From Bifidobacterium sp. (GTDB taxonomy: Bacteria > Actinomycetota > Actinomycetes > Actinomycetales > Bifidobacteriaceae), in contig JAGGHK010000004.1 of the NCBI GenBank assembly GCA_024104275.1, forward strand, positions 1 through 64,000: a stretch of 64,000 nt of DNA, in the 5' to 3' direction. Position 1 is the first letter of the stretch; each line of letters begins with the position of its first letter. The notes below the pieces were generated by a model. The model did no database searches. It was not told where the DNA came from and was given only the letters and a program-made list of their open reading frames with translations. A program made the translations under genes and the position numbers. Of this stretch, positions 1 through 64,000 are shown in pieces.

Positions 1-247
1 TTTTAAGCTGTGCTACGGTTTTCTTCTTCTCGGGGCCGACAATATAGTACGGCTCGAAACCATCGTCGACATCAACGCCAAAGCGCCCGAACTTGGCCTT
101 TTTGGAAGCGGGAACCTGGCTCGGCTGCGCCAAGTCACGTATATGGCCGACGGAGGCCATGACCGTGTAGTCCTTGCCAAGGTACCCACCGATCTTCTTG
201 GCCTTGGTCGGAGACTCCACGATGACAAGTTTCTTACCAGCCGTCAT
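1..247 (-). CDS. topA: DNA topoisomerase I, N-terminal part (gene runs off the left edge)
   Basis: The minus strand from the ATG at 247 encodes MTAGKKLVIVESPTKAKKIG and continues through a VGHIRDL-type segment. This is the start of the Toprim domain of type IA topoisomerases, which relax negatively supercoiled DNA. IVESPTKAK carries the metal and catalytic glutamate of the Toprim fold. About 82 codons are visible and the reading frame is open to base 1. A GAAGGAGCG Shine-Dalgarno sequence lies just upstream of the start. The gene is divergent from the MATE exporter gene. Confidence 0.95.
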   Translation of the reverse strand, partial: MTAGKKLVIVESPTKAKKIGGYLGKDYTVMASVGHIRDLAQPSQVPASKKAKFGRFGVDVDDGFEPYYIVGPEKKKTVAQLK

Positions 248-512
248 AACCGCTCCTTCACGTCTTGAGGTTACGTTCACCATATTACTTACTTACCCAC
301 AGCATACAAGCGAAACATCAGTGTAGCGCATGGCGCAACATAGCAATAAGGACTACCATACCGCACCGAACTTTCGTACCGCTGCACGGCTCTTCTTTTA
401 TGCTGCCAAAGAGAACTGAATAAATACTGGCGCTTCTTAATCGGCGCCGTTACAATGGCAACCGAACTTCGACAGATACCCGATACATCCAAGAATCCAG
501 AGCATTACCATA

Positions 513-2129
513 GTGACCAAAACGCCAGCAACAAACGAGAACGACCGGACCGAACAAGGGGCGGCGGACGATACGACGATTGACGGCCAAACGATAGGCG
601 GCGCAACAACTTATGGGCACATTGCGAGCAGCGAGACGGCTTACCCGCAAACCATAAATGGGGGTGCCCACGAGCCGGCAAATGGCACAGCACCAACCTG
701 CGATCATGCCGCCGATACCGCTACTGCACAAACCGACAGACAACCCTCCGCCACAACAGAAACCCACGAACAATCCGCAGACTCCACGCGAACCTACGAT
801 CGGGCCGAGCGAAGGCGCGTCAACCGGCAAATACTGGCTCTGGCAATTCCCACGTTCGGCCAGCTCATCGCCGACCCTCTTTTCGTGCTTATCGACACGG
901 CCATCGTCGGGCATATTGGCGACACCGCGCTGGCCGGGCTTTCCATCGGCTCCACGGTTCTGCTCACCGTTGCCGGGCTGTGCAATTTCCTGGCCTACGG
1001 CACCACCTCGCGCGTGGGGCAGCTGATGGGTGCCGGGCGCAAACGCGAAGGGCTCGAGACCGGGGTCGACGGGCTCTGGCTGGCACTGATTATCGGCGTC
1101 GTCATTTCGGCGGCGTTCTTCGCTGGGGCTCGGCCGCTGTGCTCGCTGATGGGGGCGCGCGGCGAAGTGCTCGACAACGCGACGATTTATCTGCAGGCCG
1201 TCATCTTCGGACTTCCGGGAATGCTGCTGGTCTACGCTGCCAACGGCATTTTCCGCGGGCTCAAGAAAGTACGCATCACGCTTGTCGCCGCCGTTCTGGG
1301 AGCGGCGCTCAATACCGCGCTTGATTTTCTGTTCGTTTTCGGGCTTGATATGGGCATTATAGGTTCGGGCCTCGCGACGCTTATTGCGCAATGGTTCATG
1401 GGCATTTACCTCGTCATTCCATCTTTGAAATGGTCGCACGACGCGGGCGCTTCACTTGCGCCTCGAATTTCCGGCATTACCGCCACGGCTGCCGACGGAC
1501 TTCCCTTGTTCATCCGTACGCTGGCACTGCGTATCTGTTTGGTGGCGACCGTCGTGCTCGCCACGCACATGGGCACGCAAGTGCTCGCCGCCTACCAGGC
1601 CGTCAATTCCAGCTGGAACTTCGTCTTGAACATCCTCGACGCCATCGGCATTTCCGGCCAAGCGCTGGTCGCCACCGAAATCGGCGCGAAACGCTACGGA
1701 CGGGCGCGGGAGATGACGCGGATCTCGGCACGCGCAGGGCTTTACGGCGGTATCGGCATCGGGGTCGCGCTCATCGCTTTGAGCTTTGTTGCGGCTCCCT
1801 TGTTCAGCACGAACGCAGATATCCAACACCTCACCACCGTCGGTATGATTGTCGCAGCTGTTTTCATGCCACTTGCAGGCTGGATGTGGGCGCTCGACGG
1901 CATTCTCATCGGCGCCGGCGACTACAAATACCTCGCCATCGCCTGCTCGATCGTCACCATCGTTTACCTGCCGCTCGTCCTCGTGCTCAACTTCATCGAC
2001 GGCGCCTACAACCCCAGCTCGACCGTCCGTATGATCCTGCTCTGGGCCGTTTTCAACGTTGTCTTCATCGGCGGCCGTTCGATCTTCAACGGCCTGCGCG
2101 CCCGCGGCGACAAGTGGCTGAAAAGGTAA
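513..2129 (+). CDS. MATE family efflux transporter (DinF-like)
   Basis: A 538-residue polytopic membrane protein. The core from about residue 103 onward (NRQILALAIPTFGQLIADPLF, then DTAIVGHIG) is typical of MATE Na+ or H+ driven exporters of the DinF/NorM group, which expel cationic drugs and metabolites. The first 100 or so residues are hydrophilic, rich in Thr, Ala, Asp and Gln, and lie outside the family domain. The only in-frame start before the core is the GTG at 513, which has no clear Shine-Dalgarno sequence, so the true start is uncertain. Substrate cannot be inferred. It stands alone between topA and the hipBA pair. Confidence 0.88.
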   Translation: MTKTPATNENDRTEQGAADDTTIDGQTIGGATTYGHIASSETAYPQTINGGAHEPANGTAPTCDHAADTATAQTDRQPSATTETHEQSADSTRTYDRAERRRVNRQILALAIPTFGQLIADPLFVLIDTAIVGHIGDTALAGLSIGSTVLLTVAGLCNFLAYGTTSRVGQLMGAGRKREGLETGVDGLWLALIIGVVISAAFFAGARPLCSLMGARGEVLDNATIYLQAVIFGLPGMLLVYAANGIFRGLKKVRITLVAAVLGAALNTALDFLFVFGLDMGIIGSGLATLIAQWFMGIYLVIPSLKWSHDAGASLAPRISGITATAADGLPLFIRTLALRICLVATVVLATHMGTQVLAAYQAVNSSWNFVLNILDAIGISGQALVATEIGAKRYGRAREMTRISARAGLYGGIGIGVALIALSFVAAPLFSTNADIQHLTTVGMIVAAVFMPLAGWMWALDGILIGAGDYKYLAIACSIVTIVYLPLVLVLNFIDGAYNPSSTVRMILLWAVFNVVFIGGRSIFNGLRARGDKWLKR

Positions 2130-2268
2130 TACATTCAAAAGCCGCACACCTGAACAGAGCCATTTAAAACAAGAACCGCCATTTTCCGCCGTCCCATTTT
2201 TAAATACCCCACTTTGGGTGTGCATCTAGTCGCGAGGCAAACATTCAAGGCCTTCCTTACTCATCCAC

Positions 2269-2313
2269 TGTTCGATAAAACGAACAATCATAAAATGTTC
2301 GAAATATCGAACA
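2269..2313. promoter_or_regulatory. Paired TTCG-type inverted repeats upstream of hipBA
   Basis: Two related palindromes lie 27 bp apart centre to centre. TGTTCGATAAAACGAACA (2269-2286) has 6-bp arms. TGTTCGAAATATCGAACA (2296-2313) has 7-bp arms around AATA. They sit in AT-rich DNA about 190-235 bp before the antitoxin start and look like binding sites for a dimeric repressor. Confidence 0.55.
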
Positions 2314-2377
2314 ATTCTTCAATGTCTTGATTTCCAAACATTTCGACAATGAATCAAATTTGACACATTCAATTAAT

Positions 2378-2446
2378 GTAGCAGTTCTGCTACTTTTATA
2401 AAATGTGTTTATTCTGCTACATTTTTAAAATGCAGCAGTTTTGCGA
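2378..2446 (+). promoter_or_regulatory. Second operator cluster (GTAGCAG type) of hipBA
   Basis: GTAGCAGTTCTGCTAC (2378-2393) is an inverted repeat with 7-bp arms. Degenerate repeats of the same word follow (CTGCTAC at 2414-2420, GCAGCAG at 2432-2438, then TTGCGAC). The last repeat overlaps the proposed -35 box of hipBA. This is the arrangement expected for autoregulation by the HipB DNA-binding protein. Binding is inferred from position and symmetry only. Confidence 0.55.
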
Positions 2447-2469
2447 CATTTATGTTGTATTCTTAAAAT
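2441..2469 (+). promoter_or_regulatory. Probable hipBA promoter
   Basis: TTGCGA (2441-2446) and TAAAAT (2464-2469) are separated by exactly 17 bp. They are followed at 2494 by the Shine-Dalgarno sequence GGAGG of hipB. The -35 box lies inside the operator repeats. Confidence 0.55.
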
Positions 2470-2504
2470 ACAGGAATGGTTTCGACATTAATCGGAGGTA
2501 ACAA

Positions 2505-3038
2505 ATGCGGAAGTTCACCACTCCGATTCAAACCGTGCAACAACTTGCCATCAACATTCACGATGCCAGAAAAGCAGCCGGTCTCAGCCAAGAAGAATTA
2601 GCCGGCAAAACCGGACTTTCACGCTCATGGATTACTCGGCTTGAAACCGGAAAGATTGCCAACCCCGGCTTCAACGACGTGCTCTCCGTCTATAAAGCCC
2701 TTCATATATCTGACTCAATTTCCTATCGAGCCACTGATCTGGAACCTGAGGACGACAAATCCAAACCCGTATCTTCGCCACAGAAAAAAGCTGACCAGCA
2801 AACCCAACCAAGCACCTTGGCCAGCCGACGATTGCGAAACCTCAAAAAGCAGGAACTCGATTCCTTGCCGAAGAAAAAGAAACTTTCTGATACGGCTTTG
2901 AAAGACTTCAAATTCGCCGACAAAACGCAAAAATCGGTGAATAATATCTTGAAAGAAATGAGCCAACGAGCCGCCGAAAGCTCTCGTCAGGCATCCCGGC
3001 TCAACAACCCAGATTCACTCCAACCCTCTCAGCGATGA
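2505..3038 (+). CDS. hipB: HipB-like antitoxin, XRE-family DNA-binding protein
   Basis: 177 residues. Residues 10-65 (ARKAAGLSQEELAGKTGLSR, then SWITRLETGK) form a Cro/C1-type helix-turn-helix as in HipB antitoxins. These bind the HipA kinase and repress the shared promoter. The C-terminal 100 residues are charged, Lys/Ser rich and probably flexible, making the protein about twice the length of E. coli HipB. The ATG is preceded by GGAGG at a good distance. The gene ends 10 bp before hipA, so the two are one transcription unit. The upstream palindrome clusters are its likely targets. Confidence 0.85.
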   Translation: MRKFTTPIQTVQQLAINIHDARKAAGLSQEELAGKTGLSRSWITRLETGKIANPGFNDVLSVYKALHISDSISYRATDLEPEDDKSKPVSSPQKKADQQTQPSTLASRRLRNLKKQELDSLPKKKKLSDTALKDFKFADKTQKSVNNILKEMSQRAAESSRQASRLNNPDSLQPSQR

Positions 3039-3048
3039 AAGGAACGAC

Positions 3049-4377
3049 ATGCGTACCAAAGAACTCTACGTTTTTCTTGACGGCCAACGCATCGGGACAC
3101 TTCGCGAAGACGAGAAAGGCCACCACAACTTCACGTATAGCGATTCAAACGGAACCGCACAACTGTCGTTATCGATGAAACGCCGTCCCGCACCATGGAC
3201 CGGCAAACCTGTAGAAGCCTACATCGATGGCCTATTGCCAGACGACCGTTCCATTCGTCAGGAAATCGGACGTCTTTACGATGTCAGCTCGCACAATCCA
3301 TTCGCATTGCTCACTGCCATCGGCTTGGACTGCGCCGGAGGAGTCCAATTCGTCGCACCAGAGAATGTTGATTTATTAAATCGGCCAGAAGAATTACGAC
3401 CCATTTCAGAAGCCGAAATAGGGGACAGGCTTCTCGGGCTCGTAGACGCTCGTCAAGAAGGCTGGCATGGTAGCGATGAACATTGGTCTCTTAATGGTGC
3501 ACAAGGAAAAATCGCACTACGAAAGATAGGCGACAACTGGTTTGAAGCACTCGACGCGGCGGCGACCACCCACATTCTAAAGCCCGGTGTTTCGCAACTT
3601 CGCGAACAAGCCTTTAACGAATACATTTGTCTGAAAACGATAGAGAATCTTGGAATCAGCGTTTCTCAGTCACGATTCCAAAGCTTCGATGGTACCCCTG
3701 CAATCGTAAGTACAAGATGGGATCGCTCACCCGTAAAAACCACGGATGGTAAAGACAGCATTCGGCGCATCCACCAGGAGGACTTGTGCCAAGCGATGAG
3801 TTACATGACCCAGGAGAAATACCAATCGGACGGTGGGCCCGGAGCAGTTGCGATTATTCGATTCCTCAGGGCGAATCAGCTCGGAGAGACCGATATCGTT
3901 CAGTTCGTCATCGGTCTTATACTGAACTTCCTCATCGGAGGAACGGACGCGCATGCCAAGAACTACGCCATTCTGGAACCGGTCGGCGAAGCCCCGCGAC
4001 TTGCACCGTTCTACGATATCGCCTCGATTTTCGCCTACGGCACACGCGGCGACCGTAAGAGCGAGCGCAAGATGGCCATGTCAATCGGCGGCGAATACCA
4101 TTACGAACGTATCGAGCTGAAACACTGGCTCAAGCTCTGTCAAGATGCCAAACTCGACCCGGAACTCATCGCCGGTTTGTTGAAACATTATGCCGAGATC
4201 CTGCCCGATACGTTCAACGACGTGGCCAAAACTGCTCTCACGGAAGCCGCCAAACTCAAGATTTCGCCAGAATCGCTCAAGACCCCCAACGGCAGCTCAG
4301 CAACCAAGCGCAAGGAACTTGTCAACCGAATCGGCGCAGGGATTAAACGCCAATGCGACACAGTGCTCAACTGGTGA
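3049..4377 (+). CDS. hipA: HipA-like serine/threonine kinase toxin
   Basis: 442 residues, the normal HipA length. The N-terminal domain (1-110) is followed by the kinase core: KIALRK near 154-159 for nucleotide binding, the catalytic loop GTDAHAKN (298-305; D300 and N305 match the D and N of the family TDxHxKN motif), and FYDIAS (321-326) carrying the metal-binding aspartate. HipA kinases phosphorylate aminoacyl-tRNA synthetases and induce growth arrest and persistence. The intact catalytic residues argue that this toxin is active. It follows hipB by 10 bp. Confidence 0.88.
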   Translation: MRTKELYVFLDGQRIGTLREDEKGHHNFTYSDSNGTAQLSLSMKRRPAPWTGKPVEAYIDGLLPDDRSIRQEIGRLYDVSSHNPFALLTAIGLDCAGGVQFVAPENVDLLNRPEELRPISEAEIGDRLLGLVDARQEGWHGSDEHWSLNGAQGKIALRKIGDNWFEALDAAATTHILKPGVSQLREQAFNEYICLKTIENLGISVSQSRFQSFDGTPAIVSTRWDRSPVKTTDGKDSIRRIHQEDLCQAMSYMTQEKYQSDGGPGAVAIIRFLRANQLGETDIVQFVIGLILNFLIGGTDAHAKNYAILEPVGEAPRLAPFYDIASIFAYGTRGDRKSERKMAMSIGGEYHYERIELKHWLKLCQDAKLDPELIAGLLKHYAEILPDTFNDVAKTALTEAAKLKISPESLKTPNGSSATKRKELVNRIGAGIKRQCDTVLNW

Positions 4378-4479
4378 CAGGGTCCCTGACACTCATCAAA
4401 GCAGGCAACTCATCGCTTACGGGCGTCGTAGCGCACCAGCCAACACACACGGGCTGAAATCGGCAATAATCACAAAGCA

Positions 4480-4620
4480 TGCTTAAATCGCCATCGAAAT
4501 CATGGCGAAGGAATTTAAGCACAATTTTGAGCGATAATTATGCTTAAAATGCTAGCGAAACCGTGTCGCAGGAATTTAAGCATAATCTGAGACGAAAAAC
4601 ATGCTTAAATTCCTATTTGG
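4480..4620. repeat. Dispersed intergenic repeat, copy A (AGGAATTTAAGCA family)
   Basis: AGGAATTTAAGCA occurs at 4509 and 4570 (61 bp apart). Each copy is followed by the inverted word TGCTTAAA, so two stem-loops can form. The second stem (AGGAATTTAAGCA / TGCTTAAATTCCT) is perfect over 13 bp. A second copy with the same spacing lies at 13810-13918. Copy A fills most of the gap between hipA and the marR gene. Confidence 0.75.
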
Positions 4621-4689
4621 TGCAATCCAGCGACCAAGTTAAGAACATCGATCGATAACGAATATCCGGGCCTTCGATATTATTTGTTA

Positions 4690-4699
4690 GTTAGCTAAC
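4690..4699. promoter_or_regulatory. Possible autoregulatory operator of the MarR gene
   Basis: The perfect 10-bp palindrome GTTAGCTAAC sits in AT-rich DNA about 60 bp before the MarR start. It is flanked by further TTAG/CTAA words. MarR proteins commonly bind such sites in their own promoter. Confidence 0.4.
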
Positions 4700-4757
4700 G
4701 AATTAATTTTTGTCGGGTCGATTTCAGCGACTCGACTGTCGAGAAGGCAAGAAGAAT

Positions 4758-5297
4758 ATGACCGATACGCCGGACGGGCGGCCGGAGAACTACGGGCGCC
4801 TGCTGCAGCAGTCCTCGAGCGCGATGTCACAGCAGCTCGGGCGGTTCGCGGCACGCTACGGGCTCACCGAAGTGCAGATGTCCGTCATCAACTTCATGAG
4901 CTCACAGCCAGATGGTGAAGTGGCCCAGCACGCCATCGAAGAGGAGTTCCACATCCAACGCTCCACCGTCACTGTCACTTTGCAACGCATGGAGGCACGC
5001 GGCTTGCTCACACGCGAGCAGGCAGCCGACGACGCACGGTGCAAGAAAGTAAAACTCACCTCGCGCGCCAAGCAAAGCGTCGAGGCCATCCACAGCTACA
5101 TCGACAACGAGCAGCGCGAGTTCGAGCGCCGCTTCTCCCCCGCGCAGATCACCGAGTTCAAAGAGATGCTGGCGTTCTTCGGGCGCGAGCACGATGACGA
5201 ACCGATATCGCAGATATCACATGCCAAAACTTCATCGTCTACCCCCGCCTTCGCACGCGATGACGACCCCGGAATCGAGCAGCAACCGCCGCGATAA
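4758..5297 (+). CDS. MarR-family transcriptional regulator
   Basis: 179 residues from the ATG at 4758. A TTG at 4710 would add 16 residues but has no support. The winged helix-turn-helix spans about residues 35-115 (EVQMSVINFMSS, IQRSTVTVTLQRMEARGLL, then a DDARCKKVKLT wing). This family senses small aromatic or toxic compounds and usually represses an adjacent efflux pump. Here the next gene is an EmrB-type pump, and the 300-bp gap between them contains three evenly spaced palindromes. Repression of that pump is the simplest reading. The C-terminal 25 residues are low complexity. Confidence 0.85.
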   Translation: MTDTPDGRPENYGRLLQQSSSAMSQQLGRFAARYGLTEVQMSVINFMSSQPDGEVAQHAIEEEFHIQRSTVTVTLQRMEARGLLTREQAADDARCKKVKLTSRAKQSVEAIHSYIDNEQREFERRFSPAQITEFKEMLAFFGREHDDEPISQISHAKTSSSTPAFARDDDPGIEQQPPR

Positions 5298-5395
5298 TCG
5301 TGATAACGCTATTTAGTCCAGATAATCATTGCCCCAACGTAAAGACGAAATCATGCGACATCATACTTATCCATTATAAATCTTCATATTTTGCA

Positions 5396-5536
5396 CCTCT
5401 TGGCGCGCCAAGAGGCCCATTTTTGGAAGAATTGCCCACATATCTTCCAAAATTAGCGGTCTTGGAGCGCCAAGAGAACCGAAAAATGAGGATTGAGGGC
5501 CAAATCATCAAAATTCGGCCCTCTTGGCGCGCCAAG
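5396..5536. promoter_or_regulatory. Three palindromic operators spaced exactly 62 bp apart
   Basis: CCTCTTGGCGCGCCAAGAGG (5396-5415) is a perfect 20-bp palindrome. TCTTGGAGCGCCAAGA (5460-5475) differs by one central base. CTTGGCGCGCCAAG (5523-5536) is perfect. Their centres are at 5405.5, 5467.5 and 5529.5, so the spacing is 62 bp twice. They lie between the MarR gene and the MFS pump gene and are probable MarR operators. Confidence 0.65.
5421..5452. repeat. Inverted repeat between the first two operators
   Basis: TTTTGGAAGA (5421-5430) and TCTTCCAAAA (5443-5452) are perfect 10-bp arms with a 12-bp loop. They may be a leader hairpin or an additional protein site. The function is unknown. Confidence 0.45.
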
Positions 5537-5601
5537 TTGTATCAAATCAGCACTTTGGACAACGACAAAACATTCAACACAAAATAAGAAAGCCATTACC
5601 T

Positions 5602-7029
5602 ATGACATCGAACGCACAAACCACAACCAAAGCGACAGCTGCCATGCAACAGCAACCACAACCGGCGAAAATCCCAGGAAAAGTCTTCGGCGCCATCATC
5701 GCGGCCGGCCTGCTCTCACTGAGCGGCGTGACTGTCGAAACCGCCATGAACGTCACCTTCCCAACGCTCATGAAAGAATTCGGCATCAACACCGAAACCG
5801 TGCAGTGGGTGACGACGGCCAACCTGCTCACCATCGCCATCGTCGTGCCATTGAGTGCGATGCTCAAGGCACGTTTCCGCACCAAGGCGCTGTTCATCGT
5901 GGCGAACCTTTCCTTCCTTGCCGGCCTGATCATCGAAATCTTCACGCCGAACTTCGCACTGCTCGTCACCGGCCGCGTCATCCAAGGCATCGGCGCCGGC
6001 ATCGCGCTGCCGCTGATGTTCAACATCATCCTCGAAACGGTACCGCCGCAGCGCATCGGACTGATGATGGGCTTCGGCACGTTGCTCACCGCGGTCGCCC
6101 CGGCCATCGGCCCGACCTTCGGCGGCATCGTGGTCTCCAGCACCAGCTGGCGCGTCATTTTTGCTTGCCTGCTGCCAGTCGTCTTTATTTCCCTCGTGCT
6201 CGGCATCGCCTGCATCCAACAGAAAAGCAAGATCCGCAATGTCAACTTCGACATCCTGAGCATCGCCCTCATCGCCATCACCTTCGCCGGCCTCATCTTC
6301 GGCTTCAGCTCCATGACCACCAAGCCGATTCTGAGCATCCAGGTCGGTGGCACCATCGTCGTCGGCATCATCGCGCTTGTGCTTTTCTGCATGCGTCAGC
6401 TCAAGATCGACACCCCGATCATCGACATCCGTACCTTGAAGAACCTGCGCTTCTCCGGTTTCGTCATCGCGTTCTTCCTGCTCCAGGCCATTTCGCTGGG
6501 TCTGGCGTTCATTCTGCCGAACTATCTGCAGCTCACCGACCATTCCTCGCCGCTTATCGCCGGCCTCACCCTGCTGCCGGGAGCCGCGTTGGGGGCGGCC
6601 CTTGCACTGCTCGGCGGCCGTATCTATGACGCCGTCGGCCCCAAGCCCCCGCTAATCTTCGGCGGCGCCTGCGCCATCATCGCGATGATCTGCTTCTTCG
6701 CGTTCGGCCATCATCTTTCCAGCGGCGCGGCGGCCGGGTTCTATCTGCTTTACATGCTTGGCATCGGCCTGAGCTCCGGCAACATCATGACCACCGGCCT
6801 TTCGCACCTGAGCGGTCACGAGCAGAGCATGGGCAACGCCATCTTCAACACCGCCCAGCAGTTCGCGGGCGCGGTCGGCACCTCAATCGCTTCCGCCATT
6901 CTCGCCGCCGGCCAGGCCGGTGCCGCCAACATGGCCACGGGCACGGCAATCGGCGCGACGATGACCTTCGCTGTGCTACTTGTCGCCCTTGTCATCGAGT
7001 TCGCCGACATCCTCCGTTCGCTGTTCTAA
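5602..7029 (+). CDS. MFS multidrug exporter, DHA2 (EmrB/QacA) type
   Basis: 475 residues from the ATG at 5602. An upstream start at 5524 would place the third operator inside the gene and is rejected. About 14 transmembrane segments are visible. Motifs include TANLLTIAIVVPLSAMLKAR (motif A region) and GRVIQGIGAGIALPLMF (motif C-like, antiporter signature). DHA2 proteins export drugs, bile salts or dyes in exchange for protons. The upstream MarR gene and operators suggest induction by a toxic ligand. A strong terminator follows at 7072. Substrate is unknown. Confidence 0.87.
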   Translation: MTSNAQTTTKATAAMQQQPQPAKIPGKVFGAIIAAGLLSLSGVTVETAMNVTFPTLMKEFGINTETVQWVTTANLLTIAIVVPLSAMLKARFRTKALFIVANLSFLAGLIIEIFTPNFALLVTGRVIQGIGAGIALPLMFNIILETVPPQRIGLMMGFGTLLTAVAPAIGPTFGGIVVSSTSWRVIFACLLPVVFISLVLGIACIQQKSKIRNVNFDILSIALIAITFAGLIFGFSSMTTKPILSIQVGGTIVVGIIALVLFCMRQLKIDTPIIDIRTLKNLRFSGFVIAFFLLQAISLGLAFILPNYLQLTDHSSPLIAGLTLLPGAALGAALALLGGRIYDAVGPKPPLIFGGACAIIAMICFFAFGHHLSSGAAAGFYLLYMLGIGLSSGNIMTTGLSHLSGHEQSMGNAIFNTAQQFAGAVGTSIASAILAAGQAGAANMATGTAIGATMTFAVLLVALVIEFADILRSLF

Positions 7030-7071
7030 AACAGAAAGCCACCGGCCGGCAATCTCGGCACCAATCAATAG

Positions 7072-7112
7072 CGGCTGTGATGACGTTGCAATATCGTCAT
7101 CACAGCCGTTTT
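7072..7112 (+). terminator. Rho-independent terminator of the MFS gene
   Basis: A perfect 14-bp stem, CGGCTGTGATGACG (7072-7085) pairing with 7095-7108, has a 9-nt loop and is followed by TTTT. It starts 43 bp after the stop codon. Confidence 0.85.
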
Positions 7113-7212
7113 GTATGGGGTTTTACCGCCGCAATCAGCAATATAGTAATACAGCAATAAATATTGAAACAGACAGCCTACAATGCAAGCGAAAGCGAGT
7201 AATCCGTTCGAT

Positions 7213-7264
7213 TTCACAGCAGGGAACGGAAAATCATTGAGCATTGGCGGTTCCGTGCTGTGAA
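7213..7264. repeat. Long imperfect inverted repeat
   Basis: TTCACAGCAGGGAACGG (7213-7229) pairs with 7248-7264 across an 18-bp loop, with two mismatches in 17 bp. It lies between the convergent MFS and DJ-1 genes. No U-tract follows on either side, so it is not a typical terminator. The rest of the 7113-7436 gap shows nothing recognisable. Confidence 0.5.
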
Positions 7265-7436
7265 CAATCAAAATAGCAAATTTGAATCAGCGAAATACCG
7301 CCATTCTCATTCTTGAAGACATCTATCCGATAGCACTCAAGCTCGCTGCAGCCCACAAAAAGCTTCAGTGCTGCGTCTTCACAGCACTCTCACCTTAAAC
7401 AATCGTATTTTCGGTTGCGTGCTGCGGAGGAATCGT

Positions 7437-7994
7437 TCACTCCCCGAGCGTTTCCTTGATCGCGCCGACGAACGCATCCAAATCCGCAGGCTTGCGCGAC
7501 GTGATGAGTTTCCACCCGTTGGCATCGTCGACATGAACCTCTTCGTCGACGTACTTGCCCCCGGCATTTTCGATGTCCGCAGCGATATAGCGGCAAGCGG
7601 TCAGCATCTTGCCCTTGAGCAGGCCGGAGTTGACCAGCAGCCACGCGCCATGGCAAATCGAGGCGACTGGCTTGCCAGCTGCAGCAAAGTCACGCGCAAG
7701 CTTCTGCGCCGCCGGATCGACGCGCAGACGGTCGACGTTGCAGGTGCCGCCGGGCACGACGAGCATGTCGAAATCATCTGCGGGAACCTCGGAATACACA
7801 GTATCCGGCTCCACGATTTCACCGACATACCGGTCGTGCCGCACGGTCTCGATAGGCGCGAGCTCAGCCGCCGCCAACGTCACGGAAGCCCCCGCCGCCC
7901 GCAAATCACGTAGCGGCCGCGTCATCTCGGTCTCCTCAATGCCCCAGTTGCGTACGATAATAAGCACTTTCGCGTCGCTCACCGATGTCGCCAT
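7437..7994 (-). CDS. DJ-1/PfpI family protein
   Basis: 185 residues, the usual family length. The nucleophile elbow ASICHGAWLL has the conserved Cys114 and His115, with Glu20 (NWGIEETE) in the expected position near the active site. Members are glyoxalases, chaperone-like deglycases or peptidase homologues involved in stress resistance. The exact activity cannot be told from sequence. Start chosen at the ATG at 7994, preceded by AAGGAG. It appears monocistronic. Confidence 0.87.
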   Translation of the reverse strand: MATSVSDAKVLIIVRNWGIEETEMTRPLRDLRAAGASVTLAAAELAPIETVRHDRYVGEIVEPDTVYSEVPADDFDMLVVPGGTCNVDRLRVDPAAQKLARDFAAAGKPVASICHGAWLLVNSGLLKGKMLTACRYIAADIENAGGKYVDEEVHVDDANGWKLITSRKPADLDAFVGAIKETLGE

Positions 7995-8113
7995 AATGCC
8001 GTCTCCTTATATATACCGAATATCAAAATATCAACATTCTCATTGTATATAAGCGAACCACGAACCGGAACCGCAGAAACCGGCTGGGTTCATTATCTTG
8101 CGCACACCCGCGC

Positions 8114-10462
8114 CTACTGCCCGCACTGGATGGTGTAAAGCGCCCAGTCCTTGGCATAGGGGCCGAGGTAGCTGAAGTCCACGACCTTGTCGAAGACCCC
8201 GGCGCGCACATAGCCGTCGATCAGATCCTGCCGGTGGAAGGTGTCGTATTGCTGACGGAATGTGAACATCTGCAGACTTGGTGCCTGCGGACCCATAGAA
8301 AGGAAGTATTTCGGAACCTTGCCGTCAATGGGACAAGTCGTCGCCGTCAGTTTCGCAGGGTCGCCGGAGTCGAACGCCGATTCGGTCTGTCCGAAGATCG
8401 CGCCATTTTTTTCGTGCATCGGGTTGTATATCGGATAGAGCATATTCGCATCGAACATCGCGGAACCGTACATGGAGCCGTTGAGCGGGTCGGAGATGAT
8501 CACCGGCCCGTTGCCTGCTATCTTGACGGTTTCCTGTAATGCATCATACTTTGCCCGGGTAAGCTGCTCATTCTCCGGCTCATCGACCAACACACTGTTG
8601 GAAGCCAGCGCAATTCCCAAATTCTGGCGGGTCACATTGCCGAACTGACAGGAAATCGCGAGCGCGGCCAACACGATGAGCGACACGGCCTTTCCGCCGT
8701 TGCGCGAAAGCCAATCGGCAAAGCTCCGGCGTTCGGAACGTCGCGAAGCGGCCGTATAGCGGCCAGAACCCTGCGAGGTATCGGCATCGGCACGCCGCTC
8801 CGAAGAAGCGATGGAAGCTTCGTCAACATCCTTCAACCAAGCGGTTCCGGATTCTTTCTCAGCCGCGGGTTGCGGACCCGATTGCGAGGAGGCCTCCGAA
8901 ACCTTCGAGACTTCAACCGTCGCTTCGGATTGGGCCGCGGCCTTGGGCACTTCGTCGACATCGCCGAACAGGTGCGCCACCGCACAAGCCGCAAAGATCA
9001 ACACCGGTATGATGGCGAACGGAATCATCGTCAGGGGGCGGGTCTCGGCGCGATACCAGGCGCCGGCCACGATATTGGGAAACCAGCCGGTCAGCGAGGT
9101 CGAGCAGACATAGACCAAGCACACCAGAGCGAACGCAAGAATCAGCGAGAGCGCATCCTTGGCCATCATCGGCGTCGGCGTGGCAAATCGGGAGGGCCGA
9201 ATTTTCGGCGAAACGACCTCGGTTCCTTCGCCCCCCTTGTGTCCGTCGAACTTGACAACCACCAGTTTCAACTTGATATACCCGACTACCACCGCTATCG
9301 CCACGACCAAGGCGACAATGACCACAACGGCCATGAACCCACTGACGACACCGCTGATATTATCCGTAAAGAATATCTGCAAAGCCTCGCGAACAGTGTG
9401 GTTGGGCTTGTAGGTATGGAACCAGCTGGAGGGGTCGGCATAGCGCGAGGAATGATAGTGCCCGGTCATATAGAAGAAGAACGCAACGGCGCAGACCACC
9501 ACGGCCGCAAGCACACTGAGAATGGCTTTCCAGGGAAGGAGCATGAGCATGAACGGCGCCATCAGAAGGAGCCACGTGAAGGCGATGCGCGGGTGGGCAA
9601 AGACGCAGAGCAACGCGAGCAACACAGTCAGAATCAGCCAGCGCAGAATATGGTAACGGTCGGCGAGCGCGTCGAAAAGGCGCAAGGTGACGTAAAGCCA
9701 GAACGGCAAAATCGTGGTGGCCAGGCCGAACGCGATCAGCGGGCCGGAGACCAGCATCTGGAAAGGATGGCTGGCAGAGGCGACGGCGAGTAGAGGCACA
9801 ATCAGCATCATCGCGCATGAGAACGGACGCCAGGAAAGAGCATCGGAATCGACAATCTCATCCCATTCCCCTGCTTCGCCGACGTTGGCGGTCGCGCCCG
9901 ACGAAGCCGCAGCCCCGGCCTCGCCAACGGAAGCGGGCGGAATCGGCAACCACGGTTTTGCCGATGATTTCGAGGATTTTGAGGATGTCTCTTCGGGTTT
10001 CTGGGAACTCAAAGCGATATGGACGGACGATTCGTGGCCACGCCATCCTTCCATGAATTTGCCATCGACCTTGCGCGTCCAGTAACTTGCCCACAGCGAC
10101 ACCCCGGCCGGCCAGACCAGGCCGGAAGTCGTCAGCCAGACGATATTGAAGGCGGTATAGATATTGATCTTGATATGCACGAGATTGCAAAAGGAAATGA
10201 TCGCGGCGGCAAAAATATGGAACAGCGGCGGATAGTAGGCATCGTTGGGCCAGAGCCTCGTCATGGCCCCGATGCCTTGACGCAGCAGCTTGCGGATGAA
10301 ATAGTAATGGGCAGGTGCATCGATTTCCTGCAATGGCATATTCCAGGCGTCCCACGTTTTCGGGAACCATGCCAGAACGATGCCGAACGCCGCCAATACG
10401 CCGAGAATCGAACATACCGGCAATGCGGCATGACCTATACGCTGTTTCCATTTCGTATCCAT
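8114..10462 (-). CDS. Large polytopic membrane protein, possible GT-C-fold (DUF6541-like) enzyme
   Basis: 782 residues with roughly a dozen hydrophobic segments. The first one (15-33) is followed by an extracellular loop with EIDAPAHYYFIRKLLRQG (46-63). An acidic residue placed just after TM1 and followed by HxxxxxxL is typical of GT-C glycosyltransferases and the actinobacterial DUF6541 family, suggesting lipid-linked sugar transfer. Two hydrophilic Ser/Ala-rich stretches (about 135-185 and 545-610) are cytoplasmic or low complexity. The function is inferred only by topology. It has no operon partner; the next gene upstream is divergent. Confidence 0.65.
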   Translation of the reverse strand: MDTKWKQRIGHAALPVCSILGVLAAFGIVLAWFPKTWDAWNMPLQEIDAPAHYYFIRKLLRQGIGAMTRLWPNDAYYPPLFHIFAAAIISFCNLVHIKINIYTAFNIVWLTTSGLVWPAGVSLWASYWTRKVDGKFMEGWRGHESSVHIALSSQKPEETSSKSSKSSAKPWLPIPPASVGEAGAAASSGATANVGEAGEWDEIVDSDALSWRPFSCAMMLIVPLLAVASASHPFQMLVSGPLIAFGLATTILPFWLYVTLRLFDALADRYHILRWLILTVLLALLCVFAHPRIAFTWLLLMAPFMLMLLPWKAILSVLAAVVVCAVAFFFYMTGHYHSSRYADPSSWFHTYKPNHTVREALQIFFTDNISGVVSGFMAVVVIVALVVAIAVVVGYIKLKLVVVKFDGHKGGEGTEVVSPKIRPSRFATPTPMMAKDALSLILAFALVCLVYVCSTSLTGWFPNIVAGAWYRAETRPLTMIPFAIIPVLIFAACAVAHLFGDVDEVPKAAAQSEATVEVSKVSEASSQSGPQPAAEKESGTAWLKDVDEASIASSERRADADTSQGSGRYTAASRRSERRSFADWLSRNGGKAVSLIVLAALAISCQFGNVTRQNLGIALASNSVLVDEPENEQLTRAKYDALQETVKIAGNGPVIISDPLNGSMYGSAMFDANMLYPIYNPMHEKNGAIFGQTESAFDSGDPAKLTATTCPIDGKVPKYFLSMGPQAPSLQMFTFRQQYDTFHRQDLIDGYVRAGVFDKVVDFSYLGPYAKDWALYTIQCGQ

Positions 10463-10758
10463 TACCGATAATCCTACCTGTCATGTAAGGAATTTACCCA
10501 AATTTTCTGCAATCCCACCAAATAATCCCCTCGTAACGCTACAAAAAGCGAAATTCCCAGAAAACTTTCAACATTCCTTGAGCTTTTGTTCGTTCCATCC
10601 AAGTTTAGGCACATATACTTAAGTCTGTTGCCCATGCTGCGGCCTAGCATCGGAAAAGTGCAAGCCTAAACGGCAGGAAACATGTGGTGCCTGTATGTCG
10701 CGCTCGGCAGGACGGCTTTCAACGCGGCAAACTACAGGCCTGAACACAGGAGAAATAG
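10463..10758. other. Divergent intergenic region, no feature recognised
   Basis: This 296-bp gap separates the divergent membrane-protein gene and the FtsX-like permease gene. It must hold both promoters. Apart from the AGGAG ribosome binding site at its right end, I see no gene, repeat or clear operator. Confidence 0.5.
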
Positions 10759-12276
10759 ATGTTCGTGCTAACCAATGCCTGGTCAAAGGTGATACGTCAC
10801 AAATGGCGCAGCATCCTGATGCTGCTCGTCGCCGGAGTGATGATATTCGGCGTTGTCTTCGCCGCCGCCGTGTCCAGCGCCAGCGACAAGGCACATGGCG
10901 AGACCTACCAGGCACAGGCACCGATCGCCGTCATCCGGCCAACAGCCGCGATGGAGAGCAAGCTCAAAGGCGACGACGCTTCAAGCGTGAAGAAGTACAT
11001 GACCTTTGACGACTACGGCACGTACGCCATGTCGTTGCAGCAGATTGGCGTGCAGCAGCCACAATTCTCAATCGGCATCTCGTTGCCGATGAAGCAGGCC
11101 GGCACGACCAAGGCCATTGCCGGCAAAAACGACGTGAGCAGCAAGAAAACCGGTGGCGAGACCACGCTTTACAGCTACTATGACAAAGACGGCATCACCA
11201 TCAACCCCTGGGGCGCTTTTAAGATCAGCCAGGGCAAATCCTTGGATTATCAAGGCAAAGACGGCAAGAACGTACTCGTTTCCCAGGCCTTCGCACGCAA
11301 GAACGATCTGCACGTGGGCAGCACGCTCACGCTCGGCAACCCGATGACATCGGATACTTACAAGCTCACGGTACGCGGCATTTACACCTACACCGACCCC
11401 GCACCCGCCGGGCACGGCAGCGACGCCAGGCTGGCCAAAGACAACCGCGACAACGCCATCTACGCCGAGCCTTCCGTCCTCACCGTCAACAACCTCTTGA
11501 GCGATAACGCCGAAGGCTGGCTGAACCCGCGTTTCGACGTCGGCTTCAAGCTCGAAAGCGTCAACCAATACACCGCTTTCACCCAGGCGGTCAAGGCGAT
11601 GAAACTGCCGAAAGGCTTCCAAGTCAGCTCGCCGACGCTCGAGCATTACAACGCCACGATCAAGCCGTTGGATTCACTAAACGACGTGATGGTCAAGGTG
11701 CGTATCGGCCTCTATGCGGGCGGCGGAATCATTCTGCTGCTGCTCGTCGGTCTTGCGCTTCGCCGGCGCAGCGACGAGATCGCGATGGACATGATCATCG
11801 GCGTCACCCGTTCCCGCATCGGCTGGCAGTTCTCGTTGGAGACGCTGATACCCACGGTTCCGGGACTTCTGATCGGCGGCATCGCCGGGGCTCTGTGTGC
11901 CAAACCCTTGGGAAGGGCACTGGCCGGAGGCTTCGCCACACCTGCCGTATCCGCCTGCTGGATGGCTATGTGGTACTCCATCGCCATCGTGGCGGCGCTG
12001 GCCGTAATCGCCTCCTTGAGGCCCGCTTTCGCAGGGGTTCCGCGCATCTTCGATGCCCGTGAGGAAGTCGGTAACGCGACGGCCGACAGCGCAAAAGCCG
12101 ATAGCGCAACGCAATCCGCCGTTGAAAACGCGAGCGCAGAAAACGCTGAAAGCAAGGATAACGACGAAAGCTCCGACACCGAGAATCATACGGATACCGG
12201 AAAACCCAGCGCCAATCCCGACGAGAAAACCCACGATGACAACGCATCCGAAGACGATACGGAGGTTCAGGCATGA
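10759..12276 (+). CDS. FtsX/MacB-like ABC permease with acidic C-terminal tail
   Basis: 505 residues. A transmembrane helix (about 18-40) is followed by a large extracytoplasmic domain (45-310) and three helices (about 315-425), the four-TM layout of MacB/FtsX permeases that couple ATP hydrolysis to mechanical work outside the membrane. Residues 430-505 form a charged, low-complexity tail rich in Ala, Glu, Asp and Asn. The start has AGGAG at the right distance. The stop overlaps the next start (ATGA), so the permease and the ABC-domain protein are translationally coupled. Confidence 0.78.
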   Translation: MFVLTNAWSKVIRHKWRSILMLLVAGVMIFGVVFAAAVSSASDKAHGETYQAQAPIAVIRPTAAMESKLKGDDASSVKKYMTFDDYGTYAMSLQQIGVQQPQFSIGISLPMKQAGTTKAIAGKNDVSSKKTGGETTLYSYYDKDGITINPWGAFKISQGKSLDYQGKDGKNVLVSQAFARKNDLHVGSTLTLGNPMTSDTYKLTVRGIYTYTDPAPAGHGSDARLAKDNRDNAIYAEPSVLTVNNLLSDNAEGWLNPRFDVGFKLESVNQYTAFTQAVKAMKLPKGFQVSSPTLEHYNATIKPLDSLNDVMVKVRIGLYAGGGIILLLLVGLALRRRSDEIAMDMIIGVTRSRIGWQFSLETLIPTVPGLLIGGIAGALCAKPLGRALAGGFATPAVSACWMAMWYSIAIVAALAVIASLRPAFAGVPRIFDAREEVGNATADSAKADSATQSAVENASAENAESKDNDESSDTENHTDTGKPSANPDEKTHDDNASEDDTEVQA

Positions 12277-13703
12277 GCAAGAACAGCGATTCGAAAGACG
12301 AAGCCATGAACAACGAGCCGGATAAGACGGAGAACGTGGATAGCAACGCAGAGGGCACCGCGGAGGGTATCGCAGAGGGCACCGCACAGAACGACGCCCA
12401 GGATCCCTCGGCGGTCAAGTACGATGTCGTCTTCGACGATGACGCTGACGCCCTGGATCTCGGCAGTCTCGCGGTTTCCGGACAGATTTCCGACGACGTG
12501 ACGGCCGAAGATGCTGAAGCTGCGGATGACGCTGATGACGACGGCAACGACAATACCGAATCCGAAACCTCAAGCACCAACGATAAAGGTAATACAAAGG
12601 AATCGGATTCGATGAACGCCAAGGCGGCTGGCGGCAAAACCGGTCATGTTGCCAAGCAATCCTCATCAACTTCGAAAGGCAAGAGTCTCAAAGACCAAGC
12701 CCAATACCAAAAGTCGAACGGTGCCCAGCCATCCGACGCAGGCAAGGAAACCGGTGACAACGACGGTAAAACCAGCAGCGATGATTCCGAGAGCGTAGCG
12801 GCCTCCAATGCTCAACGTGTCAACGAAACGCTGGGGCTGGCGGTAGAGGAAGAAGACGAGCTGAGCGCTCACGAGGCGAAATCCCCCGTTATCGAGCCCG
12901 CCACCGCCGTCTCGACGCGCCTTGACAAAGAGACCATCAGCGAGGCCGACATCCTGCTGAAGCCAAACCCGACTTTCGCACTCGACCATGTCACCTTCAC
13001 CAATCGCAAATCCGGACGTAACGTGCTGGACAATATCGACTGGGGATTCTTCGCCGGATCGCTCTACGCCATCACCGGTGCCGACGACGAGCAACGTCGT
13101 GCTTTGTTGGCTGTGGCATCGGGCTTCTACCGGCCAGATAGCGGCCAGGTGATGGTGAAAAGCCAGAGCCTTCTCGAACTTGAGACCAACGAGATCCGCG
13201 GCCATCGCATCGGCCTGATCACGCAGCGTTACAGCTTGCGCGACGACCTTGACCCGCTGACCAACCTGACCTTCACCATGCGCGCCTCGGGCCGCACATT
13301 TCTCAAACCGGTACCCGTCGCAGCTCGCGATGTGCTGAAATATGTCGATTTCGACGAAGCGGCCACAGGAGTGAAAGTATCGGACCTCAAGCCTGTGAAC
13401 CAACGCCGCCTGGCCATCGCGCGGGCCATCTGCTGCGAGGCCACGGTTATTCTCGCCGACGATCCTGTCGGCGGACTCGATACGGGCGATCGCAAGGTCA
13501 TCCTCGACCTGCTCGCGCGCATCGCCCATGCGCAGGATCCGAAGCGTTGCGTCATCGTTCTGGTTCCCGGTTTTGGCTCGGCGGATGAAAGCGGTAATGC
13601 CGAGACGTCTGAAAATGACAATGCCAAGGCTACCACGGATTTGGACGAATACACCAGCTCAACCGATTATGAGGCCAAAGCCGATAAGGTTTACTCGTTC
13701 TGA
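12273..13703 (+). CDS. ABC ATPase-like protein with acidic N-terminal extension and degenerate catalytic motifs
   Basis: 476 residues. Residues 1-225 are disordered and rich in Asp, Glu, Ser and Lys. An ABC domain starts near 233 (PTFALDHVTF). The Walker A position reads ITGADDEQRRALL (267-279), with Arg in place of the lysine and no glycine-rich loop. The Q-loop glutamine is kept (Q318). The signature region reads VSDLKPVNQRR instead of LSGGQ. Walker B is VILADDPVGGLD, with Asp for the catalytic Glu. The H-switch position reads VIVLVPG, without His. ATP hydrolysis is therefore doubtful. It overlaps the permease gene by 4 bp and probably works as its cytoplasmic partner. Confidence 0.78.
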   Translation: MSKNSDSKDEAMNNEPDKTENVDSNAEGTAEGIAEGTAQNDAQDPSAVKYDVVFDDDADALDLGSLAVSGQISDDVTAEDAEAADDADDDGNDNTESETSSTNDKGNTKESDSMNAKAAGGKTGHVAKQSSSTSKGKSLKDQAQYQKSNGAQPSDAGKETGDNDGKTSSDDSESVAASNAQRVNETLGLAVEEEDELSAHEAKSPVIEPATAVSTRLDKETISEADILLKPNPTFALDHVTFTNRKSGRNVLDNIDWGFFAGSLYAITGADDEQRRALLAVASGFYRPDSGQVMVKSQSLLELETNEIRGHRIGLITQRYSLRDDLDPLTNLTFTMRASGRTFLKPVPVAARDVLKYVDFDEAATGVKVSDLKPVNQRRLAIARAICCEATVILADDPVGGLDTGDRKVILDLLARIAHAQDPKRCVIVLVPGFGSADESGNAETSENDNAKATTDLDEYTSSTDYEAKADKVYSF

Positions 13704-13809
13704 TGCAATTCATGGAGACTCGCCACTTCTGAAACGAGGTCTTCATTTAGGAATCTAGGAACGATTTTAAGTCGTTTCCATGCTCAGAACGCTGCCGAAC
13801 GCTGCAGGT

Positions 13810-13918
13810 AGGAATTTAAGCACAAAATCAGCCGTTTTTTGTGCTTAAAATGCTACCGAAAGCCGGCAACAGGAATTTAAGCAGAAATCCCCTTGTTTTT
13901 GTGCTTAAATTCCTATTT
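13810..13918. repeat. Dispersed intergenic repeat, copy B (AGGAATTTAAGCA family)
   Basis: It has the same architecture as 4509-4618: AGGAATTTAAGCA at 13810 and 13871 (61 bp apart), each followed by a TGCTTAAA inverted word, ending in TTCCTATTT. It lies between two convergent genes, where the hairpins could act as terminators. A degraded half unit precedes it from about 13750. Confidence 0.75.
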
Positions 13919-13951
13919 CGCGCTTTTGGCCGCAGTAACGCTGGAGACCGG

Positions 13952-14977
13952 TTACTCGTCCAGCTTCATATCGAACTTCTTGGCGAGCGCCGGGATATCG
14001 GGGACGCCGTATTTCTTGACGAGGTCGAGCCACTGCCGCTCGTTGTCGGATCCGAAACGGCGGGCCTTGCGAGCGTAAGCCTCAGCGGTGAGGAAACGCG
14101 GCGGGATGGACTTGCTGTTGTATTTGTCGGCGACCATCACCACTTCCTGTTCAAGATTCATCGGCACGTAGTCGGCTGGCGGCAGCGGCAATCCCTGCGC
14201 CACGACCTGATCACGCGTCAGCCCTACTCCCGTATGGTTGCGCGCAAATTGCGCGATGGACTCGTCCACTCCCTGCGAAAGCAACCAGTCGTAGCCGCGC
14301 AGCCCGTGCAGGATGTAGTTCGGCCCGTCGAATTGCAGCTTTTCACCGTCCGAACCGTCATGTTTCAGCACGAGGTAGGTGCCGATGTCGTGGAGCATCG
14401 CCCCCACCACTGCGAGGTTTTCGTCGAGCAGACGCGGGGGCACTATTCCGCCGCTCACCCCGTCGGTCGGGGGAACCGTTGCGTTGATGCCATCTAAAAC
14501 ATTGGAATTGTTGCGTTTCTGCGCCAATACAGCTGGGGTGACATGTGCTGAGACATCACCGGCACCATCATTGATAGCGGGGTTCGTGCGAGAACCGGTA
14601 TCGCCAGCGCCACTATTCGCACCAGCGTTCGCCTGAGACTGAGTATCATCGACACCGCCATTCGCACCGTTGATAGCGTTCGTTTCAACGTCGTCATCGC
14701 CCGAATAAGCACCAAAGGCAGAGCCGTTCGCAGAATCGGTGACTCGGCCAGAAGCGGGGAGGTCACCCTTGCCCCCGCACTTCCCCGTGAGCTCAGGAGC
14801 ATCCTTGGGCAACGTGCAACGCCGCATGAACAGCGCATTCTGCCGGCGAACCAGCTGGCGGGTAATCGTGGCGATGATGACGCAATGCGTATGGATAAGG
14901 TCGTAGGCGACCTGCGAGGGAGCGATTTTATGATGCAGCTCGTCCGCCTGAGCCAGTGTAGGAATATATCCGGTCAT
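13952..14977 (-). CDS. HD-domain phosphohydrolase-like protein with internal repeat insertion
   Basis: 341 residues. The HD fold is visible at both ends: HTHC (29-32) supplies the first His, and AMLHDIGTYLVLKHD (193-207) carries the HD pair at 196-197. The two halves are separated by about 125 residues (56-180) of Gly, Asn, Ala and Asp-rich sequence with three tandem 15-residue units starting near 101. HD proteins hydrolyse nucleotides or phosphate esters using metals. The insertion is most likely a surface loop. Relatives without it would be near 210 residues. Start at the ATG at 14977. Confidence 0.75.
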   Translation of the reverse strand: MTGYIPTLAQADELHHKIAPSQVAYDLIHTHCVIIATITRQLVRRQNALFMRRCTLPKDAPELTGKCGGKGDLPASGRVTDSANGSAFGAYSGDDDVETNAINGANGGVDDTQSQANAGANSGAGDTGSRTNPAINDGAGDVSAHVTPAVLAQKRNNSNVLDGINATVPPTDGVSGGIVPPRLLDENLAVVGAMLHDIGTYLVLKHDGSDGEKLQFDGPNYILHGLRGYDWLLSQGVDESIAQFARNHTGVGLTRDQVVAQGLPLPPADYVPMNLEQEVVMVADKYNSKSIPPRFLTAEAYARKARRFGSDNERQWLDLVKKYGVPDIPALAKKFDMKLDE

Positions 14978-15117
14978 GGCCTCTATTGTAGAGAACCATT
15001 CTCACTTTTAAGAGAAGTGAAACGACATATCTAACAAAAGTCCGTTCAGAGACGAACGCTGTATTGTCCGTCCTCAAGAAAATCGAAGCCGCTCTAAAGA
15101 ATTCGACGCACAAAAAA

Positions 15118-15157
15118 TAAGAAAAGGCGGTGGATACAATGCCATCGCCTTTTCTTA
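15118..15157 (-). terminator. Terminator of the arabinofuranoside transport operon
   Basis: AAGAAAAGGCGGTGG and its partner CCATCGCCTTTTCTT form a long stem, followed on the minus strand by a T-rich run. It lies 26 bp after the stop of the last permease gene. Confidence 0.75.
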
Positions 15158-15182
15158 ATTTTTTCGAACCTGAATCAGGAAC

Positions 15183-16079
15183 TCATCCCTTAACCGAACC
15201 GGCAGTGATGCCACCGACCCAATAACGCTGCAGAAGGAGGAACACAATGACGAGCGGAATTACGGAAATCAGCGAGCCAGAAGTCACAAGATTCCAGACC
15301 TGCTCGGCTCCTGAGCCCATATTGGACTTGACCTGCCACTGGGTAAGACCCACGGTGATTGGGAACAGCTTGGTGTTCGACAAAACCACAGAAGGAAGGA
15401 AGAAGTTGTTCCAGCAGCCAACGACCGAGAGCATGAAGACCGTCGCAATAGCGGGCGTCATAATCGGAAGAGAAACCTGGAAGAAGGTACGCAGTTCACC
15501 CGCGCCATCCACTCTTGCTGCTTCCAGCATCTCGTCAGGAAGTGAACCGGCGCAGTACACTCTCATCAGGTAGGTTCCGAACGGAGAAAGAAGCGAGGGC
15601 AGCAAAACAGCCCAAATCGTATCTGTCATACCGAACTGCGACATCAGGATGAAGGTAGGGATTACCAATGCGGTATTCGGAATCATCAGGGATCCAAGGA
15701 CGATATTGAAATACATCTTTCGACCTACGAACCTGAACTTCGCAAAACCGTATCCAGCCATAACCGAAACAATCGTGGCTCCAAGCCCTCCGACTACGGC
15801 ATAGAGGAACGAATTGCCGAGCCACTGCCAGTAGATTCCACCTTCATAGGTTGAAAGCTGCCTGATATTGTCCCATAAGGCGAAATGCTTATCGAACCAC
15901 ATGGAGCCGCCCGAACCACTGAACAATCCGGCATTGCTCTTCGTCGAAGCGACAATCAGCCACCAAATGGGGAACAGGAAGTAAACCATGCAGACCAAAA
16001 GCAGAATAATCGCCGGGGCACGATGTCCATTATGTATACGCTTGCCAGAATTGGTGGTTTTCGCAACGTTTTCACTCAT
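15183..16079 (-). CDS. CUT1 sugar ABC transporter permease (MalG-like)
   Basis: 298 residues with six transmembrane segments and the MalG-type EAA loop LEAARVDGAGELRTFFQVSL that docks the ATPase. It is the last gene of the GH51-associated operon and starts 1 bp after the upstream permease stop, with GGAGG before the ATG. No ATPase is encoded here. CUT1 systems of Gram-positive bacteria commonly share an MsmK-type ATPase encoded elsewhere. The likely cargo is arabino-oligosaccharide. Confidence 0.88.
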   Translation of the reverse strand: MSENVAKTTNSGKRIHNGHRAPAIILLLVCMVYFLFPIWWLIVASTKSNAGLFSGSGGSMWFDKHFALWDNIRQLSTYEGGIYWQWLGNSFLYAVVGGLGATIVSVMAGYGFAKFRFVGRKMYFNIVLGSLMIPNTALVIPTFILMSQFGMTDTIWAVLLPSLLSPFGTYLMRVYCAGSLPDEMLEAARVDGAGELRTFFQVSLPIMTPAIATVFMLSVVGCWNNFFLPSVVLSNTKLFPITVGLTQWQVKSNMGSGAEQVWNLVTSGSLISVIPLVIVFLLLQRYWVGGITAGSVKG

Positions 16080-16080
16080 T

Positions 16081-16995
16081 TCAGTCCTCCAATCCTGATT
16101 GATTTCGCGTCAATCGCATAAACACAATGCTGAAGATGACGACAATTAGTCCCAAAGCAAACGAAACCGTTGCCGAGTAATTCAGTTGGTTGTAGTTAAA
16201 CGCCAAGGCCTGCGCATACATGTTCGGCGTATATTCAGGCGGGATGACCGACGGGGCGTTGTTCCTCAACACCATCGGCTCGGTGTAGAACTGCAGGGTT
16301 CCGATAAGCGAGAAAATCGTGACCATCACGATGGAGCTCGAAATCATCGGCGTCTTGATACGCAGCGCTATGGTGATTTCGGAGGCACCGTCGATACGTG
16401 CGGATTCGTAAAGCTCGCTGGGCACGGATTGTAGAGCAGAATAGAGAATCACCATGTAATACCCTGTCCACTGCCAGGTCACGACGTTGACCAACGAACC
16501 GAAAATCCCGTTGGGTGTGAGGAATCCGGGAGTCGGAAGTCCGAACAAAGCAAATATGGAAGTGAATGGTCCCATCTGCTTTGAATAGAGGAAACCCCAC
16601 ATCAAAGCACCGATGACGACGGGCACCGCATATGGCAGGAAAATGACCAGACGCGACACCGAAGCGAATTTGTTCTTGATGGCGTCCAGCACCAATGCCA
16701 GCAGCAGCGCAAAAATCAATTGCACCGGAACCAGTACAAGCGTGTAGACCACCACACGTCCCATACCTTGCAGGAATATGGGATCACGGAAAGCCCTCGC
16801 ATAGTTCGCAAACCCGCTGAAAACCGTTCCACGCATCTGTGTGTAGGTAAACAGCGAAACATAGAACGCATAGATAAGCGGAACCACCAGGAACACGATG
16901 AAGATAATCCCGAAGGGAGCGGTAAAGAACCAACCCCAGCGATTATCGTGCCCACTGGTTTTTTTCATGGGTTTTGGAACAGCTTTGTTTTGCAT
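16081..16995 (-). CDS. CUT1 sugar ABC transporter permease (MalF-like)
   Basis: 304 residues with six transmembrane segments and the EAA loop YESARIDGASEITIALRIKT. It is the partner of the MalG-like permease. The ribosome binding site GGGAGG is strong. The 58-bp gap to the binding-protein gene holds a perfect hairpin. Confidence 0.88.
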   Translation of the reverse strand: MQNKAVPKPMKKTSGHDNRWGWFFTAPFGIIFIVFLVVPLIYAFYVSLFTYTQMRGTVFSGFANYARAFRDPIFLQGMGRVVVYTLVLVPVQLIFALLLALVLDAIKNKFASVSRLVIFLPYAVPVVIGALMWGFLYSKQMGPFTSIFALFGLPTPGFLTPNGIFGSLVNVVTWQWTGYYMVILYSALQSVPSELYESARIDGASEITIALRIKTPMISSSIVMVTIFSLIGTLQFYTEPMVLRNNAPSVIPPEYTPNMYAQALAFNYNQLNYSATVSFALGLIVVIFSIVFMRLTRNQSGLED

Positions 16996-17008
16996 TTCAT
17001 CACCTCCC

Positions 17009-17033
17009 GTGGTGGGCGTTCAACGCCCACCAC
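17009..17033. promoter_or_regulatory. Intercistronic hairpin between binding protein and permease
   Basis: GTGGTGGGCGTT (17009-17020) and AACGCCCACCAC (17022-17033) are perfect 12-bp arms around a single base. Such hairpins after a solute-binding-protein gene usually raise its mRNA level relative to the permeases, by protecting the 3' end or by partial termination. Confidence 0.65.
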
Positions 17034-17053
17034 ATCTACAACATCAGGCTCAA

Positions 17054-18451
17054 TCACTTCTTGACAGTGAATCCTTGCTGGGATGCATAGTCTCGCAGTG
17101 TCTTGTCAAGGGAAGCGAGGGAACTATTCACATCCGCACCGTTTCTGACGATCTTGGTGATGACCTTGGTCTGCTCGTCATAGGCGTAGGGCTGGAACGG
17201 GAGGAACTCATAACCCTTGTAGGCCTTGGCGACGGGAACGATGACCTGATTGATCTTCTGGTCACCATAGAAGCTGTCGGTCATGTCCATGAAGCCTTGG
17301 GATTCGAGCTTCTTGGTCCAGGTCGGGAACAGAGCTGCGTCAGTCACACTGATTTGTTGGACGGGATCGCTGGAGAAGAGCTCCATGGCAACTTTGGCCG
17401 CCATCTTAGTGTCCTTCGCCTGATCGGTAACGGCCAGCGAAGAACCGCCGAAGTTGACCTGCGGGGTAGAGCTGTCCCAAACCGGGGCACGCGTGACCTT
17501 CCAATTTGCAGAGGTATCTGCACCACTGATGCCACGAAGGCTGCCGACCAGCCAAGAAGCGCATACCGCAGATGCATAGGTTCCGTCGACGATTGACTTA
17601 TACCATTCAGCCGTATAGGCATCCTGTGTAGTGACGACGTCTTCTTTGGCTAGCTTCTGCCAGTAGGACATAACCTGCTTGGCGCCCTTGGACTCAAAGT
17701 TGACACCGACCTTATCAGGATTCGAAGCAGAATAATCATAGACCTTGGCGCCCTTTTGAGCGAGCAGGGCGATGTTCGATCCGTTGCCGCTGGGTTCGTA
17801 GTTTCCAATATGGCCAGAGAAGCCGCGCTCACGCAGCTGCTTACCCGCCTGCTCATATTCATCCCAAGTGGTAGGCACCTTGACACCGTACTTGTCGAAA
17901 ATATCTTTACGATAGATCATGACGTACGGGCCGAGGTCGACAGGAATCGCGTAAACGCTCTTCTTGCTTCCCAAGGAAACCGAATTCCACGCACCGATCG
18001 TATAGTCCTTCTTGACATTGTCCGCACCGTATTGAGACAGATCCACAAGGTGCTTTTCAACGCCGGAGACGTACTGGCTGAGCACGTCATATTCAATCTG
18101 GACGACATCAGCCAGACCGGACTTCGCCTTGATGGCGGTGGTGATCTTCTGGTACTGAGTCTGGCCGGAACCTGCCCTGGTCCAGCAAACCTGCACGTCA
18201 TCATGCTTGCTGTTGAAAATGTCGACCATCTTTTCCATTGACGGGTACCAAGCCCAAACAGTCACCTTTTCGGCATTCGGCTTCTTGATGGTGTTCTGAC
18301 ACTTGGCGTTGGCATTGGCCTTTGTATCCGAGTGGACAGCAGCATTGCCACCCTTCGAATTTTGAGCGCCGCCCTGGCCTCCGCAGGCCGCCAGCGACAA
18401 CGTCGTGGCAGCTGCGACCAATGCAGCTACAATCTTCACTGATTTCTTCAT
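17054..18451 (-). CDS. Extracellular solute-binding lipoprotein (CUT1, probable arabino-oligosaccharide)
   Basis: 465 residues. The signal peptide ends in the lipobox SLAAC with Cys23 as the lipidated residue. The rest is a family 1 sugar-binding fold (KVTVWAWYPSMEKMVDIFN, then DVVQIEYDVL). It captures sugars at the cell surface for the two downstream permeases. Two palindromic operators lie 100-185 bp upstream. The substrate is inferred from the GH51 arabinofuranosidase and LacI genes in the same locus. Confidence 0.88.
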   Translation of the reverse strand: MKKSVKIVAALVAAATTLSLAACGGQGGAQNSKGGNAAVHSDTKANANAKCQNTIKKPNAEKVTVWAWYPSMEKMVDIFNSKHDDVQVCWTRAGSGQTQYQKITTAIKAKSGLADVVQIEYDVLSQYVSGVEKHLVDLSQYGADNVKKDYTIGAWNSVSLGSKKSVYAIPVDLGPYVMIYRKDIFDKYGVKVPTTWDEYEQAGKQLRERGFSGHIGNYEPSGNGSNIALLAQKGAKVYDYSASNPDKVGVNFESKGAKQVMSYWQKLAKEDVVTTQDAYTAEWYKSIVDGTYASAVCASWLVGSLRGISGADTSANWKVTRAPVWDSSTPQVNFGGSSLAVTDQAKDTKMAAKVAMELFSSDPVQQISVTDAALFPTWTKKLESQGFMDMTDSFYGDQKINQVIVPVAKAYKGYEFLPFQPYAYDEQTKVITKIVRNGADVNSSLASLDKTLRDYASQQGFTVKK

Positions 18452-18547
18452 CCTACATCCCTTTCATCGGATATTTCGGTGCCAGAATCGTAAATCCCGG
18501 CCCATGAACCGGGTACAGATCCGATCCAGAAGGACTTATTCTTTTTT

Positions 18548-18634
18548 AGTACAACGTTGTTCCAAAAAATAAAATAAATTCAATCTCCTTATCGACTAAC
18601 AATGAACTTATACCATTTAGTACAACCTTATACC
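18548..18634. promoter_or_regulatory. LacI operators upstream of the binding-protein gene
   Basis: AGTACAACGTTGTTCC (18548-18563) contains the perfect palindrome ACAACGTTGT. A second, weaker copy, AGTACAACCTTATACC, lies near 18619-18634. Both share the word TACAACNTT with the site upstream of the GH51 gene at 21450. They are the likely targets of the LacI protein encoded between them. Confidence 0.55.
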
Positions 18635-18680
18635 AATTTACAGAATACACCTTTTTATCAAAAAAGCAATCCGGTTCGTC

Positions 18681-19745
18681 TCACCTCACTTTTCTATTTC
18701 TGCTCTGCAATGGCAATCTTGCCGAAGACCTTTCCACTAACGAATATTTGGTCATATAGCTTCGCGCCGGACCCTCAAATCCCTCAATCCGATTGATAAG
18801 CATGCTTACGGCATGAGCCGCGAACCCCGGCACATCGGGGTCTATCGTCGTCAACGCCGGATTGGCAAAACGGCCGTCTTCGACGTTGTCAAAGCCGACG
18901 ACCTGCACATCCTCAGGAATTCGAAAACCCCGACGTTGCAACTCGTGCATCGCGCCGATGGCCAATGCGTCATTGAGACACATCAATACCTTCGGACACT
19001 CATTGGTGCTCAGAAGACTGCTGACCGCTCGCTCACCATCGCTACTGTGCCAATGCTCGCCGGAAACCAGAAGTTTCCAATTGATGCGTGCCCCATGCTC
19101 GTCGAAGGCTTCGATATATCCCTGGGTTCGCAAGGCACGGCCACCCTCATTGGCGTTCATGACGCTTTGCCGGTCGGCTCCGTCCGGGGCGCCGATAAGT
19201 CCGATATCTTCGATGCCGCTTTCAAGCAACGAAGACACCATGCTTTTGACAGCCTCGGTATTGGGCATGATCACACTGTCGGAACGGCCATGCGAGGAAT
19301 AATCCCCCGCAAGTACCACGGGGAAATGTTGGTTGAGCACGGCACCGTTATTGCGCAAAGGACGATCCGCAAAGAAAACCCAGCCATCTGCACCAAGTCT
19401 GGGGCAATCGTGAACGATACTTTCCAGACCTGAACTCGTCTCGTCATACGTATTGATGACCACCCCGTATCCGCGTTCACGGGCAGCGTCAATGACCTGA
19501 TCGGCGAAATAAGCCTGGAAGGGCTGGGTAAAGGTGAACGTCGCCAAACCAATAAGATGGGAGCTACCGGCCTTGAGCATCCTAGCGGACATATTCACGG
19601 AGTATCCGAGTTCCTCGATAGCCTGCCTCACACGTCTCCTAGTGGAGGGGCGCATGCTGCCAGTGTCATTGAGTACGTTGGAAACAGTTTTTATCGAAAC
19701 GCCGGCCTTGTGTGCAACATCGGTTATAGTGGCCCTCTTATGCAT
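18681..19745 (-). CDS. LacI-family regulator of the arabinofuranoside locus
   Basis: 354 residues. The N-terminal helix-turn-helix TITDVAHKAGVSIKTVSNVL and hinge helix (MSARMLKAGS) are followed by a periplasmic-binding-like effector domain. It lies between the GH51 gene and the binding-protein gene on the same strand. The promoters of both contain TACAAC-type palindromes, so it probably represses the whole locus until an arabinose-containing ligand binds. Start supported by AAAGGTG before the ATG. Confidence 0.87.
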   Translation of the reverse strand: MHKRATITDVAHKAGVSIKTVSNVLNDTGSMRPSTRRRVRQAIEELGYSVNMSARMLKAGSSHLIGLATFTFTQPFQAYFADQVIDAARERGYGVVINTYDETSSGLESIVHDCPRLGADGWVFFADRPLRNNGAVLNQHFPVVLAGDYSSHGRSDSVIMPNTEAVKSMVSSLLESGIEDIGLIGAPDGADRQSVMNANEGGRALRTQGYIEAFDEHGARINWKLLVSGEHWHSSDGERAVSSLLSTNECPKVLMCLNDALAIGAMHELQRRGFRIPEDVQVVGFDNVEDGRFANPALTTIDPDVPGFAAHAVSMLINRIEGFEGPARSYMTKYSLVERSSARLPLQSRNRKVR

Positions 19746-19824
19746 CTAAACACCTTTCGTCTCGAACCTCAATACTACAATAAACAGCTGCTTATCAGCT
19801 ACAACCGCTAGCAATGATTCAGCT

Positions 19825-21375
19825 TCAGATGGCCTCCTTGACATGGATGGAGGCCCAGGAGACTGGCGGCAAAGTAAGTTTCACCTCTCCGGATTGTGCG
19901 TCAAGTTCGGCGGTCTCATTGGCACGGGGCACCACACGCTCCTGCTGCTGAAGAGTATTCCTGGCATTGATGTCTTCATCATGCAGCATTTGAGTCTCAA
20001 GCTTCAAACCGCTTCGTCCATGCAGACCTCGCGGAAGACGCACACTGAATTCGGAAGGTGTATCCAACGAACGGTTCACCGCAAACACGGATACCGAACC
20101 ATCCGCGCCACGCAGCGCAACGGCATTGACTCCGTCGACTTGGCCATACTTCGGAGTTGAAATCTGCGAGGATTCAAGATTCGGTTCAAGTACCGTGCCG
20201 CCTTTGGCAAGACTCGCGGTAATGGAGAAAGGATAGAACGTGGTCTGCCGCCAAGCCGCACCACCAGGCTCAGTCATGATCGGCGCAATGACATTGACCA
20301 GTTGCGCCAGGCTCGCCGCACGCACACGATCGGCGTTTTTCAAAAGAGTGATCAACAGGTCGCCGAACACAACCGCGTCGGCCACCGAATAGACATCCTC
20401 CAGAAGATGCGGGGCAACCGGCCAGTTGCCGAGGCCTTCAGGAGTATGACTCGGCTCCGCATCCTGATACCAAACGTTCCATTCATCAAACGAGATGAAA
20501 ACATCATGTTTGCTCTTGAGCCTAGCCTTGGTAGCATCAATGGCGGCAGCAACATCACGAATGAACCCGTCCATATCCACGCCAGAAGCAAGGAAGCTGG
20601 CCATGTCGCCGTCATAAGGCTGATAATAGGCGTGACAGGAAACGAAATCGACCAAATCATAAGCCTTGGAAAGCACCGTCTCTTCCCAAGTGCCGAACGT
20701 CGGCATGCTATGCGCAGAGGAACCACAAACCACCAGTTCGAGATCCGGATCCATCTGCCGCATACCGGCGGCTACCGACGCTACGAGTGCTCCATAATCC
20801 TCTGCCGTCTTGTGACCGGTCTGCCATGGGCCATCCATTTCATTGCCGAGACACCACATGCGTATGTCGAACGGGTCTTGAGCACCGTTTGCTTTGCGTT
20901 GTTCAGAAAGTTTCGTGCCGCCGGGAACATTCGCATACTCCAGCAGATCCAACGCCTCCTCCAGACCGCGAGTACCGAGATTCACCGCCTCCATGAGTTC
21001 ATTACCCCCGACCTTTTGGAGCCATTTGACCATTTCATGCAAGCCGAACTGGTTAGTCTCGGTGGAATGCCAGGCAAGATCAAGACGCCTGGGACGCAAT
21101 TGCTTCGGGCCTACGCCATCTTCCCAGCGGTAACCAGACACAAAATTCCCGCCAGGATATCGAATGGTGGTGGCCCCCAATTCCCTTACCAAATCGATGA
21201 CATCCTGCCGGAATCCATTCGCATCGGCAGTGGGATGGTCTGGCTCATAGATACCCGTGTATACGCAACGGCCAAGATGTTCGACGAATGAGCCAAACAG
21301 CCGCTTGTCAACTTTTGCCACTTGAAAATCATCGTCGACAATCAACTCCGAATTGGCGAATGACCCCTGAGCCAT
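19825..21375 (-). CDS. abfA: Alpha-L-arabinofuranosidase, GH51
   Basis: 516 residues, typical for intracellular GH51. The start region ELIVDDDFQVAKVDKRLFGS and IRYPGGNFVSGY are family hallmarks. The acid/base is Glu179 in WCLGNEMDG and the nucleophile is Glu298 in SFDEWNVWY. There is no signal peptide, so it removes L-arabinofuranosyl groups from imported oligosaccharides in the cytoplasm. It leads a cluster with a LacI regulator and a CUT1 transporter. The ribosome binding site AAAGGGGAG precedes the ATG. A TACAAC operator lies about 75 bp upstream. Confidence 0.93.
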   Translation of the reverse strand: MAQGSFANSELIVDDDFQVAKVDKRLFGSFVEHLGRCVYTGIYEPDHPTADANGFRQDVIDLVRELGATTIRYPGGNFVSGYRWEDGVGPKQLRPRRLDLAWHSTETNQFGLHEMVKWLQKVGGNELMEAVNLGTRGLEEALDLLEYANVPGGTKLSEQRKANGAQDPFDIRMWCLGNEMDGPWQTGHKTAEDYGALVASVAAGMRQMDPDLELVVCGSSAHSMPTFGTWEETVLSKAYDLVDFVSCHAYYQPYDGDMASFLASGVDMDGFIRDVAAAIDATKARLKSKHDVFISFDEWNVWYQDAEPSHTPEGLGNWPVAPHLLEDVYSVADAVVFGDLLITLLKNADRVRAASLAQLVNVIAPIMTEPGGAAWRQTTFYPFSITASLAKGGTVLEPNLESSQISTPKYGQVDGVNAVALRGADGSVSVFAVNRSLDTPSEFSVRLPRGLHGRSGLKLETQMLHDEDINARNTLQQQERVVPRANETAELDAQSGEVKLTLPPVSWASIHVKEAI

Positions 21376-21449
21376 ACTGCTCCCCTTTGCTTTTTTAATT
21401 TAACGTTGCACTTAATCATAAAATTCAGCGAACCTAGAAAATTTGATTA

Positions 21450-21463
21450 ATACAACCTTGTAC
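21450..21463. promoter_or_regulatory. LacI operator upstream of GH51
   Basis: TACAACCTTGTA (21451-21462) is an inverted repeat with 5-bp arms and matches the sites at 18548 and 18619. A weaker related word, TAACGTTGCA, lies closer to the gene near 21402. Confidence 0.5.
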
Positions 21464-21692
21464 TTCTTTTTATTTTCAAGATACTCTCTTTCACCGAGAC
21501 ACGCAAATGAACGGTACAAACTCACAATAAGCAATCTCACCACCGGAGACATGCCGGACTAGTTAAGCAAACCAATGAATGACATTAACAAATAATTTTC
21601 ATTTCCGGCATATGGTCTTTTTACTATTGTTTAGCCGCGATAATATGTCATACAAATTTACCAATTCTGTTGAAAATGCCTATTAGCCAAAA

Positions 21693-21734
21693 ACAAACGG
21701 ACTGTCTCTATGGATACTGAAGCAACCCGTTTGT
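21693..21734 (-). terminator. Probable terminator of the first kup gene
   Basis: ACAAACGG (21693-21700) pairs with CCGTTTGT (21727-21734) across a large loop. On the minus strand the stem is followed by TTTTGG. It lies about 50 bp after the kup stop. The rest of the 21376-21781 gap is AT-rich, with nothing else recognised. Confidence 0.45.
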
Positions 21735-21781
21735 GCGTAGGATGAAAGCGTCGCCAGATACTGACCTTTACCCAGTTCGAT

Positions 21782-24541
21782 TTACGACTTGCTCTTTGCC
21801 TTGGATTCCTCACTCACCGAGTTTTCGACCGTCAGAGATTTTCGCGAGTCGGCACGCCGGGTACCGGTACGGAACGCGACGCGCTTGAGGCGCGGGGGGC
21901 GACGGGTGGAAAGGAAGAGCGGCTGGACTTCGACCACCGGGTTGTAAGGGGCCAGACCGAACCACTTGACCGGCGAACCGGCCACATGACGGATGGCATA
22001 CTTCATCTTGAGCGACAAAGCCTCGCGGCCGGTGATCTTGGATTCCGGCATCAACGCCTTATGCACGAGGACGTAACGAACGGTGCCGATATCGGGGTCG
22101 GCGTCCACCTTCGGATAGACGGACTTCTGCTCCGGCAAATCTCCGGAAGCCGACAGATCGTGCATGATCTGATGAATATAAGCCGGAATCGATTGCGAAA
22201 CCTTGAAACCGAGCCTGATCCGCACGCGGAAGATATAGTCCGTGCCGAAATTCTCGACCGAGTATTCGCGGGTGAACGGCTCGTCCGTAGTGACCACCGA
22301 AACGGCCCACCAGGCACGCGCACGTTTCGGGTGGTCGGCGAAGATCGAGAAGAAGATATCCGTATCAAGCCGTCGCAATTCGGAGTCGGAAGTGAGGTAG
22401 ACGATGTTGTCCGCGAAATACGGGATACGGAAATCGTCATGCAATTTGGCAAGCGTGGGCTTGAAATCGCGCGGCTTCATATGCCGACGCTGGCTCCGCT
22501 CGATCTTGGTGCCGTCGTCCCAGGTGATCATAATCAGCAGAATCACCGCGGTCAAAAGCATCGTGAACCAGCCGCCGCGCAGGAACTTCGACATCGAGGA
22601 GATGAAGAAGAGCGAGTCGGTGGTGGCGAACAGCGCGAAGAAGCACACCGCGCCCACGCGATGGTGGTGATGCCAGACGTAGGTAGTCAAAAGGATCGTC
22701 GTCGCCAGCATCGTGATGGTCAGCGCCAGGCCGTACGCGGCGGAAATGTGCTCGGAATCTTTGAAGATGGCCAGCACCGAAAGCGTCGCCACGCACAGCA
22801 CGACGTTGACGGTCGGGATATAGAGCTGGCCGCGCGTACGCGAAGGGTAGCGCACCTGAAGATGCGGCATCCAGTTCAAGCCCGTGGCCTCGGAGACCAT
22901 CGTGAACGCACCGGTGATCAAGGCCTGCGAGGCGATGACACCAGCAGCCACGGAAAGAATGACGCCGATATAACGGACGTTCGGGCTCATCATCTGGAAG
23001 AACGGGTTGACGGTCATGCCGGCCAGCGATTTGTCGCCGCGATTGTTGAGCATCCACGCGCCCTGGCCGAAGTAGTTGAGCACGAGCGCGACGTTGATGA
23101 AGGGCCAGGTGAAGTAGATATTGCCGCGACCGACGTGACCCATATCGGAGTACAGCGCCTCGGCACCGGTGGTTGAAAGGAAGACCGTGCCCATCAGCGA
23201 AAGGCCGGCGACGTTGTGCGAGCTGAAGAGGAACTCGACGCCGTAGACCGGGTTGATGGCCGCGAAAATGCTCCAGTCGCCGCTCAGATTGACCAGACCG
23301 ACCAGCGCGAGGAAGGCGAACCAGACCAGCACCACCGAGCCGAAGACCTTGCCGATGCTCTCCGTGCCGCGCGACTGCACGCAGAACAGCACGACAATGA
23401 TGATGAGGGTGATCATCAGCGTCAAGTTCGGGTTCTCTTCGAAAGCGTTGGTGAGCGCGGGAATGGTCTTGAGGCCTTCGACTGCCGAGGAAATCGAGAC
23501 GGCCGGGGTCAACACGGAATCAGCCAAGAACGCCGCGCCGCCGATCATCGCGGGAACCAACAGCCACTTGCCATAGTGCCGTACCAGCGAGAAGAGCGCG
23601 AAAATGCCGCCCTCGCCCTTGTTGTCGGCGTGCATGGCGACCAGCACGTATTTGACGGTGGTAATGAGCAGCAACGTCCAGAAAATCAGCGAAAGCATGC
23701 CGAGAACCGCAGGCCGGTCGATTTTCGCGAGCCCGCCCTGCCCCGCCAAGAACGTCTGGACGGTGTAGAGCGGAGAGGTACCGATGTCGCCGTAGACCAC
23801 GCCAAGGGTGACGATGGCCATCGCGAACGTCACCTTGTCGGGGCTGGACTGCACCTTGCGCCACCAGCGGCCGATCGGGCTGCGGGAGCTCTTGGTCAGT
23901 TTCTTCGCTTCCTCGCGCTCCTCCTTGACGTGTTTGGCAATTTCCTCACGCTCCTCAGGGGTGAGGGTGTCGCGCGAGACCTTGGGTGCATTGGTGAAGG
24001 TGTCGGCGCGCAGCAGAGCCTTCTTCCCGGCGGCCGCAGCACGCTGTTCAGCGGTCAGCGCCTTCTTTTCGGCACTGGCCACCTTTCGTTCGGAGGCCTT
24101 GGCCTTGCGTTCAACGTTGGCGACTTTCTTTTCGGCGTTCGCCGCCTTCTTCTGCGCATGAACAGCGGTTTTCTTGACCTTGGCGGCTTTGGTCGAGGCT
24201 TTGCGCGTTTGCAATAAGTCTTCCGCGGCGCCTTCTGCCGTTTCAGCTTTGGCTTTCGTTTTGCCCACCACTTTGGCTGCGACCTTGCGCGTGTGTGGAG
24301 ATGCTTCGTCGGCGGTCTTTACCGCTTTTGCCTTGGCAGCCACATCCAACGGGGTTTTGGCGCGCATTGTTTTGCCGGAGTTATTGGCGCTATCGCCGGT
24401 TTTGCCGCTATCGGAGCTGCTGGCAGGCTTATCCGCGTTTCTCGCGCCACGAACACGCCTGCGAACCTCTTGATTTTGCGGATTCTGCTCCTGCTGACGA
24501 TTTTGAGGTTCACTTGACCCATGATGTTGCGGCTGCGCCAT
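21782..24541 (-). CDS. kup: Kup/KUP-family potassium uptake transporter, copy 1
   Basis: 919 residues, about 250 longer than usual. The transporter core starts near 236 with the hallmark GVVYGDIGTSPLY (247-259). It has about 12 transmembrane segments and a C-terminal cytoplasmic domain. KUP proteins take up K+ with protons. Residues 1-235 are a hydrophilic Ala/Lys/Glu-rich extension with repeating AEKK and AERK-like units (about 125-180) that look like a long helix or coiled coil. The second kup gene lies 514 bp upstream on the same strand and is nearly identical in the core. Start supported by GGAGG. Confidence 0.9.
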   Translation of the reverse strand: MAQPQHHGSSEPQNRQQEQNPQNQEVRRRVRGARNADKPASSSDSGKTGDSANNSGKTMRAKTPLDVAAKAKAVKTADEASPHTRKVAAKVVGKTKAKAETAEGAAEDLLQTRKASTKAAKVKKTAVHAQKKAANAEKKVANVERKAKASERKVASAEKKALTAEQRAAAAGKKALLRADTFTNAPKVSRDTLTPEEREEIAKHVKEEREEAKKLTKSSRSPIGRWWRKVQSSPDKVTFAMAIVTLGVVYGDIGTSPLYTVQTFLAGQGGLAKIDRPAVLGMLSLIFWTLLLITTVKYVLVAMHADNKGEGGIFALFSLVRHYGKWLLVPAMIGGAAFLADSVLTPAVSISSAVEGLKTIPALTNAFEENPNLTLMITLIIIVVLFCVQSRGTESIGKVFGSVVLVWFAFLALVGLVNLSGDWSIFAAINPVYGVEFLFSSHNVAGLSLMGTVFLSTTGAEALYSDMGHVGRGNIYFTWPFINVALVLNYFGQGAWMLNNRGDKSLAGMTVNPFFQMMSPNVRYIGVILSVAAGVIASQALITGAFTMVSEATGLNWMPHLQVRYPSRTRGQLYIPTVNVVLCVATLSVLAIFKDSEHISAAYGLALTITMLATTILLTTYVWHHHHRVGAVCFFALFATTDSLFFISSMSKFLRGGWFTMLLTAVILLIMITWDDGTKIERSQRRHMKPRDFKPTLAKLHDDFRIPYFADNIVYLTSDSELRRLDTDIFFSIFADHPKRARAWWAVSVVTTDEPFTREYSVENFGTDYIFRVRIRLGFKVSQSIPAYIHQIMHDLSASGDLPEQKSVYPKVDADPDIGTVRYVLVHKALMPESKITGREALSLKMKYAIRHVAGSPVKWFGLAPYNPVVEVQPLFLSTRRPPRLKRVAFRTGTRRADSRKSLTVENSVSEESKAKSKS

Positions 24542-24604
24542 GATTTGTCCTCCAGAAACGGAAACCTTTACGCGCTTGTCTTCTTGTCAAACCCACTTGC
24601 CGAG

Positions 24605-24658
24605 CGCTCTCGTTTACAAACCAACGGGCAAGTGTAGTCATCTATTTGTGAAAACCAA
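24605..24658 (-). promoter_or_regulatory. Promoter and conserved leader motif of kup copy 1
   Basis: On the minus strand TTGGTT (24653-24658) and TACACT (24631-24636) are 16 bp apart. Just downstream, the early leader contains TTGGTTTGTAAACGAGAGCG, which is nearly identical to the leader of the second kup gene although the surrounding DNA differs. About 60 nt separate this motif from the start codon. Confidence 0.55.
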
Positions 24659-24965
24659 AATCGGGACGCTTATCTTGATTAAATTATGATTATTACTAGA
24701 TAATAAGTCACGAAATCAACAGAAAAAGGGTTGTCTCGCAACGTTTTGAAACAAAATACGACACCACCATTCCACAGCATCGTCAAAGAATCCGACACCA
24801 AAATTACGCTGTGGGAACAGGCGATTATTTACGTTCCGACTCCGACCGAAATAACCGGAACCTTGATATCGAAAGCTGGTTTGCGATATCCGAAACCCTG
24901 AGAAGACAAAATTTCGCAGGCTTCCTTCTTCACCCAAGCAGCAAAGATTCAATTCGGAACAAGAC

Positions 24966-25004
24966 GAAAAAGTGCGCCGACCGTATTTGGCGGTTGGCGC
25001 ACTT
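24966..25004 (-). terminator. Terminator of the second kup gene
   Basis: AAGTGCGCCGACCG (24970-24983) pairs with 24991-25004. On the minus strand the stem is followed by TTTTC. It lies about 50 bp after the stop of kup copy 2. The remaining 24660-24965 stretch holds nothing recognised. Confidence 0.7.
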
Positions 25005-25055
25005 GCCGTGGCCGGTATCCGAAAATTACCAGGCCATCAATTTCGAATTATCAGA

Positions 25056-27818
25056 TTATGACAACTTTCCGGATTTTCCGCTGGCGGTATCGGGGCTATC
25101 GGGACGCGGCATGACCTTGGTCTCTTCGGCGGTATCGTCCGCTACGGCTGCCCCGCTTCTTTTGGCCAGGTCGCCCAACTCCTGTTTGGCGACCTGCGAG
25201 ACGTGCAACGCCTTGTCGGCCTGAGCGGCACGAACCGCCTTCAACGTCTTGGCCGCACGCAACGCCTTGGCCTTCTCGCCTTCGCTCAACGTTTCCTGTT
25301 CGGCTTTCGCCTTCACTGCATTAAGAGCTTCAAGCTTTGCTTTTTTGCCGGAAGCGTCCACCTTGCTCTTTTCGTTCCTCGTGGCATTTGTGCGGGATTC
25401 CTTGGATTCGACGCGACGCCTGCTGGCACGCAGCGCGACACGCTTCAGGCGCGGGGGACGGCGAGTGGAGACGAAGAGCGGCTGCACCTCGACCACCGGG
25501 TTGTAGGGAGCCAGGCCGAACCACTTGACCGGCGAACCGGCCACGCGACGGATGGAATACTTCATCTTCAGGCTCAGCGACTCGCGGGCCGTCAGCTTCG
25601 ATTCCGGCATCAGGGCCTTGTGCACCAAGACGTAACGCACGGTACCGATGTCAGGGTCGGCGTCCACCTTCGGATAGACCGACTTCTGCTCCGGCAAATC
25701 TCCGGAAGCCGACAGATCGTGCATGATCTGATGAATATAAGCCGGAATCGATTGCGAGACCTTGAAACCGAGTTTGATACGCACGCGGAAGATATAGTCC
25801 GTACCAAAGTCCTCGACCGAATACTCGCGGGTGAACGGCTCGTCGGTCGTGACCACGGAAACGGCCCACCATGCGCGGGCGCGCTTCGGGTGGTCGGCGA
25901 AAATCGAGAAGAAGATATCCGTATCGAGGCGGTGCATCTCCCAATCGGAAGTCAGGTAGACGATGTTGTCGGCGAAATACGGAACGCGGAAATCGTCATG
26001 TAATTTCGCGAGCGCGGGCTTGAAGTCACGCGGCTTCATATGGCGACGCTGCGAACGCTCGATCTTGGTCGCATCGTTCCACGTGATCATGATCAGGAGG
26101 ATCAAAGCCGTAAGCAACATGGTGAACCAGCCGCCGTGCAGGAACTTCGCCATGGAAGCGACGAAGAACAGCGTCTGGATGGCGATGAAGACCACAAAGA
26201 AGATGCTGGCGAGCACACGATGGTGCTTGAACCAGATATAGACGGTGAGCAAGATCGTCGTGGTAATCATCGTGACGGTGAGCGCCAAGCCGTAGGCGGC
26301 GGAAATGTGCTCGGAATCCTTGAAGAGGGCCAGCACCGAAAGCGTCGCCACGCACAGCACGACGTTGACCACGGGAATGTAAAGCTGGCCGCGCGTACGG
26401 GCCGGGTAACGCACCTGCAGATGCGGCATCCAGTTCAAGCCGGTGGCTTCTGAGACCATCGTAAAGGCGCCGGTAATCAAGGCCTGCGAGGCGATCACGC
26501 CGGCGGCCACGGAAAGGATGACGCCGACATAGCGCACGTTCGGGCTCATCATCTCGAAGAACGGGTTGACGTTGCCGAGTGAGGCATTGCCTTGGTTCCT
26601 GAGCATCCATGCACCCTGGCCGAAGTAATTGAAGACCAACGCCACGAAAATGAAGGGCCAGGTGAAGTAGATATTGCCACGGCCGACATGACCCATATCG
26701 GAATACAGCGCCTCGGCGCCGGTGGTGGAAAGGAAGACCGTACCCATGATGGCCAAGCCCGCCAGGTTGTGCTTGCTGAAGAGGAACTGGATGCCATAGA
26801 CCGGGTTGATGGCCGCGAAAATGCTCCAGTCACCGCTGATGTTGACGATGCCGGTAATCGCGAGGAACACGAACCAGACCATCACCACTGAGCCGAAGAC
26901 CTTGCCAATGCGCTCGGTGCCACGCGACTGCACGCAGAAGAGCAGGACAATGATGACGACGGTGATAATGAGGGTGATATTGGTGTTTTCGTGGAACACC
27001 GGCTCAAAAAGCGGGATGGTCTTAAGACCTTCCACTGCCGAGGAAATCGAGACCGCCGGGGTCAACACGGAATCGGCCAGGAACGCCGCACCGCCGAGCA
27101 TCGCGGGGATCACCAGCCATTTGCCGTGGTGGCGAATCAACGAGAAGAGCGCGAAGATACCGCCCTCGCCCTTGTTGTCGATGCGCATGGCGACGAGCAC
27201 GTATTTGACGGTCGTGATCAGCGTGATCGACCAGAAGACCAGTGAAAGGAGGCCGAGAACCGCCGGGCGGTCGATGTTACCGAACCCACCCTGACCAGCG
27301 ACGAACGCCTGGGAAGTGTAGAGCGGAGACGTGCCGATATCGCCGTAGACCACGCCGAGCGCGACAATGGCCATGCCGAGGGTGACCTTGTCCTGGCTGG
27401 ACTGCATCTTGCGCCACCAGCGGCCGATCGGGCCGTGCGCGGAGGCCTTGGTCAGCTTCTTGGCCTCTTCCTCTTCCTCCTGCTCGTGCTTGGCGATGGC
27501 CTTGCGCTCTTCATAGGTCAACGTGTCACGCGAGACCTTGGGGGCGTTGGTGAAGGTATCGGCACGCAGCAGCGCCTTCTTCTCCGCGCTCACCGCACGC
27601 TTTTCGGCCCTGAGGGCCTTCTCCTCGGCGCTGACGGCTTCCTTCTGCGCCTTTGAGGCGGCCTTGCTCGCCGAAGTGCTTTCTTCTTCGAGTTTGCGAA
27701 CGGCCTTCTTCTCTGTCGGCTGCTTGCCTTTTACGCTATTTTCGGATTTACCTGTTCTGCGACGACCATTCCTTCGGTTTTGAGGCTGCTTTGTCTCGCG
27801 ATCCTGCGATTGCGCCAT
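25056..27818 (-). CDS. kup: Kup/KUP-family potassium uptake transporter, copy 2
   Basis: 920 residues. The same core as copy 1 begins near 145, with GVVYGDIGTSPLY at about 155-167. The N-terminal extension is shorter (about 145 residues, with AEEKALRAEKRAVSAEKKAL near 64-83). There is also a long Ala/Lys/Glu-rich C-terminal tail (about 795-920). Between these the two proteins are nearly identical, including long stretches of identical DNA. A recent tandem duplication or gene conversion is the natural explanation. Different affinity or regulation of the two pumps is possible but not shown. Confidence 0.9.
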   Translation of the reverse strand: MAQSQDRETKQPQNRRNGRRRTGKSENSVKGKQPTEKKAVRKLEEESTSASKAASKAQKEAVSAEEKALRAEKRAVSAEKKALLRADTFTNAPKVSRDTLTYEERKAIAKHEQEEEEEAKKLTKASAHGPIGRWWRKMQSSQDKVTLGMAIVALGVVYGDIGTSPLYTSQAFVAGQGGFGNIDRPAVLGLLSLVFWSITLITTVKYVLVAMRIDNKGEGGIFALFSLIRHHGKWLVIPAMLGGAAFLADSVLTPAVSISSAVEGLKTIPLFEPVFHENTNITLIITVVIIVLLFCVQSRGTERIGKVFGSVVMVWFVFLAITGIVNISGDWSIFAAINPVYGIQFLFSKHNLAGLAIMGTVFLSTTGAEALYSDMGHVGRGNIYFTWPFIFVALVFNYFGQGAWMLRNQGNASLGNVNPFFEMMSPNVRYVGVILSVAAGVIASQALITGAFTMVSEATGLNWMPHLQVRYPARTRGQLYIPVVNVVLCVATLSVLALFKDSEHISAAYGLALTVTMITTTILLTVYIWFKHHRVLASIFFVVFIAIQTLFFVASMAKFLHGGWFTMLLTALILLIMITWNDATKIERSQRRHMKPRDFKPALAKLHDDFRVPYFADNIVYLTSDWEMHRLDTDIFFSIFADHPKRARAWWAVSVVTTDEPFTREYSVEDFGTDYIFRVRIKLGFKVSQSIPAYIHQIMHDLSASGDLPEQKSVYPKVDADPDIGTVRYVLVHKALMPESKLTARESLSLKMKYSIRRVAGSPVKWFGLAPYNPVVEVQPLFVSTRRPPRLKRVALRASRRRVESKESRTNATRNEKSKVDASGKKAKLEALNAVKAKAEQETLSEGEKAKALRAAKTLKAVRAAQADKALHVSQVAKQELGDLAKRSGAAVADDTAEETKVMPRPDSPDTASGKSGKLS

Positions 27819-27885
27819 GACCTGCCCTCCAAAACGGAAAAGCTGGCACTTCTCCGTTAATACTTTCTCTTCATAGCCCTGCTAA

Positions 27886-27944
27886 CGGGCGCTCTCGTTT
27901 ATCAACCAAAGCGCCAGTTTAGCCTTACAGACTTAATAAACCAA
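27886..27944 (-). promoter_or_regulatory. Promoter and conserved leader motif of kup copy 2
   Basis: On the minus strand TTGGTT (27939-27944) and TAAACT (27916-27921) are 17 bp apart. They are followed by the leader motif TTGGTTGATAAACGAGAGCG, shared with kup copy 1. Confidence 0.55.
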
Positions 27945-28059
27945 AATCGACCTTGGACGACGGATATATAAAGACTTCCAGAATCCGGCTAGATTCCCGC
28001 AAAAGTCAGAAATTGTATATTTCTTACCGAACCGTAGCAAAAATCGCTGGAGATGTCCT

Positions 28060-28154
28060 TTATACGCCGTACACAGCCTTCGTCGTTTGCCGCGTCGCCT
28101 CCGCGACTTCATCTACCGGCAAATCGAGGGTGTCGGCGAGCGCCTGCAGGGTGT
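28060..28154 (-). pseudogene. 3' fragment of a second tatD gene
   Basis: The minus strand encodes TLQALADTLDLPVDEVAEAT followed by RQTTKAVYGV and a stop. This matches the last 31 residues of the intact TatD protein encoded at 32989-33945, with a few conservative changes and high DNA identity. No tatD-like sequence is visible upstream of it. It is a leftover of a duplication or rearrangement of about 5 kb, and its end coincides with the start of other repeats. Confidence 0.85.
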
Positions 28155-28171
28155 GGAGGGGTGCTTACGGT

Positions 28172-28270
28172 GCATTCACACCGTCACGATACGGACGAGG
28201 GCCACTCATGGCAACGGGGACGGCATTGTCGCCGACGCATTCGCGCCGTCACGATACGGACGAGCGCCAC
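28172..28270. repeat. Two 34-bp direct repeats 65 bp apart
   Basis: 28172-28205 and 28237-28270 are nearly identical and both contain CCGTCACGATACGGACGAG, itself partly palindromic (CCGT and ACGG around CACGAT). They lie immediately after the tatD fragment. Their role is unknown. Confidence 0.7.
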
Positions 28271-28306
28271 ACCCGGTCAATAGTTGTGCCACAAATCGGT
28301 CAATCA

Positions 28307-28394
28307 TGTCACAAACCGGTCACTAGTGCCCCAAGACGTATGTTTTGAGCGTGAAAAACCGACGTTAAGGGGCACTAACGACCGGTTTGTGGCA
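28307..28394. mobile_element. 88-bp palindromic element, copy 1 (MITE-like)
   Basis: The ends are inverted repeats: CACAAACCGGTCACTAGTG on the left and CACTAACGACCGGTTTGTG on the right. A second copy of exactly the same length at 36361-36448 matches the reverse complement of this one through the centre. An extra solo end (TGCCACAAATCGGTCAAT, from 28286) precedes copy 1. It encodes no protein. This is the pattern of a miniature transposable or palindromic repeat element. Confidence 0.65.
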
Positions 28395-28485
28395 GTAACA
28401 GCGCGATTCTCATATGGATGAGACGAGGAACATACTTTCCGCGCATCAACTTCATACATCAGAGCGCACGGAACGACGAATACGC

Positions 28486-30752
28486 TCAACACATGCGGAG
28501 GCGACGGCGACGGGCGACATCGACGAGTAGGACCATCGCCGCTGCAGCAAGCGCAGGAAGGAGGATGCGGTGCCACCAGTCGGCCGGGGCATCGCCGCCG
28601 GTCAGGGGCAGTGCGGTGACCACGGGCATCGTCGTATCGAACGTCACCGTTGACGAGACGTTGGGCTCGCCGCTGCCCACCAGCGTCGGTTCGGCCGCGA
28701 CAGGGGCATCCTTCGCCGTCATCTGCGAGTCGCCCTTGAGCAGGACACCAGCGGGAACCGGCAACGTGAAGGTTCCATCGCCGGAACCCGAGGTGGGACA
28801 GGTCGCTCCCGCCACATCAGCCGTCCCGGAATTGCAGGTCAACGTCGTGGACACGGGCGACGAACCAGTCGGCCAGGTCACCGTGACGCTGAAATCGGTC
28901 TCCTTGACACGATTGGATTGCTTGGTGGCATCACCGGAACTCCAAACGGAACCCGACACCGTTCGCGCATTCTTGTCAAACGACGCGCCCGCAACAGCGG
29001 GAGCGACCACATCGGCCTGTTTGCCAGTAGAGAACGCATAATCCGAGTTGCCATCGGAAGTCGTCACCAGCCGTGCCCGGAACACATACGGCATCCCTTG
29101 GCCGACATCATCGGCATCCGACAACGCCGACATCGGGAACGTTGCCGACCAGTCGCATGCAGTTGGCGTACACGAGGTTGTATTGAGAGTCACGTCACCC
29201 GCAGCCGCAGGAGTGCCGACGGTCGGAACCGTTGAAGAAGGACTAGCTTTCGGCATCAGCGCGACCTCAATCGCGTCGCCAGCCTGCAACGCATAGATTC
29301 CGCCACCCTGCGGAACCGTCCCTGAAACCTTCACCTTGCCCGCAACACCGCCGCTCATCCACGGAAACACCAGATCATTCGACACAGTAGGCGTTGGAAC
29401 CCACACACCATACAGCGTCAGGTCTTTCGTAGGCGTATAGGCACTGCCCAAAGAATACTGCGGCGTCGTTGCGTTGGCGCTTTCACTCCACCCAGCCAGC
29501 TTGTAGCCGGAACGAGCGAAACCGGAACCGGAAGACAACGTGACACCCGGATTATCCGGCCATCCACCCTTGACCGCACCAGCTGACCCTGACCCACCAT
29601 TGGCGTTGAACGAGACCTCATAGGGACGGCCATACCATTTGACAACACTCGGCGGGCGAGAGGAACCATTAACTTTTCCCGACCACGAACCGTCTTCTGC
29701 GTCCCACGTGTATCCCCAAACTCCCAGCCCATCATAATCAATCCAAGTAGTTTTCAGCCCCATTCGGAAGAATCTCAATTTCGGAGGACCGTTAAACATA
29801 TAATCGACCTCGACGGCATGACTCACGGTGTCAAGACCTGAAATATCAAGTCTCACCAACTCATGAAGACCATAAAACATAAAGCGCATACTTATTGCAC
29901 TTCGCGTATCCCAATGCGACAAATCTAGAGACTGAAAAGCATTATCCATAAACATATAATCAAATAAAGCAACATTAGAAACATTCCATCCACTAACGTT
30001 TGCGAATGAAAGATAATTGCTTCCCTGAAATACAAATTGCATATTTACGACATGTGAAGTATCCCAACTCTCTAGCCCGTAAATCGCCGTCAAACTGCGG
30101 TCATTGGCAAAAAGCCCATAAAAACTATTGGCCTGACTCGTTATTACCAAATTTGCAACACTCGCTGTCTTGACAGATGTAAATCCGATCCAACCGTTGA
30201 ACAGATTCGAAGCATCGAGAACGGTGACAGGTCTTGACGCACCAACAAACGTCACCGAAGAATCCCTAATCCATGGGAGCACAAAAGCATCAGGATGCGA
30301 CGGTATAGTACCACCATATAAATCAAGCACACAGTCATTCCCACTGACGTATTCCTGCCAATACAATGTCGACCCGTTATACGTCCAAATATGCTGACCA
30401 GGCTGATTGCACGTAACACCCTGCGGCGAAACCACCGGCGTGGTTTGCGGTGGATCGGACTGGGAGCCTACCGGCGCGGAATCATCCGCGGTCGAGGAAC
30501 CAGGCCGATTGGCACCCCCCCGCTTGAATTTCCACCAACAGAAGGCACGGAATTTGAAGCAAGGGAAGAACCTCGCCAAGATGTGGATGGTGAGGGCGCT
30601 GACTCCGATGACAAATTCTCAACAGAAGATCGCGAAGATGCGGATGTGTTCGGCATCTCAGACGCAAACGCGGCAGTCGGGGCAACGCCAAACGAGACAG
30701 CCACCGCGACAAGCGCTGTCAGCAGCTTGCCGGCCATTCCACGCATACCCAT
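28486..30752 (-). CDS. LPXTG surface protein gene, out of frame at a G7 tract (candidate phase-variable)
   Basis: From the ATG at 30752, with AGGGGAG 6 nt upstream, a signal peptide (GKLLTALVAVAVSFGVAPTA, cut after AFA) leads into a Ser-rich segment. This frame stops at 30468. The rest lies in another frame, open from about 30579 to 28486. It has BspA/DUF285-type repeats (WDTSxxxxMxxxF), an InlB/Flg_new repeat (SFNANGGSG to LTLYGVWV), Ig-like modules, and a C-terminal LPLTGG, hydrophobic helix and RRRR tail for sortase anchoring. The frames meet at seven Gs (30515-30521). One extra G would give a continuous 755-residue protein. It is probably an adhesin in the OFF state. Confidence 0.8.
30515..30521 (-). 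repeat. G7 homopolymer tract at the frame switch
   Basis: Seven consecutive G on the coding strand lie exactly where the signal-peptide frame and the surface-domain frame overlap. G8 (or G5) restores the frame. The distance from the start at 30752 to the stop end at 28486 is 2267 bp, one short of a multiple of three. Confidence 0.8.
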
Positions 30753-31055
30753 ACCAGACTCCCCTTGCACACATCGCAGTCACTACACCAAACAACTCTG
30801 TAAACGGTAACCACTTAATACGATACCACGCACACCTGTCACACCAATATACACAAAGCCGGCCCCATTTTGCCCTACACTGCCCAATAAAAACACGAAC
30901 GACATTTGGATAAGCACGATACCAAAGAATTCATCGGATGGGACCAACTTCTACAGCCTTGGCAACCGAAGAAACCGGCAGCAATCCGACAAGCAGCCAA
31001 ACAATCTACCAGTCAAACAGGCGATTACATGTTTCCGACCCTCATCGCCGGGCTA

Positions 31056-31149
31056 TCCTGCGGGAAACAAGACAATCCCTCTGGAAAACGTACACTTTAC
31101 GGCCCCAAAACGTACGAAAACCAGCGGAACTGTCTTGTTACCCGCAGGA
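31056..31149. repeat. 94-bp imperfect palindrome
   Basis: TCCTGCGGGAAACAAGACA (31056-31074) pairs with 31131-31149 with one mismatch, and inner words CTGG/CCAG and CGTAC are also symmetric. It lies between the surface-protein gene and the DUF234 ATPase gene. It is unlike the 88-bp element in sequence. The rest of the 30753-31198 gap shows only the likely promoter area. Confidence 0.6.
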
Positions 31150-31198
31150 TTGTGGTATCAGCAGCGGGACGAGGCCTATAAACTTTCGGCCGGCCAGC

Positions 31199-32632
31199 TC
31201 ACAGCCCCATGTACAATTCATCGGTCGCGACGAAACGCATCTCGTCGCCTTGCCCATAGCGTTTGCGCGTGGCGGCACTCACCGGACGCTTGCTGAACAG
31301 TATGCATTGCGTACGGGCTGGCGTAAACCCCGGCACAAGCCCCATCCGCCCACGCAACTTGCCTATCGCTTCAGACGCATCAAATGTATTGCGCCACTTG
31401 CATTCACCTATCAGCAAACGCTTGCTTTCAGGATTCGCGGCCACCACATCGATATCGGTCTGCTCATGGGCCACCGGGTCGTTGCCCCACCACTTGCCAA
31501 ATCTCGTGGCGGGAAACGGAAGAACCGACGTCCCAGCGAACCGCAGCAGCCATTGCAGGCAAATCTGCTCGAACCACTGGCCGGCATACGTTGAGAACAC
31601 TTCTCCAAACGCCGAGCTTTCCATGTCCTCACGTCCCCTTCCACTCTCGATCGAGTCGATGTTCGTCCCCACAAAACGGAACCAGTAAGCGAAAAAGGGA
31701 TCGGCGATGATATACATTCCTTTGTGCGATTTCACCGGATTCTCGCCAAATGGAACAATACGTACGACCAAACCCAAATCGACGAGCATATTCAGATACC
31801 TGGCGACATTCGCGACGCTCACGCCAGCGTGTTCTGCAATGCGCTTCGGAGTCGAGTTGCCGCCGGCAACCGCCTGCAGCACAGAGAAGTACGAAGCCGG
31901 CTCCCGCGTCTCCTCGCGCAGCAACATCATCGGTTCCTCATACAGAATGCCAGCTTTTCTGAACATCAGATTCGCTACATTGCGCTTCAAACCCAATGAG
32001 GGACGAAGCTGGGCCAAGTAGTACGGTGTTCCACCGAAGATAGCGTAATATTGGACACGCTCCTCATTGGAGACATTTGGCAGGAATCGAGCGGCATCAT
32101 AATAATCAAAAGGTTTCAGCTTGATCTGACCGGTTCTACGCCCATATAACGGGCTTTTGCCACCAAGCACCTCGCTTTCCATAAACCCTTGATTGCTGCC
32201 AGAAAGTATCATCATCATATTGGAGTTCTTAAAACCATGATCAATGGCTATCTGCAAAACAGAAGGCAATGTGGGATCGGCCTGCGCCGCATACGGGAAC
32301 TCGTCAAAAACGAAGACGAAGCGCTCCTTGCCTTGTGCCTGACCACCTTGCGTCAGCTGCACGAAATACCGCAAGGCACTCGACCAATCCGTGAACGCAG
32401 GCAGCTGGGGGACATCAAAGAATGCATACATCGCCCTTGAAAACACCTCCAGATTCAACTTGGTGCTCTTCTGCGTAGCGGTAAAATAGAACGCTCGTTT
32501 CTTTTCGACGAATTTGTCGATCAACGATGTTTTACCCACACGCCGACGGCCATACAGCACCATCATCTCGAATCGCTCACTTTGATACATGTCATTCAAA
32601 GCCTCAAGCTCGTCCTCCCTGCCCACAAACAT
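31199..32632 (-). CDS. AAA+ ATPase with C-terminal DUF234 nuclease-like domain
   Basis: 477 residues from the ATG at 32632. A GTG 15 bp upstream is possible, but MFVGREDELEAL is the usual family start. Walker A is LYGRRRVGKTSLI and Walker B is FVFVFDEFPY, followed by a sensor-like SGSNQGFMES. A winged-helix region (TPKRIAEHAGVSVANVARYL) follows. The C-terminal DUF234 part (about 330-475) holds QTDIDVVAANPESKRLLIGE with CKW, resembling the D-ExK core of restriction-like nucleases. The role of this family is not established. Links to mobile or defence functions are only suggested. A triple repeat precedes the gene. Confidence 0.8.
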   Translation of the reverse strand: MFVGREDELEALNDMYQSERFEMMVLYGRRRVGKTSLIDKFVEKKRAFYFTATQKSTKLNLEVFSRAMYAFFDVPQLPAFTDWSSALRYFVQLTQGGQAQGKERFVFVFDEFPYAAQADPTLPSVLQIAIDHGFKNSNMMMILSGSNQGFMESEVLGGKSPLYGRRTGQIKLKPFDYYDAARFLPNVSNEERVQYYAIFGGTPYYLAQLRPSLGLKRNVANLMFRKAGILYEEPMMLLREETREPASYFSVLQAVAGGNSTPKRIAEHAGVSVANVARYLNMLVDLGLVVRIVPFGENPVKSHKGMYIIADPFFAYWFRFVGTNIDSIESGRGREDMESSAFGEVFSTYAGQWFEQICLQWLLRFAGTSVLPFPATRFGKWWGNDPVAHEQTDIDVVAANPESKRLLIGECKWRNTFDASEAIGKLRGRMGLVPGFTPARTQCILFSKRPVSAATRKRYGQGDEMRFVATDELYMGL

Positions 32633-32711
32633 GATCGTGCCTTTCACTCGTGCTTCAGACCGGCAATCGCACAGTCCTCTTTCATTTATCTCGACAATAG
32701 GATTATAGCAG

Positions 32712-32761
32712 AACTTCGGTATACCTAACTTATGTATACATAACTTCGGTATACCAAAGTT
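32712..32761. promoter_or_regulatory. Three tandem 15-bp operator-like repeats
   Basis: AACTTCGGTATACCT (32712-32726), AACTTATGTATACAT (32727-32741) and AACTTCGGTATACCA (32742-32756) are consecutive without gaps and end in AAGTT. Each contains a GTATAC palindrome, and the middle unit extends to TTATGTATACATAA. They lie 80 bp before the DUF234 ATPase start. A cooperative repressor array is likely. Confidence 0.6.
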
Positions 32762-32893
32762 CTTTGCAGAAATACTGAGCGCATCGCCGCCGGCACATCA
32801 GACCGTCGAAGGGTTTACCGTGTTACCGCTACGTGATTTTGAAGGGAGAAAACAGTTCGTAGAAAACGACTCAAGGTATGACCTGAGTACGGT

Positions 32894-32946
32894 CCAAGAG
32901 TGCCCTAAGCCTGACCTAAGCATGTCCCAAGAGTGCCCTAAGCCTG
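32894..32946. repeat. 20-bp direct repeat, period 33 bp
   Basis: CCAAGAGTGCCCTAAGCCTG occurs at 32894-32913 and 32927-32946 between the DUF234 gene and the tatD stop. The function is unknown. Confidence 0.65.
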
Positions 32947-32988
32947 CTTCGAAGGCGACCCATAATCGCAAACCCATACAACCGGGCT

Positions 32989-33945
32989 TTACACGCCGTA
33001 GACGGCCCGCGTGGTGCGGCGCGTCGCCTCCGCGACTTCACCTACCGACAAATCAAGGGTGTCGGCGAGCGCCTGCAGGGTGTAGGGAATCATGTATGGC
33101 GCGTTCGGACGGCCACGGTAGGGCATCGGGGTCAAGTAAGGAGCGTCGGTTTCGACCATGATGTGGTCGAGGCCCACAACAGCCGCGGACTTGCGGATTT
33201 CCTCGTTGCCCTTGAAACTTGAAGCGCCGGAAAAGCTCAGGTACCAACCCTGTTTGCGCGCGATTTCGGCCAGCGCCGTGTCGCCGGACCAGCTGTGGAA
33301 GACGGTGCGTTCGGGGCTTCCGTCCTTGAGCAGCGTTTCGATGACCTCTTTGTGCGCATCGCGGTCGTGAATCTGCATCGGCAGGTTGAGCTCCTTCGCC
33401 AAAGCGATATGCGCGCGGAAGGCGTCGCGCTGAATTTCCATCGCGGCCTCGCCGGTGCGGAAGAGGTCCATGCCGGTCTCGCCGATGGCGACCACCTGCT
33501 CGGGGTATTCCATGGCCAGACGATGAACTTCTGCGAGCGCGTCCTCGAAACTCACGTCATGCCAGGGCTGGTATTTGAGCGGCAAACCGTCGGGGCCCGG
33601 CACTCCCCGATGGCCGTGGAGCACGGCTTCGTTCGGGTGAATCGCCAGCCCTGCATGCACGGTGCCCGGATGGTCGAGCGCCATCTGCACCGCGACCTTG
33701 AGATTAGGCAGCTCGCAACCCACGTCTATGACGCCTTCCACCCCGACGGCTGCGGCCTGGTCCAGAATCTCGTCGACGCTATACACGGGCACCGGCGGCT
33801 GGTCGCGCTCGATGGCTTGCCGGTTCATCTCGCGCGCAAACGGCACCACGCTCGCCACATGCGTATGGTCGTCCATCACGTGCACCCCGTTCGGCAGCGC
33901 TTGTGGCGCCGGTGCCCAGCTTCGGTCCCGATGTTTCTTGCTCAT
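32989..33945 (-). CDS. tatD: TatD-family metal-dependent deoxyribonuclease
   Basis: 318 residues from the ATG at 33945. A TTG three codons upstream is less likely. It is a TIM-barrel hydrolase with metal ligands in DDHTHV (the DxHxH motif), IGETGMDLF, MQIHDRDAH, and VETDAPYLTPMPYRGRPN near the C-terminus. TatD enzymes trim 3' ends of DNA during repair. An insertion around HPNEAVLHGHRG to KYQPWHD is normal for actinobacterial members. A degenerate copy of its last 31 codons lies 5 kb away at 28060. Confidence 0.92.
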   Translation of the reverse strand: MSKKHRDRSWAPAPQALPNGVHVMDDHTHVASVVPFAREMNRQAIERDQPPVPVYSVDEILDQAAAVGVEGVIDVGCELPNLKVAVQMALDHPGTVHAGLAIHPNEAVLHGHRGVPGPDGLPLKYQPWHDVSFEDALAEVHRLAMEYPEQVVAIGETGMDLFRTGEAAMEIQRDAFRAHIALAKELNLPMQIHDRDAHKEVIETLLKDGSPERTVFHSWSGDTALAEIARKQGWYLSFSGASSFKGNEEIRKSAAVVGLDHIMVETDAPYLTPMPYRGRPNAPYMIPYTLQALADTLDLSVGEVAEATRRTTRAVYGV

Positions 33946-34021
33946 GGTTTTCAAGTCTAACGGGTCCCGTAACAGAACAATCCCACAAAGGCCAAGAATT
34001 CTGCGGTTTCCAGACGCTCGC

Positions 34022-34108
34022 TGCCAGTTTTACCCTAGGAACTTTTTGCGTTTCTGCCAGTTTTACCCTAGGAAAATTCCGCCGATTTGCCAGTTTTACC
34101 CTACGAAA
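34022..34108. repeat. Three tandem motifs TGCCAGTTTTACCCTAGGAA, period 33 bp
   Basis: The motif begins at 34022, 34055 and 34088, exactly 33 bp apart, with different spacer bases. The third copy has one change (TACGAA). A degraded fourth copy (TGCAGATTTTACCC) lies near 34153. The array lies between tatD and the toxin-antitoxin-like pair. It is too short and has too few copies to be a CRISPR. Confidence 0.75.
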
Positions 34109-34221
34109 CTTCTATATTATCGACATTTTGGCATAGTTGAAGATGGAGACGCTGCAGATTTTACCCATATTCAACTTGTCACACAACATCTTTAACGTAC
34201 TGCTTGTTTGTATTGTTGGTT

Positions 34222-34239
34222 TGTATTAGCATTAATACA
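34222..34239. promoter_or_regulatory. Operator of the toxin-antitoxin-like pair
   Basis: TGTATTAGCATTAATACA is an inverted repeat with perfect 7-bp arms around GCAT, about 90 bp before the first gene. Ribbon-helix-helix antitoxins bind such sites to repress their own operon. Confidence 0.5.
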
Positions 34240-34326
34240 GGTTTCTTGATAACGCTGGAACTCGGTAACGAACCGTGGTAAAGAAGGTGGTAATGAGATG
34301 TTTCGTTTTACTGGAAAGAGGTCGCC

Positions 34327-34572
34327 ATGCGCCTTGTCGTCGAAGAATCCGCACGAAAACACGGTTTTACCGATGTCGAAATCACCGATGCCCTACTTCA
34401 CTATGCCGATAAAACGGCGATAAAAGGAAAAGCAAACCAGCCAACATTTGCGTTTACCGGTCCTCGCCACCAAGGCGATCTGGAAGAAAACTTCCTAGAC
34501 GTGTATGCAGCCCTCTGGCGAGACGGCGACATCCATGCTTTTCATGCGTTAACCCACACAAACTCACTTTGA
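34327..34572 (+). CDS. Small protein, probable toxin of a toxin-antitoxin pair
   Basis: 81 residues, MRLVVEESARKHGFTDVEIT at the start. The RKHGFTDVEITDALLHYA segment resembles the N-terminal part of BrnT/DUF4258-like toxins, but the match is weak and no family can be named with confidence. A good ribosome binding site (GAGG) precedes the ATG. It lies 22 bp before a gene for a ribbon-helix-helix protein, the usual order for BrnTA-type modules. Confidence 0.6.
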   Translation: MRLVVEESARKHGFTDVEITDALLHYADKTAIKGKANQPTFAFTGPRHQGDLEENFLDVYAALWRDGDIHAFHALTHTNSL

Positions 34573-34594
34573 TCACAACGAAAAGGAATCAGCA

Positions 34595-34939
34595 ATGACC
34601 AAGAAAATCAGCAAAGAAGAAGCCAACCGCATGGCATGGGAGCTCGATGCCATGGCTGAACGCGGCGAAATGACACCTGTCGGGCCGGTTGAACACCACG
34701 ATGTCAATACACCCATCACCGAAGATGAGTTGGCGGAGATTTTCACTGGACGGCCACGCACCGAACTCAAGCAGCCGGCCAAAAAGACCTGGTATACACG
34801 CACTACCGAGGCCATGGACCTCTGGGCCAGCGAAAGCGCGAAGAAAGAGCATATGAGCACTTCGGCGCTGATCCGTCGGGCCGTCTACGAATATCTCAAT
34901 TCACGGCACCCGGATATCCGCCCGGCTTCCGCGATGTAG
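34595..34939 (+). CDS. Ribbon-helix-helix protein, probable antitoxin
   Basis: 114 residues. The C-terminal part (about 75-110: WYTRTTEAMDLWASESAKKE, MSTSALIRRAVYEYLNSRHP) fits a ribbon-helix-helix DNA-binding domain. The N-terminal part is acidic and likely to bind the partner protein. AAAAGG precedes the ATG. The palindrome at 34222 is its likely binding site. Confidence 0.65.
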   Translation: MTKKISKEEANRMAWELDAMAERGEMTPVGPVEHHDVNTPITEDELAEIFTGRPRTELKQPAKKTWYTRTTEAMDLWASESAKKEHMSTSALIRRAVYEYLNSRHPDIRPASAM

Positions 34940-35130
34940 CCATATTCTCACACTTTTGTGCTGGAAAAGACGCATTTAGACACGGCAAATTATGGTTTTT
35001 CTAGCAAAAAGTGCAGAATGCCAGAAAAAGTGCATTCTTCAACGTTACGTTACATTCAATGGAGTTCTCAAAGCGTTTGTCAGTCCACTGCGGCACAACC
35101 GTCAGACAACTGACACAAACGCTTGGGCAC

Positions 35131-36027
35131 TTATTTCAGCTTGAGAGCGGCTGTATAGACGGCCTTGCGATTCGGCAGGGAGCCGTCCGGGAGCGGGTGA
35201 GCCTTGACGACCTCGGCGATGGCGTCCTTGATGCGCTCGTCGGTTTTGGCGGCACGCTCGGCGGCGAGTGCGGCCAGGTCATCGACACTCAAGACTGTTG
35301 CCGCCGCATCGCTGGCCTTCAACGCCTCGTCCTCGCTCGCACCGGCGATGACCAGTACGATTTCACCGCGCGGCGGATCATCGATAACGGACTGGTGGAT
35401 TTCTTTGATCGTTCCGCGACGAATCTGCTCGTAATCCTTGGTCAACTCACGGCACAGGGCCATCGGGCGGTTTGGGCCGAACATCTCAAGCAAATCGTCC
35501 ATCGTTTCGGCGATACGGTGCAAGGTCTCGTAGAAAACGATGGTACGCCGCTCCCCCAGCAACGAACGGAAGCGCTGGATGCGCTCGTTGTGTTTGCGCG
35601 GCACGAAGCCCTCATAGCAGAAGCGGTCGGTCGGCAGGCCGGAAAGCGCGAGCGCGTCGAGCACCGCGGACGGGCCGGGAGCACAGGTCACCGGCAGATC
35701 GCGTTCGATGGCACGGCGGACGATGGCCACGCCCGGGTCGTTGACGGTGGGCATGCCCGCGTCCGAAACCACCAGCACGGTCGCCCCGCGTTCGACCTCA
35801 TCAAGCAGACCATCGGCCTTCGCACGCTCGTTATGGTCGTGGTTGGCGACAACGCGCCCGCCGACGTGCACGCCGAGCCGGTTGGCCAAGTCGTAAAGCC
35901 GTCGCGTATCTTCTGCGGCAACGATATCGGCACGTTCCAGCAACGCCCGAAGTCTTGCCGAAGCGTCCCCGACGTTGCCGATCGGCGTGGCCGCCAATAC
36001 CACCGTTCCGCGCGGAATCTCGACCAT
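35131..36027 (-). CDS. rsmI: 16S rRNA 2'-O-methyltransferase RsmI
   Basis: 298 residues from the ATG at 36027, close to the usual 280-290. GTVVLAATPIGNVGDASARL, EDTRRLYDLANRLG, VSDAGMPTVNDPG and CAPGPSAVLDALALSG are diagnostic. RsmI uses S-adenosylmethionine to methylate the ribose of C1402 in 16S rRNA. The frame stays open to 36498, but the extra part is low complexity, overlaps the 88-bp palindromic element and has no ribosome binding site. The start is therefore uncertain between 36027 and about 36310. Confidence 0.9.
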   Translation of the reverse strand: MVEIPRGTVVLAATPIGNVGDASARLRALLERADIVAAEDTRRLYDLANRLGVHVGGRVVANHDHNERAKADGLLDEVERGATVLVVSDAGMPTVNDPGVAIVRRAIERDLPVTCAPGPSAVLDALALSGLPTDRFCYEGFVPRKHNERIQRFRSLLGERRTIVFYETLHRIAETMDDLLEMFGPNRPMALCRELTKDYEQIRRGTIKEIHQSVIDDPPRGEIVLVIAGASEDEALKASDAAATVLSVDDLAALAAERAAKTDERIKDAIAEVVKAHPLPDGSLPNRKAVYTAALKLK

Positions 36028-36360
36028 CACGCCGTCTTGTGAGACATCACGTCCGTCAGTTGCGTTTTCACGAATATTACGCTCGACAGCTGTCGTCTTG
36101 TCATGTCCGCGAGCCGCATCTGTGGCCACGTTCCGATCGCCAGCCACGCCGACCGCAGCCTCTCGTTGGTTACCGCCATTTTCATGTTTATTCCCTGCGC
36201 TGATTTCGGTCTCGACGCATCTAGCGGCCCCATCCTCCCGCATGTTCTGTTCATCAGTACGCCACTGCGCAGATTCCATATCGCTTGTTTCCATATTCCA
36301 AGTATCCATCACCACAATGACGCACCGAGCCGCGGTCATGAACGAAAGCTTATGGGTTGG

Positions 36361-36448
36361 TGCCACAAACCGGTCAATAGTGCCCCTTGACGCACCTTTT
36401 TCAGCCGAAAAACATACAGCTTGGGGCACTACTGACCGATTTGTGGCA
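36361..36448. mobile_element. 88-bp palindromic element, copy 2 (MITE-like)
   Basis: The inverted ends TGCCACAAACCGGTCAATAG and CTACTGACCGATTTGTGGCA frame a centre that matches the reverse complement of copy 1 (28307-28394). Both copies are 88 bp. It lies upstream of rsmI, in otherwise non-coding DNA. Confidence 0.65.
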
Positions 36449-36515
36449 GCACCACCGACCGGCTGCAGGCAGCAGCAACCGACTTGCGACAGCACCACCG
36501 ACCGATTGCAGGCAG
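36447..36515. repeat. Two 26-bp direct repeats beside the palindromic element
   Basis: 36447-36472 and 36490-36515 both begin CAGCACCACCGACCG and end TGCAGGCAG, 43 bp apart. They abut the right end of the 88-bp element. The rest of the 36028-36663 gap shows no gene. Confidence 0.65.
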
Positions 36516-36663
36516 AGCCGGGCCAGTTTCCGCTTGTACGCAGCCAAATTAAGCATCACGCCGTCGGGCAACCTTCCTAGAATCCGGAAGTAGAGTATCG
36601 GCGGTCTGACAGCATGATTGATAAGACACGAAAGCGACCGCTGACGACGAAAAGGGGCATAAA

Positions 36664-37488
36664 ATGCAATACATTACTAAAACCATCTAAGGTATCGACG
36701 GCAGCGAGGCGACGCTGACCGGTTACATCATCGACGATTCGAAGGAAATCGACCCGGACCGTCGCCGCCCGGCGGTGCTCATCTTCCCCGGCGGCGGGTT
36801 CAACAAGGTGACCGACCGCGAGGCCGAGCCCATCGCGATGATGGCCGTGGGCGCTGGCGTGCAGGCGTTCGTGCTGCGCTATTCCATCGTGCCCTCGCGC
36901 TACCCGGTGCAGATGCTCGAAGGCGCTGAAGCCATGAAGATCATCCGCGAGAACGCCAAGGCGTGGCACATCGACCCCAAGGCCGTCACCGTGATCGGCT
37001 TCTCCTGCGGCGGCCAGCTCGCGGCCTCGATGGCCACCACCACCGGTGACGACGTGATGCGCGAAAACGGTTACGATCCCGACGAGGTGCGCGCCAACGG
37101 CCTGGCGCTGGGCTATTCGGTGCTCACCGCCGGCAAATACACGCACGCCGGCACAGTCGACAAGCTGCTCGGCGAGAAGAAAACCGACCAGAAGATGCTT
37201 GACGAAATCTCCTGCGAAAAGCACGTCGACGCCAAGACGCCGACCACTTTCATCTGGCAGACCGTCACCGACGCCGTGGTGCCGGTGCAGAACTCGCTGC
37301 TCTTCCTCAACGCCTGCGTCGATGCCGGCGTGCCGGTAGAGGCGCACATCTTCCCACACGGCCCACATAGCCTGGCCCTGGCCACCGCCGAGACAGCCGC
37401 TGCCGGCAACGCCGCGCAGATCGAGCCGAGCGCCCAGATCTGGCCGAGCCTCTGGTCCGCCTGGATCAAGCGCAACTTCGTGAAGTAA
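36664..37488 (+). pseudogene. Alpha/beta-hydrolase (acetyl-xylan-esterase-like), interrupted by a stop at codon 9
   Basis: The ATG at 36664, with AAGGGG 7 nt upstream, starts MQYITKTI, then TAA (36688-36690), then the same frame continues without further stops to 37488. The continuation has an oxyanion region VLIFPGGGFNKV, the nucleophile elbow GFSCGG, and an acid and His near the end (DAVVP, HGPHSL). This is the small esterase/DLH-like fold often paired with xylan use, and the neighbour is xylA. A GTG at 36775 could start a product lacking the first strand. A single base change explains the stop. Confidence 0.8.
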
Positions 37489-37507
37489 CAAGCGGACTTT
37501 ACTATCG

Positions 37508-37546
37508 AAAAGCCGGCCGCCAGATTTCGTTTGGCGACCGGCTTTT
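37508..37546. terminator. Bidirectional terminator between the hydrolase and xylA
   Basis: AAAGCCGG and CCGGCTTT form the outer stem and CGCCA/TTGGCG the inner stem, with A and T runs on the two sides. It can serve both convergent genes. Confidence 0.75.
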
Positions 37547-37651
37547 GTATATGACCGGATTATGAAATGCATTTGGCCGGGTCTGATTGGAGACAACCAG
37601 CCAAACGCTTAAGAAAAGTAAAGATTATAAATCGATGGTGTCTCTGCCTCC

Positions 37652-38995
37652 TTACTCGCTCAGGGCCTCGATCATGTAGTTGTTGATCGTGGCCCTGACA
37701 CTCTCGAGGTGATCGGAGTGCGTGGAGGCGATGAGCTCGCTCTGCGGCTTGTCGATCGCATAGTCCTCGAGGGTGGCCAGCGTGGCGGTGCCGTCCTCAA
37801 CGGTCTTGCCGATGCCGGAATCGTAGGAGCTGTAGCGCTGGGAAACGAGATCCTCGATGTACTTGTCCTCGTGCATCTTGGCGGCGACCAAGAGGCCGGC
37901 GGCGAAGGAATCCATGCCCGCGATGTGGGTACGGAAGAGGTCTTCGGCCTCGAAGGAGCTACGGCGCGGCTTGGCGTCGAAGTTCAGGCCACCGTGAGGG
38001 CCGATCTGGCCTTCGGCGAGGACCTCCCACATCACTGCGGTGGTCTCGTAGAGGTCAGTCGGGAACTCGTCCATATCCCAGCCGATGAGCTTGTCGCCCT
38101 GGTTGGCGTCGAGCGAACCGAGCTCGCCGGCGTCGCGCGCGATGCGAATCTCATGCTGGTAGGTGTGGGTGGCGAGGTTGGCGTGGTTGCCTTCGAGGTT
38201 GAGCTTGAAGGTGCCCATCAGGTCGTACTTCTGCAGGAACGAGATGGCGGTGGAGGCGTCGAAGTCATACTGCAGGCTGCAGGGTTCCTTGGCCTTCGGC
38301 TCGATCAGGAACTGCGCCTTCATGCCGATTTCCTTGGCATAGTCCACGCACATGTGGAAGAACTCGGCCATGTGGTCCTTCTCGCGGGCCATGTCGGTGT
38401 TCCAGAGGTTTTCGTAGCCTTCACGGCCGCCCCAGAAGACGTAGTTCTCGCCGCCGAGGCGCTTGCCGATCTCCAGGCTGTGCTTGAGCTGGCCGGCCGA
38501 ATAGGCGAAGATGTCGGCGAACGGCGAAGTCGAGGCGCCGTCGACGAAGCGCGGGTTGGTGAAGAGGGACGAGGTGTTCCACAGCAGCTTGACACCGGTG
38601 GACTTCATGTTCTCTTCGATCTTGTCAACGACCTTGTCGAGGTTGGCGTTGGTCTCGCGCAGCGTGTCGCCTTCCGGCGCCAGGTCGCGATCGTGGAAGC
38701 AGAAGTACTGCACGCCGAGCTTCTGGAAAAGCTCGAAGGCATAATCGACCTTGGCGAGCGCCTGATCCATCGGATCGGAGTACTTGTAGTAAGGACGATG
38801 AGCGGTGCCATCGCCGAACGGATCGACGAGCTGCTGGTCGAAGGTGTGCCACCAAGCCACGGCGAAGCGCAGCCAGTCCTTCATCGGCTTGCCGGCAACC
38901 ACGCGGTCGGCGTCATAGTAATGGAAACCAAGTTCTTCCTTGACTCCCTTGTCGTGTCCGACATATTCGATTTTGTCAACATCCCACAACCCCAT
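37652..38995 (-). CDS. xylA: Xylose isomerase
   Basis: 447 residues, class II length. The catalytic His101 and Asp104 are in FCFHDRD, and [16 protein letters not shown] and the metal-binding [10 protein letters not shown] segment are intact. It interconverts D-xylose and D-xylulose, which after phosphorylation enters the bifid shunt through xylulose-5-P phosphoketolase. No xylulokinase is next to it here. Start at the ATG at 38995 with GGAGCAA upstream. Confidence 0.95.
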
Positions 38996-39034
38996 AGGTT
39001 GCTCCTTTGCACACGTGCCGTCGTTGCAGGCGAC

Positions 39035-39080
39035 ATTGGTTAATTCGTTTCATTTACATCGTAGGTCACGAAACCGAATT
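39035..39080. promoter_or_regulatory. Possible operator of xylA
   Basis: AATTCGTTTC and GAAACCGAATT form an imperfect inverted repeat about 50 bp upstream of the xylA start, in the promoter region. XylR-type repressors bind AT-rich inverted repeats in such positions. No regulator gene is adjacent. Confidence 0.35.
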
Positions 39081-39565
39081 ATGTCAAATCATTTAATTAT
39101 ATTCGTCGCAAAATTTTCAAGTGTGATCAAAAGGCGTATACCGTACGACAAACAGGTAGAGACAACCGCAACAGTAACGCTGAAAACACAATTCGTTGCC
39201 TCTATAAAAGTTGGAGACGACGGATTGCTAACTTTCTATGACTGTCGATTGTTTTTCGCATCGCTTAATGCAGCAGGCGCACAACCGCGACCACGGTTCT
39301 TTACACCTGTGATACTTGCGGTTATCGCTTCAACACGGCAAGCGAAAACATACAGTTATTCAGCTATCACCTCAACGTGCCTGCAGGAGCATACAGATGC
39401 GTTCTTCCGGTGACGCCGGAATCATTGCTGCGCGCAATATTGATGGTGGCGCTCGGAAAACTCCCGCCCCTATCGCCATCGAAGGTGAGAGCGGTAGTCG
39501 CGGTTTCATCTGCCGTCTCACCGTCGAAAGTGCGGCCGTGGCGGCCGAATTGGAGCCCCAGAATG
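39081..39565. other. Non-coding stretch, probably decayed sequence
   Basis: No gene could be supported. Minus-strand frames between 39370 and 39560 show some protein-like composition (for example ETADETATTALTFDGDRGGS) but have no start, no ribosome binding site and no recognised homology. It is probably the remains of a gene continuous with the fragment at 39566. Confidence 0.4.
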
Positions 39566-39690
39566 TCACGGACCATTGACTGAAGTGCCATTGCCGGAGT
39601 CTGGCTGCGAAAACTTCACGGAAACCGAACCATCGGAGAACCGCTGTGCCCGGTAATTCGCGCCGTCGCTCTGCCAGGTTATCGGCGACT
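39566..39690 (-). pseudogene. Coding-like gene fragment of unknown origin
   Basis: The minus strand reads PITWQSDGANYRAQRFSDGS and SVKFSQPDSGNGTSVNGP before a stop. The composition is that of a folded protein, possibly a glycosidase, but no start or remaining gene body exists. Flanking frames look degraded too. I cannot name the family. Confidence 0.4.
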
Positions 39691-39793
39691 CGGCTAACGG
39701 CTGCCAGCGGCATCACCGCGCAGATTAAGCAAAACGTACAGGCCTGGCCGACCCTTTGAGAGGAAGTGAATCAAGCGTAATTTCGTAGAATAA
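39690..39793 (+). pseudogene. Remnant of a second copy of the hydrolase gene (3' end)
   Basis: GCGCAGATTAAGC to TTTCGTAGAATAA aligns with the last 75 bp of the hydrolase gene (37414-37488). The encoded ITAQIKQNVQAWPTL matches NAAQIEPSAQIWPSL. A 1-bp insertion and two stops break it. Only about 104 bp remain. xylA lies between the two copies. Confidence 0.7.
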
Positions 39794-39995
39794 GAGCAAA
39801 CTTCCTGGCCCGACCAAGCCTCCAGGCCAACCACCCAAACAAAATGACGTAAAGTAGGAGTCATCAAGCTCAATGAACCAATTGCCAATTCTCAATAGTT
39901 TGCTCCGTATACTGCACCAGGAACCCGCCAAACCGTTAGGTGTCTGACATAAACCTGACACAGCACAGACACGAACGGCACTATCGCTTGTAATG

Positions 39996-41018
39996 TCATC
40001 TATACATGACTTGTCCGGAGGAGCTTCTGACCACCAAATTGGTGTCGAACACTTCCTTATGCACCTCTTCATCACCATCGATGGCTTGTAGCAGCAGTTC
40101 GATGGCTCGTCTGCTTTCCTTGCGAACGGGCTGTTCGACGCTCGTCAGCCCAAAAGCGAACGCCAGATCATTGCCATCGATGCCGACCACAGAGACCTGG
40201 CGCCCAGGCTCGATCCCACGACTGCGCAACGCCTGTATGGCGCCCATCGCCATCTCGTCGGACGAGGAGACGATGGCAGTGACGTCTGGCCTGCGGTCGA
40301 GCAACACGCTCGCCGCCGTGAAACCATTGCGCGCGGTCATGATGTCCGAAGGGGAGTCAAGACTCTCGCTGAATTCCAAGTTGTGATCCCTCAACGCGTT
40401 GCGCCAGGCGTCGCGACGACGCTGGGTGGGGGCGTTCGGGCACTTGTCGTTCGTCATTCCCGAAAGGTGGCCGATGACCTTGTGCCCCAAGCCGATGAGG
40501 TGCTCGCACGCTTTGGTCATGGCCAGCTCATCGTCGATACCGACGCAGGAAAACCCTGGTTGGTCCACCGACAAGAACGCGGCGGGCACGTTCAGCGAGC
40601 GCAGAAGATCGACCTCGTGGTCGTCGAAGAACAAGGAAAGCACCACCACGGCATCGACCTTGCTGCGCAGGACCTCCGGATCGAAAGTCTTCCTGCCGAC
40701 ATCGTAATAATCGGGCAGCGTATACACCAGTGCGTCGTAATCATGCTCCCGCAAGGTCCTTTCAGCCGCCTCGATGGCGTTGGCGAAGAACCAACGGGAG
40801 GCGTCCGGAAGCACCAGACCCACCGTATGCATGGAGCCACTCGCCAAGGACGCGGCGCTATGTGAGGGAGTGTATCCCAACTCGGCAGCCACTTGAAGAA
40901 CGTGGGCGCACGTGGCTTTTCCAACACCAGGCAAGCCACGAACGGCACGAGAGACGGTGGCCGTCGAGACATGCGCTCTTGAGGCCACCTCCTCAATCCT
41001 GACTTTTTTCGTACCCAT
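39996..41018 (-). CDS. LacI-family regulator of the GH65 locus
   Basis: 340 residues. The helix-turn-helix VRIEEVASRAHVSTATVSRA is followed by the hinge (SAASLASGS) and the sugar-binding effector domain. It is adjacent to the GH65 gene on the same strand. The palindrome AGTAARCGCTTACT, found before the binding-protein and phosphatase-like lipoprotein genes of this locus, is its most likely target. AGAGG precedes the ATG. Confidence 0.86.
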   Translation of the reverse strand: MGTKKVRIEEVASRAHVSTATVSRAVRGLPGVGKATCAHVLQVAAELGYTPSHSAASLASGSMHTVGLVLPDASRWFFANAIEAAERTLREHDYDALVYTLPDYYDVGRKTFDPEVLRSKVDAVVVLSLFFDDHEVDLLRSLNVPAAFLSVDQPGFSCVGIDDELAMTKACEHLIGLGHKVIGHLSGMTNDKCPNAPTQRRRDAWRNALRDHNLEFSESLDSPSDIMTARNGFTAASVLLDRRPDVTAIVSSSDEMAMGAIQALRSRGIEPGRQVSVVGIDGNDLAFAFGLTSVEQPVRKESRRAIELLLQAIDGDEEVHKEVFDTNLVVRSSSGQVMYR

Positions 41019-41045
41019 CCTGACACCTCTGCAACATTACTTATT

Positions 41046-41066
41046 AAAGAATAACAGTTATTCTTT
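41046..41066. promoter_or_regulatory. Perfect inverted repeat upstream of the LacI gene
   Basis: AAAGAATAAC and GTTATTCTTT are 10-bp arms around a single A. It lies about 30-50 bp before the LacI start and 120 bp after the GH65 stop. It is either an operator of the regulator gene or a weak terminator of the upstream operon. Confidence 0.5.
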
Positions 41067-41188
41067 TGCATTCATTCCATAATTTATCGAATGAATGTGA
41101 TTACACCAATATAATCAATTATATTGCTGCAAGCCAATTCGCAAGAGGATTTAATGGGAAAAGTGAACAATACTGACTGATAAACCAG

Positions 41189-43501
41189 TCAAATTTGGTG
41201 AGATTCACCATCCACGATGAGCGTTATGGGGTCGCCGGAAAGACGACGGATATCCACTCCGTCATGGCTCACCGTAACCTTGAGCCGGGAGCCATGTATC
41301 AATATCTGATAAGTGAGACTCCGCCATTGTTCCGGCAAACGTGGGTTCATCGAGATCTCGTCGCCACCGGAATCGCGCAGGCCGCCGAAGCCCGCTACAA
41401 CGGACATCCACACCCCTCCGGCCGATGCCAGATGGATGCCGTCGGAGGTGTTGCTGTGCAGGTTGGCGACGTCTGCATAGAGCGATTCGAGGAAGTACTT
41501 CATCGCCAACTCGTCATGACCGACCTCAGCGGCGATAATGCACTGCGAGGCCGCGGAAAGGGAGGAATCCCCAGTGGTGAGCGGGTCGTAGAAATCGAAA
41601 TCACGGCGCTTAGAATCCAGGTCGAAGCTCGAGGAAAGCATATAGAGCGCCAGGACGGTGTCCACCTGCTTCAAGACGCGGCGACGATAAATCACCAACG
41701 GATGGTAATGCAACAGCAACGGACGCTCGGTGTCATGTTCGAAGTCCCAAGGCCCGCGACGCATGATATCATCGTCCTGCAGATGGATGTTGAGCTTCTC
41801 ATCATATGGCAGCTTCATCTTGTCGGCAGCCTCGCGCCAATGCACAGGCTCATCGAGCTTCAAACCTAGTCTACTCACTGCCGCCTCACGGTCCTCGTTA
41901 CCCAACTGCTCCAAGGCGTCTGCTGCCTTGCGCAGGTTGAATTGTGCCATGACGTTGGTGTAATAGTTGTCGTCCACCATTGCGGTGTATTCGTCCGGGC
42001 CCGTCACGGTGTTGATGTGGAAAGTACCGTCAAAGCCCATGTAGCCGATGCTTTCCCACATCCTGGCCGTCTCGACCAGAATATCAATGCCCTGCGTGGA
42101 CATAAACTCATGGTCGTCTGTCAGGGATACATACTGATAGACGGCATAGGCGATGTCTGCGTCAATATGGTATTGCGCGGTTCCTGCCTCGAAGAAGGCC
42201 GAAGCCTCCTCACCGTTGATGGTACGCCACGGGAAAAGCGCCCCGTCCACGCTCATCATCCTGGCACGTTTGCGAGCAGCCGGTAGCATGCGGTACCGGT
42301 AAGAAAGAATGTCGCGGGCGCGCGCAGGATTCGTGTAGATCAGGAACGGGACGATATAGGTCTCGGTGTCCCAGAAATAGTGGCCAGAATAGCCGGTACC
42401 GCTCAGCCCTTTGGCGGACACGCCGTTGGTGACTGTCGCGGTAGCCTGGGCGAGCTGGAACAGCTCCCAATGCATCACCTGCTGGAGACGACCATCGCCA
42501 TCGTCATCGATCAAAACATCAGTCTTGGCCCAGAAATTGCTGAGCCATTGGCGCTGCTGCTCCGCAATCGAACTATAACCCTGATCAATGGCCCAGTTGA
42601 TCGTTTGAGAGCATTGGCTGATCAGCGCGGCGGAGTTCCGTTCGCCGTCGATTGCGACCTGGAGTCCCCGATCGATGCCGACGGGATCGATCGGATAGGA
42701 ATTATAGGATGCGAAGCGCTCCACACGCTTTTCATCGCCGTCTGGCACCTCGACGTCGAATACCTCATGAATCATCTTGCCGTCGAGCTGCTGGCAGAAG
42801 CCCACGGCCATGGTCAGTTCGGAATGCAGGCAGTGAAAGGCGCCGAAGCTCTGATCGGCCACGCCGCGCGAAATGGCGTCAACCTCAAGCTTGCGCAGGC
42901 CGCCGTCGGCAATCATATCTGCTTTTCGAGGATCGACGTCACGCGAGACAACCGGGTGGTCGGTATTCATCTTGCCTTCGACGTGCACATTGAGGGCGCG
43001 GCCATGCGCTCGCAATGAAATCACCGTAGTCATCAGGTCGGCCCTAAACAGGCAGACCATAGTGGCGATGTCCACATCGAGACTCACTCCGTCGCCCACC
43101 TTATAGGTATAGGAACGGGTGGAGGTGCCCGCCTTGAAATCGACACTCTGTGAGATCTTCACCGGATCCGCAAGCACCTTGCCGTCAATCGAGAACTTGA
43201 AATCCACAGTGTCGGGCACGCCCTGGATGACCTGTCCCACGCGGGCGAAGCCGTATGCCTCCTCTGCGTGACGGATGGAGAACGTCTCATGGAAACCGCT
43301 CAAAAACGTCCCGGAGCCCAGGTTCCGCGGGCCGTTCGCCTCGCCGCGCACACCGATAGTACCGTTCGACAGCGAGAAGAGCGTGGCAGATTCGGAATTA
43401 GGGTAGCCAAATTCGCTGAACTTCCACAGATCGATGGGATAGCGGTTGCTATCAAGCGGATCGTGTTCCAAATCCTTTTGTAATTTCAAGTCACCGAGCA
43501 A
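41189..43501 (-). CDS. GH65 glycoside phosphorylase or hydrolase (kojibiose/trehalose phosphorylase-like)
   Basis: 770 residues, the GH65 norm. The domain order is an N-terminal beta-sandwich (about 1-270), an (alpha/alpha)6 barrel and a C-terminal sheet. The general acid is Glu504 in TVTGPDEYTAMVDDNYYTN. The phosphate-binding loop of known phosphorylases (HDSSLS) reads TTGDSSLS here (642-649), with Gly644 in place of His, so phosphate dependence is uncertain. No signal peptide: it acts on imported alpha-glucobioses. The TTG start is supported by AGAGAGG 8 nt upstream. Last structural gene of the transporter operon, separated from it by a hairpin. Confidence 0.85.
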   Translation of the reverse strand: MLGDLKLQKDLEHDPLDSNRYPIDLWKFSEFGYPNSESATLFSLSNGTIGVRGEANGPRNLGSGTFLSGFHETFSIRHAEEAYGFARVGQVIQGVPDTVDFKFSIDGKVLADPVKISQSVDFKAGTSTRSYTYKVGDGVSLDVDIATMVCLFRADLMTTVISLRAHGRALNVHVEGKMNTDHPVVSRDVDPRKADMIADGGLRKLEVDAISRGVADQSFGAFHCLHSELTMAVGFCQQLDGKMIHEVFDVEVPDGDEKRVERFASYNSYPIDPVGIDRGLQVAIDGERNSAALISQCSQTINWAIDQGYSSIAEQQRQWLSNFWAKTDVLIDDDGDGRLQQVMHWELFQLAQATATVTNGVSAKGLSGTGYSGHYFWDTETYIVPFLIYTNPARARDILSYRYRMLPAARKRARMMSVDGALFPWRTINGEEASAFFEAGTAQYHIDADIAYAVYQYVSLTDDHEFMSTQGIDILVETARMWESIGYMGFDGTFHINTVTGPDEYTAMVDDNYYTNVMAQFNLRKAADALEQLGNEDREAAVSRLGLKLDEPVHWREAADKMKLPYDEKLNIHLQDDDIMRRGPWDFEHDTERPLLLHYHPLVIYRRRVLKQVDTVLALYMLSSSFDLDSKRRDFDFYDPLTTGDSSLSAASQCIIAAEVGHDELAMKYFLESLYADVANLHSNTSDGIHLASAGGVWMSVVAGFGGLRDSGGDEISMNPRLPEQWRSLTYQILIHGSRLKVTVSHDGVDIRRLSGDPITLIVDGESHQI

Positions 43502-43526
43502 GGGCTTTACCTCTCTAAAAACTCAA

Positions 43527-43570
43527 TTGTCCGCCGGTCTGACGATACGACTTGCCTTTCCGGCGGACAA
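43527..43570. promoter_or_regulatory. Intercistronic hairpin between permease and GH65
   Basis: TTGTCCGCCGG (43527-43537) and CCGGCGGACAA (43560-43570) are perfect 11-bp arms with a 22-nt loop. On the minus strand a short T-rich stretch follows, so it may be an attenuator or an mRNA-processing hairpin. Confidence 0.6.
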
Positions 43571-43625
43571 CAGCATATACATTAACGATGTTCCACCCGC
43601 GATATCGCACGCAGGCGATCGGGCG

Positions 43626-44528
43626 TCAACCCTTAACCGCGCCGGCGAGCATACCACGGACGAAGTAGCGCTGCAGGAACAGGAACACTAGCACCGGCAC
43701 AATCATAGCGATGAACGCGCCAGGAGCGAGGAGGTACCAAGCCGATCCACGCGAGCCGACCATGTCGGAAAGCCGTGCTGTCAATGGGGCCGTCGCGGGT
43801 GTGTTGCCTGCGAAGGCCAAGGCCACAAGCAGGTCGTTCCAGACCCAGAGGAACTGGAAGATGGCGAACGAAGCCACAGCGGGGACCATGAGCGGCAGGA
43901 CGATCTTCAAGAAGACCTGCACATCGCCGGCACCATCGACCTTCGCAGCCTCGACGAGCTCACGCGGTATATCGCACATGAAGTTGTGAAGCATGAAAAT
44001 CGCCAGTGGGAGGCCAAAGATGGTGTGGCACAGCCACAGCACCCAGAAGGTGTTGTTGATGCCCCACTTGACGTATTGGGTCAGCAGCGGGATCATCGTC
44101 ACCTGCACGGGGACGACCTGCAACGCGAAGACGATGACGAACAGGATGTTTTTGCCCGGGAAATCACACCATGCGAACGCGTAGGCAGCCAACAGGGCGA
44201 GCGTAATCGGGATGAGCACGCCGGGGATGGTGATGACGAACGAATTGATCAGGTAGCTGCCCAGATTGTAGCCGCTACCGAGCACGGTCTTGTAGTTGGC
44301 CAAGCCGAAGTCCGACCAGTTCTTGGGCAGCAGACTGGTCCACCAACCGGAGGTGGAGATGGCCATACGGTTCTGGCGGAAGCTGGTAACCAGAAGGCCG
44401 ACCGTGGGAATCGTCCACAGAGCGGCGATGATAATGGAGATTCCGGTCGCCCAAGGCGAGGATAGTTTATTCTTGGTACGAATCAACGCCTTTTCGCGAC
44501 GTGTCAGCTTTTTCTTTTTCTCACTCAT
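43626..44528 (-). CDS. CUT1 sugar ABC transporter permease (MalG-like)
   Basis: 300 residues with six transmembrane segments after a Lys-rich cytoplasmic start. The EAA loop is VEAAKVDGAGDVQVFLKIVL. It overlaps the upstream permease gene by 4 bp (ATGA). With its partner it imports the sugar used by GH65. No ATPase gene is present. Confidence 0.9.
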   Translation of the reverse strand: MSEKKKKLTRREKALIRTKNKLSSPWATGISIIIAALWTIPTVGLLVTSFRQNRMAISTSGWWTSLLPKNWSDFGLANYKTVLGSGYNLGSYLINSFVITIPGVLIPITLALLAAYAFAWCDFPGKNILFVIVFALQVVPVQVTMIPLLTQYVKWGINNTFWVLWLCHTIFGLPLAIFMLHNFMCDIPRELVEAAKVDGAGDVQVFLKIVLPLMVPAVASFAIFQFLWVWNDLLVALAFAGNTPATAPLTARLSDMVGSRGSAWYLLAPGAFIAMIVPVLVFLFLQRYFVRGMLAGAVKG

Positions 44529-45508
44529 CGTACGTCCTGCGACTTTCTCAACTGGAAGATATTGAACACGACCACGGGGATGACGATGATGAACATCAAG
44601 ACCGCCAGGGCCGCGCCGAGACCGGTGTTCTGGTTCTGGAACGACTGGGTATAGAACTCGTTGGCGATGACGGAGGTGTCATAGTTGCCGGCGGTCATCG
44701 TTCGCACGATATCGAAGGACTTCAGGCCAGCCATCGCGACCGTGGTAATCACCACGACAATCGAGGGACGGATCATGGGGATGGTCAAGTAGATGAACTG
44801 CTGCCATCCGTTGAGGCCGTCAAGCCTGGAAGCCTCCACGAGGTCTTCCGGAATGCCCTTGATCGCGGTGGAAAGCACCGTCATCGCGTAGCCCGCCTCG
44901 ATCCAGATCATCACAAAAATCAGCAAGAACGTGTTGAGCGGGGCGTTCATCAGCCATTGCGGTGCCGTGACCGTATGCCCGAAAAGCTTGGCGGCCCACA
45001 CATAGACTGCGGAAAGCAGGCCGACACGCTGATCGTAGACGAACTTCCAGATGATGGAGGCACCCACCATCGAGATGGCCATGGGCAGAAAAATCAGCAT
45101 CTTCGCGAACTTCTCATAACGTGTGCGGTCGACGAGGACCGCGTAGACCAGGCCGACAAGAGTCGACACCAGCGGGACCAGAATGGTCCACAGGACCGTG
45201 TTGAGCAGAACCCGGAGGAAATCAGGGTTCGTGAAAATCTGTATGTAATTAGCCCATCCCACACCTTGCGTACCGTCGCGGCCGTAGAACGAGTTCTTGA
45301 ACGTCACGACGCTGGGATAAATCAGGCCGAAGCAAATCAGCGCCACACTCGGCAGCAGGAAAAGCAACGCCACCCCCCATGATGGCATTCGCTTGGGCAG
45401 ATTGGTGATGAACAGTACCACCGCTACTACAACGACGAACAACAATATGGCGAACAACATCGCCACTATCTTCTGGCCACCCGATTCCGGGTGCAACAAT
45501 ATATCCAT
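44525..45508 (-). CDS. CUT1 sugar ABC transporter permease (MalF-like)
   Basis: 327 residues from the ATG at 45508, chosen because GGAGG lies 7 nt upstream; the frame is open 22 codons further. About eight transmembrane segments (two extra at the N-terminus, as in MalF). The EAA loop is VEASRLDGLNGWQQFIYLTI. It partners the overlapping MalG-like gene. Confidence 0.88.
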   Translation of the reverse strand: MDILLHPESGGQKIVAMLFAILLFVVVVAVVLFITNLPKRMPSWGVALLFLLPSVALICFGLIYPSVVTFKNSFYGRDGTQGVGWANYIQIFTNPDFLRVLLNTVLWTILVPLVSTLVGLVYAVLVDRTRYEKFAKMLIFLPMAISMVGASIIWKFVYDQRVGLLSAVYVWAAKLFGHTVTAPQWLMNAPLNTFLLIFVMIWIEAGYAMTVLSTAIKGIPEDLVEASRLDGLNGWQQFIYLTIPMIRPSIVVVITTVAMAGLKSFDIVRTMTAGNYDTSVIANEFYTQSFQNQNTGLGAALAVLMFIIVIPVVVFNIFQLRKSQDVR

Positions 45509-45597
45509 GACACCGCCTCCATGCGGTCGATTCATCGGGCCCACTGCAGATGCTTGACGGCAGACTTCCGACATGCAAATTGAATGTAAACAACATT

Positions 45598-45703
45598 AAT
45601 CAGCGAGCGCTGATTAGAAACAGGGAGCCCGATATAGATACGTATTACACTTTGATATGATTATGAATCGTGATCCGGCGACCTTTCGCAACCGCCGGAT
45701 CAC
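45598..45703. promoter_or_regulatory. Two hairpins between binding protein and permease
   Basis: AATCAGCGAGCGCTGATT (45598-45615) has 8-bp arms. GTGATCCGGCG (45670-45680) pairs with CGCCGGATCAC (45693-45703). Both lie in the 219-bp gap after the binding-protein gene and could make the downstream permease genes less expressed than the binding protein. Confidence 0.55.
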
Positions 45704-45727
45704 AAACGATCATAACTTCAGGCGGCT

Positions 45728-47107
45728 TTACTTATCCTTCGGCCAGGTCGCCTCAATCTGATCCAAGGTGTCCTTCTCGGACTTGTTCTGAGCGAAGTAC
45801 TCGGTCATCTTCTTCCAGAAGCTGCCCGAACCGACTTCGGAGGGCATCATATCGGAAGCATCAAAACGGAACTCAGTCTTCGGATTGGTCAGCGTTTCGT
45901 AGGACAGCTTGTCGAGCTTGGAGCCGAGCAGCTTCTCGTCCATGCCTTTGTTCGGATAGACCCAGCCGCCAAGCTTCTTGGCGCGCTGGTTGGCCCAATC
46001 CGGGGAGGAGAGATAAGTCAGCAAGGCCTTGACCTCGGGACGATCAGAGAACGCGAAGGCGAAGTCGCCGCCACCGAGCATCGGGGCGCTGCCCTTGGTC
46101 TTGCCAGGCATCTGGAAGACCCAAGCGTCACCGTTCGGATCGATCTTAATGTCTGGGTTCGTGGACTTGAAGTTGGTCTGATAGAACGGAGCCATGTGCA
46201 TCATGTAACCGGTGCCGTCGATAATCGGATTTCCGGCATCCTGCCAAGCCGTGGAAGCGATGGACTGTGAATCGCCGAAACCACCGTTGACATAGTCGTT
46301 GTTCTTCAGAATCTTGCCGATCTGCTCGAAGGCGGATAGAATCTTCGGATCGTTGAACGGAATCTCGTGGTCGACCCACTTGTTGTAGGTGTCGGCGTCG
46401 GTGAAACGAATCACGGCGTCTTCAAGCCAATCCGTGGCAGGCCAACCGGTATCGGAACCACCCTCGATGCCGACTGACCAAGGCTTGGCCTTACTGCCCT
46501 TGTTGTCCGCGGCAATCTTCTTGGTCAAATCCATCATCTCGTCCCAAGTCTCCGGGACCTTATAGCCCTTCTCCTTGAACTTCTTGGGAGAATACCAGAT
46601 GAAGGACTTGGTGGAAGCATCGATGGCAACGCCATAAAGCTTACCGTCCACCGAGCCGTACTCCTTCCAATCCTTGGAATAGTACTTGTCGATGTTCTTG
46701 GCGACCGTATCGGGAACAGTCTTGGCCTTGCCGGTCTTCACCATGCTCTTGAGCAAGCCGGGCTGGGCGACGACGGCGATATCTGGAGCAGAACCGGACT
46801 TCACACGCACAGGAAGCTGTGTGGCCTCATCACGCGAACCCTCAAACTTGACAGTCGCGCCGGTGCACTGGCGGAATTGGTCGAACGACTTGTCAGTCGC
46901 ATTGCCCTCATCGTCAATCCATGCGGAGTACATCGTGACGGTCTTGCCCTTAAGGTTGCCATATTGCTTATAGGTCTTGCAAGCGGCGCTATCCGCAGCC
47001 GAATTATTGCTCGACGAGCTGGACGAGCCACCACAAGCGGCCATTCCCGACAGCATGGCAAGGCTTGCCACCGCTGCGAGAGCTTTCTTTCCATTGCTAA
47101 TTTTCAC
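45728..47107 (-). CDS. Extracellular solute-binding lipoprotein (CUT1, GH65 locus)
   Basis: 459 residues from the GTG at 47107, preceded by AAGGAGG at 7 nt. The signal peptide ends in GMAAC with lipidated Cys25, followed by a Ser/Asn linker. The fold is family 1 sugar-binding (TVTMYSAWIDDEGNATDKSF, then SGSAPDIAVVAQPGLL). It delivers sugar to the two permeases downstream. The operator AGTAAGCGCTTACT lies 56 bp upstream. Confidence 0.9.
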   Translation of the reverse strand: MKISNGKKALAAVASLAMLSGMAACGGSSSSSSNNSAADSAACKTYKQYGNLKGKTVTMYSAWIDDEGNATDKSFDQFRQCTGATVKFEGSRDEATQLPVRVKSGSAPDIAVVAQPGLLKSMVKTGKAKTVPDTVAKNIDKYYSKDWKEYGSVDGKLYGVAIDASTKSFIWYSPKKFKEKGYKVPETWDEMMDLTKKIAADNKGSKAKPWSVGIEGGSDTGWPATDWLEDAVIRFTDADTYNKWVDHEIPFNDPKILSAFEQIGKILKNNDYVNGGFGDSQSIASTAWQDAGNPIIDGTGYMMHMAPFYQTNFKSTNPDIKIDPNGDAWVFQMPGKTKGSAPMLGGGDFAFAFSDRPEVKALLTYLSSPDWANQRAKKLGGWVYPNKGMDEKLLGSKLDKLSYETLTNPKTEFRFDASDMMPSEVGSGSFWKKMTEYFAQNKSEKDTLDQIEATWPKDK

Positions 47108-47162
47108 TTCTCTACCTCCTTGTAACCAGTGTGATGCCATTTAGCATCTTCACAAGTACTAT

Positions 47163-47176
47163 AGTAAGCGCTTACT
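47163..47176. promoter_or_regulatory. LacI operator before the GH65-locus binding-protein gene
   Basis: AGTAAGCGCTTACT is a perfect 14-bp palindrome with a central CG, the form bound by LacI-family proteins. A near-identical copy is at 48224. Confidence 0.7.
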
Positions 47177-47301
47177 TTTTAAAACGCAAACGCTCGCGAT
47201 TTTTCTTTTAACCTGTTATTCTCTTCCTGAAAATTTGGCGACAAGTCAATGCCGCTTCGTTTTCTCGAATACCAGAAGCTCAATGCTAAAACCCTAAAGG
47301 C

Positions 47302-48150
47302 TTACTCAGCCTTGGCCTTTCCAGCATTGAAGTAATCCATGGATCCAATCGGGCCGGCCAGCGCGAACTTACCGTTCTTGTAAGTGAGCTTGGTGACCGC
47401 GTCATTGCCCATTCCGGCACCGGTGTATTCAGGGAACTTCTGCGCCAGCAGGAAGAAGTTGATGGCGGAGCCGGAGCTGACAACGAGCACATTGCCGCCG
47501 CCGTTCTTCATTTCCTTCTTACCGATCGAGGTCAGAACATCAGTCATGCGCTTCTCAATGGCTTCGGCGCTTTCTGCACGCAATTCAGCAGGCAGATCAG
47601 TGCCCAGCTTGTTGGCCTTGTCGAGCTGGTAATAACCATTCTGCTGCACGACCGCGGCGTTTAAGCCGTTCTTGGCGACCAAGTCGTCATGGTCCTTGTA
47701 ACCGTAGAAGGCGGCAATGTCAACATCGTTCTGAGCCGCATCCTGACGGCCTTCATAGCTGCCGAAATTGCACTCGCGCAATCTCCAGTCCTGCTTGAGC
47801 TGGATCGACTTGTTGCCGGAATATTTCAACGCGCCTTCGGCGGTCTTCTCCTGACGAGTCAGATCACCAGAATAAGCGGCCTTGAACTTGGTGCCCTTGA
47901 GCCCCAAGCCCAAATACTTAGCTCCATCGATGCCTTGTTGCGTCAGGGTCCAATCGCTCCATCCCTGAGACCGGTGCATCACGTTGGAAGCGGTCTGGCC
48001 GTGTCGGGCCAAATAAATAGTCACGGTTCCGTCGGCCTTGGAAGCTTCAGCAGTCTTTGCGGACGAGTCGTTGCCGCAAGCTGCCAGCCCAGCCAGCAAG
48101 GCGACGCCAGAGACCATAGCAATGGCCTTTGCGATGAAACTTTTTTTCAC
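47302..48150 (-). CDS. Surface lipoprotein with histidine-phosphatase (phosphoglycerate-mutase-like) fold
   Basis: 282 residues from a GTG with AAGGAGG upstream. The signal peptide ends in LAAC (lipidated Cys25). The phosphatase fold follows: LARHGQTASN with the nucleophile His50, and LRECNFGSYEGR with the usual acid Glu126. The second catalytic His of the family (VSHG) is replaced: the sequence reads VVSSGSA (223-229), Ser226 at that place. An extracellular enzyme of this type next to a sugar importer is unusual. The LacI operator copy at 48224 suggests co-regulation with the transporter. It could be inactive or a binding protein. Confidence 0.8.
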   Translation of the reverse strand: MKKSFIAKAIAMVSGVALLAGLAACGNDSSAKTAEASKADGTVTIYLARHGQTASNVMHRSQGWSDWTLTQQGIDGAKYLGLGLKGTKFKAAYSGDLTRQEKTAEGALKYSGNKSIQLKQDWRLRECNFGSYEGRQDAAQNDVDIAAFYGYKDHDDLVAKNGLNAAVVQQNGYYQLDKANKLGTDLPAELRAESAEAIEKRMTDVLTSIGKKEMKNGGGNVLVVSSGSAINFFLLAQKFPEYTGAGMGNDAVTKLTYKNGKFALAGPIGSMDYFNAGKAKAE

Positions 48151-48223
48151 GAGTTACCTCCTTGTAATGTGCGCTTCTATACGCACTCTCGTATGACGGC
48201 GATATCGTCATCACACGTAAAAT

Positions 48224-48237
48224 AGTAAACGCTTACT
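48224..48237. promoter_or_regulatory. LacI operator before the phosphatase-like lipoprotein gene
   Basis: AGTAAACGCTTACT matches the operator at 47163 at 13 of 14 positions. It lies 74 bp upstream of the GTG start. Confidence 0.65.
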
Positions 48238-48391
48238 CAGCAAATTACAAATTTAGTTGCGTTTCTAAAACGACGAATCCTCGCTACGCTGATGCATTTT
48301 TACATTGTTGAGTCCATTCCGAATTCTCGAGCAATCATCACGCAGCGTCAATCATCAGGCAACGTCAATAAATATAAGCTTCCGACCCATT

Positions 48392-49534
48392 TCATCGCGG
48401 CTGTCGGAAATGGCGGTTCCCGAGGGGTTGGAACGGAGTATGCGGCTCATTCTGATACCAGTAGGCAACGCTGGCCACATCGTCGTTACGCTCGAACAAT
48501 CCTGCCTCGTCGGCACCAATCTGCTGGATGGTGACGCGCAGATCGTCCTCGAAATAAATCGGGTCCGGAATATGCCAACGATAAAGACCACGGGTTACGG
48601 GCGTCGCTCGATCCCAATAATCGCTTTCGCGGCGTCCAAGCGTTTGCGAGCGGAACGGGAAGCCGACGAACGGAGCGCAATAGGTCTGCTCATGCATATG
48701 GCCTTCTGCGTCGAACGCGCCAAAGCTCCAGGCGCCACCAAAATAATCCTCGGTGCCGGTGCTGGTTACGGTCGGATAATCGGTGTCGCCGTCGAGGTAG
48801 AACTTGACCTCGCCTTCGCCCCACCAACGGCTTTCCAGCGCCGTCAGCGCAAGATAAGTGCCGATGTAGGTGCCTTGTCCGCGCACGCCATCGAGAATCG
48901 TATAATCCTGCTGCTCCTTGGTAACGCGTTCGCGGCGCCACTGGGCATGGAAGCGCATCGCGTCATCCGGCAGCGCGTCATATTCGGTGTAATCGATCTG
49001 GTAGAAGAACGCCGGAACGTCCTCGTTGTGGTCGCTGCGCAGAACGATTTTCGCATGCTCAAAGGGCATCGCAAAGTAGCAGTTGAAGCCGCGGTTGGGC
49101 GCGACCATGATGGGCATGGAGTTCACACGGCAATCCTGGGCATGACCGCAGCAGAAGAAGTCGCCGATCGGGCAGACCACGGACGGGTTTTGCTCGCCGT
49201 CCCAATAGAATTCGAGGATGAGGTTACGCAGGACGTTCGGGCCGGTAGGAGAAGTCTTGTCGGTGACGGTCATCCAGATATGACGGATGACACCCGGGCC
49301 GTCGACGTCCATCAGCGTCACGGATTCGCCGGCTGGTACAGTGCCAAGGCAAGGCGTCCCTTTGCGCGAAGGGCCAAGTTTGCTGGCGGTTTGCGCCGCC
49401 ATGCCCTTGCCGCCGGTCGGGTTCTCCGCGTTCACGCAACGCGAGCGCCCGCGCGAAGCCATTGTGAGCCCGTCCATCATGCCGAGCCCGTAACCTCCAT
49501 ATCCCTGTGCCGCCTCTGCCGTTACACCGTTCAT
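48392..49534 (-). CDS. GH172 (DUF2961) family glycosidase
   Basis: 380 residues. SRCVNAENPTGGKGMAA, VDGPGVIRHIWMTV and WWGEGEVKFYLDGD with STGTEDYFGGAW are hallmarks of the former DUF2961 family, now GH172. Characterised members act on alpha-D-fructofuranosides (a Bifidobacterium dentium difructose-anhydride enzyme) or D-arabinofuranosides. The catalytic glutamates lie in the GEGE (240-242) and GTEDY (Glu262) segments. No signal peptide. It closes an operon with its own CUT1 transporter and LacI regulator, so the substrate is imported first. Confidence 0.87.
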   Translation of the reverse strand: MNGVTAEAAQGYGGYGLGMMDGLTMASRGRSRCVNAENPTGGKGMAAQTASKLGPSRKGTPCLGTVPAGESVTLMDVDGPGVIRHIWMTVTDKTSPTGPNVLRNLILEFYWDGEQNPSVVCPIGDFFCCGHAQDCRVNSMPIMVAPNRGFNCYFAMPFEHAKIVLRSDHNEDVPAFFYQIDYTEYDALPDDAMRFHAQWRRERVTKEQQDYTILDGVRGQGTYIGTYLALTALESRWWGEGEVKFYLDGDTDYPTVTSTGTEDYFGGAWSFGAFDAEGHMHEQTYCAPFVGFPFRSQTLGRRESDYWDRATPVTRGLYRWHIPDPIYFEDDLRVTIQQIGADEAGLFERNDDVASVAYWYQNEPHTPFQPLGNRHFRQPR

Positions 49535-49622
49535 CGAACTTGCCTTTCCTTACTTACTTAACATTATTTTTACTGGCGCATATGACACCGGCATCGGGCT
49601 GAACCCACTGCCGGACTTCCAG

Positions 49623-49676
49623 TTGCGCCATATTCAAGCCACTCAGCCACACCCAGCAGCTTGAATATGGCGACAA
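49623..49676. promoter_or_regulatory. Intercistronic hairpin between permease and GH172
   Basis: TTGCGCCATATTCAAGC (49623-49639) pairs with GCTTGAATATGGCGACAA (49659-49676) with one bulge. A third copy of GCGCCATATTC lies at 49686, allowing alternative folds. Confidence 0.6.
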
Positions 49677-49723
49677 TTTACAATCGCGCCATATTCGAGC
49701 CGCTGAGCGAGCCGACGAACCGC

Positions 49724-50800
49724 TTACTTCACCGCGCCGGCGACGATGCCCTGATTGAGCTTGCGCTGGAAGAGGATGAAGAAGATGATGGTCGGGATGA
49801 TGCTCAAGAGCGACGCCGCGGCCAAGGTGGTCGCATCCATCGTGTGCTGGCCCTGCAGCGTGGCGAGCGCCAGCGGCACGGTCTGCACGTTGTCGTCCAT
49901 CAGGAAGGCCATCGGGATCATGTATTCGTTCCAGGTCCACACGAAGAAGAAGACGAACAGAACGCTGATGGTCGACCAAGAAATCGGCAGCACGACCTTT
50001 AGAAGCGTTTCCCAGCGGGTGGCGCCGTCAAGCGTGGCCGCCTCGAGGATGGCCTGCGGGAATGTGCCGTAAACCGACGAGAGCAGGTAGGTGCCGTATG
50101 CGCTTTGAATGATGGTGAAGATGACGACGATCGCCCATTGCGTGTTGTAGAGGCCGATGTGCTTGAACATCGTGTAAAGCGGGAACAACAGCGCTTCCTG
50201 CGGCATCATGTTCGCGAGCATGATCGCCAGAATGATCCAGCGGTTGCCCTTGACCTTGCCGATGCCCAGCGCGAAGGAGTTGAGCACGGAAAGCACCACG
50301 CCCAGCACTGCGACAATCAGCGAGATCAGCAGGGAGTTGCCGAGCTTCACCGGGAAATCGCTCATCTTCCAGAAGCCGACGATGCCGCTCATCGTGGGGT
50401 GCGCCGGCAGGGAAAGCGGACCGGTGGCGTTGTAGTCGCCGATGGTCTTGAAGGCGTTCATCGTCAGGATGATGATCGGGAAGAGCATGATCAAGGCACC
50501 GACGATCAGCAGGATCAACGCCATCCAATCGCCCCATGACCGGATGTGCTTGCCCTTATGGCTGACCTGTGCGGTTTGGCCTTGGGAATGTTCGCTTTCG
50601 TCGCGCACAACGGCTTTTGCACTGCTTGTATTACTTTGACCGGCAGATGTGCTGGTCTGCGCCATGCGCACGTAACGCAAGCCGCGCGCGTTGCGTCGCA
50701 ACGTTTTGATGGCCCTTGACTTGACAGCCGACTTGGCCATTGACTTGGCACTTGACTTGGCGGAGCCCATAGCGGCCGCCGATATTGTTGCTTCAGACAT
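49724..50800 (-). CDS. CUT1 sugar ABC transporter permease (MalG-like), GH172 locus
   Basis: 358 residues, about 80 longer than usual because of a basic, Ser/Lys-rich N-terminal extension with AKS repeats (residues 12-30). Six transmembrane segments follow. The EAA loop is LEAATLDGATRWETLLKVVL. GAGGGGAG precedes the ATG. The gene is 12 bp downstream of its MalF-like partner. Confidence 0.9.
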   Translation of the reverse strand: MSEATISAAAMGSAKSSAKSMAKSAVKSRAIKTLRRNARGLRYVRMAQTSTSAGQSNTSSAKAVVRDESEHSQGQTAQVSHKGKHIRSWGDWMALILLIVGALIMLFPIIILTMNAFKTIGDYNATGPLSLPAHPTMSGIVGFWKMSDFPVKLGNSLLISLIVAVLGVVLSVLNSFALGIGKVKGNRWIILAIMLANMMPQEALLFPLYTMFKHIGLYNTQWAIVVIFTIIQSAYGTYLLSSVYGTFPQAILEAATLDGATRWETLLKVVLPISWSTISVLFVFFFVWTWNEYMIPMAFLMDDNVQTVPLALATLQGQHTMDATTLAAASLLSIIPTIIFFILFQRKLNQGIVAGAVK

Positions 50801-50812
50801 GTTGCACTCCCC

Positions 50813-51751
50813 TCAGTCGTCCATGTTCTTCTCGACATGCCCCTGGAAAATCGTGAACACCACAGAGAACACGATGATGACCAAGGTCAGCGAAGTCGAG
50901 ATGGCGGCGCCGTAGCCGACCTGATGGATTTGGAAGAATTGGTTGTAGGAATAGTAGGACGGCACGATCGTCGTGGTGCCGGGGCCGCCTTTGGTCAGCA
51001 AGTAGACCGGGCCGAAGGTCTTCAACGCACCGATGGTGGCGGTGAGGATGACAACCATCAGTTCCGGCATAATCGACGGCAACGTGACCACACGGAACTT
51101 CTGCCACCAGTTCGCGCCGTCAAGCCCCGCGGCTTCGTAAAGCTCGGGGTCCACGCGCTGCAGACCGGACATGAAGATCACAATCGGATAACCCAGCTGA
51201 ATCCAGATGAGGATGAACATCAGGCTTGGCAGGGCAAGTTTCGGGTTGCCGAGCCAGTTGATGGCCACCGGGCCGCTGGTGAACTTGGCGATCAGGGCGT
51301 TGATCGCGCCGTCGTCCGGGCGGAAGATCCAACCCATGATGATGGCGGCCACGGCGACCGGCAACAGCTGCGGAAGATAGTAGAGCGCGCGGATGAACGA
51401 GGCCGTCTTGGACCCGAACTTCTTCTGGATGACGTCGGTCAACACCGAGGAAATCAGCAGGCCGAGGATGGTCGGGATGACCACGATGGCCACGATGATC
51501 CAGAACGAATTGAGGAACGATTTCCAGAACGTGGCGTCGCCCATGAGCCTGATCCAGTTCTTGGGCCCGATGAACTTCATCGGCCCGACGCCGCGCCAAC
51601 GCGTGAAGCTCAGACATACGTTCCATAGGAACGGCACGATGATGATGACCGCAAGCCCCAGCACGCCGGGGATGAGGTAGGGAATGAATTTTGAGGATTT
51701 ATTGCCGGGAAGGCGCGACATCGCGGGCCTCTTGGCTTTGTCTTTTTGCAT
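50813..51751 (-). CDS. CUT1 sugar ABC transporter permease (MalF-like), GH172 locus
   Basis: 312 residues from the ATG at 51751 (AAGGAGG 5 nt upstream; the frame is open 36 codons further but without support). Six transmembrane segments. The EAA loop is YEAAGLDGANWWQKFRVVTL. It follows the binding-protein gene after a 126-bp gap containing CGAACG/CGTTCG inverted repeats. Confidence 0.9.
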   Translation of the reverse strand: MQKDKAKRPAMSRLPGNKSSKFIPYLIPGVLGLAVIIIVPFLWNVCLSFTRWRGVGPMKFIGPKNWIRLMGDATFWKSFLNSFWIIVAIVVIPTILGLLISSVLTDVIQKKFGSKTASFIRALYYLPQLLPVAVAAIIMGWIFRPDDGAINALIAKFTSGPVAINWLGNPKLALPSLMFILIWIQLGYPIVIFMSGLQRVDPELYEAAGLDGANWWQKFRVVTLPSIMPELMVVILTATIGALKTFGPVYLLTKGGPGTTTIVPSYYSYNQFFQIHQVGYGAAISTSLTLVIIVFSVVFTIFQGHVEKNMDD

Positions 51752-51877
51752 TACAACCTCCTTGGAAGTAATGAAACTGAATTTACGATTGGATGATTGA
51801 GACGAACGGAACGCTCGGGCTAGCCGGAACGTTCGGGACGGAACGCATGCAACCCGCACCGAAAACGCAACCGACGC

Positions 51878-53185
51878 TCAGTCCTTGAAGCCCATGTCGA
51901 CCACACCGGTGTCGTAGGACTTGTGAAGCGAGGCGAGCACCTGCTTGGGCGTCTCGGTGCCGTTGACGAGCTCCTGGAACTGCGAGGAGATGTCATCGGT
52001 CAGGTTCGAGGCCGGATAATCCGGGTAGTAGGAAAGGGCGCCTTTCTTGGAATATTGCGAGTATTCCTTGATCATCTCCTGGTTCTTCACATTGGTGATC
52101 TTGCCCATATCGGCGGCCAGCGGAATGCCGCCGGCGTTGCCGATGCCGTCCTGGTTCTCCACGGAAAGCACGTTGTTCAAAAGCTTTGCAGCAAGGTCCT
52201 TATGACGCGACTTGGTGGGGATGGTCAGCAAGTTGCCCGTGCAACCCTGCAGCATCTTGGTGCCCGGCAGCGCGGCCGCGGTCCATTCGAAGTTCTTGAC
52301 CTGGTCGATGAAACGGCTTTGGTTCCACGTGCCGGTCTGGTAAATCGGGTATTGCCCGCCCTTGATGAAGGAATTCGTGGTGTCTTCTGCCTTGAGACCG
52401 GTGGCACTACGCGAGATATAGCCTTCCTTGACCCAGTCGTTGATGGTGTTGGTGGCGTAGGTCAGCGGTTCGGCGTTCCAGTTGACATCGTGCTTGTACA
52501 TCTGCCAATCGTCGATGAACCGTTTGTCGGCCTTCGTGCCCACCAGCGACCACCAGAGCCACATCACGCCGTATTCCTGCGCATCTGCGGCAATCGGGGT
52601 GATGCCGTGCGACTTGAATTCCTTGCACGCCTGCTCGAATTCCGCCATCGTGGTGGGGATCTTGATGCCGTATTTGTCGAACATCGTCTTGTTGTAATAC
52701 ACACGCTGGTATTCGGCGTAGCTCGGCAGACCGACCCACTTGGTGCCGTCCATGATGCCCATCGCATCGTACTTGGCGATCGAGGCGTCGGCCTTGGTGA
52801 TCTTCTTGTCCCAGCCGTATTTCTTGACGTACGGCTTCAGGTCGCTCAAAAGCTCCATCGAGGAAAGCATGCCCGCCGAACCGTTGCCGCGGTTGGATTC
52901 CATGATGTCCGGGGCCTGGTTCGAGTCGAGGAACTGGCTGGAGTTCTGCGCGATCTGGGTAAAGGACTTGACCTCGAATCTCACCTTGACACCGGTCTGC
53001 TGAGTGAACTGGTCGGCCGCCTTTTTCCAGGCCTCGGTCTGGGCCGCGGTCGGCAGGTCATAATACCAGAACGAAATGCTTTGCGGATGCGCGTCGTCCT
53101 GAGCGTTGCTCGACCCGCAGGCCGAAAGCGCCGTCAACGAGAGCACCGCCGCGAGCGCTGTCGCGACAATCTTCCTTATCTTCAT
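51878..53185 (-). CDS. Extracellular solute-binding lipoprotein (CUT1, GH172 locus)
   Basis: 435 residues. The lipobox LSAC carries Cys23, then a family 1 fold (ISFWYYDLPTAAQTEAWKKA, APDIMESNRGNGSAGM). AAGGAGG precedes the ATG. The operator at 53232 lies 47 bp upstream. It is the substrate receptor for the two permeases. The ligand is presumably a fructofuranose or arabinofuranose derivative, judged only from GH172. Confidence 0.9.
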   Translation of the reverse strand: MKIRKIVATALAAVLSLTALSACGSSNAQDDAHPQSISFWYYDLPTAAQTEAWKKAADQFTQQTGVKVRFEVKSFTQIAQNSSQFLDSNQAPDIMESNRGNGSAGMLSSMELLSDLKPYVKKYGWDKKITKADASIAKYDAMGIMDGTKWVGLPSYAEYQRVYYNKTMFDKYGIKIPTTMAEFEQACKEFKSHGITPIAADAQEYGVMWLWWSLVGTKADKRFIDDWQMYKHDVNWNAEPLTYATNTINDWVKEGYISRSATGLKAEDTTNSFIKGGQYPIYQTGTWNQSRFIDQVKNFEWTAAALPGTKMLQGCTGNLLTIPTKSRHKDLAAKLLNNVLSVENQDGIGNAGGIPLAADMGKITNVKNQEMIKEYSQYSKKGALSYYPDYPASNLTDDISSQFQELVNGTETPKQVLASLHKSYDTGVVDMGFKD

Positions 53186-53231
53186 CTTTCCTCCTTGAAA
53201 ATTTACGGATGGACGGAATTATGTAACTAAT

Positions 53232-53249
53232 AATCGAAACGTTTCGATT
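53232..53249. promoter_or_regulatory. LacI operator before the GH172-locus transporter
   Basis: AATCGAAACGTTTCGATT is a perfect 18-bp palindrome with the central CG typical for LacI-family sites. The same core recurs at 54574 before the LacI gene. Confidence 0.75.
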
Positions 53250-53398
53250 CATGGGACAATGAAATACGCTTTATTTTTACGTAATTCCTTGCTCCATTGA
53301 AAGGCAGAATCAAAGCTCGCAGCCGTACCAAGCCCTCATCGCTGAAAAGCTGGCCGGCCGGGCGCCGGTTCTTCACTCACCCAACGTTTGGTATCGAT

Positions 53399-54493
53399 TC
53401 AATTCATAAGTTCCCCTTCCAGGTTCCTGCTTTTGCGAGCAGAAGCGATTGGTCTCGAAGTAGAAATTTCGGCGCCCTTCGGTGCCACGGCAAGCGAGCC
53501 GCGATCGATGAATTTGGGGTCGATCAGCGTGACTTCCCCGGCGATGCCCTGACGATGTTCGATGGCGGAAATCAGCGAGCCCATGGCTATCGAGCAAAGC
53601 CGTTCCGGCTCGAACGGCTCTTCGCTCACCGGCCGGCGCATCGGCTCCTCACAAAGGAACGTGCCGCAGGAAAGCACCGAAATATCGTCGGGAATCTTCA
53701 GGCCGGCGGCCATCAAAGCCGTGACCGTCAGGTTCAGAATATTGACCCCGGACTGACTGACCAAAGCCGTCGGACGTGGGTTTCGAGCGAGCATGTCGCC
53801 CACGAATTTCCTGACGTCGAACGTGGCGTTATCGACTGGACCGGATTCGAAGATCCTGAGGCCGATTTGCCGGGCACGCTCAAGAAACGCCTCGCGGAAG
53901 AGCAATACATAGCCGGCATGGCGTGCGTAGTCGATTTCCTGCGCCCGCAGGAACGCGACCTGACGATGGCCCAATGCAAAAAGCCTGTCGGCGCTTCGAG
54001 TCCCCATCTTGGCGAAATCGATGTCGACACACGCGCAATCCTTGTGGATCTTCGGCAAGCCGATGGCCACGCACGGCTTGTGATATCGCGCGGCTTGAGC
54101 CACGCGCGCATCCCGCTCCTCGACGTCGAGCAGGAGCACCCCGTCGACAAGGTTGCTGTGCGTCACGCGTTCGATATCGGCAACGGCATCCAGGCCAGTC
54201 AAAAGCAGCACGTCGTAACCAGCGGCCCTGGCCTGCCAAGCCGACTGCATGAAGTAGGCACTGTATTGCATCTGGTTCATGCCCTCGTGCATCGGCTCGC
54301 TGATGGCGATGATGTGGTTCAGCTGGCCACGCATCTTCTGCGCGCTGGCGTCGGGAATGTAGCCCAGATCGTCGATGGCCCTGAGGACTTTACCCGTGGT
54401 TTTAGAGGAAATCGAGCGCTTGCCCGAAAGCACGTAGGAAACCGTGGAAACGGAGACGCCCGCAGCCTTTGCAACGTCTTTGATGCCAGCCAT
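53399..54493 (-). CDS. LacI-family regulator of the GH172 locus
   Basis: 364 residues. The helix-turn-helix IKDVAKAAGVSVSTVSYVLS, the hinge region (ASAQKMRGQ) and the effector domain are complete. AAAGGAGG precedes the ATG. TCGAAACGTTTCGA palindromes occur both before this gene and before the transporter operon that follows it, so autoregulation plus control of the GH172 operon is likely. Confidence 0.88.
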   Translation of the reverse strand: MAGIKDVAKAAGVSVSTVSYVLSGKRSISSKTTGKVLRAIDDLGYIPDASAQKMRGQLNHIIAISEPMHEGMNQMQYSAYFMQSAWQARAAGYDVLLLTGLDAVADIERVTHSNLVDGVLLLDVEERDARVAQAARYHKPCVAIGLPKIHKDCACVDIDFAKMGTRSADRLFALGHRQVAFLRAQEIDYARHAGYVLLFREAFLERARQIGLRIFESGPVDNATFDVRKFVGDMLARNPRPTALVSQSGVNILNLTVTALMAAGLKIPDDISVLSCGTFLCEEPMRRPVSEEPFEPERLCSIAMGSLISAIEHRQGIAGEVTLIDPKFIDRGSLAVAPKGAEISTSRPIASARKSRNLEGELMN

Positions 54494-54573
54494 GCGTCGC
54501 CTCCTTTACCGTGCATGTAGCGCCGAGCTTTACGTAAGTCTACCTTTCAAAGCTCACATTTCGGAACATTTTA

Positions 54574-54587
54574 TCGAAACGTTTCGA
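54574..54587. promoter_or_regulatory. LacI operator before the regulator gene
   Basis: TCGAAACGTTTCGA is a perfect 14-bp palindrome identical to the core of 53232-53249, 81 bp before the LacI start. The remaining 54600-54956 stretch holds no recognised gene. Confidence 0.7.
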
Positions 54588-54956
54588 ATCTAGAAACCAT
54601 GTTAGCCCCACCGCCATCAGTTTGTCAATTCGGCATCAGCTGGAAGTCGCGTACCTCAAATCCCACGACCGGTTCAAGAACAATCGCCACCGCAAAGTCG
54701 TCAAAGACGCGGGCTGAGTCGATTGCCCGATGAAACGGCCCCGATTTCAATCCTGCGTCACGATTTGTGCAGATTCATGTGGGTGTCAGGCCTTTGACAG
54801 CCAATGGCCAGAATGATGTTGGTAAAGTAGAGAAGTTGGACAAAAATCGACCGTAGTCGGCATGCGAAATTCGTTCACGATGCTTGTGGCTGGATCATTC
54901 ATCCACATGGCCCAAGCCGTGCACACCGAAGACTGCGACAAGGCGCTTTTTGACCG

Positions 54957-55721
54957 ATGACTTCAGCACTTGAAACATTGAGCAACAGACGGGACACCAT
55001 GGGCTTCATTCACTTTCTCATTGAGCTTCTGAAAGACCCGCGCACCATCATCGCCGGCTGGATCTCGATGGGGGTGGCGCCGACGCTCGGCTTCATCTTC
55101 CTCATCGTCTTCATCGAGACCGGCGTCGTCTTCTTCCCGTTCCTGCCCGGCGACTCCCTACTCTTCGCGGCTGGCTTCTTCGCCGCCCCCGACGCGGTGA
55201 CCGGCAAATCCGCACTTCCCCTGATCGCGTTGCTGCCGGTGATCTGGATCGCGCCGATTGTGGGCGACCAGTGCAATTACTTCATCGGCCACTTCTTCGG
55301 CCGCAAGATCATCGAAAGCGGCAAAGTCAAGGCAATGACCCCCGAACGCCTCGCCAAAACGGAAGCCATGATCGACAAGTGGGGCCCGCTCGCCGTCTTC
55401 CTCGGTCGCTTCTTCCCGTTCATCCGCACGTTCATGCCCTTCATCTCCGGGCTTTCCGGCATGCGCTGGCGCCGATTCACGCCGTTCTCAATGCTCGGCG
55501 GGCTCACCTGGTCGACGCTGTTCACCCTGCTCGGCTACTTCTTCGGTGGTATCCCGATCGTCCAGAAGAACTTCGAGCTGGTCATCGTCGCCATCCTCGT
55601 CATTTCGCTGCTGCCCACCATCATCGGCTTGGCGAAAGCCAAGTTCGGCAAGAAGAATCCCGATAACAAGGCCGAAGAAAACACCGTCGCAACGCTTGAA
55701 GAAACCGAAGTCAGCGACTGA
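54957..55721 (+). CDS. DedA-family membrane protein
   Basis: 254 residues with about six hydrophobic segments. The family motifs FIETGVVFFPFLPGDSLLFA and FLGRFFPFIRTFMPFISG, with the conserved Arg in FxGRF and the IRT, are present. DedA proteins are proton-coupled transporters linked to membrane homeostasis. Some recycle undecaprenyl phosphate. A second start 14 codons on (54999) gives MGFIHFLIELL and is about as plausible. It appears monocistronic. Confidence 0.9.
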   Translation: MTSALETLSNRRDTMGFIHFLIELLKDPRTIIAGWISMGVAPTLGFIFLIVFIETGVVFFPFLPGDSLLFAAGFFAAPDAVTGKSALPLIALLPVIWIAPIVGDQCNYFIGHFFGRKIIESGKVKAMTPERLAKTEAMIDKWGPLAVFLGRFFPFIRTFMPFISGLSGMRWRRFTPFSMLGGLTWSTLFTLLGYFFGGIPIVQKNFELVIVAILVISLLPTIIGLAKAKFGKKNPDNKAEENTVATLEETEVSD

Positions 55722-55775
55722 CTCAGGCCGGATTCCGAGTTTTCCTTAACCTCATCCGCCTGCGCAATCCACCCC

Positions 55776-55860
55776 ATCCCAGCGTGCACGGAAGCCTATG
55801 TTGCCGGTTCCGGTTCTGTGGTTGTGGCTGCCCCCATCCCCAACGTGTACGGAAGCCTAT
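55776..55860. repeat. Pair of direct repeats after dedA
   Basis: CATCCC-AGCGTGCACGGAAGCCTAT near 55776 recurs as CATCCCCAACGTGTACGGAAGCCTAT near 55835, about 60 bp apart. A third copy was not seen. Confidence 0.55.
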
Positions 55861-56157
55861 TTAACAACCCACATTTCGCCGTCGGCATGGAGACCTTTCT
55901 TTCTTACAATAAATATCAAACGTTATTAATATCTCGACAACTATTCATTATCTGTTACTCACTAATAAGCAAATTTATCGCTTAAAATCAGCAGAATAAT
56001 ATAAAAGACTAATTTTAATATTTCCACCGATGCTGCGATCTGATACATATACAGCCGGGCATGCTATTATCAAATCTTGTAATTTCTTTGTTTTACGAGC
56101 ATTTTCAGGTTTTTGTTGCAACATTATCAACGATAAGTCACTAGTTAGCCGTAATAA

Positions 56158-56173
56158 TGTGAGCAAACTCACG
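56158..56173. promoter_or_regulatory. CRP/FNR-like site upstream of lutABC
   Basis: TGTGAGCAAACTCACG fits the TGTGA-N6-TCACA layout at 9 of 10 defined bases and abuts TTGACA. It lies about 170 bp before lutA in an AT-rich gap. Whether this genome encodes a CRP-type regulator is unknown. The rest of 55870-56340 has no gene. Confidence 0.35.
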
Positions 56174-56344
56174 TTGACAATATTTATTTTACGATAAATC
56201 ACGGCTTTTCTTAATTTCTGGCATATATCGTTATATATTGAAGGTTATTTTTGATGGGGCATTGAACGTTTACATATACGCGCAAGGAAGCCATCGATAC
56301 GAGCCTAAAGCAATAACGTCTAAGGCCAACTCGAAGGAGTCAAG

Positions 56345-57169
56345 ATGAAGGTAGTGATTTTCTCCACCTGCCTGGTCGACCTGATATTTCCCAATGTCGG
56401 GAAAGCCATGGTTGAAGTTCTGGAAAGGTTCGGTTGCGAAACCTATATGCCGATGCAGCAAATCTGCTGCGGGCAGATCACGTTCAACAGCGGATATGTC
56501 AAGGAATCCACGACCACGATGCACAACGAGATCGACGCGCTGATGAGCGTCGACGCCGATTACATCGTCGGTCCTGCCGGTTCCTGCGTCAACATGCTGA
56601 AGGAACTGCAATTCCACCTGCCCAAGGGCGATGACGCATACAAGGCCAAGGCGCACGAGATGGCCGGCAAGACCTACGAGTTCTCGCAATTCCTCTACCG
56701 CGTGCTCGGCGTACTCGACGCGGGCGCACAGCTGGACGCCGTGGCCACCTATCACCGCTCCTGCCACATGACCAGGCTCCTCGGCGAGCGCGAGAGTCCT
56801 TATATTCTTATGGATCACGTCAAGGGCCTCAAGGTCCAGGAGCTGCCGCATATCGAAAACTGCTGCGGTTTCGGCGGCATGTTCTCCATGAAGATGCCCG
56901 AGGTCTCACAGGAAATGGTCAACGAGAAGGTCTCGGACGTTGAAAGCACAGGTGCGCAGGTACTGATCTCCTGCGATCCCGGGTGCCTGATGAACATCGG
57001 CGGGCGTTTCAACCGCCTCGGCAAGAAGATCACCATCATGCATCTGGCGGAAGTGCTTAACAGCAATGTCGACATGAGCCGCGTGAAGTACGTCGACGCA
57101 GACGAGCGCAAGGCCATCGACGAACAGACTTTGCAGCATTCCAACGCACATGAGGAGGCTCTGGTATGA
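56345..57169 (+). CDS. lutA: L-lactate utilization protein LutA (CCG-domain protein)
   Basis: 274 residues with two cysteine-rich CCG domains: Cys9, CCGQ (41-44), and later CHMTR, CCGFGGMF and CDPGC. LutA with LutB and LutC oxidises L-lactate to pyruvate using iron-sulfur clusters. GAAGGAG precedes the ATG. The stop overlaps lutB (ATGA). The C-terminal 20 residues are hydrophilic and outside the domain. Confidence 0.93.
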   Translation: MKVVIFSTCLVDLIFPNVGKAMVEVLERFGCETYMPMQQICCGQITFNSGYVKESTTTMHNEIDALMSVDADYIVGPAGSCVNMLKELQFHLPKGDDAYKAKAHEMAGKTYEFSQFLYRVLGVLDAGAQLDAVATYHRSCHMTRLLGERESPYILMDHVKGLKVQELPHIENCCGFGGMFSMKMPEVSQEMVNEKVSDVESTGAQVLISCDPGCLMNIGGRFNRLGKKITIMHLAEVLNSNVDMSRVKYVDADERKAIDEQTLQHSNAHEEALV

Positions 57170-59136
57170 GCACCACACAAATGGACGACACCATGTTCAA
57201 GCGGACCGGCAAACCTACCGGCACGATGCTGCAATATGGCGACAAGAACTTTGTCAACCGTGTCCACCAGAGCACGGCCGACAAGTTCGCACACGGCGCC
57301 ATCTCCAACGCGCAGGACGCGCAGTGGGTCAAGCGTGAGACCGCACGCGCCGAACTCGGCAACTGGGAGGGGTGGCGTGACCTCGGTGAGCAGATTCGTC
57401 AGCAATGCATCCGCTACCTGCCCGACTACCTCGAGGAATTCTCCGACAACGTCGAAAAGCGCGGCGGGCACGTCTTCTTCGCGCAGACCGACGTCGAGGC
57501 GCGTGATTTCATCACCGATCTGGTCAAGAAGAAGCAGGCGCACAAGATCGTCAAGCCGAAGTCCATGGTCACCTCCGAAATCGGACTCGACAAGGCGCTC
57601 TTAAAGATTCCCGATGTCAAGGTCACCGAAACGGATCTGGCCGAATTCATCCTTGAGCTCGACAACTGGGACGAGCCCTCCCATCTGGTCTTCCCCGCGC
57701 TGCACAAGAACCGTGACCAAGTCAAGGAACTGTTAGAGAAAATCGGCTATACCGGCGACAACGACCCTCAGCACGAAGCGCGTTTCTCCCGCAAGGTGCT
57801 GCGCGAACGGTTCCTCGAGGCCGACATGTCGATTACCGGCTGCAACTTCGCCGTGGCCGACCAGGGCATGGTCAACATCGTCACCAACGAAGGCAATGCC
57901 GATCTTTCCATGGCCATCGCGCCTACGCAGGTGGTCGTCATGGGTATGGAACGTATCGTGCCGACGCTGCGCGAGGCGGAGACGATGGACAACATGCTCG
58001 TCCGTTCCGCCGTCGGTTCCAAACTCACCTCCTACTGCAGTTTCGTTTCGCCGAAGCTTCCCGACGAGGCCGACGGACCCGAGGACTTCTATGTGGTCAT
58101 CGTCGACAACGGACGTTCCAACGCGCTGGGCACCGATTTCGAGCCGATCCTGCAGTGCATCCGCTGCGCTTCCTGCCTGAACGTCTGCCCGATCTACCGC
58201 AACATCGGCGGCAAGGGCTACGGCTCCATCTACCCAGGACCCATCGGCGTCGTGCTCTCCCCGTTGCTGCAAGGCGACTACGACGAGTTCCACGATTTGC
58301 CGTACGCCTGCTCGCTCTGCACTGCCTGCACCGCGACCTGCCCCGTGAAGATTCCGCTGCACGAGCTGATCTTAAAGCACCGCGAGATCGAGATGAACGA
58401 CAAGCACATGGGCGACCTCATCGCCGACACCGTGATGAAGGTCATCGGTATGGGCACCGGCCATTCCTCGCTCTTCCGCACCGCGCTCACCTTCGATCAC
58501 GTTGCGATGAATACCATCGCAAAGAAAGGGCACAAGGATCCGGCAACCGGCAAGCGCGTGCCCGACACCGCCAAGAACCTCAACGAAAACGGCAAGCACG
58601 AGGAATGGATGCCGTTCGTCTTCGGCGGGTGGACCAAGGTCCGCGACCTGCCCGAACCACCGGCCCATTCCAAGAACTTCCGCACGTGGTTCAACGACCG
58701 CAAGACGGCACAATATAAAGCCGCAGGCAACGACGTGGAGTTCAACAAGGCTCAGCGCGAGATTCTGGCGCAGAACCCGAATACCCCTGAGTATGGCTCG
58801 TTCGATAACAGCGTTTCTGCACGCCGGGCCGCGAAGTACGGCACCACCGAGCCTGCGCCGCTTTCCGACTCGACCGTGCCCGTGGCTCTGGGTTCAATCG
58901 AGGAGGCCGGCACCGGCGATTACGGCAAGAAGCCCGTCGCCGCAGCTCCCGCAGCTACCAGCAATCCTGTGCTGCAACAAGCAGTCACAGGCAATCCGAC
59001 GGCAGCCAGCGCTGCTTCCGGTAATAGTGCTTCCGTCGCTGCCCCGAGCGGTGCCGGTTCGAGCGGTGCTGGTTCGAGCGGTGCTGGTTCGACTTCGGCC
59101 CCGAACGACGGCACGGTAGATGGAAAGAAGGAATGA
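57166..59136 (+). CDS. lutB: L-lactate utilization iron-sulfur protein LutB, with long C-terminal tail
   Basis: 656 residues against about 475 in typical LutB. The LUD-domain core carries two ferredoxin-like motifs, CIRCASCLNVCPIYRN (from about 331) and CSLCTACTATCPVKIP (from about 382), for two [4Fe-4S] clusters. After about residue 510 comes a low-complexity tail rich in Ala, Pro, Ser and Gly that ends in SGAGSSGAGSSGAGS, encoded by 15-bp tandem repeats. It overlaps lutA by 4 bp. The tail is probably dispensable for electron transfer. Confidence 0.92.
   Translation: MSTTQMDDTMFKRTGKPTGTMLQYGDKNFVNRVHQSTADKFAHGAISNAQDAQWVKRETARAELGNWEGWRDLGEQIRQQCIRYLPDYLEEFSDNVEKRGGHVFFAQTDVEARDFITDLVKKKQAHKIVKPKSMVTSEIGLDKALLKIPDVKVTETDLAEFILELDNWDEPSHLVFPALHKNRDQVKELLEKIGYTGDNDPQHEARFSRKVLRERFLEADMSITGCNFAVADQGMVNIVTNEGNADLSMAIAPTQVVVMGMERIVPTLREAETMDNMLVRSAVGSKLTSYCSFVSPKLPDEADGPEDFYVVIVDNGRSNALGTDFEPILQCIRCASCLNVCPIYRNIGGKGYGSIYPGPIGVVLSPLLQGDYDEFHDLPYACSLCTACTATCPVKIPLHELILKHREIEMNDKHMGDLIADTVMKVIGMGTGHSSLFRTALTFDHVAMNTIAKKGHKDPATGKRVPDTAKNLNENGKHEEWMPFVFGGWTKVRDLPEPPAHSKNFRTWFNDRKTAQYKAAGNDVEFNKAQREILAQNPNTPEYGSFDNSVSARRAAKYGTTEPAPLSDSTVPVALGSIEEAGTGDYGKKPVAAAPAATSNPVLQQAVTGNPTAASAASGNSASVAAPSGAGSSGAGSSGAGSTSAPNDGTVDGKKE
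59046..59091 (+). repeat. 15-bp tandem repeats in the lutB tail
   Basis: The unit GGTGCTGGTTCGAGC is repeated about three times, encoding GAGSS units. Such repeats can gain or lose copies without breaking the frame. Confidence 0.75.
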
Positions 59137-59139
59137 TCA

Positions 59140-59841
59140 ATGACGGATCGCGAAGTATTTCTTGATTATCTGGCGGCAAAAAGCGGGCGTCCGCGTCATC
59201 AGCTCAAAGACCACCCGTTCAAGCCGGTCAATGACCTTCCCGAGACCACGCTTTCCGGGCACACTCAGGACGAGCTGCTGGAGATTGCACGCAAGAACGC
59301 ACCTGCCGTCCACGTCGATTTCCAGACCACCGACAAGGCCGGCCTGCCCGCCGCGCTTGACAAGTTCATCGCCGCCAAGGCCGATGGCAAGCTGTTGCTG
59401 CCGACCTACGACGAGAACTACCAGGCGTTCGGGCTTGAGGCCTGGCGCGACGGACTTGACCCGCAACCCTCCTTCTGGGTGCCGAACGCCGGACGCGAAG
59501 CTAACATCGCCACCGCGAACCACTCGGAAGCGGCCATCGGTTTCGCCGACTTCCTGTGCGCCGAATCCTGCACCATCACCGCCCCAACTACTCCCGGCCA
59601 AGGCCGCGCCTTCCACTTCCTGCCGGTTCATTACCTGAGCATCATCCGCAAGTCGAAGATCGTACCTCGGACCCGTCAGGCGATGGATTACTATGAGCCG
59701 GCCATGAAGTCCGGCAAGCTCAAAACCTCGAACATCAACTTCATCAGCGGCACCTCATCCACCGGCGATATCGAGATGGTTCTGGTCGTCGGCGTTCACG
59801 GCCCGTTGGATATGACCTACTTGGTCGTCGAAGACATGTGA
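59140..59841 (+). CDS. lutC: L-lactate utilization protein LutC
   Basis: 233 residues of the LUD (LutC/YkgG) family: VNDLPETTLSGHTQDELLEI, GFADFLCAESCTITAPTTPG and SGTSSTGDIEMVLVVGVHGP, the last being the signature near the C-terminus. It is 3 bp after lutB with AGAAGGA upstream, the final gene of the operon. A strong terminator follows. Confidence 0.92.
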   Translation: MTDREVFLDYLAAKSGRPRHQLKDHPFKPVNDLPETTLSGHTQDELLEIARKNAPAVHVDFQTTDKAGLPAALDKFIAAKADGKLLLPTYDENYQAFGLEAWRDGLDPQPSFWVPNAGREANIATANHSEAAIGFADFLCAESCTITAPTTPGQGRAFHFLPVHYLSIIRKSKIVPRTRQAMDYYEPAMKSGKLKTSNINFISGTSSTGDIEMVLVVGVHGPLDMTYLVVEDM

Positions 59842-59903
59842 TCGGCATCAGTTCATCTATCGTCTGACTAGTCACGGGCGATAGATTACAGCTGAAAATA
59901 ATA

Positions 59904-59942
59904 AATTGGGCACTCCCTAGAATTCTTAGGGAGTGCCCAATT
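59904..59942. terminator. Bidirectional terminator between lutC and araD
   Basis: AATTGGGCACTCCCTA and TAGGGAGTGCCCAATT are perfect 16-bp arms around a 7-nt loop, flanked by A-rich and T-containing runs. It serves the two convergent genes. Confidence 0.85.
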
Positions 59943-59960
59943 GCTATCTATCGATATTTT

Positions 59961-60653
59961 TTAATGCTGGCCGTAAACATTCTGGTAGCGGTCGTTAAGC
60001 TTGTCGATATCTTCCTGCGCGATCGGGATGATGTCGCCAAGCTGGCGGGCGGCCCACATCGTATGCGCCACTTCCTCGGTCATTGCGGCGGCCTTGACGG
60101 CGCCCTCGGCGTCCTTGCCAATGGTGAAGGGGCCATGGTTCTGCATCAGCACGGCCGGAGAATGTGGATACTTCTTCAACGTATCCACAACGCCCTTGCC
60201 AATGGCCTCCGAACCGATCAGTTCGAACGGGCCGACCGGCACCGGGCCGCCGAACTCGTCGCCCATCATCGTCAGACCGCAGGGAATGTTCTGGCCGGTG
60301 GCGGCCCAAGCGGTCGCATAGGTGGAGTGGGTGTGCACGACGCCGTAAACGTCGGGCATGTTGCGATAGATATAGGCGTGGGACTTGGTGTCGGAGCTTG
60401 GAGCGGCAAGGCCGTCCACCGGATCGCCATTGAGATCGCAGACCACCATCGACTCCGGCGTCAGACTCTCATAACGCATGCCGGAAGGCTTGATCACCAT
60501 CAAATCGGCCGTGCGCAGGCGCTGCGAGACGTTACCGGCCGTCCACACCACTAGGTTCCACTTAATCAGCTGCTCATGCAACGTGGCGACAACCTCGCGC
60601 ACCTGCTTGACTTCGGCACGAACCTCAGGCCCAAAATCATCCAATGTAGCCAT
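59961..60653 (-). CDS. araD: L-ribulose-5-phosphate 4-epimerase
   Basis: 230 residues from the ATG at 60653, preceded by AAAGGA; an 18-codon longer frame is unsupported. Zn ligands are in VVHTHSTYA (His107, His109) and QNHGPF (His173). TAGNVSQR and KPSGM bind the substrate phosphate. It converts L-ribulose-5-P to D-xylulose-5-P, which feeds the phosphoketolase pathway. It is the last gene after the MFS and kinase genes, from which it is separated by a terminator-like hairpin. Confidence 0.92.
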   Translation of the reverse strand: MATLDDFGPEVRAEVKQVREVVATLHEQLIKWNLVVWTAGNVSQRLRTADLMVIKPSGMRYESLTPESMVVCDLNGDPVDGLAAPSSDTKSHAYIYRNMPDVYGVVHTHSTYATAWAATGQNIPCGLTMMGDEFGGPVPVGPFELIGSEAIGKGVVDTLKKYPHSPAVLMQNHGPFTIGKDAEGAVKAAAMTEEVAHTMWAARQLGDIIPIAQEDIDKLNDRYQNVYGQH

Positions 60654-60800
60654 ATTTATTCCTTTCATTACGATTGCCGCAGACGCGACGTTCCTCGCTA
60701 CCGGCAATCATCCATATTTATTGATATCTCAAATTTACAGTATCTACGTTACCGCTCACATAAGCACAACCGCAAACCAAACACTCAAGAAAGTCATTAT

Positions 60801-60858
60801 AAAAATTCCGCCATATCCAAACCACTCGCTTAACGCAAGCGGTGCAGATATGGCGGAA
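60801..60858 (-). terminator. Terminator or attenuator between the MFS gene and araD
   Basis: GATATGGCGGAA and TTCCGCCATATC form a 12-bp stem with an inner ACCACTCGCTT/AAGCGGTG stem. On the minus strand TTTTTA follows directly. It lies just after the MFS stop, so araD may rely on readthrough or its own promoter. Confidence 0.75.
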
Positions 60859-60880
60859 CCTAACAAGACTTCACGAGAGC

Positions 60881-62248
60881 TTACAGGCTCTCGAGATCCT
60901 TGCCACGGGTCTCCTGCGCGAAGAGGTAGGTAATCGCGCCGATGACCAAGCAGATGCCGAAGAAGGTGAACGCCTTGGTGATCACGGAGATGTCGATGTG
61001 CTGAGCGACGAAGCTGCCGCCGACGAGCACGCCCATGAGGGCCGGGCCGATGACCTTGGCGATGGCGCCAAGGCCGTAGCCCAAGCCGAGACCGGTGGAA
61101 CGCACGTCGTTCGGGAACTGCTCTCCACCGAAGGCGTTGAGGATGCCGAACGCGCCATCAGCGAAGGTCATGATGATGAGGATCGCAATGTAGAACGCCC
61201 AGCCGGAGCTGTGGAAGAACGCAGCGTAGAAGCAACCCAGGGCGCCGACAATGCCGAAGATGAACATCGTCCAGCGACGGCCGATGACGTCAGCGAGCCA
61301 AGCGGAACCGAAGCGGCCAATGCAGTCGGCCACGGAGACGCCCATGAACAAGTAGGCGACCATCTGCGGGGTGAAGTGGAACGCATCCTTGAGCAGCGTC
61401 TGGCCCCAAGACTGGATGGCGAAGCTGCCCATCATGAAGCAGAACGAGCCAATGGTGATGATGACCAGCGGACGCATGTGCTTGCTGAAGAGCTCGCTGT
61501 AGCCGACCTTCTTCTCGACCTCGACGGCAGGAAGAGTGCCGACCTGGTCGATCGGGAGTTCCATGGCCCAAGCGAGAGCCTCGCGAGCCTTGTCGTCCTG
61601 ACCCTTGGTCTGATAGAAACGAGGGGATTCAGGCACATAGTGCAACCAGACGAGCAGCAGCACCGGCAGAGCACCGATGGCGATGAGAATACGCCAGTTG
61701 TCGCCGACGATGCTCTGGGAAACGGAACCGAGCAGCAGACCGAGCGGGATGAAGACGGAAGCGAGGCCGGAAAGCATACCGCGGTGCTTGCTCGGGACGA
61801 ACTCCTGAACGTAGGGAATCGAGGTGATGTTGAGGCCGCCGACGCCGACGCCCACGCCGATGCGCAGGAAGGCAAGCAGCGCCCAGGCGCGGTCAGGCAG
61901 GAACACCGAGAGGACGGTGAAGGCGACGAAGCAGATCACGCACCATTGGAAGGCGTGCTTGCGGCCGAACTTGTCGGCCAGACGACCCCAGACGATGGAA
62001 CCGATGACGGTGCCAAGGCCCGAGCAGGCCAGAATGACGCCAGCCTCAAAGCCTGTCAGCTTCCATGCGGTCGTCAGCAGCGAGACCACGAAGCCGATCA
62101 GGAACATGTCGAAGAACTCCGAGACATTGCCCAAGATCACCAGCGAGATAATGCTCTTCTGGTGGCCGGTCAGCGGCCGGGAATCCATTTGCTCATATGC
62201 AGTGACCGGTTTGGCCGATGCCGCTGGAGCATTTGTTGTTGTGCTCAT
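60881..62248 (-). CDS. MFS sugar transporter (sugar porter/metabolite:H+ symporter type)
   Basis: 455 residues with 12 transmembrane segments. GRLADKFGRKHAFQW is the loop 2-3 signature and the loop 6-7 PESPRFYQTKGQ is typical of the sugar porter family. It would import the sugar used by the flanking kinase and epimerases by proton symport. AAGGA precedes the ATG. It starts 37 bp after the kinase stop. Confidence 0.88.
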   Translation of the reverse strand: MSTTTNAPAASAKPVTAYEQMDSRPLTGHQKSIISLVILGNVSEFFDMFLIGFVVSLLTTAWKLTGFEAGVILACSGLGTVIGSIVWGRLADKFGRKHAFQWCVICFVAFTVLSVFLPDRAWALLAFLRIGVGVGVGGLNITSIPYVQEFVPSKHRGMLSGLASVFIPLGLLLGSVSQSIVGDNWRILIAIGALPVLLLVWLHYVPESPRFYQTKGQDDKAREALAWAMELPIDQVGTLPAVEVEKKVGYSELFSKHMRPLVIITIGSFCFMMGSFAIQSWGQTLLKDAFHFTPQMVAYLFMGVSVADCIGRFGSAWLADVIGRRWTMFIFGIVGALGCFYAAFFHSSGWAFYIAILIIMTFADGAFGILNAFGGEQFPNDVRSTGLGLGYGLGAIAKVIGPALMGVLVGGSFVAQHIDISVITKAFTFFGICLVIGAITYLFAQETRGKDLESL

Positions 62249-62285
62249 ATCTTATCCTTGTTTCTCTTTGTTTTGATAATAAATA

Positions 62286-63236
62286 CTAACGATCGATGTC
62301 GGTGCCGAGCGGGATGTCTAGTTCGTCAGGACGGATGCGGGTCAGATCGCCCTTGTGGGTGATGGCGAACTTGGAAGCGCGCTGGCCCCACTTGACGCCT
62401 TCGGCGATGTCGCCGGAAAGGTAGCCGTGCAGCGTGGCGGCGACGAACGAATCGCCGGCGCCAGGGCGGTCGATGACCGGGACCGCGGTGGTCTTGTATT
62501 CGGTGAAGCCTTCGTGAGTGCGCAGGTACGGGCCCTCCATGTGATTGGTGGTGACAACATACTCTGGATTGAAGCGCATCATCAGCTCGGCAGTCACTTC
62601 TTCAGGCGTTCCGGTGATGCCGAAGACCTTTTCCGCGTCTGAAATCGAGCAGAAGAGGACATTGGCCTCCTCGGCAATGGGGGTGAGCACCTTGCGTGCC
62701 TGCTCCCCGCTCCACAGCTTGTGACGGAAATTGACGTCCAGCGCAAGCTTGGCGCCGCGCTCAATCGCGTGATCGGCGGCGTAACGCACTACTTCAGCGG
62801 TGGTGTCGGTCAGCGCAGCAGTGATGCCGGTGACGAACATGAGCCTGGTATCGAGCATCGTATCCCAGTCGTACTCGTCGATACCGGTGGCACGGAAGGA
62901 GGTCCAATCGCGGTCATAGATGACGTTCGCAGGCATTGGGCCGGCTCCTGGCTCCATGAAATAGAGGGCCGTACGGCCGCCGGGCTTGCGTACCATAGTC
63001 TTCATGTCGACGCCAACGGAACGGTATTCGGCCAGAATGTAATCGCCGAGATCGCCTTCCGGCAGCGAGCTGGTCCACAGGGTCTTGCGCCCAAGCTGGG
63101 CAAGCAGGCCGGCGACGTTCGCTTCGGAGCACGCGGGGTTCATGGAAACGGAACGGGTGAACATTAGACGTTCACCGCTATTGACGGTGAAACGGATTTG
63201 GCCTTCACCGATGGTAGAAAGATCATAAGTTGCCAT
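62286..63236 (-). CDS. PfkB-family carbohydrate kinase
   Basis: 316 residues, ribokinase superfamily. The N-terminal substrate region (TIGEGQIRFTVN) is followed by a lid, and the C-terminal signature RPGAGDSFVAATLHGYLSGD holds the catalytic Asp and the anion hole. The closest characterised group is 2-keto-3-deoxygluconokinase-like. The context (AraD, UlaE, MFS) points to phosphorylation of a ketose such as L-xylulose or L-ribulose rather than KDG. AAGGAG precedes the ATG. Confidence 0.87.
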   Translation of the reverse strand: MATYDLSTIGEGQIRFTVNSGERLMFTRSVSMNPACSEANVAGLLAQLGRKTLWTSSLPEGDLGDYILAEYRSVGVDMKTMVRKPGGRTALYFMEPGAGPMPANVIYDRDWTSFRATGIDEYDWDTMLDTRLMFVTGITAALTDTTAEVVRYAADHAIERGAKLALDVNFRHKLWSGEQARKVLTPIAEEANVLFCSISDAEKVFGITGTPEEVTAELMMRFNPEYVVTTNHMEGPYLRTHEGFTEYKTTAVPVIDRPGAGDSFVAATLHGYLSGDIAEGVKWGQRASKFAITHKGDLTRIRPDELDIPLGTDIDR

Positions 63237-63759
63237 ATCAGCACTTCTCCTTGTAACTATTTACGTTGCGAAACGTCTTGGCGACGTTACGCTCCTTTCC
63301 CGCCAAACACATAGCAGGTTGAAAATCCGACGATCCGAACGTCCCGGGCTTTTCGCGGGGCACGAAAGCAGGAAATCGATATGTTCGGAAAATCATTATT
63401 TCGGTCCGGCCGCGTTATACGACGCATCGCGGAACCGGAAAGACCGTTGACCCATATCCTTCAGTTGACAGAGGCCACGGTGAAGCTGCACCCGCTAGAA
63501 ACCGCGGACACAGAACTATAAAGTTATGTTTTTTTATTTATTGCAACAGATTGGCCTGACACCTGTATCAGTACCGGAAACAAGCCAGTTATCGCTATTT
63601 TCACCGGTAGTGGTGACGGAATTGCAGTGTTGAAGCGGCAGTCTGCAAATCCATCACTGTCACCGGTTGAATAAGTTATATTCTGTATTCAATTATATTA
63701 AGTTATGTCATACCGTGCGTTCCGCGATCTTGCGGCCGGAACGCACGGGCCGGAAGCAA
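63237..63759. other. Intergenic region between the epimerase and kinase genes
   Basis: 523 bp without a gene. CCGTGCGTTCC (63714-63724) and GGAACGCACGG (63739-63749) form a perfect 11-bp stem after the epimerase stop but no U-tract follows. TCACCGGT-like words at 63600 and 63659 could be operator halves. The promoter of the kinase operon should lie here. Confidence 0.45.
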
Positions 63760-64000
63760 TCAGCGCGAGGCTACCGTGATACCAGCGTCACCCAACCAGC
63801 CGGCAACCTTTTGACGGGCCTTAGAGCTGATTTCACTGGAATTCGGCGCATCGTCATTCCACATCTCGAGCATCATGCGACCCGACCAATCCTGCCGTTT
63901 CAATTCCTTGAATGCGGCGGCGAAATCGGTGACACCGGTGCCCATCGGGATACGGCGCGGCTGACCAGGCAACACGTCCTTGACGTGGATGGCGAGTATC
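63760..64000 (-). CDS. ulaE: L-xylulose/L-ribulose-5-phosphate 3-epimerase (UlaE-like), C-terminal part
   Basis: Only the last 79 codons or so are visible. The frame reads LAIHVKDVLPGQPRRIPMGT then DWSGRMMLEMWNDDAPNSSE. HVKD and GRMMLEMW are hallmarks of the UlaE/SgbU TIM-barrel epimerases, whose metal-binding Glu is in the latter segment. It would interconvert L-xylulose-5-P and L-ribulose-5-P, the step before AraD. The gene runs off the right edge. Confidence 0.83.
   Translation of the reverse strand, partial: ILAIHVKDVLPGQPRRIPMGTGVTDFAAAFKELKRQDWSGRMMLEMWNDDAPNSSEISSKARQKVAGWLGDAGITVASR

Follow-up and report, generated by a model that had tools for sequence, protein, structure and literature searches.

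Repertoires of contingency genes governed by simple repeats are found in Campylobacter, Neisseria and Mycoplasma. Within the genus Bifidobacterium, a poly-G switch that works by replication slippage is known for the sortase-dependent pilus operons and has been demonstrated in B. breve (Penno et al. 2022, PMC9187656), as the first-pass annotation of the present DNA had noted. According to that report, deep sequencing of B. breve revealed mixed G-tract lengths, with the productive lengths enriched in mice. The Bifidobacterium pilus tracts tabulated there measure 8–13 (PMC9187656, Table 1), the genome survey it describes covered sortase pilus clusters, and other G-tracts were noticed in B. breve UCC2003; B. 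dentium pilus clusters are treated in PMC12104195. The PARCEL/DUF285 surface proteins form a second point of comparison (PMC2996958), and in the main text of the paper on them, as available to us, the terms 'Bifidobacter' and 'LPXTG' are absent. Among the open-licence papers listed, no title or abstract opening dealt with a Bifidobacterium G-tract switch acting on DUF285/PARCEL proteins or on any others outside the pili.

Here we describe a gene lying in a 64-kb stretch of Bifidobacterium DNA (the window, that is, the whole stretch analysed), which resembles the switch in the first gene of the pilus operons of the same genus in that a signal-peptide ORF and an LPXTG ORF are parted at a G-tract, with the register depending on tract length. 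It differs from that switch in its PARCEL/DUF285 and InlB-type repeats, in its tract of only seven Gs and in its surroundings: a profile search matched no sortase on the contig that carries it (C14), although the rest of the genome has six sortase matches, spread over five places, and its neighbours are a K+ transporter gene (K_trans) and an ATPase_2/DUF234 gene. A pilus operon was rejected because the contig has no sortase match. The gene is best read as operating in the manner of a pilus switch without being one, and as a non-pilus variant of the known poly-G switch. With PARCEL/DUF285 proteins it shares a repeat domain scoring above the cut-off of both models, and as a point of difference it combines a sorting motif with a tract located where the signal peptide joins the body. 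One repeat domain in its body is of the kind found in InlB-type (Listeria-Bacteroides) repeat proteins (PF09479); a sequence search with the body, taken to E 0.01, matched no chain of solved structure. As in the contingency repertoires, several surface genes carry homopolymer tracts, with putative combinatorial states; the difference is that the present ones belong to a sorting-motif family of a Gram-positive actinobacterium.

Anatomy of the window gene and its junction

The features of the gene are collected in Table 1. As assembled, the signal peptide, the LPXTG motif, the hydrophobic stretch and the basic tail are all present, split over two registers of the minus strand. The upstream frame runs from an ATG at 30752 to a stop codon (30470-30468) that starts 44 nt past the tract, and its N-terminus resembles, on sequence comparison, those of the G034, G054 and C13 genes described below; the body frame stays open between 30618 and its stop codon at 28488-28486. 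The length of 755 residues foreseen for the restored protein agrees with the span 30752-28486, and it is also correct that the product as sequenced is truncated, as the frames are out of register and about 94 aa would be made, and that the body frame has no good start past the tract: its first start codon (GTG, 30435) is not preceded by a Shine-Dalgarno-like sequence, and its first ATG lies at 30042.

Table 1. Features of the window gene, in window positions
Feature	Position	Strand	Basis or remark
Shine-Dalgarno-like AAGGGGAG 5' of ATG	30759..30766	minus	direct sequence reading
Upstream frame of 94 aa with signal peptide (MGMRGMAGKLLTALVAVAVSFGVAPTAAFAS...) and a Ser-rich linker	30468..30752	minus	sequence reading
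G7 tract (C7 on plus strand) at linker/body junction	30515..30521	minus	sequence reading
Body frame 3' of tract	28486..30514	minus	672 stop-free codons from 30504; stop codon 28488-28486
DUF285/PARCEL repeat region	29785..30120	minus	PF03382, TIGR02167
Listeria-Bacteroides (InlB B-type) repeat domain	29410..29622	minus	PF09479, E 2.3e-9; one domain
Sorting motif LPLTG, followed by a hydrophobic stretch and the tail RRRRLR	28597..28611	minus	motif recognised by eye

In profile searches the body matched PF03382 (E 5.4e-18, 65.3 bits, curated cut-off 25) and TIGR02167 (E 4.9e-13, 48.5 bits, curated cut-off 30). The label 'BspA-type' given at first must accordingly be replaced by DUF285/PARCEL: LRR_5 (PF13306) gave no reported match to the body at E up to 0.1, and BspA proper was rejected on this ground, while the InlB-type repeat claimed at the same time is borne out by the PF09479 match. 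A paralog on contig C17 has a weak LRR_5 match (E 0.0014, below cut-off). The PARCEL and InlB-type repeats, taken together with the sorting motif, suggest a role in adhesion, and the product is probably an adhesin.

The first-pass annotation had the two frames overlapping exactly at the seven Gs. They are indeed out of register and the G7 does lie within their overlap, but the overlap is about 150 bp, wider than the Gs, so that the frames alone cannot place the shift at the tract; it is the homologous junctions that do so. We compared the junction DNA of six genes from five genomes, namely the gene's own genome (G000) and four relatives, G025, G034, G054 and G008 (B. bohemicum), all Bifidobacterium. 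At the homologous junction, recognisable by its similar flanks, the window gene has G7 and is out of register, and so are a paralog of the same genome (C13; G11) and the G008 homolog (G10, with three further runs of 9 close by). The G034 homolog has G6 and one open frame of 741 codons; in the G054 homolog the G stretch is interrupted and a single frame stays open for 791 codons; and the G025 homolog, with G9 at a different site just past the signal peptide, has one open frame of 751 codons. In these three open frames the protein is continuous from the signal peptide to the LPXTG end. The flank just 3' of the tract in the window gene also differs from those of the homologs, and the history of this gene must therefore involve more than tract length alone.

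Tract length by itself says little about chance. Of all G/C runs in the window this G7 is the longest, but the whole genome has eight exact G7 runs, one of the others lying inside an intact aminoacyl-tRNA synthetase frame, and run length was consequently dropped as an argument. Counts of exact runs are 73 for G6, 8 for G7, 5 for G8, 0 for G9, 5 for G10, 1 for G11 and 2 for G12; the drop from 73 to 8 predicts almost no runs of 10 or more, and eight are observed. The G7 of the window thus belongs to the ordinary part of the run-length distribution, and what lifts it above chance, as far as sequence comparison goes, is its position, its register and its homologs.

We propose that both frames belong to a single gene, which would encode a surface protein of the PARCEL/DUF285 kind that is secreted and anchored by sortase, and that replication slippage at the poly-G of its linker/body junction would reversibly shift the register. 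In register, the protein would be exported and anchored to the wall; out of register, as in the assembly, the product would be some 94 aa long and the surface protein absent. That slippage sets the register in the window gene we infer from the anatomy and from the B. breve precedent. A subset of the family having G or C tracts, combinatorial ON/OFF surface variants could result. We put at about 0.7 the probability that the family is slippage-switched and that the window gene is one of its members.

Tracts and reading frame across the family

The window body finds relatives in 19 of 149 genomes, its own included, all of the same genus. PF03382 hits 11 genes of the own genome, with 19 matches in all, and has at least 146, 84, 58 and 18 matches in G025, G034, G054 and G008, respectively. 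We surveyed 95 genes, the 11 of the own genome plus selected genes among the matches listed in these four relatives, calling signal peptides with a home-made hydrophobicity rule and by eye rather than with a trained predictor. A G/C run of at least 7 occurs between -500 and +450 of the body frame start in 27 of the 95 genes, at the signal-peptide/body junction in 26 of them, whereas the 226,191 bp of open frame beyond +450 in the 95 family genes hold none. The exception, L101 (G034:C2:1646869), is in frame and has a G10 254 bp upstream of its open frame, perhaps a promoter tract.

The presence of a junction run goes together with loss of register (22 of 26 genes with runs of at least 7; the four in register are L057, L066, L121 and L125). 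With runs of 6 included there are 29 such genes, 24 out and 5 in (23 scored by script, 6 by eye). The other 66 genes have no run as long as 6. One of them, L140, is cut by the sequence stretch and was excluded; 61 of the 65 assessable ones are in frame, 59 by script and two by eye (L067:292628, L129:2189618), and the remaining four (C3:14601, C15, C13:111656 and L133:1405371) show no in-frame signal peptide. The difference in frame status between run-bearing and run-free genes is highly significant (Fisher P 2.5e-13), scoring by eye accounting for 6 of the 22 out-of-register genes and 2 of the 61 in-frame ones. Further stops or breaks were seen in four of the 22 (C3, L073, L075, L133). By a simple motif rule, an LPXTG-like motif stands at the C-terminal end of 12 of the 26 tract-bearing bodies, among which C19 runs off its contig. 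Unlike the G-tracts of the pili, the tracts occur in several paralogs per genome and include, on the coding strand, poly-C (16 of the 26 scored) besides poly-G (10).

For runs of at least 7, the out/in counts are 4/0 in the own genome (6/0 with runs of 6, the lengths being 6, 6, 7, 7, 10 and 11), 14/1 in G025, 1/1 in G034, 1/0 in G054 and 2/2 in G008. The in-frame share falls below one third only with G025 counted (4/26, P 0.036); the split otherwise is 8 out and 3 in (3/11, P 0.47). Fourteen of the 15 runs in G025 are exactly 9 and one is 10, a near-uniformity that may reflect a technical ceiling or a recent amplification. In G008 there are about 74 G/C runs of at least 9 (25 forward and 49 reverse) versus 8 in the own genome, where the same forward-plus-reverse procedure agrees with the count of exact runs, and four runs of 9 or 10 lie in or near the family gene L073.

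An error of sequencing or assembly, by which the true tract length would differ and the gene would simply be ON, is an unlikely explanation. Homopolymers are error-prone, the annotated tract lengths of B. breve differed from deep sequencing according to PMC9187656, and the runs of exactly 9 in 14 of 15 G025 genes point the same way; but six of the seven other window homopolymers (A/T of at least 7, G/C of at least 6) sit inside open frames of at least 250 codons, the seventh being in none, the G7 in the synthetase gene leaves its frame intact, errors would not restrict runs to the 5' ends of family genes, and even then there would still be a tract that varies from species to species. A second possibility, which we consider improbable, is that the tract causes slippage in transcription or a ribosomal frameshift, so that some full-length protein is made from a fixed DNA. 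G runs can slip during transcription, and the homologs retain the tract though mostly out of frame. Against this, both registers and several tract lengths occur among homologs, most tract-free homologs are in frame, and the pilus genes are reported to slip at the DNA level (PMC9187656).

Replication slippage remains our preferred reading. Its extension to a multi-locus, combinatorial surface-coat switch in a Bifidobacterium lineage, in which single cells would show different PARCEL sets, mostly OFF in culture, we hold to be somewhat better than an even bet; among the genes read in one genome (G025), up to 15 PARCEL genes bear poly-G or poly-C where the signal peptide meets the body. If true, slippage switching in bifidobacteria would extend from pilus operons to another part of the surface-protein repertoire, in a commensal genus, and it would be explained why such genes look broken in assemblies; pseudogene calls within the PARCEL/DUF285 family may be OFF states.

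Constraint on the body and state of the window copy

The body past the tract contains no stop, and its dN/dS is 0.26–0.30 against four homologs, compared with 0.18–0.28 among the homologs themselves and likewise among the three in-frame ones; the window values are on the high side, at or beyond the upper end of what the in-frame genes show, and all are rough, the whole-body dS of 1.0–2.0 being near saturation. In the C-terminal part the values are 0.19–0.22 for the window gene and 0.15–0.24 for the others, and in the N-terminal part 0.33–0.42 and 0.26–0.32, several being undefined. In a neutral simulation of 672 codons (300 runs), 0.05 substitutions per site left 4% of sequences stop-free and 0.1 left none. 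Judging by these comparisons, the body has been under constraint until recently, though out of register as assembled. A stop-free body under purifying selection makes the OFF state look recent, and a simple old pseudogene is unlikely for a body conserved and stop-free over 672 codons.

A young pseudogene is another matter. The window copy could once have switched and now be locked OFF, its tract having become too short for frequent slipping, with the paralogs of longer tract being the live switches, now or formerly. We regard this as a tentative but serious possibility, of rather less than even probability; it is not exclusive of slippage switching in the family, and the two estimates overlap. 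In its favor, the six run-bearing family genes of the own genome are without exception out of frame, and in four of them the runs are as short as 6, 6, 7 and 7. Apparent signs of decay are also seen in other members there: an additional in-frame stop in C3, a stop and no signal peptide in C13:111656, and in C15, read by eye, the loss of the 5' end to an apparent transposase insert. On the other side stand the stop-free and conserved window body and the fact that poly-G/C tracts of 7 or more were counted in a C. jejuni survey (PMC4965091, in the part available to us).

The ON/OFF tract claimed by the first-pass annotation thus stands at the level of the family, through the junction tracts and registers of the homologs. 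That the G7 copy is itself a working switch is more doubtful, this tract being shorter than the 8–13 of the pilus tracts and the six run-bearing genes of its genome being all out of register. Within a family that is probably switched by slippage, the G7 copy would most likely be a slow member or one nearly locked OFF.

Gene neighbors and other long G runs

The C13 paralog adjoins a gene for ribosomal protein L13 (named by eye), and its neighbors are common to the G034, G054 and G025 genes. The ATPase_2/DUF234 gene next to the window gene (31199-32647) has relatives, 41–66% identical over the aligned part, that adjoin three more family genes (loci L050, L053, L057), namely C13:111656, C17 and the G025 gene, which makes it a recurrent neighbor.

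Long G runs of the own genome were also found in other contexts. A G12 in a GH32 gene (L046, G000:C11:531326-531337) accompanies one of two frame changes, the other lying elsewhere, and may reflect a switch or decay. A G10 in an arginase-like gene (L043, G000:C11:187008-187017) coincides with a frame change followed at once by an in-frame stop, and this gene looks decayed. A G7 (L087, G000:C11:346562-346568) marks the meeting point of two frames of a pilin-like gene, which matches GramPos_pilinBB below cut-off; a sortase gene follows some 2 kb later, and the tract is possibly of the known pilus kind. A further G10 (L055, G000:C18:15239-15248) lies inside a signal peptide, within its hydrophobic core; the frame continues for about 200 codons, and another frame change seems to come next. 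Finally, four long G runs near or between genes, located before an ABC ATPase gene (G000:C17:61137), beside a GH31 gene (C12:179191), in a stretch without an overlying frame of 130 codons (C15:30459, a G12) and near a BppU-like gene (C11:823708), could possibly exert promoter effects.
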